Below, in pieces: positions 1-32,876 of a stretch of DNA of 32,876 nt. A program made the translations under genes and the position numbers. This DNA is from Gammaproteobacteria bacterium. Its GTDB lineage: Bacteria > Pseudomonadota > Gammaproteobacteria > Steroidobacterales > JABDMI01. The stretch covers positions 1 through 32,876 of the forward strand of contig JABDMI010000087.1 in NCBI GenBank assembly GCA_013001575.1, given 5' to 3'. Every line of letters begins with the position of its first letter. Within the stretch, counting starts at the first letter, position 1. Below the pieces are notes generated by a model. That model was not told the DNA's origin. It saw only the letters and a list, made by a program, of their open reading frames with translations, and made no database searches.

Positions 1-611
1 ATGCTTAATTCTTTGGGTTTTTTGGCGGCGGCCGGTGCTTGGATGTCTGTTTGGATCTTTTGTGCCGTGTTTGTTTGCATGTTTTTTTCAACCAGTGTTT
101 TTAGATTATTCAAACCTTGTTCGTAACTTCCGCCTACCCACTTATCCATGAATAAGCCCATCCAGCGACCAATCGGGTTACCACCCATGTCGGTATCAAA
201 TCCCCAGGTCACGTTTGTGCCTTGTGCTGCCGGGGCCAACATGAAATAGGCTTGCGCGGTACCCTGTGGTCCAAAGTCAAGATCCGATGTGACTTTGCTT
301 TGACTGACAGAGGTAATGGTTTGTTTTCCACTGCCCACTTCCGGATTGTCACTGGCCCATTTCACACTGGCACCCACGCCGGATTCTGGTCCGCTGTATG
401 CGTAAGTAGTGCCTTCCGGATCGATTGGGGCCCAGGGCGACCACTCATTAAAGGTTTTTAAATTGGTCAGATACGGCAAAATGTTTTCTGCAGAAGCATC
501 AATATTTATGCTGCGGTCAACATGGCGCTGGCGGGGCAGTGCGTATGCTGCGATCGCGAGGACCACGATCAGGATCAATATGTATTTGAGAATTTTACCT
601 AGTACTTTCAC
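1..611 (-). CDS. SRPBCC (polyketide cyclase-like) membrane-anchored protein, 3' end cut by window
   Basis: The reading frame starts at a GTG (609-611 on the minus strand) preceded closely by GGAG, and stays open to the window edge, giving about 203 codons. An N-terminal hydrophobic segment (about residues 7-21, ILKYILILIVVLAIAAYAL) looks like a membrane anchor or signal. After it comes NIDASAENILPYLTNLKTF and then EWSPWAPIDPEG, the usual opening of START/SRPBCC polyketide-cyclase-type proteins. Later parts (GPQGTAQAYFMLAP, NVTWGFDTDMGGNPIGRWMG) also fit that fold. The tail is rich in Ala, Lys and Gln. The family binds hydrophobic ligands; no substrate can be named here. The stop codon lies outside the window, so the full length is unknown. 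Confidence 0.75.
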   Translation of the reverse strand, partial: MKVLGKILKYILILIVVLAIAAYALPRQRHVDRSINIDASAENILPYLTNLKTFNEWSPWAPIDPEGTTYAYSGPESGVGASVKWASDNPEVGSGKQTITSVSQSKVTSDLDFGPQGTAQAYFMLAPAAQGTNVTWGFDTDMGGNPIGRWMGLFMDKWVGGSYEQGLNNLKTLVEKNMQTNTAQKIQTDIQAPAAAKKPKELS

Positions 612-752
612 GGGTATCTCCAGTGATGAGCTCAAACCCAATTAACAGGGCAGAATCGAAGGCCTGATTGTCCTCCTGAGGCTGAATAAAGGCAAGTCAG
701 ATGCGGTACTGGGATTTATCCGCTAAATATTAGAAAAACTGAATAAATAAGA

Positions 753-1616
753 TTAATTCAACATGTTTGCCATTTTGCGGCGATAGGATTTGACCAAAGC
801 GTCGTCCTCAACCACGGCAAAGGCCGCAATCAGCGCCTTGCGTCCGAGGCCATTCTCAAAGTCGGGTGCGCTATGCAATATGTACATAAAATCCTGTAAA
901 GCGGCTTCGTGGTAGCCTTCCAGCAATTTGTGCACACCCAGCTGGTAGCGGGTGGTGTGGTTACTCGGGTCTTTCACTAACAGCTTATTCAGTTGCTCGT
1001 AATCGGGTGCCAGTTGTTTGGCGCGATAAAAATCCACCAGTACTTTTACTTTTTGCCCATTCTCGGTTTCGGTGATATTGACCGGCAGTTTTTCGAACAG
1101 GTCATGCGCTTTGTCAACCTGGTTTGTGATTAGGTAGGTGGTGGTCAATTCCAGATTCATGGCGGCGTTATCCGGCTCATTGAGCAAGGCTTGTTGTAGT
1201 TCAGTAATTCTCTCGTGCGGATCTTCTGAGGCCCCGGCTTGTGGCTCAAGATCTTCTTCCAGCTTGTCCTCCGCCGCATCAATAAACGGATCAATGGCCT
1301 GAATGAGTTCAGGCGCGGGTTGTACGCCAGTTGTTTCGTACACCAATTCACGACCCTTGATGAGTTTCAGAGCCGGGATTCCGCGAATGGCAAAATGCTG
1401 TGCGAGCGCGGGGTTCTCATCGGTATTGACTTTGGCAATGAGTAATTTGCCTTGGTAATGGCTTGCGAGCTCTTCCAGAATAGGCGCCAGGGAACGACAG
1501 GGACCACACCAGGGCGCCCAGAAGTCGATTAAAACCGCGGTATCATCCGAGCGTAATATTACATCGTCACCAAACGTGGCATCGCTGCTGTTAAAGATTA
1601 AGTCTGACTCCGCCAT
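753..1616 (-). CDS. cnoX: CnoX/YbbN-type thioredoxin-TPR co-chaperone
   Basis: The 287-residue product has an N-terminal thioredoxin domain (about residues 8-110) with the active site W36-C-G-P-C40 and the cis-proline stretch IRGIPALKLI. A C-terminal TPR-like helical region (about 130-287) follows, the architecture of CnoX (YbbN). CnoX proteins guard substrates of the GroEL and DnaK chaperones against oxidation in the cytoplasm. From memory, the E. coli protein has lost the CxxC pair, whereas this one keeps both cysteines, so it may also reduce disulphides. The start has a good AGGAG about eight bases upstream. The gene appears monocistronic: its neighbours on the same strand are separated by over 100 bases on both sides. 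Confidence 0.88.
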   Translation of the reverse strand: MAESDLIFNSSDATFGDDVILRSDDTAVLIDFWAPWCGPCRSLAPILEELASHYQGKLLIAKVNTDENPALAQHFAIRGIPALKLIKGRELVYETTGVQPAPELIQAIDPFIDAAEDKLEEDLEPQAGASEDPHERITELQQALLNEPDNAAMNLELTTTYLITNQVDKAHDLFEKLPVNITETENGQKVKVLVDFYRAKQLAPDYEQLNKLLVKDPSNHTTRYQLGVHKLLEGYHEAALQDFMYILHSAPDFENGLGRKALIAAFAVVEDDALVKSYRRKMANMLN

Positions 1617-1737
1617 GTTCGGCTCCTATTGGTGATGACCCTAGAATATGGGCTCAAATGTATAGATTTCAAGGAGCAGACGGTATTTCAGCTTTTTGGA
1701 TACACAGAATAGCTGAATCCACTTGTTGCACCGACGT

Positions 1738-1763
1738 AAAAAAGGCAGTCATCAGACTGCCTT
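1738..1763 (-). terminator. Rho-independent terminator of the exported-protein gene
   Basis: A nine-pair stem (AAGGCAGTC at 1742-1750 with GACTGCCTT at 1755-1763, loop ATCA) is followed on the minus strand by six T residues. It lies 22 bases past the stop codon of the leftward gene at 1785-2456. Confidence 0.85.
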
Positions 1764-1784
1764 CAATGGATTCGCACAGTTCCC

Positions 1785-2456
1785 TTAATCGGTTTCTTTT
1801 TCGATGCTCATGCGTTTTTTAACTATCTTCACATGCTTGCCATCTTTGGTCACATACTCTTTTACATCAACGCCATCCATGTCCAGGTCAGTGACTTCGC
1901 CATCCTCGGAAATGAACATTTCCTTGTGCAGCATGTGCGGACCGGAACCAAAATGTACTTGGTCTTGAATACCTGCATTTGTCAGTGCTGCGCGAATGGT
2001 GTCTTTGGTTGCCTGGTCAAGTTCGCGTGAACTGCTGATGGTCAATCCTTCCGGCATGTGCATATCAACATCATATTCAATGTCCATGGTTTCATCAGCG
2101 CCGCCTTGCATACGCATGATCTTGACCTTGCCCGGGCCATGCGCTGGAGGAACAGGCATATTGATGTTTTCGCCATTTGCATTAATGGTCAAATTGTCAC
2201 CTGCACGGGTAATGGTTACGGTCTCACCCGATTCACTGGAAACGGTTTTGCTCTCTCCATCTTTAAGGTCGTGTAAAAAGACACCGTTTACATCACTGTC
2301 AAACTTCAGGGTTTTCTCCTGACCTGTGTCATTAATCGTTTTTACAACCACAACCTCATGGTTTTTCTCTTTGTCACCGGCAAACAGTGTGGTAAGGCCT
2401 ACGCACATAATCAATCCGCTTATTGCTGCGGCTGCAAATACATTTCTGATGAGCAT
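1785..2456 (-). CDS. Exported protein of unknown function
   Basis: I do not recognise this 223-residue protein. The start chosen is the ATG at 2456, which has AGGAGAG about five bases upstream. An in-frame ATG at 2516 would add 20 residues but has no ribosome binding site and would spoil the signal peptide. The N terminus (MLIRNVFAAAAISGLIMCVG) is a signal peptide or anchor ending near LFAG. The mature part is acidic and Met/His-rich (MRMQGG, DVDMHMPEG, GPHMLHKEMF), with short strand-like repeats on the theme of E/D-x-G-E/K followed by T-V. It ends in a basic stretch (KHVKIVKKRMSIEK). Metal binding through Met/His or a periplasmic stress role is conceivable but unproven. It is divergent from the hydrolase at 2653 and has its own terminator. 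Confidence 0.7.
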   Translation of the reverse strand: MLIRNVFAAAAISGLIMCVGLTTLFAGDKEKNHEVVVVKTINDTGQEKTLKFDSDVNGVFLHDLKDGESKTVSSESGETVTITRAGDNLTINANGENINMPVPPAHGPGKVKIMRMQGGADETMDIEYDVDMHMPEGLTISSSRELDQATKDTIRAALTNAGIQDQVHFGSGPHMLHKEMFISEDGEVTDLDMDGVDVKEYVTKDGKHVKIVKKRMSIEKETD

Positions 2457-2496
2457 GGTTCTCTCCTGATAAATTGAGTCACTAAGTATGCATTTC

Positions 2497-2513
2497 TCAC
2501 AGCTAAGATGTGA
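2497..2513. promoter_or_regulatory. 17-bp near-palindrome, possible operator
   Basis: TCACAGCTAAGATGTGA is symmetric at 14 of its 17 positions, counting the centre as neutral. It lies in the divergent promoter region between the leftward gene starting at 2456 and the rightward hydrolase gene, about 41 bases upstream of the leftward start codon. The arms TCACA/TGTGA are in the opposite orientation to a CRP site, so this is not a standard CRP box. The cognate regulator is unknown. Confidence 0.4.
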
Positions 2514-2652
2514 CATACGTCGAAAGGGTTACAGAATTTTACGCTTTTTCACTGGAATTCGAGAGAAAAAGACATTGCTACGCAACAAATTCCTCGCAAT
2601 GTTAAAATTCAGCCCAAGTTATGACAATAGATCAGGGTATCAATTAAATTCA

Positions 2653-3639
2653 ATGTTTTCAGAGCAACAATATAAAGCGCCAGTTTGGGGGCGTAATAAG
2701 CACATTCAGTCACTGCTGGCCACCGCCAAATTCCGGCGCCCACTGGTGGAGAAGCGGGCGCAACCCTTGTTGCAGTCCAGTGAGGAGGTCATTCTGGAAT
2801 GCGGTGACGGGGTGCGACTATTGGGTTACTACAGTCCACAGGAACATACAGCAGCGCCTCTGGTGATTTTGTTACATGGCTGGGAAGGCAGTGCCGATTC
2901 CATGTATTTGCTGTCATCGGCGCAAAAATTATTTGCTGCAGGCTTTTCGGTTTTTCGTCTTAATTTACGCGACCACGGCGACAGTCATCATCTTAATGAA
3001 GACCTTTTTCATTCATGTCGTCTGGATGAGGTTATCGGGGCGGTAAAATATATTCAGCAACGGTACCCGGCCGAACAGACTTTCATGGCAGGTTACTCAC
3101 TGGGCGGAAATTTTAGTCTTCGGGTTGCCGCCAATGCCCACTTGCACGGGATTAGCCTGAATAAGGTTGTGGCGATCTGTCCGCCGATCGATCCGCACGA
3201 CACCATGGTCCAGCTAGAACAAGGATTCACCTTGTATAACTGGTATTTTTTGGTGAAATGGCATCGCTCCCTGAAAAAAAAGGCACAGCTTTTCCCGCAT
3301 AAATATAACGGCGATGACCTGATCCGTATTAAAGACCTTGCCAAACTTACCGAAGTATTACTTGCAGAGTTCGGGGAATTTGAAAGTGTTAGGCATTATT
3401 TCGATGCCTATGCCTTAAAAGGCGAAATGCTTTCAGACTTGCAAACGCCTGCGGTGATGCTTTTGGCTAAAGACGATCCGATCATCAGACATCAAGGCAG
3501 TGACCTGGTGCAGGCTTCACAACATTTGACTATCGTAAAAACAGAACATGGCGGGCATTGCGGGTTTTTAAAGAATGCCAAATTACATTCCTGGGCTGAT
3601 GACTTCTTGTTACAGGAATTTGCACGCCCGGCGACTTGA
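2653..3639 (+). CDS. YheT/ABHD-type alpha/beta hydrolase
   Basis: The 328-residue hydrolase starts by preference at ATG 2653. From there the N terminus (MFSEQQYKAPVWGRNKHIQSLL) lines up with the xxPxWGxxxHxQTLL opening of YheT-family hydrolases. The frame is open upstream to an ATG at 2488, but that would overlap the divergent promoter zone and adds nothing recognisable. Seen motifs are the oxyanion loop HGWEG (about residue 75), the nucleophile elbow GYSLGG (Ser about 149), a candidate Asp in KDDPI (about 274) and His in GGHCGF (about 302). The family hydrolyses esters or lipids; the substrate is unknown. No strong ribosome binding site is visible at either start, so the exact N terminus is uncertain. 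Confidence 0.8.
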   Translation: MFSEQQYKAPVWGRNKHIQSLLATAKFRRPLVEKRAQPLLQSSEEVILECGDGVRLLGYYSPQEHTAAPLVILLHGWEGSADSMYLLSSAQKLFAAGFSVFRLNLRDHGDSHHLNEDLFHSCRLDEVIGAVKYIQQRYPAEQTFMAGYSLGGNFSLRVAANAHLHGISLNKVVAICPPIDPHDTMVQLEQGFTLYNWYFLVKWHRSLKKKAQLFPHKYNGDDLIRIKDLAKLTEVLLAEFGEFESVRHYFDAYALKGEMLSDLQTPAVMLLAKDDPIIRHQGSDLVQASQHLTIVKTEHGGHCGFLKNAKLHSWADDFLLQEFARPAT

Positions 3640-3675
3640 TTCAAATTTCCGGATTGCCGGCAATTAATAATAGGC

Positions 3676-3704
3676 AAAAAAAAGGCCGCAACCGAAGTTG
3701 CGGC
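3676..3704 (-). terminator. Rho-independent terminator with UUCG tetraloop
   Basis: An eight-pair GC-rich stem (GCCGCAAC at 3685-3692, GTTGCGGC at 3697-3704) closes a TTCG loop as read on the minus strand, and eight T residues follow. It sits 55 bases past the stop of the small leftward gene at 3759-3959. It also lies about 45 bases past the stop of the rightward hydrolase gene but lacks a T-run in that direction. Confidence 0.9.
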
Positions 3705-3758
3705 AAAGGGAGTTTGCTGCTCGGGGAGGAGAGATAGTCTCCAAATAGGGTTACCGGT

Positions 3759-3959
3759 TTATCTGGTGGTCAGACGCTCCAGTGGAAAAAGGATTACATT
3801 ATTGCCAGCGTTGCTTTTTTGTTCTTTGCGTAATTCGGCAAGATATTGCAAACGCTCGGTCATTGGTTCTACCAGGTCGTTAAGCCAGCTTTGACGCTGA
3901 CGTTTCATTGACTCCAGTTCGGTCAAACGCGCTTCAAGTTGATTTAATGATTGGTTCAT
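3759..3959 (-). CDS. Small coiled-coil protein of unknown function
   Basis: A 66-residue, soluble, charged protein with no signal or membrane segment. Residues 1-48 form a heptad-like helix (MNQSLNQLEARLTELESM, then ERLQYLAELRKEQ), consistent with a short coiled coil. The C terminus (NNVILFPLERLTTR) is different in character. I do not recognise a family. The strong terminator placed just after it supports that it is a real transcription unit. The ribosome binding site is weak (ACTGGA about ten bases upstream). The 357 bases upstream hold two CRP-like sites. Confidence 0.6.
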   Translation of the reverse strand: MNQSLNQLEARLTELESMKRQRQSWLNDLVEPMTERLQYLAELRKEQKSNAGNNVILFPLERLTTR

Positions 3960-4031
3960 GTCTGTGTTGTCCAGTGGTTGTGGGTTTATTTATTCAGTGG
4001 AGCCATTCTAGGAATCTGGGCAGAACAATTC

Positions 4032-4047
4032 TGTGACTGAAATCACT
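4032..4047. promoter_or_regulatory. CRP/Vfr-like binding site 1
   Basis: TGTGACTGAAATCACT matches the CRP consensus TGTGA-N6-TCACA at nine of ten core bases. It lies about 73 bases upstream of the leftward small gene (start 3959), and is well placed to control it. In gammaproteobacteria CRP or Vfr bound to cyclic AMP reads such sites. Binding here is inferred from sequence only. Confidence 0.5.
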
Positions 4048-4196
4048 CTTTTCTACATCGCCTCTTAAAATGGGCTTTTTGACAAGCGCCGAAATTAATT
4101 ATTCAATAAAATCAGTAAGATACATCAATTTTTTGACCCTAAAAACTTGACCAAAGGGCTAAAATCGCGGATAAATGGACACTTGAATTATGGAAC

Positions 4197-4212
4197 TGTG
4201 AACTGGCTCACG
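4197..4212. promoter_or_regulatory. CRP/Vfr-like binding site 2
   Basis: TGTGAACTGGCTCACG matches TGTGA-N6-TCACA at nine of ten core bases and its flanks are also symmetric (AAC...GTT). It is centred about 81 bases before the TATAAT at 4283-4288. That puts it roughly at -90 relative to the expected start of the rightward transcript, a position seen for activating CRP sites. Confidence 0.5.
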
Positions 4213-4282
4213 TTTTTAAAAGTGTGCCTAAAGAATAATTCCACCTCCAGAAGCAGGGCGCGATTCCGGGGCGAGACATATG

Positions 4283-4288
4283 TATAAT
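4283..4288 (+). promoter_or_regulatory. Candidate -10 box of the 77-residue protein gene
   Basis: A perfect TATAAT lies 29 bases upstream of the ATG at 4317. No good -35 box is seen at the usual distance (the region is GC-rich, GATTCCGGGG), which would fit a promoter needing an activator such as the CRP-like site 2 upstream. The rest of the 3960-4316 gap is AT-rich with no open reading frame that I trust. Confidence 0.45.
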
Positions 4289-4316
4289 AACAACACACCA
4301 AATGCGAGATTTTTTA

Positions 4317-4550
4317 ATGGCACACAATAAACCTGAACAAGAATGGACTTTGCCAGTCATTGACTCCGAAATACCAGTAGCATCCGAAGCGCCGGGTATA
4401 GGAAGTACCGGGGCCTGGGCCAGTTATGCAATTGGTGCTGTTACCAAGAATTTAATGAAACAGGATAATAAAAAACCCTTTCCATTTATTGACGAGGACG
4501 AGCATCCGGCCCATTTAACCCTTGAGAGTAGTAATAACAAGGCCGATTGA
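4317..4550 (+). CDS. Small protein of unknown function
   Basis: A 77-residue product starting at ATG 4317 (GCGAGA about eight bases upstream); an ATG 15 bases earlier is in frame but has no ribosome binding site. The protein is acidic and has a central Gly/Ala-rich stretch (APGIGSTGAWASYAIGAV) that could be a weak amphipathic or membrane-associated helix. A KKPFPFIDEDEHPAH segment follows. No signal peptide and no cysteines are present. I do not recognise a family. A candidate promoter upstream and a strong terminator downstream argue that it is a real, separately transcribed gene. Confidence 0.6.
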   Translation: MAHNKPEQEWTLPVIDSEIPVASEAPGIGSTGAWASYAIGAVTKNLMKQDNKKPFPFIDEDEHPAHLTLESSNNKAD

Positions 4551-4580
4551 ACTGGCCGTTAAATCAGGTAAATAATTGAA

Positions 4581-4610
4581 AAAACGCGCCAATTGGCGCG
4601 TTTTGTTTTT
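4581..4610 (+). terminator. Rho-independent terminator, probably bidirectional
   Basis: A perfect 24-base palindrome (4581-4604) with a CGCGCC/GGCGCG core is followed by TTTTGTTTTT on the plus strand and by a T-run on the minus strand. It lies 31 bases after the stop of the 77-residue protein gene. Confidence 0.9.
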
Positions 4611-4783
4611 GCAATTCCTTGAATGGATTGATAGAATCCAGCGCAATCGTTATTGGATCTTCAGTAAATAGACCCAAAATTTAGTAGCGATGAATTAAAC
4701 CTTTGATAACCGAAGATTGTCAGTGGATGCGCCATAAAGATGTAACTCTGCTCGCATTTCGGTAGAACCTCGCGGAGTTATAC

Positions 4784-5062
4784 ATGAAAAATCTCACAAA
4801 TTTTCTTAAAGCTGCAGTACTGGCGATCACTTTATCTATCTGTTCCCTAAGCGTTTCAGCTTACGAGATCAAGCACGGCTATTCAGCTGACGATGGCATG
4901 GCATATTATGGTGTGTGCAAAAACGGCAAAGATCTGATGGTCACAAAAACCAAAGACGGTACCTTCAAATACGAAGGCCCGGCTTCCAAAGGAAAACTTA
5001 AAAAAGGCGCAGATCTGGACAAGGCAGCACGCAAGGCCTGTGGCGAAGAACGCAAAGCCTGA
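4784..5062 (+). CDS. Small secreted periplasmic protein of unknown function
   Basis: The 92-residue product has a classical signal peptide (residues 1-26, basic MKNLTNFLK, hydrophobic AAVLAITLSICSLS, cleavage near VSA/YE). The mature part of about 66 residues is lysine-rich with two cysteines (in YGVCKNG and RKACGEE) that could form one disulphide in the periplasm. A GGAG lies about ten bases before the ATG. I do not recognise a family. The gene has its own terminator directly downstream. The 170 bases between the previous terminator and this gene hold a short hairpin near 4624-4640 and nothing else I can name. Confidence 0.7.
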   Translation: MKNLTNFLKAAVLAITLSICSLSVSAYEIKHGYSADDGMAYYGVCKNGKDLMVTKTKDGTFKYEGPASKGKLKKGADLDKAARKACGEERKA

Positions 5063-5089
5063 AGCTTGATTTAGTCAGGATTTTAATGA

Positions 5090-5114
5090 GCCGCAAGCAT
5101 TGCTTGCGGCTTTT
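5090..5114 (+). terminator. Rho-independent terminator of the small secreted protein gene
   Basis: GCCGCAAG (5090-5097) pairs with CTTGCGGC (5103-5110) across a five-base loop, followed by TTTT. It starts 27 bases past the stop codon at 5062. Confidence 0.8.
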
Positions 5115-5186
5115 CTGGTTTATGGGTAGAGTGAATTTATAAACTCTCATAAATCCTGTGGATTCCAGGCATTGGACGGATCAAGT

Positions 5187-5792
5187 ATGAAAACCAGAAA
5201 AATATTAACCGTTTTAGGCCACACCCTGATGTGTTTCGTTTTGTTGTCTTGTGCAACGTCCTCAACCGCGAATGATGTTGTGCAACCCAAAACCACACCA
5301 AGCCAGACTTCCAGAAGTGTTACAACAAACAATGCCCTGAACTTTGGCCTTTTGGCCCCGTTGATCGGTGTGTGGAATGTGCGCGACTGGCAATTACAAA
5401 ATGACGGTACCTGGCAGGAACAGTCCGGTGCCAGCTGGCGCTTCTATCCGATCCAGAACGGTTCCAGCATGCAAGATGTGTGGTTTAGTGATTCCGGCGA
5501 GGCAGACAAAGGCCCGGGTTATGGTACAAATTTAAGGGTCTATAATCCCTTGGCAAAAACCTGGCAGGCCGCCTGGTTGTCTTCACGTAAACGCAATATT
5601 GAGTTATACACTGGTGTACAAAGCGCAAATGAAGTGCTCTTCACTTCACAGGCCAGTGACAATGGTCGCTTGACCAGAACAGTATTCAGTGACATAACAC
5701 CAGACACATTCAAATGGCGTATGGAGTGGTCCAATGATGAAGGCGCAAGCTGGTTGAGTATTTACAGAGTTGAAGCCAGCCGTGTGAAATAA
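5187..5792 (+). CDS. Lipoprotein with DUF1579-like domain
   Basis: The start chosen is ATG 5187; a TTG at 5172 is in frame, but the ATG gives a clean lipoprotein signal (MKTRKILTVLGHTLMCFVLL) with lipobox LLSC near residue 22. The 201-residue protein has a Ser/Thr/Gln-rich linker up to about residue 50. A beta-rich domain follows, starting LLAPLIGVWNVRDWQLQNDG and continuing SWRFYPIQNG, DVWF, TNLRVYNP and FKWRMEWSNDEG. That pattern resembles DUF1579 / heme-binding-barrel-like domains, where a GxW near the start is typical. The function is unknown. It is 40 bases upstream of the amidohydrolase gene on the same strand and may be cotranscribed with it. Confidence 0.7.
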   Translation: MKTRKILTVLGHTLMCFVLLSCATSSTANDVVQPKTTPSQTSRSVTTNNALNFGLLAPLIGVWNVRDWQLQNDGTWQEQSGASWRFYPIQNGSSMQDVWFSDSGEADKGPGYGTNLRVYNPLAKTWQAAWLSSRKRNIELYTGVQSANEVLFTSQASDNGRLTRTVFSDITPDTFKWRMEWSNDEGASWLSIYRVEASRVK

Positions 5793-5832
5793 GCTTGCGA
5801 TATACTGAAAGTTATCAGATTAGGAGAAGTTC

Positions 5833-7146
5833 ATGTTGGGCCGTTTCAAAATTTATAAAAGTATTTTAATTCTACTCACCTCAGGATTATTCCTGGGCAT
5901 GACCCTTGAGGCGGCTACGCTTATTCACGCCGGGCGCATGCTTGACATGAAATCCAATAAAATACAAAAAAATGTCAGTATTGTGGTCGCTGGTAATCGT
6001 ATTGAATCCATCGAAGAGGGGTTTATCGAGCCTGAACAAGGTGACGTTGTAATTGATCTTAAAGAACATACCGTTCTACCCGGGCTAATGGACATGCATA
6101 CGCACATTAGTATGCAATTTGGCCCTAATCGATACCTTGATCGTTTCACCAAAGAGCCTGCCGACATCGCGCTGCAGTCGGTGGTCTATGCCAAGCGCAC
6201 CCTCGACGCCGGATTCACTACAGTGAGAAATTTGGGTGACGCTCATAATGTTACGGTTTCATTACGCAATGCGATCAACCAGGGTTTGATCGACGGCCCG
6301 AGAATTTATACCGCTGGAAAATCCATTGCAACCACGGGCGGCCATGCTGATCCGACCAATGGCATTGTCAGTCATTTGCGTCCTGCTGCCACGCCGGAAA
6401 ATGGCGTGATCGACGGGCCCTATGAAGCCGCCAAGGCCGTTCGCCAACGCTATAAAGACGGTGCCGACCTGATCAAGATCACAGCCACTGGCGGGGTCTT
6501 GAGTGTGGCAAAAAGTGGCCAGAATCCGCAATTTTCGGATGAAGAACTGGAATCGCTCATCGCAACGGCAAAAGATTATGACTTTAAAGTTACCGCGCAT
6601 GCACATGGCGCCGAAGGCATGAAACGTGCATTGAACGCCGGAGTGAGTTCAATCGAGCATGGCACTTACATGGACGACGATGTGATGAATTTACTCAAAA
6701 AATACGACGCGTATTATGTACCAACGATTATCGCCGGTAAGTGGGTGGCGGAAAAGGCCAAAATTGACGGCTTTTTCCCGGCGGTTGTACGTCCCAAGGC
6801 AGCGGCGATAGGGCCGATCATTCAGGAAACGTTCGGACGTGCGCACAAAGCCGGCGTCAATATTGCTTTTGGCACCGACAGCGGAGTCTCGGAGCATGGA
6901 CGCAACGCAGAAGAGTTTGTGTATATGATCGAGGCGGGCATGACGCCAATTCAGGCATTACAGTCTGCTACGGTGAATGCTGCGAAGTTACTTGGGGTTT
7001 CGGAAACACTGGGCACATTGGAGGCGAACAAGTTTGCCGATATTATTGCCGTCAAAGGTAATCCCCTCGACGATATCACCAAGTTACAACGCCTGGAATT
7101 CATCATGAAAGATGGAGAAATTCATAAACATGTTTCACAGAATTAA
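5833..7146 (+). CDS. Exported metal-dependent amidohydrolase (imidazolonepropionase/prolidase-like)
   Basis: The 437-residue protein begins with an N-terminal signal or anchor (about residues 9-27) and has AGGAG eight bases before the ATG. It shows the complete metal-site set of the amidohydrolase superfamily: HTH at 89-91, a lysine for carbamylation at about 215 ([11 protein letters not shown]), His at 256/258 (AHAHG), His at 276 (IEHGT) and Asp at 349 (FGTDSG). The MDMHTHI and [10 protein letters not shown] segments place it in the imidazolonepropionase-like/Xaa-Pro dipeptidase-like branch. Exported members often cleave dipeptides or cyclic amides in the periplasm. The substrate here is not determinable. 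Confidence 0.88.
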
Positions 7147-7466
7147 AAAATTCTGGTCTAAGGTAGTTCTCTGACTATTTTGATAGCACTTGGCACTATT
7201 ATTTTCTGACAAAACAAGAGAGAGTCCGCTAAAGTTACTGTCGATAATACGTCAGAATTTTCTAGCAAAAAACGATTGCAAGTATTAAATGTACAGGTTA
7301 CATACGCGCCTTGGTTGGTGGTATGGCGGTGAGTTATCAACTGGATGAAAGTGTCGAGTTTCCACTTGAGCAAGTAGAAGAAAAAATTCAAGTTTGTTCA
7401 ACTTTAACCTGGTCTGATTTGATAATCACACGTTCAGTATTTGTCAAAGACTATTAGCAATACAAA
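7147..7466. other. 320-base intergenic gap
   Basis: No confident gene or terminator is visible between the convergent amidohydrolase and PEBP genes. A short rightward frame (7323-7457) and a second coding-like stretch in another frame just upstream (about 7211-7330) look like possible decayed coding sequence. Confidence 0.5.
7323..7457 (+). pseudogene. Possible remnant of an unidentified gene
   Basis: An ATG frame of 44 codons (MAVSYQLDESVEFPLEQVEE onward, then TLTWSDLIITRSVFVKDY) reads like a protein rather than noise. The frame is open upstream to a TAG near 7262. In an adjacent frame the preceding stretch reads AKVTVDNTSEFSSKKRLQVL and NVQVTYAPWLVVWR before its stop at about 7334. Both segments together suggest one gene broken by a frameshift. 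No family is recognised and no clear ribosome binding site is present. Chance cannot be excluded. Confidence 0.25.
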
Positions 7467-8096
7467 TCAGGACAAGAGATCAGGATTTAAAGTATAAGTT
7501 CCGGTAACTTTTGCTTCGGCCAGAATATGACCCTCAAGAGCATGGATTACTTCGGGTCCGGTGAATGCGTCATTCACTGGAAGAGTGTCAAGGTCTGTGG
7601 CATACAAGCAAAAATCGTAATGATGCACCAGGCTATCATTCCAGGGCGGACAAGGGCCGTCATAACCAAAATATTCACCTTGCATGGACTCATCCCCGTT
7701 AAACCACTGGGTGTAATCATTTAAGCCTTGTCGGGATCCTTTGGGGCCGGAAGGATTTTGTTTGCCGTGTGGCGTAACGCCTTTGGAACAAGTTCCAGAC
7801 ATGATTGATTCCACATCAGGTGGAATGTCCACCATAACCCAGTGATAAAAATCACAGCGCGGTAGATCGGAAGGAACCTCGCGACCTTCCTGGTTAACAT
7901 CGTCTGCTTTAGTAGGGACATCCCGGTCGACACAAATCAAGACCAGGGAACGCGTACCTTCCGGAATATTTGACCAGCTGACCCCGGGGTTTCTGTTATC
8001 GCTCAACGCAATGTGCTGGACCGCATCAACTTGAGCAAATGCATTGCCCGATGGAATTGGATCACCGTGGGTAAATTCAATAACGGTTAATTGCAT
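7467..8096 (-). CDS. YbhB/YbcL-type phosphatidylethanolamine-binding (Raf kinase inhibitor-like) protein
   Basis: The 209-residue protein shows PEBP-family signatures: NPGVSWSNIPEGTRSLVLIC, VDRDVP, DFYHWVMVDIP and YFGYDGPCPPWNDSLVHHYD. The last of these contains the conserved ligand-pocket GPCPP and H-x-Y segment. The family binds anionic lipid head groups or phosphate; the bacterial role is unsettled. No signal peptide is seen, so it is probably cytoplasmic. Its ATG overlaps the stop of the upstream coiled-coil gene by one base (TGATG), so translation is coupled. It is the last gene of the BON / coiled-coil / PEBP operon. Confidence 0.88.
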   Translation of the reverse strand: MQLTVIEFTHGDPIPSGNAFAQVDAVQHIALSDNRNPGVSWSNIPEGTRSLVLICVDRDVPTKADDVNQEGREVPSDLPRCDFYHWVMVDIPPDVESIMSGTCSKGVTPHGKQNPSGPKGSRQGLNDYTQWFNGDESMQGEYFGYDGPCPPWNDSLVHHYDFCLYATDLDTLPVNDAFTGPEVIHALEGHILAEAKVTGTYTLNPDLLS

Positions 8097-9148
8097 CAGA
8101 TATCCCCTTTGGCTAATTTAGTTGTAGGATTTTTAAGTGTGAAATCTGCTTGATCCATTTTGTCCAGATCCAGCTCAACAGCTTGCTGTTGCCAGCGATC
8201 ACGCATAATGCGTTTTGGGAAAGTTCGAATTCGGTCCGCAACCCACAAACAGTCTGATTCATTCATGCGCGCCAGTTGATGATAATGAAATATTCCAATC
8301 TCATTCAACAAGCGTTCCATCACCGGCCCAATTCCCTTGATCAATTGCAGATTGTCCTTGGAACCTTCCGGCTCTTCGAGTATCCAGACCGGACGGTTTG
8401 AGACTTGTGGGGTCAAGCCAAGGTCATTAGCCGGTGCTGTACTGACTTGCGATTGTATAAGATGTAACTCTTGCTCCATCGAACTGGTGTTTTTACGTTG
8501 CTTTTCAAGTTCGGATTTAATCAACTCGAGCTTGGTTTCGCGGTCACGCAACTTGGCTTCAAGTTCGTAATAATGTTGTTTGATATCAGTAGAAAGTTCC
8601 TGGGCTGATTCCTGTTGAGTTTCCATGTCTTTTAATTCTGCCGCCAACTCATTGACCTGAGCAGTTTTTTGTTGAGCTTGTTGCATCAGGCGTTCGATGG
8701 TGCTCGAGCCGGTGCGGATTTTCTGTTTTTGTTCACGCTCCAGTTTTTGCAAGGTGGCCAGGAGAGTTTTGAATTTTTTCAACGTAATATCACGTTTATT
8801 CAGATCCAGCTTCAGTTTGTTCACCACCCGGGTCAAAGCTTCAATCTTTTGCAAGTCATTTTTAATGATCTCTTGCGCTTTCCGGTCTGATTCTTCAAAG
8901 CGTTTAATCAGGCGTCCGGTCACCTCCAGTTGCTGCTGTAACTGGCGACTTTTCAGATCAAGTGTGGTTGCTTTTTTAACCGCAATATCGCGCTCACGAT
9001 CGGTGGATCTGAAGCGCCCGGCCCATTCATTCTGCAATGTGCCAAGGCGTCGGCTAAATTCAAGGCCGCGTAAACGCCAGCCTACCCATAACCCGATCAA
9101 CACGGCCATGACCAACAAGAACAACATTTGCAGGATTAAATAAAGCAT
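8096..9148 (-). CDS. Membrane-anchored long coiled-coil protein with C-terminal helix-hairpin-helix-like domain
   Basis: The 350-residue protein has one N-terminal membrane segment (residues about 3-25, ending VGWRLRG) and a long coiled coil (about 40-240, rich in Leu, Lys, Glu, Gln). A short linker leads to a compact C-terminal domain (about 267-330) containing LQLIKGIGPVMERLLNEIGI. KGIGP with a following L-x2-GI is typical of helix-hairpin-helix / COG3743-like domains found at the ends of other proteins, which often contact nucleic acid. The domain function is not established here. The start is two bases after the BON gene's stop, and its end overlaps the PEBP start. The protein is probably anchored in the inner membrane with the coiled coil in the cytoplasm. 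Confidence 0.75.
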   Translation of the reverse strand: MLYLILQMLFLLVMAVLIGLWVGWRLRGLEFSRRLGTLQNEWAGRFRSTDRERDIAVKKATTLDLKSRQLQQQLEVTGRLIKRFEESDRKAQEIIKNDLQKIEALTRVVNKLKLDLNKRDITLKKFKTLLATLQKLEREQKQKIRTGSSTIERLMQQAQQKTAQVNELAAELKDMETQQESAQELSTDIKQHYYELEAKLRDRETKLELIKSELEKQRKNTSSMEQELHLIQSQVSTAPANDLGLTPQVSNRPVWILEEPEGSKDNLQLIKGIGPVMERLLNEIGIFHYHQLARMNESDCLWVADRIRTFPKRIMRDRWQQQAVELDLDKMDQADFTLKNPTTKLAKGDI

Positions 9149-9150
9149 GC

Positions 9151-9465
9151 TTATTCAATTACCCTTAAATTACTGTAAACCCGCCTGACCCCTTTAACTC
9201 TTCGCGCCAGACTAATGGCGTTGTCGGCGCTCTCGGGATTGACCACGCCCTCCAGATAAATGTCGCGGCCTTCAACCGAGACTAAAACATTGCGAATCTT
9301 GTGTTCAAGTAATTGTTGTGACACGCCTTGCAACAAGTCTTTTTCGATTCCCGGGATCACGGATTTGAAACTAAGAAAGATCATGGCCAGCAGGCTGATC
9401 GAACCGATCAGGATGGTCGACACTACGGCGCTTTTATCTTCTTGATTATTGAGGTCAAAATACAT
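9151..9465 (-). CDS. Membrane-anchored single BON-domain protein
   Basis: The 104-residue protein has one N-terminal membrane segment (about residues 15-33, STILIGSISLLAMIFLSF). A single BON domain follows (about 42-104: LLEHKIRNVLVSVEGRDIYL, then GVVNPESADNAISLARRVKG and VRRVYSNLRV). BON domains bind phospholipids or peptidoglycan-associated surfaces and are usually periplasmic. A GGAGGAGGA lies 12 bases upstream, rather far for optimal translation. It is the first gene of a three-gene operon with the coiled-coil and PEBP proteins; its promoter should lie in 9466-9706. Confidence 0.85.
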   Translation of the reverse strand: MYFDLNNQEDKSAVVSTILIGSISLLAMIFLSFKSVIPGIEKDLLQGVSQQLLEHKIRNVLVSVEGRDIYLEGVVNPESADNAISLARRVKGVRRVYSNLRVIE

Positions 9466-9604
9466 GTTGATTGTTTGTCCTCCTCCAGGCAGTTACCGGG
9501 TATGCGGATAGAATGCCCTTATTCTGATCTGCACAAATTACAGGCATACTTTATATTTTGCTCGCCTGTGAGACTCTATTGTACAAATTTATCCGTGCGC
9601 TAAC

Positions 9605-9640
9605 AGCAAAATCAGCAACTTACAATCATTTTATTTTGCT
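9605..9640. repeat. 8-bp inverted repeat in the divergent promoter region
   Basis: AGCAAAAT (9605-9612) pairs with ATTTTGCT (9633-9640) across a 20-base spacer and is followed by TTTT. The surrounding 240-base gap (9466-9706) separates the divergent BON operon and antiporter gene and must carry both promoters. The repeat could be an operator or a weak hairpin; nothing else stands out. Confidence 0.3.
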
Positions 9641-9706
9641 TTTTGGCTTGCAACAAACCTTAACACAGGCTAAGTTTACCCGTCGTATTTTTACCGGATA
9701 ACGCTT

Positions 9707-11581
9707 TTGGATGCCGAACACATTTCCATGATCATGGTTGCCATCATCACTTTTGGTGTTGGCGCCCAGTGGTTAGCTTGGAAAACCAGATTACCAGCAA
9801 TCGTTTTATTAGCGTCGGCCGGCTTGATCGTGGGCGTTTCTGTACTTGGCTGGGTTAACCCGAGTGAAACCTTTGGCAGTCTACTGAGACCGATCGTCAG
9901 CTTGTGTGTTGCCATCATTTTATTTGAAGGCGGTCTGAATTTACATATCCATGAATTACGTGAAGCGGCTTCAGGGGTAAAACGTCTGGTTTACATTGGT
10001 GCACCGGTCGCATTTGTCACCTGTTCCCTGTCCGGACATTTCATCGGTGGACTGAGTTGGCCTGTAAGTTTGGTGTTTGGAGCCATTTTAGTGGTAACTG
10101 GCCCGACTGTGATCATGCCCTTGCTCAGACAAGCCGGCTTAAATCGACGTACGGCCTCGTATTTAAAATGGGAAGGGATCGTTAATGATCCGATCGGAGC
10201 CTTGATGGCTGTACTGGTTTTCCAGTTTTTTGTTTATGTAGGCGAGGGCAGTGGCTGGATTGCGATCATGTCTGGTTTGAGCTTGGCTCTAGCCTCGGGT
10301 ATTTTTCTTGGCGGTCTCGGTGGATGGTTAACGGGTAAGGCTTTTTTACGCGGTTACGTCCCCGAATTCCTGAAATCACCGGTCATGTTAACTCTGGTAC
10401 TTGTGGTGTTCGAGTTATCTAATGCCCTGCAACACGAGGCAGGACTGCTTGCTGTGACCATTATGGGCATGGTGATCGGTAACATGCACATACCAGGGTT
10501 GCAGGATATGCGTCGTTTTAAAGAATACATCACGGTGATGCTGGTCTCGGCGGTGTTTATTTTATTAACCGCCGATATCGACCTGAGAATTGCCCGGGTA
10601 ATTGGGTGGCGAGGCGTTGCACTGATTGCCGCTGTGCTATTTATCTGTCGCCCGTTAACAATCTGGTTAGCCACCATTAAATCGGGCATGCCGCGCAATG
10701 ACCGGATCTTGCTAGCCTGGATCGCGCCGCGCGGGATTGTGGCTGCAGCTACGGCGGGTGTGATGGGACCACGTCTGTATGAGGCCGGTTACCCGGGTGC
10801 CGATGCCTTGTTGCCATTGATCTTTTTTGTAATTTTTGTCACGGTTGTGCTGCATGGAATGAGTATTGGCTGGTTGTCCAGACGCCTTGGATTGGCGGCA
10901 CCGGACAAACAATCCCTGTTAATCGTAGGTGGATCACCCTGGGCCATAGCATTCGCCAATAAGCTCAAGTCCCTGAATGTAGGTGTGTTGGTTGCGGATA
11001 ATTCCTGGCACAATTTACGCGCTGCCCGCTTGGCGGGCGTCCCGGTATTTTATGGTGAGATCTTATCGGATTTTGCCGAAGCTACGGTTGAGATCTCGCA
11101 TATTGATGCGGTCTTTGCGGCAACCAGTAATGATGCTTACAACGCATTGGTGTGCAATGCGCTGGCTCCCGAGATCGGACGCAAGGCTGTGTATCAATTG
11201 CCCATGGGTGTGGGTAGTGATGAAGGTGATCGTGGGGTGGCGCGATCTATTCGCGGAAAACCCGCCTTCCAGGCCGATGCTGTGTTTGAGCGTTTATGGA
11301 AATTGCATATTCGCGGTTGGCAATTTTACAGCACCAAGTTAAGTGAAAACTATACCTACAGCGATTTTCTTGGCGATGCCAGTGCTGATGCGATGTTGTT
11401 GGTGGTCATCAAAGCCAATGACGATCTGGTTCTTGAATCGGAGAATGAAAAACTCGAGCCCGTTGCCGGTGACACCTTGCTGTATTATGCGCCGGATAAA
11501 ACCAGTGAGAAAACCACGGATAAATTATCTGATACCGGTCGTCTGGATTTAAAAAACATGGACTTCACCTCAGGCATATGA
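9707..11581 (+). CDS. CPA-type cation:proton antiporter with cytoplasmic NAD-binding (TrkA-N-like) domain
   Basis: The 624-residue protein has a membrane part of about 12 helices (residues 1-395) and a soluble C-terminal part. Seen are FEGGLNL (73-79), TGPT (131-134) and the paired acidic motif EGIVNDPIG with N160/D161, the ion-binding site of electroneutral Na+/H+ exchangers. PRGIVAAATAG (341-351) is also conserved in the family. From about residue 403 a Rossmann-like segment (SLLIVGGSPWAIAFANKL, VADNS, VFAATSNDAYNALVC) resembles a TrkA-N/RCK domain that may gate transport by nucleotide. The start is a TTG with GGAT about eight bases upstream; an in-frame ATG at 9728 is the alternative. It probably exports Na+ or K+ against protons in the inner membrane. 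Confidence 0.85.
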   Translation: MDAEHISMIMVAIITFGVGAQWLAWKTRLPAIVLLASAGLIVGVSVLGWVNPSETFGSLLRPIVSLCVAIILFEGGLNLHIHELREAASGVKRLVYIGAPVAFVTCSLSGHFIGGLSWPVSLVFGAILVVTGPTVIMPLLRQAGLNRRTASYLKWEGIVNDPIGALMAVLVFQFFVYVGEGSGWIAIMSGLSLALASGIFLGGLGGWLTGKAFLRGYVPEFLKSPVMLTLVLVVFELSNALQHEAGLLAVTIMGMVIGNMHIPGLQDMRRFKEYITVMLVSAVFILLTADIDLRIARVIGWRGVALIAAVLFICRPLTIWLATIKSGMPRNDRILLAWIAPRGIVAAATAGVMGPRLYEAGYPGADALLPLIFFVIFVTVVLHGMSIGWLSRRLGLAAPDKQSLLIVGGSPWAIAFANKLKSLNVGVLVADNSWHNLRAARLAGVPVFYGEILSDFAEATVEISHIDAVFAATSNDAYNALVCNALAPEIGRKAVYQLPMGVGSDEGDRGVARSIRGKPAFQADAVFERLWKLHIRGWQFYSTKLSENYTYSDFLGDASADAMLLVVIKANDDLVLESENEKLEPVAGDTLLYYAPDKTSEKTTDKLSDTGRLDLKNMDFTSGI

Positions 11582-11606
11582 TCTTAAGCGCCAAACCAAA
11601 TCGCAT

Positions 11607-12242
11607 ATGGCAAATCAATCAATAATTATCCAAGGCGCCGTCGGTGATTTGGAGCTTGTAGTTGATCGCCCCGAGGAACAAGCCCGGCTGGTCGTAGTGG
11701 TGTGTCATCCGCACCCGCTTTTTCAAGGCACGATGCACAACAAAGTCGCTTACATGCTGGCGCAAAGCCTGAAGCCTGAAGGGGCGATAGGTGTACGCTT
11801 TAATTTTCGAGGTGTAGGAGACAGCGAGGGAGAGCATGCAGATGGCATAGGCGAAGTAGACGATGTTTTAGCGGTGCTGGGCTGGGTGCAAGCCAAATGG
11901 CCGGAATTGCCTGTAGTTTTGGCCGGGTTCTCGTTCGGCGCTTATGTGGCGCTATTGACCGCACAAAACACGGCAACGCTGCAGACTTTTAATATACAGA
12001 AACTGGTCACTGTGGCGCCACCGGTCGGGCGTTGGGACTTTTCCGCTATCAGCGCTCCACAAATTCCCTGGTTAGTGATCCAGGGTGACGAAGATGAGCT
12101 GGTTGAAGTAGACAAGGTGCGTATTTTCATCACTGCACAAACACCAAGCCCGACCCTGGAAGTGATTAATTCTGCAGATCATTTTTTTCATGGCAAACTC
12201 AATCAATTACGCGAGCTGATCCAGGCTTGGTTTAAGAATTAA
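11607..12242 (+). CDS. Small COG2945-like alpha/beta hydrolase
   Basis: The 211-residue cytoplasmic protein carries HPHPLFQGTMHNK (34-46) and FNFRGVGDSEG (65-75), both typical of COG2945 hydrolases. The nucleophile elbow is GFSFG (Ser109), the acid QGDEDE (about 161-163) and the catalytic His is in ADHFFHG (His192). Its function in this family is poorly defined. It starts 25 bases after the antiporter gene on the same strand and may be cotranscribed with it; both would end at the terminator at 12267-12295. Confidence 0.85.
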   Translation: MANQSIIIQGAVGDLELVVDRPEEQARLVVVVCHPHPLFQGTMHNKVAYMLAQSLKPEGAIGVRFNFRGVGDSEGEHADGIGEVDDVLAVLGWVQAKWPELPVVLAGFSFGAYVALLTAQNTATLQTFNIQKLVTVAPPVGRWDFSAISAPQIPWLVIQGDEDELVEVDKVRIFITAQTPSPTLEVINSADHFFHGKLNQLRELIQAWFKN

Positions 12243-12266
12243 ATTTAAAATCGCAAAATAGCATGC

Positions 12267-12295
12267 AAAAAAAAACCGGCCAATGGCCGGTTTTT
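12267..12295. terminator. Bidirectional terminator between convergent genes
   Basis: AAAAACCGGCC (12271-12281) pairs with GGCCGGTTTTT (12285-12295) across an AAT loop. On the minus strand a run of nine T residues follows the stem; on the plus strand five T residues close it. It serves both the hydrolase (ends 12242) and the HU-family gene (ends 12318). Confidence 0.9.
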
Positions 12296-12317
12296 AAATT
12301 TCTAGACTAAAGTCTGA

Positions 12318-12656
12318 TCAGATCATGTCTTTCAGAGCTTTAAGTGCCAAAACTTTAACTGCTTTACGTGCAGGCTTGGCTTTGATCATGATCTCTTCGC
12401 CTGTGAAAGGGTTAATGCCTTTTCTGGCTTTAGTAGCAGGCTTGGTCACAACTTTAATTTTAACAATGCCTGGTAGTGTGAATACACCTGGACCACGACG
12501 CCCAAGGTTCTTTTTAATTAAGCCTCGCAGCGACTCGAAAACTGCATCTACATCGCGGCGGGTCAAACCTGTGTCGTCCGAAATGGTGCGCAAAATTTCC
12601 GTTTTTGTTGGCGGTTTAGCCGCAGCTGATTTAGAAGTTTTTTTCTTTGTAGCCAT
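12318..12656 (-). CDS. HU/IHF-family DNA-binding protein
   Basis: The 112-residue protein has a Lys/Ala-rich N-terminal extension (MATKKKTSKSAAAKPPTKTE) and then a full HU fold (about 18-112). The DNA-binding arm has the family's beta-hairpin proline region (ARKGINPFTGEEIMIKAKPA) and ends with ARKAVKVLALKALKD. HU-type proteins bend and compact DNA. It is longer than standard 90-residue HU because of the basic tail, which resembles the class of HU-like proteins with lysine-rich ends. AGGAG sits eight bases before the ATG. Confidence 0.9.
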   Translation of the reverse strand: MATKKKTSKSAAAKPPTKTEILRTISDDTGLTRRDVDAVFESLRGLIKKNLGRRGPGVFTLPGIVKIKVVTKPATKARKGINPFTGEEIMIKAKPARKAVKVLALKALKDMI

Positions 12657-12712
12657 TGATAGCTCCTGGTTGAGTTAATTAGTTGGTTGGGTAATTTACT
12701 GTGGTGACAAAA

Positions 12713-12741
12713 ATAGCATATCTAAATAAAAAAAAATACAA
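12713..12741 (-). promoter_or_regulatory. Candidate promoter of the HU-family gene
   Basis: On the minus strand TTGTAT (plus 12736-12741) and TGCTAT (plus 12713-12718) are 17 bases apart, with a run of T residues in the spacer. It lies about 57 bases upstream of the HU start codon at 12656. Neither box is a perfect match. Confidence 0.3.
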
Positions 12742-12834
12742 TAATTGCGGTTTTTTTCAGTTTTTTATCCTTTGTTTGTAGCTTATGTATGCTATTTTGA
12801 CAATGTTGCTTAAGTTTTAATCGTTCTCCAAAAA

Positions 12835-13353
12835 TCAGTCGGTGAACATACGTTGCTGGAATCGAACTGGAATCGGGTCATTCTCGCCATCAGGTAACAC
12901 ATTCATATCTATCACCAGGGTTTCTCCATTGGCAATTCGAATCAATCCGATGTAATAAATGGCCGCTCCGCCGGCTTCTTCGATCTTGCGCCAGTCGGGT
13001 TTTTTCAATTGTCCGGTCAAATTTGAAACATTCGCATTTAAAACCGCCGTTACCGGAGTCTTAGAGCCATCCTGATTTTTTTTCTGCACGGATATGTTTA
13101 CCAGGGCACGGTTTTTACTCCGGGTCACGTCGTATTTTCGGCTAATCTCGGGATCTAGGAGTTCGGTATTAATAATATTAAAATTAATTACGTAATTTCC
13201 ATTATCAAAAGACTTGTTTTGACTGACTTCACGTGCCGGAGGTGCACCAGAGATGGTTTCAGTAGACGGTGCGGGTCCGCCACATGCCATTAAAAATAAT
13301 AAACACGCACCAAGAGAAGTGAAGATTAATTTACGTGAGTCGAAAATATGCAT
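12835..13353 (-). CDS. DUF4426 lipoprotein
   Basis: The 172-residue protein begins with a lipoprotein signal (IFTSLGACLLFLMAC, lipobox Cys about residue 24). A Ser/Pro-rich linker follows, then a beta-rich domain (NGNYVINFNIINTELLDPEI, SKNRALVNISVQKK, GGAAIYYIGLIRIANG). The sequence and the place downstream of yggT match the DUF4426 protein that accompanies yggT, proC and yggS in Pseudomonas. Its role is unknown. It probably sits in the outer or inner membrane leaflet facing the periplasm and is the last gene of the yggS-proC-yggT unit. Confidence 0.85.
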   Translation of the reverse strand: MHIFDSRKLIFTSLGACLLFLMACGGPAPSTETISGAPPAREVSQNKSFDNGNYVINFNIINTELLDPEISRKYDVTRSKNRALVNISVQKKNQDGSKTPVTAVLNANVSNLTGQLKKPDWRKIEEAGGAAIYYIGLIRIANGETLVIDMNVLPDGENDPIPVRFQQRMFTD

Positions 13354-13432
13354 ATTGGGTCGCCTTGTGAGCTGGTTCGTAGCAACTTAACTATACGCCT
13401 GATCCTGGGCTTTTAGCAAATGATGATTGAAA

Positions 13433-13984
13433 TTATCCAAACCAGCTTGCCAGTTGTACTTGAATTGCCGCAAGAATTAATATGACTAATGCGGGGGACA
13501 GGTCTAATCCGCCAATCGGCTTGATAAGACGGCGCGCCGGGGTTAACAGCGGGGCCGTGAGTTCATGTAAGAATGCCGTAAGCGGCGAGTGTTGTGTTGG
13601 TTGAATCCAGCTCAAAATTATCTGGAAAATTATCAATACAATATATAATTGAATTAAACTGAAAACTAGCAACAAGGCACTGCCAATCAGTAAAATTGAA
13701 AAATTCTCGCTTAACCAGTCCAGTCCGCGCATGCGCAGCGAGTGCAGAATAAACTGACATATAATTGCTACCAACAAACAACTGACCAGTGATGCACTAT
13801 CGATTTTACCTATCGGGGGCATTACTTTGCGTAATGGCATGACCACCGGATTGGTTAATCGTGTGATTGCCTGCGCGATCGGGTTCCTGAAATTTGCGCG
13901 CACCATTTGCAAAATAAAACGCAACAAGTAAATGCTTAAAAACAGATTCAGGAATATTTCCAGTAAAAAAGTTAATGCGGCCAT
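13433..13984 (-). CDS. yggT: YggT-family membrane protein
   Basis: The 183-residue protein has two tandem YggT repeats, each with a hydrophobic helix pair and the signature NPIAQAITRLTNPVVMPLRK (residues about 33-52) and, in the second copy, PLTAFLHELTAPLLTPARRL. Four membrane helices are apparent. YggT proteins are inner-membrane proteins linked to osmotic or membrane homeostasis and cell division neighbourhoods; the mechanism is unknown. It lies downstream of proC in the standard gammaproteobacterial order and upstream of the DUF4426 gene. Confidence 0.92.
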   Translation of the reverse strand: MAALTFLLEIFLNLFLSIYLLRFILQMVRANFRNPIAQAITRLTNPVVMPLRKVMPPIGKIDSASLVSCLLVAIICQFILHSLRMRGLDWLSENFSILLIGSALLLVFSLIQLYIVLIIFQIILSWIQPTQHSPLTAFLHELTAPLLTPARRLIKPIGGLDLSPALVILILAAIQVQLASWFG

Positions 13985-14070
13985 GGGTGAATTGTACTCG
14001 AAGTCTTGTTTTTAATTTACAGCCTTTACGTGCAAAAACGAATAAGCCACTCGTCTATATTCATTAGTCT

Positions 14071-14919
14071 TTAGTCTCTGGCTTTTGCGAGCTCTGTAGC
14101 ACGCTGTTTTGCTGCTTGCACGGCTTGCGCTACAATTTCACTGAACTTATGTGTTTGCAAGCTGGCCATGCCGGCAGCGGTAGTGCCGCCTTTGGAAGTC
14201 ACGCGTTCACGTAATTCTTGTAATGCATTTACATTTTCGCCTGTGACATATTGTTTTGCCATAAGGGCAGCCCCGAGCGCGGTCTGCAAAACCAGCTTTT
14301 GCGCTTGATCTGGCGTGAGCCCCTGTTGAATGCCGGCATTGCATAATGCTTCCATAAAACCAAAAAAATACGCTGGTCCACTGCCCGACAAGGCCGTGAC
14401 CGAGTCGATCAACTCTTCTTGGTCTAACCAAATCGCTTGTCCAATCGAGGCAAAAATAGCCTCTATTGCCGCCTGTTTGTCATTACTTAATTGTTTGGCT
14501 GAATACAGGCCAGTCGCCGATTCTCCGATCAAGGCTGGCGTATTTGGCATGGCGCGCACCACTACCGGATCCGTGTTATTTAGGAGTTTTAACCACTCCA
14601 TCAGGTGTTGTGTGGTTGTGCCGGCGGCGATGGAAATGAAAACACTTTGAGCATTGCTGCTATGTTTTGCGAGGTCTTCACATACTCCGCGAATTATCTG
14701 CGGTTTAACCGCAAGGATCACAAAATCAGCCGCAATTGAGCTGCTATCAGCATGCGCGAGACAAGTGATCGCAAAGCGTTGCGTCAAATCTTCGCGACGT
14801 TTGGCATCGGGTTCGATTACCACAAAATTTTCACGCGGGTAGCTATTGTTTAATAAGCCACTCAGCATAGCCGTGGCCATATTGCCACCGCCAATGAATG
14901 TGATTTTAGGATATGTCAT
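14071..14919 (-). CDS. proC: Pyrroline-5-carboxylate reductase
   Basis: The 282-residue enzyme reduces 1-pyrroline-5-carboxylate to proline with NAD(P)H, the last step of proline synthesis in the cytoplasm. The N-terminal Rossmann motif FIGGGNMATAML (about 8-19) is followed by VILAVKPQ (about 67-74). The family signature ALSGSGPAYFFGFMEAL and the catalytic-loop RVTSKGGTTAAGM near the C terminus are intact. Length is normal. It is 32 bases downstream of yggS and 86 bases upstream of yggT. GAGA lies about eight bases before the ATG. Confidence 0.96.
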   Translation of the reverse strand: MTYPKITFIGGGNMATAMLSGLLNNSYPRENFVVIEPDAKRREDLTQRFAITCLAHADSSSIAADFVILAVKPQIIRGVCEDLAKHSSNAQSVFISIAAGTTTQHLMEWLKLLNNTDPVVVRAMPNTPALIGESATGLYSAKQLSNDKQAAIEAIFASIGQAIWLDQEELIDSVTALSGSGPAYFFGFMEALCNAGIQQGLTPDQAQKLVLQTALGAALMAKQYVTGENVNALQELRERVTSKGGTTAAGMASLQTHKFSEIVAQAVQAAKQRATELAKARD

Positions 14920-14951
14920 GTAATTTTCTCTATTTTACAGTTAGGTTATTT

Positions 14952-15653
14952 TTACCCACGCGCACCAAAGATTGCAGATCCCAGGCGCAGCATATTGGAT
15001 CCTGCCCGAATAGCTTCGCGGAAATCTCCCGACATGCCCATCGACAGGGTGTCCAGACTCGGGTGCGCTTTGCCTTGCTCCAACAAAACATCTCGTACCC
15101 GGCTAAACCCGGCGTACGCAGCATCCCCGCGCATGCCCTCGGGCAAGACACACATTAGACCACGCACATTGATCTGGGGTAAGTCGCAAATCTCGCTCAG
15201 GAATTCGGGGACGTCTGCCAGTGTTATGCCGCCGCGACCGGGCTTGTTTTCGAGTTGCACCTGCACGCAGATTTGCAAAGGCTGGCAAGCTTCCGGCCTT
15301 AAGCGGTTTAATCTTTGCGCGTGTTTTATGGAGCAGAGTGAATGCACCCAGTCAAAATGTGTCGCAATGGCCTGACATTTATTGCCCTGGATCTGTCCAA
15401 TGTAATGCCAACAAAGTTGATCTGCGATCTGCCCATCAAGGGCGCGTATTTTTTGGATCTTTTCCAGACCTTCTTGCACATAGTTTTCAGCAAAATCCCG
15501 CTGCCCGGCGGATGCGGCTGCCAGGATGGATTCAACATTATGGGTTTTGCTCACAGCAATGAGTCGAATTTGTTCTGTATCCTGACCACAAGCCTTGGCA
15601 TAACGCTGAATTTCGTCACGGATTTGGTACAGATTGTTTGGAATATCAGTCAT
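14952..15653 (-). CDS. yggS: PLP homeostasis protein YggS (PLPBP)
   Basis: The start chosen is ATG 15653 (MTDIPNNLYQIRDEIQRYAK), which gives 233 residues, the usual family length. A TTG 39 bases upstream is in frame but would add a non-conserved tail. The PLP-binding lysine is K36 in LIAVSKTHNV. HYIGQIQGNKC, then LSMGMSGDFREAI and GSAIFGARG near the end are family signatures. YggS binds pyridoxal phosphate and controls its balance and amino-acid metabolism in the cytoplasm. It is the first gene of the leftward yggS-proC-yggT-DUF4426 unit and diverges from pilT. Confidence 0.94.
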   Translation of the reverse strand: MTDIPNNLYQIRDEIQRYAKACGQDTEQIRLIAVSKTHNVESILAAASAGQRDFAENYVQEGLEKIQKIRALDGQIADQLCWHYIGQIQGNKCQAIATHFDWVHSLCSIKHAQRLNRLRPEACQPLQICVQVQLENKPGRGGITLADVPEFLSEICDLPQINVRGLMCVLPEGMRGDAAYAGFSRVRDVLLEQGKAHPSLDTLSMGMSGDFREAIRAGSNMLRLGSAIFGARG

Positions 15654-15736
15654 TTTGGTGATTTTATGAGAATCCTGCTTTAGTTTTAACAAAATGGTGC
15701 GCTATACTTAGGGTTTACGATATTTTATGCAAGCGT

Positions 15737-15752
15737 AAAGTTTCAAAACCAA
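15737..15752 (+). repeat. Direct repeat copy 1 upstream of pilT
   Basis: AAAGTTTCAAAACCAA occurs here and again, with one mismatch, at 15806-15821. Both lie in the yggS-pilT divergent promoter region. The spacing is 69 bases. It could be a regulator site. Confidence 0.4.
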
Positions 15753-15805
15753 TGAATGAGCCGCTGCCATAAAGATCAAAAATTGTATGACTAATTTATA
15801 AGTCG

Positions 15806-15821
15806 AAAGTTACAAAACCAA
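15806..15821 (+). repeat. Direct repeat copy 2 just before pilT
   Basis: AAAGTTACAAAACCAA ends 13 bases before the pilT ATG and just precedes its ribosome binding site AAGGAT. In this position it would lie in the leader of the message. A shorter relative (AAAGTTACAAAA) is at 18140-18151, before the third retraction-ATPase gene. Confidence 0.4.
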
Positions 15822-15834
15822 AAAAGGATATCCC

Positions 15835-16875
15835 ATGGCCGTTGATATTGCACAGTTGCTCTCATTCAGTGTTAAAAATAATGCGTCTGACCTGCACTTA
15901 TCAGGGGGTTTACCTCCGATGATCCGGGTAGATGGTGACGTTAAACGTCTGAATATGGATGCTATGGCGCACAAAGATGTGCACACCATGATCTATGACA
16001 TTATGAATGACAAGCAACGTAAGGATTATGAAGAATTCCTGGAAACAGATTTCTCTTTCGAAATTCCGAATTTGGCGCGTTTCAGGGTTAATGCATTTAA
16101 CCAGGGTCGTGGTGCGGCCGCCGTGTTTCGTACCATTCCATCGGAAGTGCTGACCCTTGAGGATATTGCTGCACCTGCCTCGTTTATGGACATTTCTGAC
16201 CAACCGCGCGGAATTTGTCTGGTCACCGGTCCGACCGGTTCGGGAAAATCAACCACGCTTGCGGCCATGATCAACTACATCAATGAGACCAAGCCGCATC
16301 ACATTTTAACCATTGAAGATCCGATCGAATTTGTACACCAAAGTAAAAAATCTCTGATCAACCAGCGTGAAGTCCATCGCGATACTCTGGGCTTTAATGA
16401 AGCACTGCGTTCTGCCTTGCGTGAAGATCCTGATGTGATCCTGGTTGGCGAGATGCGTGACCTTGAGACCATTCGCCTGGCGCTAACCGCTGCAGAAACC
16501 GGTCACCTGGTGTTCGGAACCCTGCACACCAGTTCGGCCGCCAAAACCATTGACCGTATTGTTGACGTGTTCCCGGCAGCGGAAAAAGAAATGGTGCGTG
16601 CGATGTTGTCTGAATCTCTACGCGCGGTTATTTCACAAACGCTATTGAAAAAAATAGGTGGTGGGCGAATTGCAGCTCACGAAATTATGATCGGTACGCC
16701 GGCGATTCGAAACCTGATCCGTGAAGGCAAGATCGCGCAAATGTATTCAGCCATCCAGACGGGACAGGCGGAAGGCATGCAAACCCTTGATCAATGTTTG
16801 CAAGACTTGGTGAAACGCGGTCAGATCTCACGTCAGGACGCGCGTTATCGTGCTTCCCAGAAAGAGTTGTTTTAA
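15835..16875 (+). CDS. pilT: Type IV pilus retraction ATPase PilT
   Basis: The 346-residue cytoplasmic motor depolymerises the pilus and drives twitching. Seen are Walker A GPTGSGKST (132-140), the Asp box ILTIEDPIEF, Walker B VILVGEMRD with catalytic Glu206, the His box ETGHLVFGTLHT (about 221-232) and the PilT signature AIRNLIREGK (290-299), which marks it as true PilT rather than PilU. AAGGAT precedes the ATG. It is followed by pilU after 58 bases. The divergent yggS partner is the standard gammaproteobacterial layout. Confidence 0.97.
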   Translation: MAVDIAQLLSFSVKNNASDLHLSGGLPPMIRVDGDVKRLNMDAMAHKDVHTMIYDIMNDKQRKDYEEFLETDFSFEIPNLARFRVNAFNQGRGAAAVFRTIPSEVLTLEDIAAPASFMDISDQPRGICLVTGPTGSGKSTTLAAMINYINETKPHHILTIEDPIEFVHQSKKSLINQREVHRDTLGFNEALRSALREDPDVILVGEMRDLETIRLALTAAETGHLVFGTLHTSSAAKTIDRIVDVFPAAEKEMVRAMLSESLRAVISQTLLKKIGGGRIAAHEIMIGTPAIRNLIREGKIAQMYSAIQTGQAEGMQTLDQCLQDLVKRGQISRQDARYRASQKELF

Positions 16876-16933
16876 GTTTTAGTTACCGATTCACAAAAGA
16901 ATAATGCCAAGAAACACACTTTAAGGGAAAACA

Positions 16934-18094
16934 ATGGAAAGAGATCAAGCGATTAAATTCATGCAGGATCTATTGCGCGCCATGGTTGCAAAGGGCGGCT
17001 CGGATCTATTCATTACAGCCGGATTTCCGCCGGCGATCAAAGTTGATGGTGCGGTAAAACCGGTTTCGGATAAGCCCCTGACCCCTTTGCAAAGTAGTGT
17101 GATCGTTCGATCGATAATGAATGACAAACAAACCAAATCTTTTGATGCCACCAAAGAATGTAACTTTGCCATCAGTCCGCGCGGTATCGGACGTTTTCGT
17201 GTTAATGCGTTTGTACAGCAAACCCATGTTGGTGCAGTCTTAAGAACCATTACCACCGACATTCCTGAATTCGATAAACTCGGTTTGCCGCCGGTCTTGA
17301 AAGATGTGGTGCTGCAAAAACGCGGTCTGGTCATCGTGGTCGGGGCAACCGGCTCGGGTAAGTCTACCTCCCTGGCCGCGATGCTTGATCATCGCAACAA
17401 AAACTCCAATGGACACATCATTACCATCGAAGACCCGATTGAATTTGTGCATCGTCATCAAAAATGTGTGATCACACAACGTGAGGTCGGGGTAGATACC
17501 GATTCCTGGGAAGTGGCGCTGATGAATACCTTGCGTCAGGCGCCCGACGTTATTCTGATGGGCGAGATCCGCAGTCGCGAAACCATGGAATACGCGGTGC
17601 AGTTTGCTGAAACCGGTCATTTATGTCTGGCCACCTTGCACGCCAATAACTCCAACCAGGCGCTCGATCGTATTATCAACTTTTTCCCGGAAGAGCGCCG
17701 CGATCAGTTATTGATGGATCTTTCTTTGAACCTGAAAGGCTTGATCTCGCAACGACTGATTCCCCGCTCATCGGGCAAAGGCCGGGTTGCGGCTATGGAG
17801 ATCCTGTTACATTCACCCCTGGTTGCAGATCTGATCTTTAAAGGTGAAGTAAACCTGCTGAAAGACACCATGGCAAAATCCACACGTATGGGCATGTGTA
17901 CGTTTGACCAGGCCTTATTCAATCATTATGAAGATGGTACTATCAGTTATGAAGATGCCTTGCGTAATGCCGATTCACGTAATGAATTGCGTTTGCGCGT
18001 TAAACTCGACAGTAAGCGCAATGAAAAGATCGATGAATCCTCGACTTCTCTGGAAATTCTTGAAGAAGATGATACCGACGGCTTTCATCGTTAA
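16934..18094 (+). CDS. pilU: Type IV pilus retraction ATPase PilU
   Basis: The 386-residue paralogue of PilT has Walker A GATGSGKST (137-145), Walker B VILMGEIR (Glu211), the Asp box IITIEDPIEF and the His box ETGHLCLATLHA. It lacks AIRNLIREGK and carries a longer acidic C-terminal tail (about 355-386, SSTSLEILEEDDTDGFHR), as expected for PilU, which assists PilT in forceful retraction. AAGGGA precedes the ATG. It is 58 bases after pilT and 84 bases before a second PilU-like gene. Confidence 0.93.
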   Translation: MERDQAIKFMQDLLRAMVAKGGSDLFITAGFPPAIKVDGAVKPVSDKPLTPLQSSVIVRSIMNDKQTKSFDATKECNFAISPRGIGRFRVNAFVQQTHVGAVLRTITTDIPEFDKLGLPPVLKDVVLQKRGLVIVVGATGSGKSTSLAAMLDHRNKNSNGHIITIEDPIEFVHRHQKCVITQREVGVDTDSWEVALMNTLRQAPDVILMGEIRSRETMEYAVQFAETGHLCLATLHANNSNQALDRIINFFPEERRDQLLMDLSLNLKGLISQRLIPRSSGKGRVAAMEILLHSPLVADLIFKGEVNLLKDTMAKSTRMGMCTFDQALFNHYEDGTISYEDALRNADSRNELRLRVKLDSKRNEKIDESSTSLEILEEDDTDGFHR

Positions 18095-18139
18095 GCCAGT
18101 AGGCCTTACACAATTTAAAAACAATTAAATAATATTAAA

Positions 18140-18151
18140 AAAGTTACAAAA
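18140..18151 (+). repeat. Short copy of the pilT-upstream repeat
   Basis: AAAGTTACAAAA, identical over 12 bases to the second pilT-upstream copy, lies in the 84-base gap before the third retraction-ATPase gene. The gap is very AT-rich, so chance is possible. Confidence 0.25.
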
Positions 18152-18178
18152 TAAACTGATCTCTGGAAGCTTGTTGTT

Positions 18179-19234
18179 ATGAATATCAAACCCCTGTTAA
18201 AAATTATGGCCGAGAAAAGAGCCTCGGATCTTTTCTTGAGTCCGTTCTCGCCGATCAAGATCAAGATCGACGGTGTGATCCGTGCTGTGAACAATACCAT
18301 TCTGGATGTGGCGTCTGTCAAAGCGGCGGCCATGTCGATCATGACCCAGTCAGAAAAAGAGCAATTGATCGAGAACCTGGAAGTGGATTTCGCCATCTCG
18401 GAATCGGGTTTGGGACGTTTTCGGGTCAATGTCTTCCATCAGCGCAGCAGTATTGCGATGGTTTTACGCTTTATTTCACCTGAAACCCCACGCCTGGAAG
18501 ATCTGGATCTGCCAGACAAGATTCCGGAATTGATCATGGGTAAAAGGGGATTGGTGTTGATGGTTGGCGCGACCGGTTCGGGCAAATCAACCACGCTTGC
18601 AGCAATGCTTGATCATCGCAATGAAAACTCTTCCAGCCACATTTTAACTGTTGAAGATCCGATTGAATTTTTGCACAAAAGTAAAAAGTCTATAGTCAAT
18701 CAACGCGAACTGGGTACCGACACCCACAGCTATCACAATGCACTGCGCAGTGCCGTGCGAGAAGCGCCGGATGTGATTTTGATTGGCGAGATCCGAGACG
18801 GTGAAACCATGGAAACGGCATTAACCCTGGCAGGTACCGGGCATTTAACGGTTGCAACCTTGCACGCCAATAATGCTGCAGAAACCCTGGACAGGATTAT
18901 TAATATGTTTCCGCAAGAGCGCCATCACCAGATCCTGACTGATATGTCACAGTATTTAAACGCCATCATTTCACAACGCCTTGTGATCATGAAAAATGGT
19001 AAACGCTGTGCGGCGGTAGAGGTCATGATGAATACCCCGCACATTCGTGAGCTGATCCTGAAAAATGATATTAGTAGTGTGAAAGAAGCTTTGAACGCAA
19101 CTACCGAAGGCGGCATGCAGAGTTTTGATTCTGCATTGTACGAGTTATACGCCTCTGGCAAAGTATCTTTGGAAGAAGCTCTGTTGAATGCGGATTCCAA
19201 AGCCGACCTGGAAGCCAGAATCAATTTTGGTTGA
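18179..19234 (+). CDS. Third PilT/PilU-type retraction ATPase
   Basis: The 351-residue protein is a complete ATPase with Walker A GATGSGKST (130-138), the Asp box ILTVEDPIEF, Walker B VILIGEIRD (Glu204) and the His box GTGHLTVATLHANN. It is closer to the neighbouring PilU than to PilT: both have KRGLV, LAAMLDHRN, ATLHANN and FP-x-ERR/H segments, and this one lacks AIRNLIREGK. It also lacks the acidic PilU tail. A duplication of pilU with divergence is the simplest reading. The ribosome binding site is weak (TGGAAG). It may act as an accessory retraction motor. Confidence 0.88.
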   Translation: MNIKPLLKIMAEKRASDLFLSPFSPIKIKIDGVIRAVNNTILDVASVKAAAMSIMTQSEKEQLIENLEVDFAISESGLGRFRVNVFHQRSSIAMVLRFISPETPRLEDLDLPDKIPELIMGKRGLVLMVGATGSGKSTTLAAMLDHRNENSSSHILTVEDPIEFLHKSKKSIVNQRELGTDTHSYHNALRSAVREAPDVILIGEIRDGETMETALTLAGTGHLTVATLHANNAAETLDRIINMFPQERHHQILTDMSQYLNAIISQRLVIMKNGKRCAAVEVMMNTPHIRELILKNDISSVKEALNATTEGGMQSFDSALYELYASGKVSLEEALLNADSKADLEARINFG

Positions 19235-19247
19235 TCACACTTGTATT

Positions 19248-19265
19248 GACCTGCTTTTGCAGGTC
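19248..19265. terminator. Hairpin between convergent genes, weak terminator
   Basis: GACCTGC (19248-19254) pairs with GCAGGTC (19259-19265) across a TTTT loop between the third retraction-ATPase gene and the convergent PyrK-like gene. No T-run follows on either strand, so it may be a stabiliser rather than a true terminator. Confidence 0.3.
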
Positions 19266-19285
19266 GATAAGTAAATAACTACAAC

Positions 19286-20182
19286 TTAGCCAGGATAGAC
19301 TTGCGCGGCCTCGAATACCGGGCCATCCACACAGACGCGTTGCATTTCTAAACCGTTCGGAGTTTGCACCGGAACGGTACACCCGGCGCATCCACCCACC
19401 GCACAGGCCATAAACTCTTCCAGCGAAACCTGGCAGTCAAGACTGTATTTACGCGCTAGCGCGGCCACGGCTTTTAACATTGGTGTAGGCCCGCAGGCAA
19501 AGATCTCGATCTCATCGAGTTCGGCTTGCGACAAAGTCTGTAAATGTGCATCGGCAAGATCGGTCACAAAGCCCTTGAAACTGGCTGCATAGCCTTGCCA
19601 GGAAGCAAGACGGCTTGGAATGTTCCAGCTTTCCAGCAGCGGGTGTGAGCCATTGATGGCCTCATCTATGCCTTGTACTGCTATCGACGATTTGCTCACA
19701 GCGAAGGGAAACGGAATCTCGGAACCCATGATGCAAAAAGTTTTCCAGTCGGCGTCTGGGTTAGCCTTGATGCTTTCGGCTAGAAATATCATTGGCGGAA
19801 TTCCTACGCCGCCGCCGATCAATAAAGGGCGGGGTTTATTCGCATGTAAAGTGAAGCCTTTGCCAATCGGTCCCAACACACTGATGTTGTCACCTGCTGC
19901 ACGCGAACTTAAGTGATGCAGGCCGTGACCATGAATTTTGTATAAAAAATCCACCCAGCCTTGTTCAGGTGAAGCGCGCATGATGGACAAGGGCCGACGC
20001 ATGGGTACAGCCGGGTCACAGGTAAGATGCGCAAAACTTCCTGCCTTGGCGCGTTTGGCAGTTTCAGGAGCATACACGCGCAGTATGTATTGCTCGCCAG
20101 GCCAGGACTCTTGCTCAATAACCGTTGCCGATTCGAGAAAGATCTGTCCGCGATGTGATGTGTCAGTCGTTGTTGTGTTCAT
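19286..20182 (-). CDS. pyrK: PyrK-like dihydroorotate dehydrogenase electron-transfer flavoprotein
   Basis: The 298-residue protein has a ferredoxin-reductase architecture. The FAD-binding RRPLSI lies at 62-67, the NAD-binding GGGVGIPPMIFLAE at mid-length, ACGPTPML follows, and a C-terminal [2Fe-2S] cluster uses Cys260, 265, 268 and 284 (spacing x4, x2, x15). The closing CVDGPVF is a PyrK hallmark. PyrK passes electrons from dihydroorotate dehydrogenase type 1B to NAD in pyrimidine synthesis. The catalytic partner PyrD1B is not in this window. It starts three bases after the pyrB stop with no separate ribosome binding site, so its translation is probably coupled to pyrB. An unrelated reductase role cannot be excluded. 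Confidence 0.82.
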   Translation of the reverse strand: MNTTTTDTSHRGQIFLESATVIEQESWPGEQYILRVYAPETAKRAKAGSFAHLTCDPAVPMRRPLSIMRASPEQGWVDFLYKIHGHGLHHLSSRAAGDNISVLGPIGKGFTLHANKPRPLLIGGGVGIPPMIFLAESIKANPDADWKTFCIMGSEIPFPFAVSKSSIAVQGIDEAINGSHPLLESWNIPSRLASWQGYAASFKGFVTDLADAHLQTLSQAELDEIEIFACGPTPMLKAVAALARKYSLDCQVSLEEFMACAVGGCAGCTVPVQTPNGLEMQRVCVDGPVFEAAQVYPG

Positions 20183-20185
20183 AAA

Positions 20186-21106
20186 TTATTGTTTATTGAG
20201 TAAGAGATCGAACAGAGCCATTCGGATGAAAAGCCCGTTGTTAACTTGTGCCGAAATCAAGGAGCGTTGGCTGTCAGCCAGTTCGCTACTGATCTCAACG
20301 CCGCGATTCATTGGACCCGGGTGCATAACCAGTGCTTGTGGACAGGTTTTTTCCAATCGCTGACTATTAATGCCGTAACGCTGGTGATAACTGTCGTTGT
20401 CTGGAATCTCGCCATCCAGCATGCGTTCTTTTTGTATGCGTAGCGCCATCACGATATCGGCATTTTCCAGTGCGGTATCCAGATCAGTGCCCTGTTTAGA
20501 TGTTGTGAATTCAGAGGCTTCCGGCAACAGATGTTGCGGTGCCACTAAACTGATGTTTGTGATCCCCAGCGCATTCAAACACTGACAGGTGGAACGCGCC
20601 ACTCGCGAGTGTTTGATGTCACCCACTATAACGATCTTGGCAGACTCGAGATCGGAGTGATGCTGGAGCATGGTGTAAACGTCGAGTAAGCCCTGGGTAG
20701 GATGATTCAGTGTGCCGCCACCACCATTAATGATATGCGTATTCGGATGCAGCCGGCTCATCTGAATCGCCAGTTCATTGCAAATTTTTTCATCTTTGCT
20801 GCGAATCACAAAGATCTCGGCGCCCACCGCTTGCAGTGTGATCAGCGTATCGAGATAGGTTTCGCCCTTGACCCGCGATGATTGATGTTCATTCATGGTC
20901 AGCACGTGCATGCCCAGCTGTTTGGCGGCTGACTCAAAGGAAAGCCGGGTACGTGTACTCGGTTCAAAAAACAAATTGGCCAGAATGCGATGTTGTAAAC
21001 GCGTGTTCAGCTCTGTCGCCGACATGGCTTTCAATTCATCGGCTTTAGAAAATATTGCTCGTATGTTTTCTGCGCTCAGGTCGGCAATGCTTGAAAGATG
21101 GTGCAT
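20186..21106 (-). CDS. pyrB: Aspartate carbamoyltransferase catalytic subunit
   Basis: The 306-residue enzyme joins carbamoyl phosphate to aspartate, the first committed step of pyrimidine synthesis. Seen are the carbamoyl-phosphate loop FFEPSTRTRLSFESA (47-61), SSRVKGE with Lys80, NHPTQGLLD (HPTQ at 135-138) and MHPGPMNRG near the C terminus. Length is normal for a catalytic chain. No pyrI or pyrC is adjacent. The ribosome binding site is weak. It follows ruvX after 47 bases and leads into the PyrK-like gene. Confidence 0.96.
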   Translation of the reverse strand: MHHLSSIADLSAENIRAIFSKADELKAMSATELNTRLQHRILANLFFEPSTRTRLSFESAAKQLGMHVLTMNEHQSSRVKGETYLDTLITLQAVGAEIFVIRSKDEKICNELAIQMSRLHPNTHIINGGGGTLNHPTQGLLDVYTMLQHHSDLESAKIVIVGDIKHSRVARSTCQCLNALGITNISLVAPQHLLPEASEFTTSKQGTDLDTALENADIVMALRIQKERMLDGEIPDNDSYHQRYGINSQRLEKTCPQALVMHPGPMNRGVEISSELADSQRSLISAQVNNGLFIRMALFDLLLNKQ

Positions 21107-21153
21107 GTAGTGAGTTCGTTTGGTTTTATTGTTTCGTAAGTTGTTGTGGCAGT

Positions 21154-21600
21154 TTAAGTGTAATTCTCGTCCATCCAGCGTTGTAGCATTACTGCAGCCG
21201 CGGCTTTATCAATGTCGGTTTTTTTGACACGTCTATTCCGTTTGCCAGTTTGGCGCAATTCTTTTATTTGCTTGCCGGCTTCCCTGGAGCTGTAACTTTC
21301 ATCGATAAATTCTATTGGCATATCAATTCGGTCACTGAGTAAAGCTGCGTAACGTCGAATGGATTTACCCATCCCGGATTCGCTGCCATCCGCATTATAC
21401 GGCATACCCATGATCAACTTATGGGGTTGCCATTCTTTGATCAAATCGAGCAATGCATTGCTGATGGTGAATGGGTCACTGATTATAACGGTGGTCAGCG
21501 CCTGAGCATTGCGGGTAATCGGGTTTCCCACCGCCACACCAATACGCCGCTGGCCATAGTCCAGCGCCATAATTGATTGATTGATTTTTGGGGCAGACAT
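21154..21600 (-). CDS. ruvX: Holliday junction resolvase-like RuvX (YqgF)
   Basis: The start chosen is ATG 21600, which gives MSAPKINQSIMALDYGQRRI (148 residues) and resembles the short N terminus of E. coli YqgF. In-frame starts at 21618 (ATG) and 21633 (GTG) overlap the yqgE end. The RNase H-like core shows MALDYGQRRIGVAVG, LIMGMPYNADGSES and the acidic ends IDESYSS and DKAAAAVML. YqgF takes part in 16S rRNA 5' maturation and possibly junction resolution. It is 10 bases downstream of yqgE in the same operon, a conserved pairing. Confidence 0.92.
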   Translation of the reverse strand: MSAPKINQSIMALDYGQRRIGVAVGNPITRNAQALTTVIISDPFTISNALLDLIKEWQPHKLIMGMPYNADGSESGMGKSIRRYAALLSDRIDMPIEFIDESYSSREAGKQIKELRQTGKRNRRVKKTDIDKAAAAVMLQRWMDENYT

Positions 21601-21610
21601 GCCAGATGAA

Positions 21611-22207
21611 TCAGGCATGTCCAACGTCACCACTCAGATTGTGCAAGTCGATCCCTATGGATTGTGCTGCAGCCTCCCAGCGTTGAGCATATGGGATCTC
21701 GAATAGAATACGGGTATCGCAGGGGGCGGTTAACCAGGCATTGGCGAGTAGCTCTTCTTCCAGTTGACCGGCTTCCCAGCCTGAATACCCCAGGGCGAAG
21801 GCTTTTTGGCTTGGGCCACTGCCATTAGCAATGGCGAGCATGATATCTTTGGAAGTGGTGACCCGGATCTGCTCGGACACATCCAGGGATGATGCCCATC
21901 TACCATGCTCGCTATTCAGGTCACTATCAATGCGATGCAAAACAAAGCCACGGTCGCTGGCAACAGGTCCGCCGATCAGGACCGGTTCATTGCCTTCATT
22001 GCCCTGGTATTCCAGATCCAGTTGTTGCAACACTTCACCAACACTAATGGCAATAGGGCGATTGATCACAATGCCCAAGGCACCATCCGCATTATGCTCG
22101 CAGATCAGGGTCACGGTTTTTTCGAAAACAGGATCGTGCATTTGCGGCATTGCAATAAGTAACTGGTTGTTGAGATAGCCTTCTTGCATGACTCCATTAT
22201 CGGTCAT
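21611..22207 (-). CDS. yqgE: YqgE/AlgH family protein
   Basis: The start chosen is ATG 22207, giving 198 residues; ATG 22189 (MQEGYLNNQLLIAMPQM) is an alternative with GGAG too close to be useful. Conserved parts are YLNNQLLIAMPQMHDPVFEK, GALGIVINRP, VLIGGPVASDRGFVLHR and ALGYSGWEAGQLEEEL, a full-length UPF0301 domain. The function is unknown; in Pseudomonas the gene is algH and sits between ruvX and tonB3, as here. Confidence 0.94.
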   Translation of the reverse strand: MTDNGVMQEGYLNNQLLIAMPQMHDPVFEKTVTLICEHNADGALGIVINRPIAISVGEVLQQLDLEYQGNEGNEPVLIGGPVASDRGFVLHRIDSDLNSEHGRWASSLDVSEQIRVTTSKDIMLAIANGSGPSQKAFALGYSGWEAGQLEEELLANAWLTAPCDTRILFEIPYAQRWEAAAQSIGIDLHNLSGDVGHA

Positions 22208-22269
22208 CACAGCTCGAAAAAGTAAGTTTTTGTCCCGCTTTAAAGTGATAAAACACAAGAATTCTGAGT

Positions 22270-23148
22270 CTAATTAGAATCACCTTTAAAGGCACGACCT
22301 TTAACCACGCCAACTTCGGTGAATTGCCATTCGTACACAAAGGTCAGCGCGTTATTACCAACCGCCAGTTCTTCGGGGAAAGGGTCAAAAGGCGCTGCAA
22401 GGCGCAAGATTCGCAAGGCGGCCTGATCAGTAGAGCCTGATCCGGATGTGCGTAAAATTGCCGCTTTGCGGATTGAGCCATCGCGACCGATCGAGACCTC
22501 GATGACGGGTGAACGTTGTCGGTTTTTTTCCAGCAGATCTTTAGGGTAATTCAAGGTGCCAATGCGTTCCACTTTCTGTCGCCAGGCGCTGATGTAATTT
22601 GCCACATTGCTTTCTTTGGCATTGATCGACACCACCAGCTCGTTATCTTCGCTTGCAGTTATGAGATTTTTGACATCGGTCTTTTCTTGCGGAGCCAGTA
22701 CCTGTTCACCACTGGTCATGAGGCGTGCCTTTAAGCGGTAATCCGAAATAGCAATATCGGGCTTCACTTGTATAAGCACACTCGGGCGATCGGATTTCCG
22801 TGCAGCCAGATATTGGCGCATCGCTTCGTCAGTAATAACTTCACGTTCTTGTAGCGCCTGGCCGTCGGGATTGCCTGGATTATCAAACGGATCACCTTGC
22901 GTAGGGTCACTGGAGGCACGTACCTGATCTGCGGTGTTGCCGGAGCCCAGTTGATTCGACTGGGCGTAATATTTTGCATTTTCCGGTTCCAGGTCGTCAC
23001 TGTGACCCTGTATCAGTACCACTTCGAGTTGATCGCTGCCACTGTGGATCAATGCTTCTGATTCAAAGGTAATGCCCAAGATCACGATTCCATGCAAAAT
23101 AATCGCAACAAAAAAAGCCGTCATCAGTCGATCATTATCATTAAGCAT
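22270..23148 (-). CDS. tonB: TonB-type energy transducer (TonB3-like)
   Basis: The 292-residue protein has one N-terminal membrane helix (about 9-27, MTAFFVAIILHGIVILGITF), a periplasmic spacer and a C-terminal TonB domain. That domain shows VIEVSIGRDGSIRKAAILRT, SGSGSTDQAALRILRLAAPF and DPFPEEL ... FVYEWQF. The spacer is Asp/Asn/Gln-rich rather than the classical Pro-rich rod. Its place between yqgE and gshB matches P. aeruginosa tonB3, which is needed for twitching motility. No exbB or exbD is present here, so any motor partner must be encoded elsewhere. Confidence 0.9.
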   Translation of the reverse strand: MLNDNDRLMTAFFVAIILHGIVILGITFESEALIHSGSDQLEVVLIQGHSDDLEPENAKYYAQSNQLGSGNTADQVRASSDPTQGDPFDNPGNPDGQALQEREVITDEAMRQYLAARKSDRPSVLIQVKPDIAISDYRLKARLMTSGEQVLAPQEKTDVKNLITASEDNELVVSINAKESNVANYISAWRQKVERIGTLNYPKDLLEKNRQRSPVIEVSIGRDGSIRKAAILRTSGSGSTDQAALRILRLAAPFDPFPEELAVGNNALTFVYEWQFTEVGVVKGRAFKGDSN

Positions 23149-23213
23149 GGTGAATGGGGTCCGAAGAAAGCATTAAGTTATTCAATTGGAAGCTCGCATA
23201 TTATAACTTAGAT

Positions 23214-24350
23214 TCAGTATGTCGAATTTAGTTGCGCGATCACTTCAACTTTATAATCCGGGTCTTGCCAGGAGGTTAGATCATTCATTGAGTTTGTTAT
23301 TTGTGCCTTTTTATTCGGGAACAATACTAAAACATTTTCAACTTTCATTTGTTTGGCTATGTTTTGCCAGTCTTCACCGGCCACATGCAATGCGGTTGCT
23401 GCAGCATCGGCCAATATCGGGTCCGAGTGAATGACGGTTACGCTGCGAATTGCTGTATTCGGGTAGCCGCTGCGTGGATCAAGTATGTGGTGCGAACGTT
23501 TGCCTTTATATTCAAACTGGCGTTCGTAGTCACCCGACGTGAATACTGCCGTCGCTGATGATTCTCTTTTATCAAGCGTGAATATGGCCGGGGCATCAAA
23601 GCCTTTGCTGTGGATATCGGGGTTTTTTAATCCCACTTTCCAGGGCGAGCCATCAGGCTTATGACCAAGCGCGATGAGATCACCCCCAAAACCGATGAGT
23701 GCGTTGTTAATGCCATGCTCGTATAGCATTTCGAACGCTTGTTGCGCCGCCCAGCCCTTTGCGACACCGCCAAGATCCACTTTTAATGGACGTTTGGCGC
23801 AAATTTTCCGGTCGTGCAATTCAATGTCTTGCATATTGCCATATCGAGCCATGAGAGATTCAATTTCTTCATCCGTTGGCGGAACCGAACGCATTTCCTC
23901 GGATTTATGAAAACCCCATAGTTCCACAAGAGGCATGATTGCCGGGTCGAATAAACCGGAACTATGCGCATGCAAGTCTTTCAGTTTTTGAAAAAAAACC
24001 ATGCTGTCATCATCAACGGGCAGACCACATTGGGCGTTTTCCAAAAACCGGTTTTGAACCGTTAGCCAGCCATCACCCCAGGCATAGAGGTCTTTGGTTT
24101 GTTTTTTGCTGAGTTGATCAAACTGCTTAATGAATTCATCCGCCTGATGTTTGCTGGAATAGATTTGTAGCTGTACATAGGTGCCGAGGGTATAGCGCTG
24201 GAATTTATGGGGGCTTTCTTCTGAAGCGCACCCCGAAAACAGTGCAATACTCATGGCTATTACACAGCAGAATAACTTATACACCTTGCGGTTAATTGTA
24301 TCGATGGGCAAATCCGTTCTATGTGATCTGCTTGAGCAAGGCATTGACAT
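23214..24350 (-). CDS. apbE: ApbE-type FAD:protein FMN transferase, lipoprotein
   Basis: The 378-residue product opens with a lipoprotein signal whose lipobox is FSGC (Cys about 41). The catalytic domain shows YTLGTYVQLQIY, VDLGGVAKGWAAQQAFEML, GFGGDLIALG and a Thr-Ser-Gly-Asp-Tyr segment before HHILDPRSGYP. ApbE attaches FMN to threonine in target flavoproteins outside the cytoplasm. The ATG at 24350 overlaps the gshB end by 32 bases; a GTG at 24284 would give a more typical short signal peptide, so the start is uncertain. Position between gshB and tonB is unusual for this operon. Confidence 0.88.
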   Translation of the reverse strand: MSMPCSSRSHRTDLPIDTINRKVYKLFCCVIAMSIALFSGCASEESPHKFQRYTLGTYVQLQIYSSKHQADEFIKQFDQLSKKQTKDLYAWGDGWLTVQNRFLENAQCGLPVDDDSMVFFQKLKDLHAHSSGLFDPAIMPLVELWGFHKSEEMRSVPPTDEEIESLMARYGNMQDIELHDRKICAKRPLKVDLGGVAKGWAAQQAFEMLYEHGINNALIGFGGDLIALGHKPDGSPWKVGLKNPDIHSKGFDAPAIFTLDKRESSATAVFTSGDYERQFEYKGKRSHHILDPRSGYPNTAIRSVTVIHSDPILADAAATALHVAGEDWQNIAKQMKVENVLVLFPNKKAQITNSMNDLTSWQDPDYKVEVIAQLNSTY

Positions 24351-25287
24351 AATCTCGCCCCAGGTCCAGGTCGAACTGCGAATTGAGTTCGCGAATGCCT
24401 GTTGGGCTGGTGACGTTAATCTCGGTCATGTAGTTTCCGATCACATCCAGGCCGGCAAATAATACGCCTCGTTTTTTAAGTTCGGGACCAACTACATTTG
24501 CAATTTTTTGGGCAGCAGAACTCAATGGCACGCCTTGACCTTTGCCTCCAGCTGCCAGGTTACCGCGATGCTCACCTGGAACGGGTATGCGAGCCAGCGC
24601 ATAGGGCGCAGCTTTTCCATCAATAATGATAATGCGCTGGTCACCGGTTTCAGTGATCTCGGGAATAAACCCCTGGACCATGGCGAATCTTTTGCCATGG
24701 TCTGTGAGGGTTTCAAAAATAACCTGGCGATTACCATCCTTGGGATGGATCACGAATATCGATTTACCACCCATGCCATCCAGAGGTTTGGCAACCACAC
24801 TGCCATGCGTTTGTTGAAAATTGACCATGCGTTGCATGTCACGCGTGATCAATGTGGGCGGACACAACTCGGGAAACCAGGCGGTGTAAGCTTTTTCATT
24901 AATATCCCTGAGGGCTTGCGGATGATTACTGACGGTAACTCCGCTAACTTGAGCGCGATCCAGAATATAGGTCGCGTATATGTACTCCATATCAAAAGGT
25001 GGGTCTTTACGCATCAAAATGATGTCAAATTGCGACGCCGGACGGGTGTTTCTTTCACCTAATTGATACCAATCACCTTTCCCCTGATCGTTGTGTAATA
25101 CCAGTAACTGCGAGCAAGTCATGGCCTGACCGTTTGCGATCCAGAGATCGGCTAAATTCAAATAATGCACATCGGCATAGTCTTGTGCGGCCCAGATCAT
25201 GCCAATTGTTGTGTCTTTATACGCGGCCACTGACTGGATCGGATCCATCACAATCGCAATTTTGGGACGCTTTGTTGTTTTTGCCAT
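24319..25287 (-). CDS. gshB: Glutathione synthetase
   Basis: The 322-residue ATP-grasp enzyme joins gamma-glutamylcysteine to glycine. It begins MAKTTKRPKIAIVMDPIQSV and shows MRKDPPFDMEYIYATYIL, VVAKPLDGMGGKSIF and PVPGEHRGNLAAGGKG. The C-terminal substrate and metal region is VIGNYMTEINVTSPTGIREL. Length is normal. It is the first gene of the leftward operon that continues with apbE, tonB, yqgE, ruvX, pyrB and the PyrK-like gene, and lies divergent to pilG. Confidence 0.96.
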   Translation of the reverse strand: MAKTTKRPKIAIVMDPIQSVAAYKDTTIGMIWAAQDYADVHYLNLADLWIANGQAMTCSQLLVLHNDQGKGDWYQLGERNTRPASQFDIILMRKDPPFDMEYIYATYILDRAQVSGVTVSNHPQALRDINEKAYTAWFPELCPPTLITRDMQRMVNFQQTHGSVVAKPLDGMGGKSIFVIHPKDGNRQVIFETLTDHGKRFAMVQGFIPEITETGDQRIIIIDGKAAPYALARIPVPGEHRGNLAAGGKGQGVPLSSAAQKIANVVGPELKKRGVLFAGLDVIGNYMTEINVTSPTGIRELNSQFDLDLGRDYVNALLKQIT

Positions 25288-25728
25288 GAGATTGGTGCTC
25301 GCTTGAGAGTTGGGTCAAATTGATGGATCTTCGGACTGCTTTGTCAGCATGATTTGGCAGACTTTCAATTATCGTGATTTTACTTCATAAAAAACTTCAC
25401 TATGTAAAATAACTCACTGAGCAATCAAGATAAAATAAGAATTCTTACTTGGCGGGATGCGGTGAATATGGTAAAAAGGTTGTCTGGGGAATAATGGATG
25501 ACAACGCTTTAGGGGAAGCTGGATTTTCGCCCTATAGAAAGGGCTGTTATGGATTGTCTGATTTCCAGACCCATTACATATGTATAAAGTATTGATTTGG
25601 TGCGTTTCGGCGCATCGAAATCTTACATAAATATTTTAATAATCAGTTACTTATGAGAATCTCAAAAGACTTGTGAATGAATATTTCATGCCTCCAAGTT
25701 ATGCGAGATTTCAACAATTGGAGCTATT
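25288..25728. promoter_or_regulatory. Divergent promoter region gshB / pilG
   Basis: A 441-base AT-rich gap with no convincing gene. It holds two hairpins: GCCCT/AGGGC at 25529-25544 and a longer broken stem at 25594-25622. A TATAAA-containing 12-mer (ACATATGTATAA, 25576-25587) may be part of a promoter. No clear sigma-54 -24/-12 pair was seen. Confidence 0.45.
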
Positions 25729-26130
25729 GTGAGCAATACGCAAGCGCAAGAAAACACCGGATTAAAGGTTTTGATCATCGATGATAGTAAAACTATCCGG
25801 CGCACAGCTGAAACCATCCTCACTAAAGAGGGATTCAGAGTCTTTACCGCCATCGATGGATTTGATGCCTTGTCAAAAGTTGCGGACCACAAACCCGATG
25901 TGATCTTTGTCGACATCATGATGCCCAGACTGGACGGTTATCAGACCTGTGCCTTGATTAAGCACAATAAAACCTACAATCAGACACCGATTATCATGTT
26001 ATCAAGTAAAGATGGCTTGTTTGACCGGGCGCGTGGCAAGATCGTCGGATCAGAACAGTATCTGACCAAGCCATTTACCAAAGAAGAATTATTGAATGCA
26101 ATTAACCTGCATACCGATGCAGCTGCATAA
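25729..26130 (+). CDS. pilG: Pil-Chp response regulator PilG
   Basis: The 133-residue single receiver domain has the acidic pair IIDDS (18-19), phospho-acceptor Asp62 in FVDIMMPRLDGY, and Lys114 in LTKPFTKEE. There is no output domain. In the Pil-Chp system PilG is phosphorylated by ChpA and promotes pilus extension and cyclic AMP production. The start is a GTG with GGAG six bases upstream. It leads the rightward pilG-pilH-pilI-pilJ-chpA cluster, with pilH 58 bases downstream. Confidence 0.95.
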   Translation: MSNTQAQENTGLKVLIIDDSKTIRRTAETILTKEGFRVFTAIDGFDALSKVADHKPDVIFVDIMMPRLDGYQTCALIKHNKTYNQTPIIMLSSKDGLFDRARGKIVGSEQYLTKPFTKEELLNAINLHTDAAA

Positions 26131-26188
26131 ATACAACAACTAATCATTTTAATAGCGGGCACCGCAGTAAAAAAGAGGAAAAACTCAG

Positions 26189-26560
26189 ATGGCCAAAGTT
26201 TTAATTGTCGATGACTCACCAACCGAGGTTCACATACTCAAGGGTTTCCTGGATAAAGGGGGGCATGACGTATTGGTTGCGCAGGATGGCAAATCCGGAA
26301 TTGAAATGGCAGAAGCTGAATCGCCGGACTTGATCCTGATGGACGTGGTCATGCCGGGCGTTAATGGTTTTCAAGCCACGCGTAAACTATCCCGCAACGA
26401 CAAAACTTCGGCAATCCCGGTCATCATGGTCACAACCAAGAATCAGGAAACCGATCGTATCTGGGGCATGCGCCAGGGCGCTGTCGATTATCTGGTGAAA
26501 CCGGTTAAAGAAAAAAGCCTGATGGAGAAAATCAGCGAAGTTCTGGATAAAAATTCCTGA
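26189..26560 (+). CDS. pilH: Pil-Chp response regulator PilH
   Basis: The 123-residue single receiver domain has LIVDDSPTE (acidic pair 8-9), phospho-acceptor Asp52 in LMDVVMPGVNGF and Lys104 in DYLVKPVKEKS. PilH is the second CheY-like regulator of the system, acting on retraction and as a phosphate sink. GAGG lies about nine bases before the ATG. The pilG-pilH order with pilI 23 bases further is standard. Confidence 0.95.
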   Translation: MAKVLIVDDSPTEVHILKGFLDKGGHDVLVAQDGKSGIEMAEAESPDLILMDVVMPGVNGFQATRKLSRNDKTSAIPVIMVTTKNQETDRIWGMRQGAVDYLVKPVKEKSLMEKISEVLDKNS

Positions 26561-26583
26561 GCGCGCTTTAGGCAAACCTAATA

Positions 26584-27150
26584 ATGTCAGAACCCCTCTA
26601 CGAATATCGCGACACGCCGTTTCGTCTGTTGCAACTGCTTGAGCAGCGCTGCCGTGAAGCGAGTCAGTCACAAGTTGGTGCTGGAAATCGCCGTGAGTGG
26701 GTGGGTGTGGCATTTCGTGTAGGCAAAGAAACCTTTTTGACCTCTCGCAGTGACGTTAGGGAAGTATTGAATGTAATACCCACCACCCGCGTACCAGGTG
26801 CCAGCGACTGGATACGAGGCTTGGCGAATTTGCGCAGTCAGTTAATACCGGTAATCGATCTGGCCCGTTTTGTTGGTGCCGGGGAACACGAAATTTCTGG
26901 CAAAGAAAGAATGTTGGTTGTTAACCATGACAAGATACCCGTGGCCTTAATTGTCGATGAGGTCTTTGGCTTCCGACGCTTTAGTGATTCCGAGTTGGCC
27001 AAGGGCAAAGTTGCCAATACAGATTACCAGGTCGAGCCATACGTACTTGGCACTTGCCAGCGAGATGACAATCACTGGTCAGTGTTAGGATTACGCAAGT
27101 TAGTGGAAAGCCCGCAATTCATGCAGTCTAGTGCTGCAAGTGTAAATTAA
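26584..27150 (+). CDS. pilI: CheW-like adaptor PilI
   Basis: The 188-residue protein has a CheW domain at about residues 38-175. It shows WVGVAFRVGKETFLTSRSDV, VIPTTRVPGASDWIRGLANL, RSQLIPVIDLARFVG and MLVVNHDKIPVALIVDEVFG. PilI couples the PilJ receptor to ChpA in the cytoplasm. The N-terminal extension PLYEYRDTPFRLLQLLEQRC is typical of PilI. It lies 23 bases after pilH and 61 bases before pilJ. The ribosome binding site is weak. Confidence 0.93.
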   Translation: MSEPLYEYRDTPFRLLQLLEQRCREASQSQVGAGNRREWVGVAFRVGKETFLTSRSDVREVLNVIPTTRVPGASDWIRGLANLRSQLIPVIDLARFVGAGEHEISGKERMLVVNHDKIPVALIVDEVFGFRRFSDSELAKGKVANTDYQVEPYVLGTCQRDDNHWSVLGLRKLVESPQFMQSSAASVN

Positions 27151-27211
27151 TAAAAATATAAAACTAAATATACTAAAAATTAAGACAGAGTTTGTCGCAT
27201 GAGGAAAACCC

Positions 27212-28447
27212 ATGGCTAAACAAAGTAATTTGAGTCCAAGAGAGATACCCCTGTTCGGGTTGATCGGCTTGCTCATAATTGTCGTTGCTGTAGTACTGAA
27301 CGTCCTTGGGCTGGGCGGCAACATTCCGTTTTTACTGGAGTCGCTCGTAGCCCTGGCCGGGTTGTGCATACTCGGGATGTTATTTGCATACTGGAAAACC
27401 GGACATGCACGAGTTATGGCACAACAAGCAATGATCAAAGGCGAAAAAGACCAGGAAGGTATTTTACGTTTGATGGACGAACTGGGGAGTCTCGCGGATG
27501 GAGACTTGACGGTTGAAGCATCGGTGACTGAAGACGTAACCGGTTCAATTGCAGACTCGATCAATTACGCGGTTGATGCCTTACGTGAACTGGTTGTCAC
27601 AATTGACCAAACCGCAACCCAGGTAAATCGTGCCGCCCAGCAAACTCAGGTGACCGCTAACAAACTGAGTGAAGTGAGTGCCAGTCAGAATGATCATGTG
27701 ATCCAGGCCAATGACGCAATTAGCTCGATCACGGAATCAATACGAAAAGTATCAAATAACGCCGAGATCTCATCCAATGTTGCACAACAATCGGTACAGA
27801 TCGCCGACAAGGGCGGTAAAGCCGTACGTCGTACCATTGAAGGTATGGCTTCTATTCGTGAAACCATTCAAGAAACCTCCAAACGGATCAAGCGTCTGGG
27901 CGAGAGTTCGCAGGAAATTGGAAACATCGTTGGCCTGATTAACGACATCGCCGAACAAACCAATATTTTGGCCTTGAATGCCTCGATTCAGGCGTCTATG
28001 GCGGGTGAAGCCGGTCGCGGTTTTGCGGTGGTCGCGGATGAAGTACAGCGACTGGCTGAACGTGCGACCGATGCCACCAGACAGATCGAAACTCTGGTGA
28101 AAACTATTCAAACCGATACCAATGAAGCAGTTGCTTCGATGGAAGAATCAACAGCCAACGTGGTGGGCGGCGCCAAACTCGCCGAGAACGCCGGTGAAGC
28201 GCTGGATGAGATTCAGTCGGTTTCCAAACAGATCTCGGAATTGATTACCGGTATTTCCTCCGCGTCACAAAGTCAGGCGGTTGAGGCTACCAACGTGATC
28301 AAAACCATGGAAGTATTAAGAAAATATTCTACCCAGACTGCTGGTGGTGCGTCGGTAACCTCCACTAACGTATCCAAATTGGCAGATTTGGCGAACGAAC
28401 TGCGTGAGTCGGTTGAAGGCTTTACCTTACCCGAACAAAACAGCTAA
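27212..28447 (+). CDS. pilJ: Short PilJ methyl-accepting receptor lacking a periplasmic domain
   Basis: The 411-residue product has two membrane helices (about 14-34 and 40-60) joined by only about five residues, then a cytoplasmic four-helix signalling bundle. The receptor tip reads INDIAEQTNILALNASIQAS and MAGEAGRGFAVVADEVQRLA (about 244-282), the canonical contact region for CheW and CheA proteins. From memory PilJ in Pseudomonas is about 680 residues with large periplasmic domains that touch pilin; here they are missing. GAGG lies seven bases before the ATG. It is directly followed by chpA with no pilK between. Confidence 0.9.
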   Translation: MAKQSNLSPREIPLFGLIGLLIIVVAVVLNVLGLGGNIPFLLESLVALAGLCILGMLFAYWKTGHARVMAQQAMIKGEKDQEGILRLMDELGSLADGDLTVEASVTEDVTGSIADSINYAVDALRELVVTIDQTATQVNRAAQQTQVTANKLSEVSASQNDHVIQANDAISSITESIRKVSNNAEISSNVAQQSVQIADKGGKAVRRTIEGMASIRETIQETSKRIKRLGESSQEIGNIVGLINDIAEQTNILALNASIQASMAGEAGRGFAVVADEVQRLAERATDATRQIETLVKTIQTDTNEAVASMEESTANVVGGAKLAENAGEALDEIQSVSKQISELITGISSASQSQAVEATNVIKTMEVLRKYSTQTAGGASVTSTNVSKLADLANELRESVEGFTLPEQNS

Positions 28448-28505
28448 CAAGCAACAGCAAACTGGAATGACCATACAACAAAGGAAACATTGCTAAATAA
28501 GAACC

Positions 28506-28527
28506 GTTACCGCCAAATGTCGGTAAC
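28506..28527 (+). promoter_or_regulatory. Hairpin just before chpA
   Basis: GTTACCG (28506-28512) pairs with CGGTAAC (28521-28527) across an eight-base loop, 16 bases before the chpA ATG. No T-run follows, so it is not a standard terminator. It may influence chpA translation, whose ribosome binding site is poor. Confidence 0.35.
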
Positions 28528-28543
28528 AAATTAAGCTAAGATC

Positions 28544-31500
28544 ATGTTAAACGCCGCCTACAAAGATACCTTGTATGTCGTCTCTGACGAGATGCGTGCA
28601 ACCCTGAAAGATATCAAGGCTGCACTAGAACTGGCCATTGAAACCCGTGATAACAAACACCTGGGCATGGTGCGAGAATTATTACACACCGCCAAAGGTG
28701 CCCTTGAGCTTATAGACTTCAATGCCACGGCAATGCTCGCCAGTGAAATGAACAAAGTGGTTGACCAATTGCTGGAACGTAAATCCACGAATCGCGATGC
28801 CGCTCTTGAAGCAGTCAGTGCCGGGGTTGTGTTTTTACCGAGTTTTTTCAATAAAACACTGGATTCTGACGGCAAGGAACATTCGATTGCCTTGTTACCC
28901 ATATTGCAAGACCTGAGAGCAGCACGACAGGAAAAACCATTATCTGAAGACACACTCTTGTTGCTGGATATCAAACGTGAAGAGCTATCCGATAAAACCA
29001 TCATGTTGCCCAAGCTCAAGCCGCAGCATGATCTGCGGATGCTCTTGGGTAAATATCGTTCGATTTTCCAAACTTCGCTTTTAGGCTGGATAAAAGACAA
29101 AGAGTCAATTAAGCATTTGACCCGACTGGCTGTCATCAGTGAAAAATATGAAAAGTCCGCCAAAGAAGAGCGCAGTTTTAAATTGTGGTGGGTCACAGGC
29201 GGCTTGATCGAGGCATTAATAGAGAAAGGTCTAAAATCCAGTCCAGATCTACGCCGCTTGTTTGGACAAGTGGATCGCGCGGGCAAAATGATCCTCGATA
29301 ATGGTGAAGAATACTTTCAGGCGAATACTGACCGCACCCTGATCAACCAATTATTGTATTTCATCGGGCGCAGTGAATCATCAGGTAAACGCGTTACCGA
29401 GATTCGCAAAGCATTCAGTTTAAATGACAAGTTACAAGTCGAAGACAGGATTGTAGAAGCCAGAGCAGCAATGGCTACCCCGGATTCAGAAGTCATGCAG
29501 TCTTTGTCAAAGGCAATCAAGGAGGATCTCGAAAGAGTTAAAGATACTCTGGACATTTTTAATCGTACTGGCTCAAAAGAAAACCTGAATATCGAGGATC
29601 GTTTTCAAAGTCTGAAAAAAATCGCCGACACCTTGAAAATGCTGGGACTGGATGATCTGGAAAAACGCGTCATTGTTCAACAACAAGAAATTTCAGCGCT
29701 TCTGGAGCGCAACGAGAACCTCACCGAAAATCATATGATCGGTGTTGCTGCCTCATTATTGCAAGTCGAAAGCAGATTGGAAGAAGAACTGGATAAACTG
29801 GCCGGCAAAAAAGCCAAAGACAATCCAAAGTTCCTGCTTGATGCATTGAGTGCCACTTTCCGGGAAACCAAAGTCAATCTGGCCCGGGTGAAAGAGGTTA
29901 TCAGCCAATTCATGCGTGACCCGACAGACCTTAAGGCCATTTCACGAGCACCGGTACTGCTGAAAGAGGCCAATGCGGCTTGTATGATCAGTGGTAAAGA
30001 ACGCTTGGCGGTGATTCTAGAGCGCTTACAGGATTACATTAGCCGGTATCTGATTGGCAGTGGACGCTTACCCTATGGCGAGCACTTAGAACTACTTGCC
30101 GGTGCCATAGAGAGTGTGGATTTTTATCTCGAAACCCTCAATAAGGGCCGCCGGGATCCCTGGTACATGCTGGATAATGCCGACAATTGCCTGGATCAGT
30201 TGCTACGTGAGGCACCACGCCCATTTCCGCAAACCAGACTTGATAAACATTCGGATTACGAACGCACAATTACTGAACCTGCGCCCTCTGCACAAGAAAA
30301 TAATATCGGTACCGGAACCGTTGCGGTTCCACGTCTGACCCCGGCAGACATAGAACGCATGCAGAATCCGCAGCACACCGAGCAGACTGTGCATCCCGAT
30401 GCCTATCCGGTCATGGACAGCGAATTACAAACTGATCCAGAAGTTATTGAGATATTTATTGAAGAAGCTAAAGAAGTTGGCCAGCAGGTTGCCCCAGAAT
30501 TTGCCTCTTGGCTGGGTGATAACTCACAACGCGAAGCTCTGGTATCAGTTCGACGTGGTTTCCATACTTTAAAAGGCAGTGGACGTATGGTGGGTGCCAA
30601 ACGTCTTGGTGAATTTGCCTGGGCGGTCGAGAATCTGATCAATCGCACTTTGGAGGGTACGGTTCAAATTGATAACGATGGCCGCTATTTATTACAACGC
30701 GCCATAGAAGTGGTCCCTGGCTTGATCGAGCAACTGGAAGTTGGTACTGAAACCAAAGAAGATGTTCATCAGTTGATGCTGTCGATTGATTCCTACACCG
30801 ATCAAAAATTACATAGCCAGGACAAAACCGACGCGACACTTTTGCCTGGCCAGATGGCCAAGTTGCAAGAGCTTACCGATACCCAGACCTTCCGCAAATC
30901 AGAAAATGAAGGCACCCCCGCTTCCAATGCCGGAGAATTGTCATCAGATGCCCCGAATACCCAGATCATTGACATGCGCAACATGCTCAAGGAAGGGTTT
31001 AATCCCAACGCGGATACGCCGCATACCCAGATTATGGACATGCGCAATGTGTTGTCCGGAAAGGATACGGCCGAGATTGAAGCATTGGTTGGTGCCGACC
31101 GTCCTGACATTCAAATTGATGATACTAAACAAAGTCCCCAGCGTTATGCGCTCGAACAAGCCCTGTATGACATTTATATTGATGAGTCATCAAAACATTT
31201 GTCGGTAGTCAAAGAGTTTTGCCGCGATTCGATCGGAAAGCCGGTTTCTAACAGTATGCATCGTGCCGTGCATACTTTGCATGGCAGCGCCAATATGGCC
31301 GACCTGGAACCGATCAATGAAATTGCAACCGAGCTTGAGCGATTTATTCAGCGCTTATATGACGAAGGCCTTGCCTTTGAAGAAGATGCAGCTAAAACCG
31401 TAACGCAATCTGCCAATGTCATTGAAGAAATGATCGCCACGATCAATACAGATCAAGCAATGCCATTTGCATCTCAAGCATTACTTGGTGAACTGGAAAA

Positions 31501-32876
31501 CTTACGTAAAAATGTCGATTTACTTATCGAGAAAAAAGACGATGACAGTCAAGCCGAAGATCTTGATCTCGACATCCTGGATGACGTAATTCACGATGAC
31601 TCGCTGGCTTATTCCGAGACCAGTCGTTTCAGTGACAGTGACGATGTGATGGAGTTGAATGCAGATATTGATCTGGATGTCACAGATAACACTGACGATC
31701 AGGCAGATGTTGGTGATGCACCAGCTCAAGCCGAGACTGGATCATCTGATGCGTTGGAAGCTACCCAAGAAACCGAACAACTTCTCGACGAACTTGAAGT
31801 AGAACTGGATGACATACTGATCGTCGCTGATTCAACTCAAGAGCCTGCGCTCCAGGCCAATGCGCCAACCTTGATTGCGGTTGAGTCGGAGATTACCAAT
31901 ATCTTCCTGGAAGAGGCAGAAGAATTAATCGCTCAATCAGACACAGCCTTGTCAGCCTGGGGCGACCAGGGTATAGATAATAATAGTATTAGTGAATTAC
32001 AACGTCTATTGCACACACTTAAAGGTGGTGCACGCATGGCTGGCTTGTTGAGTATTGGTGATTTCACGCATGACCTTGAAACTTTTGTGATCGCTTTGCG
32101 TGATAATGATCTAGCCAATAATGAATCGGCGCGTAAAGGCCTGCAGTCTGCTCTGGATCATGTGCATAGCATGTTGTCAGATGTTCAAGAAGAACAACCA
32201 CCGCGACCACCGGCCGGGATATTAGAAAAACTTCAGGCTCTGATCGAAGGCAAGGAGGTTGAAAGCACGGCTTGGGACGTTTCTACCGAAGTGCCAGAAT
32301 CTGTTACTCAAGATTCCGGCTCTGACTTAGTTGTTTCCGATGCCCAAGACACGGGCGAGGTCATGGCATTCAGCGAGGAATCTTTACAAGATGGCATGCA
32401 AAGCCAGGATAGCTCTGAATTTGAACTGCCAGCTGATGAGGAGCCCGAACAGCCTGAAGTCCAGGAACTGAATTTACCAGTATTTGATGATACCTATGCC
32501 GAAGAGCCAATGACCAATGTGGTTGATCTGCACGAGGCTGGTGTTGATGCGGATGATTCCGAGCAAGAGATTAGACAAGATCAAGATTATGAGTCGGGAG
32601 ATTCAATATTTGAATATGCCCCACAGATCGTTCCGACCCAGCAACGCCAACAAGATGCGGCCCGCATAAGCACCAACAACCTCGAGACCTTGCTTAACCA
32701 GGCGGGCGAGATCAGTATATTCCGTTCACGCATTGAACAAGAATTGAGTAATGCCAACCTCAACCTGGCCGAGTTGGCTCGTACCGTTCAACGGGTGCGT
32801 GAACAAATACGCAAAATGGAAATCGAAACCGAGGCCACCATTTTGTATCAACACCGCGAAGAGAGCGAGCACAGTG
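28544..32876 (+). CDS. chpA: ChpA hybrid chemotaxis histidine kinase, N-terminal part (runs off window)
   Basis: The frame is open from ATG 28544 to the window edge (1444 codons). It has an N-terminal helical scaffold (about 1-620) and several histidine-phosphotransfer (Hpt) domains. Candidate phospho-histidines are His48 (LLHTAKG), His674 (FHTLKG), His910 (VHTLHG) and His1157 (LLHTLKG). Between them are long acidic linkers (for example about 1000-1100 and 1245-1355). A short tandem motif TQI-x-DMRN occurs at 806-813 and 828-835. The last part (about 1376-1444, NNLETLLNQAGEISIFRSRI) is the start of the kinase dimerisation region. ChpA phosphorylates PilG and PilH. The kinase, CheW and receiver ends lie outside the window. 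Length compared with Pseudomonas ChpA (about 2470) fits. Confidence 0.95.
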   Translation, partial: MLNAAYKDTLYVVSDEMRATLKDIKAALELAIETRDNKHLGMVRELLHTAKGALELIDFNATAMLASEMNKVVDQLLERKSTNRDAALEAVSAGVVFLPSFFNKTLDSDGKEHSIALLPILQDLRAARQEKPLSEDTLLLLDIKREELSDKTIMLPKLKPQHDLRMLLGKYRSIFQTSLLGWIKDKESIKHLTRLAVISEKYEKSAKEERSFKLWWVTGGLIEALIEKGLKSSPDLRRLFGQVDRAGKMILDNGEEYFQANTDRTLINQLLYFIGRSESSGKRVTEIRKAFSLNDKLQVEDRIVEARAAMATPDSEVMQSLSKAIKEDLERVKDTLDIFNRTGSKENLNIEDRFQSLKKIADTLKMLGLDDLEKRVIVQQQEISALLERNENLTENHMIGVAASLLQVESRLEEELDKLAGKKAKDNPKFLLDALSATFRETKVNLARVKEVISQFMRDPTDLKAISRAPVLLKEANAACMISGKERLAVILERLQDYISRYLIGSGRLPYGEHLELLAGAIESVDFYLETLNKGRRDPWYMLDNADNCLDQLLREAPRPFPQTRLDKHSDYERTITEPAPSAQENNIGTGTVAVPRLTPADIERMQNPQHTEQTVHPDAYPVMDSELQTDPEVIEIFIEEAKEVGQQVAPEFASWLGDNSQREALVSVRRGFHTLKGSGRMVGAKRLGEFAWAVENLINRTLEGTVQIDNDGRYLLQRAIEVVPGLIEQLEVGTETKEDVHQLMLSIDSYTDQKLHSQDKTDATLLPGQMAKLQELTDTQTFRKSENEGTPASNAGELSSDAPNTQIIDMRNMLKEGFNPNADTPHTQIMDMRNVLSGKDTAEIEALVGADRPDIQIDDTKQSPQRYALEQALYDIYIDESSKHLSVVKEFCRDSIGKPVSNSMHRAVHTLHGSANMADLEPINEIATELERFIQRLYDEGLAFEEDAAKTVTQSANVIEEMIATINTDQAMPFASQALLGELENLRKNVDLLIEKKDDDSQAEDLDLDILDDVIHDDSLAYSETSRFSDSDDVMELNADIDLDVTDNTDDQADVGDAPAQAETGSSDALEATQETEQLLDELEVELDDILIVADSTQEPALQANAPTLIAVESEITNIFLEEAEELIAQSDTALSAWGDQGIDNNSISELQRLLHTLKGGARMAGLLSIGDFTHDLETFVIALRDNDLANNESARKGLQSALDHVHSMLSDVQEEQPPRPPAGILEKLQALIEGKEVESTAWDVSTEVPESVTQDSGSDLVVSDAQDTGEVMAFSEESLQDGMQSQDSSEFELPADEEPEQPEVQELNLPVFDDTYAEEPMTNVVDLHEAGVDADDSEQEIRQDQDYESGDSIFEYAPQIVPTQQRQQDAARISTNNLETLLNQAGEISIFRSRIEQELSNANLNLAELARTVQRVREQIRKMEIETEATILYQHREESEHS

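Follow-up and report, generated by a model that had tools for sequence, protein, structure and literature searches.

A PyrK-like protein encoded beside pyrB in a gammaproteobacterium: sequence comparisons point to a class 1B dihydroorotate dehydrogenase

The dihydroorotate dehydrogenase usually attributed to Gram-negative bacteria is quinone-linked. This class 2 PyrD acts on dihydroorotate and carries out the same reaction as the class 1B enzyme. The window, a stretch of 32,876 nucleotides from a gammaproteobacterium, encodes next to pyrB a protein resembling PyrK, the electron-transfer subunit (FAD, [2Fe-2S], NAD-binding) of class 1B dihydroorotate dehydrogenase. This raises the question whether the lineage uses an NAD-linked enzyme or whether PyrK serves a different partner, the two options left by an earlier note on this DNA.

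The pyrK reading frame occupies exactly positions 19286 to 20182 of the minus strand, with an ATG start and 298 amino acids to the stop. Its ATG is separated by three bases from the stop of pyrB (20186..21106, minus strand), which encodes the catalytic subunit of aspartate carbamoyltransferase (NF002032, 344.3 bits, cut-off 263). An FNR-like FAD/NAD-binding module is followed by a C-terminal DHODB [2Fe-2S] domain; Pfam DHODB_Fe-S_bind (PF10418) scores 53.9 bits (cut-off 23.9), and PF00175 stays just short of its cut-off (21.6 bits vs 22). The [2Fe-2S] motif C-x4-C-x2-C-x15-C (codons Cys260 to Cys284, 19331..19405, minus strand) aligns with MACGIGACYAC..VC of Lactococcus lactis PyrK, GGGVGIPP (residues 123-130, 19793..19816, minus strand) with GGGIGVPP, and RRPLS (residues 62-66, 19985..19999, minus strand), which we take to be the flavin-binding motif, with RRPIS. 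For the PyrK alignment 134 loci were read, of which 130 gave at least 270 residues, and 119 sequences were left after identical ones had been dropped. Cysteines 260, 265, 268 and 284 are identical in all 119 intact sequences, and likewise invariant are R62-R63-P64, S66, G123-G124-G125-V126-G127, P129-P130, V283-C284, D286-G287-P288 and F290; V285 and V289 of the CVDGPVF ending are kept in 118. Reading frame, profiles and alignment thus confirm what the earlier note had described, a PyrK with four cluster cysteines, FAD motif and CVDGPVF ending three bases from pyrB.

Among solved chains the best sequence matches are L. lactis PyrK (1ep3_B, E 1.2e-19) and 5ksw_B (E 1.4e-19), followed by NfnA-type chains (E 8.7e-19 and 1.6e-15). 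Judged from the E value to 1ep3_B and from the 183 order genomes (196 searched) with a match at E < 1e-30, the likeness to PyrK is not due to chance. The NCBIfam PyrK cut-offs are not reached: the best model, NF000799, gives 127.9 bits against a cut-off of 314, NF000796 to NF000798 likewise stay below theirs, and the same was found for three out of three further subfamily members (four out of four with the window protein). Because NF000799 matched seven of 14 control genomes and exceeded its cut-off in only one, these equivalog cut-offs are narrow, and to exceed them is a matter of annotation and not of biochemistry. The low score therefore marks a divergent PyrK subfamily, which is easily under-annotated since its members score under the cut-offs. 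For the gammaproteobacterial subfamily this amounts to an annotation gap.

The earlier note had placed the partner PyrD1B outside the window, and it was indeed found on another contig of the same genome (2.25 Mb in 132 contigs, 96.1% complete, 0.19% contamination), beside trmL. This is the one DHO_dh family match in the whole genome, and it belongs to class 1B, with 367.9 bits for NF005574 (cut-off 269) and 334.7 for TIGR01037 (cut-off 270); the class 2 model TIGR01036 gives 78.0 vs a cut-off of 200. The nearest solved chains are class 1B (1ep1_A, 5ue9_A and 5ksw_A, E 4e-82 to 2e-80), the best class 1A chain has an E value of 3.1e-23, and the alignment to 1ep1_A extends over 300 residues, NISCPN included. 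A profile search of the genome returned no PyrD2 over the class 2 cut-off, and a second, class 2 PyrD was rejected on this ground. The quinone-linked class 2 PyrD of the E. coli type, for which an excerpt of PMC8097209 gives the same dihydroorotate reaction, was thus not found over cut-off in this genome. The search for pyrD of type 1B versus type 2 that the earlier note had proposed thus yielded type 1B, with type 2 under the cut-off, and supports the option of an NAD-linked enzyme. It is very probable that the window PyrK is a subunit of a conventional NAD-linked class 1B dihydroorotate dehydrogenase heterotetramer whose genes lie apart. This reading draws on family, motifs, predicted fold, the presence of PyrD1B with no PyrD2 over cut-off, and co-occurrence, all of them established at the level of sequence. 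Against it count the lack of linkage between pyrK and pyrD and the PyrK scores under the NCBIfam cut-offs.

An AlphaFold2 model of the window PyrK (50 sequences) has a pLDDT of 90.8 and a pTM of 0.89, with residues 261-264 of the cluster loop under pLDDT 50. Its top structural matches are 5ksw_B (Z 28.7, 253 residues, 2.5 A) and 1ep1_B (Z 28.0), spanning 251-253 residues. The window protein thus resembles L. lactis PyrK (1ep1/1ep2/1ep3) and the related chain 5ksw_B in its predicted fold (Z 28-29), and shares with them the four cluster cysteines, RRPxS, GGGxGxPP and CxDGPVF; like L. lactis PyrK, it also has a class 1B PyrD in the same genome. However, identity over the structural alignment is 24-26%, the window PyrK has 298 residues and that of L. 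lactis 262, the sequence alignment with L. lactis PyrK does not extend over the central part of its NAD domain (about 140-200), and pyrK adjoins pyrB and not pyrD, unlike in L. lactis.

It is highly unlikely that PyrK serves another enzyme, of the NfnA/SudB, AsrB or hydrogenase gamma type, while PyrD1B works with something else. NfnA/SudB, the small subunit of NADH-dependent ferredoxin:NADP oxidoreductase (4ylf_A, 5jca_S), has the same FNR-plus-[2Fe-2S] architecture, and NfnI 5jca_S ties with the PyrK chains (Z 27.9), so that the nearly equal scores of the predicted fold cannot separate PyrK from NfnA. Such an alternative would also fit a pyrK that does not adjoin pyrD, and two genomes listed as 100% complete (G243 and G365) have PyrD1B and no PyrK match, from which it follows that PyrD1B can exist without PyrK. 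However, the first cluster ligand position holds Cys260, as in PyrK, where 4ylf_A and 5jca_S have Asp (MVDGTGMC); for Nfn, an excerpt of PMC8097209 mentions Asp(Cys)3 ligation. Moreover, GGGVGIPP corresponds to the GGGIGVPP of PyrK, and these two NfnA chains lack the PP after GGGVG. On these two features an NfnA/SudB identity was rejected; NF004862, the NfnA/SudB model used for comparison, gives 107.6 bits (cut-off 220). The neighbours of pyrK are pyrB and a PilT/PilU-family ATPase gene, with no adjoining gene for an NfnB/GltD-like subunit. The window protein is the sole match to PF10418, the PyrK Fe-S domain, in the genome, and the option of a different partner receives no support.

The distribution of PyrK across genomes likewise argues against another enzyme, as PyrK tracks PyrD1B and avoids PyrD2 in a survey of 204 genomes spread over the class (at least 90% completeness; strong PyrK defined as E < 1e-60). 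PyrK was found in 91 genomes at E <= 1e-30, 87 with a strong match (E < 1e-60) and four with a weak one of about 1e-40; PyrD1B was found in 92 and PyrD2 in 89. Strong PyrK and PyrD1B occur together in 86 genomes, strong PyrK alone in one (G336), PyrD1B alone in six and neither in 111. None of the 204 genomes combines PyrD2 with strong PyrK and none combines it with PyrD1B; 23 have neither PyrD class over cut-off. All four weak matches sit in PyrD2 genomes, and if these matches, which lack the Fe-S domain, are counted as PyrK, then PyrK and PyrD2 co-occur in four genomes of the class. The exclusion spans many families of the class; the Fisher values treat related genomes as independent and are no proof. 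The sampled class splits about evenly between PyrD1B and PyrD2, without overlap, and the statement of the earlier note that Gammaproteobacteria generally use type 2 therefore fails as a generality and holds for under half of the sample. In the phylum survey, 66 of 199 genomes had a PyrK match at E <= 1e-30; the 65 besides the window's own all belong to other classes (34-48% identity), many of them to one family (f185).

Within the order (196 genomes, strong PyrK defined as E < 1e-30) PyrK was found in 185 genomes at E <= 1e-3 and in the 183 given above at E < 1e-30, PyrD1B over cut-off in 173 and PyrD2 over cut-off in nine. Both PyrK and PyrD1B are present in 169 genomes, PyrK only in 14, PyrD1B only in four and neither in nine; at the stricter limit of E < 1e-60 two genomes (G042, G158) would lose their strong-PyrK status. 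The pairing of PyrK with PyrD1B is thus ordinary for the clade. The exclusion of PyrD2 against PyrD1B and strong PyrK, which holds in the 204 class genomes, is broken in three of these 196 (G037, G096, G160), where PyrK, PyrD1B and PyrD2 occur together; the remaining six of the nine genomes with PyrD2 lack PyrD1B as well as strong PyrK. The 14 of 183 PyrK genomes without PyrD1B over cut-off count against the pairing. Two of them contain weaker PyrD1B matches (G113, E 7.0e-67; G168, E 3.4e-49), which are perhaps truncated genes, and G137 (listed as 99% complete) and G157 (96%) have PyrK and neither PyrD class over cut-off. PyrD1B without strong PyrK was seen in four genomes listed as 73-88% complete (G028, G135, G161, G170). 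Six more of the 14 are small genomes (1.3-1.6 Mb) of family f14 (G027, G039, G080, G086, G092, G097), again with PyrK and neither PyrD class over cut-off, owing either to assembly gaps or to something else.

It is extremely unlikely that the contig with PyrD1B is a contaminant and that the organism itself relies on a class 2 PyrD missing from the assembly. The contig has only 4787 bases in an assembly of 132 contigs, but its order trmL-pyrD-[602 aa ORF] returns in two genomes of the same genus, both without PyrD2 over cut-off: as trmL-pyrD-[592 aa ORF] in G014 (PyrD 85% identical), and in G028 (87%) as pyrD-[590 aa ORF] with an incomplete trmL where the contig ends. Because of this common order the small contig can be assigned to the organism, and contamination was rejected. 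In addition, 187 of the 196 order genomes have no PyrD2 over cut-off. In a wider set, trmL lies in the same fetched stretch as pyrD in 52 of 61 loci, some of which repeat a genome.

On the minus strand of the window the gene order is gshB, apbE, a TonB-domain gene, yqgE, ruvX, pyrB and pyrK. Profiles and related loci identify the TonB C-terminal-domain protein (22270..23148), yqgE/algH (21611..22258) and ruvX (yqgF, 21154..21633), all on the minus strand, as recurrent upstream neighbours, and a PilT/PilU-family ATPase gene convergent with pyrK (18179..19234, plus strand) as the recurrent downstream one. The latter is the last of three consecutive PilT/PilU-family ATPase genes (15835-19234), a set which recurs in many relatives. 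The apbE gene (FAD:protein FMN transferase family, 23214-24350) lies between gshB and the TonB-domain gene; an ApbE match upstream of TonB is seen in some related loci only (L047, L063, L065, L097, L124), and many loci end there.

In the related loci, whose named sources include Woeseiaceae, Steroidobacteraceae and Povalibacter uvarum (Steroidobacterales), pyrB lies on the same strand as pyrK in 77 of 80 fetched stretches; the gap between the matched parts is at most 200 bases in 61, and the other 16 have a dihydroorotase-family gene in between. Among 29 loci of the class survey (two from the window's order) a PyrC gene is found upstream on the same strand in 23, PyrB within 250 bases in four and a convergent downstream Pil ATPase gene in 21. 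Nine loci of other classes, mostly from family f185, show pyrB-pyrC-pyrK in five cases and neither gene in four. Linkage of pyrK to pyrB or pyrC' thus recurs throughout the class and also outside it, in another class. The PyrC of one locus (L105) exceeds the NCBIfam dihydroorotase cut-offs (NF005791, 538.9; TIGR00857, 314.9). Active dihydroorotases carry an HxH motif. In L072 and L105, which were read from end to end, DLAARLRQPG or DLCARFREPG stands in its place; their PyrC is therefore probably an inactive PyrC', which we liken to the one known from Pseudomonas aspartate carbamoyltransferase. In both loci a PyrR-like protein, judged from its ORF, precedes pyrB. The order pyrB-pyrC'-pyrK seems to be the older one, which would explain why pyrK stays beside pyrB, and the arrangement in the window is best read as this order after loss of pyrC'. 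A missing dihydroorotase was considered and rejected, as a dimeric PyrC is encoded elsewhere in the genome (TIGR00856, 458.7 bits); TIGR00857 has no match over cut-off in it.

Four PyrD2 genomes from two families (G259 and G374; G213 and G344) keep PyrK relatives of 232-250 residues (L203:3433-4185 and L205:3248-3946, minus strand; L204:3199-3930 and L206:3478-4209, plus strand). These proteins no longer have RRPxS or the cysteine domain, which is missing altogether, and much of GGGxGIPP is lost as well; their genes stand in the order pyrR-pyrB-pyrC'-X or beside a pilU-like gene (neighbours judged from ORFs). In two pairs their dN/dS is 0.178 and 0.184, compared with 0.025-0.129 for five neighbouring genes, the dS of about 1 in the first pair making its value rough. 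In these genomes, which have no PyrD1B, the cofactor sites have thus decayed while the reading frame is still under some constraint, a pattern that speaks for the pairing of PyrK with PyrD1B; a pseudoenzyme with a new role is possible. That the window PyrK itself is a functionless relic in a lineage that switched enzymes is scarcely credible in spite of such degenerate relatives, as its cofactor motifs are intact, PyrD1B is present and no PyrD2 exceeds the cut-off.

The six class genomes with PyrD1B and without strong PyrK are G206, G229, G237, G243, G253 and G365. NF000799 gave no match in G229, G237, G243 and G365, but did so with 57.5 bits in G206 and with 24 bits in G253. PyrD1B loci of five near-complete genomes (L208 from G243, L209 from G365, L210 from G229, L212 from G237, L213 from G206) were compared at 120 near-invariant PyrD positions, i.e. 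those at least 98% invariant elsewhere. Between 7 and 33 of these are changed in the five proteins and at most 6 in leave-one-out controls (n=51), or 3 after removal of one doubtful control (L229 from G028, 73% complete, PyrK not found), without which the counts for the five stay the same. Six PyrD loci were left out: L185, L211 and L167 as repeats of G365 or G253 or for unclear PyrK status, L214 (G170) since PyrK was not found, and L230 and L231 as extra loci fetched for synteny. In G243 and G365 the SGCVGFGEEYTR stretch is largely rewritten. A tie between the changed residues and the absence of PyrK is suggestive only, because these PyrD1Bs as a whole have diverged further (45-60% identity to the PyrD of the window's genome), which confounds the comparison.

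If the PyrD1B-PyrK reading is right, PyrD1B, encoded beside trmL on the other contig, would oxidise dihydroorotate to orotate on its FMN, and the electrons would cross the [2Fe-2S] cluster held by Cys260, Cys265, Cys268 and Cys284 of PyrK to the FAD of PyrK and on to NAD+. Complex, electron path and acceptor are predictions modelled on the (PyrD)2(PyrK)2 heterotetramer of L. lactis, where PyrK with its FAD and one [2Fe-2S] relays the electrons of the FMN subunit to NAD+ and the two subunits seem to stabilise each other (excerpt of PMC8097209). Pyrimidine synthesis would then be tied to the NAD pool, with no direct link to quinones. Tentatively, and with slightly more doubt than confidence, we suggest that PyrD1B-PyrK, as pyrB-pyrC'-pyrK plus trmL-pyrD, is ancestral in Gammaproteobacteria and in one or more further classes of the phylum, and that the familiar lineages later exchanged it for the quinone-linked PyrD2. 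In some of these lineages PyrK would survive cofactor-less beside pyrB-pyrC' in a new, perhaps structural, role.

No report of a native PyrK in Gammaproteobacteria was found in titles and abstract openings of the open-licence literature, although one may be published. The acceptor of dihydroorotate oxidation decides whether pyrimidine synthesis depends on respiration, and for this link P. putida has been engineered with L. lactis pyrK-pyrD (excerpt of PMC6805499). As type 1B is about as common as type 2 in the sampled gammaproteobacterial genomes, accounts of enzyme distribution and metabolic models which assume PyrD2 would have to be corrected for these lineages. Since PyrK and the PyrD classes follow a nearly exclusive pattern, nature also provides an experiment on the purpose for which PyrK needs PyrD1B.
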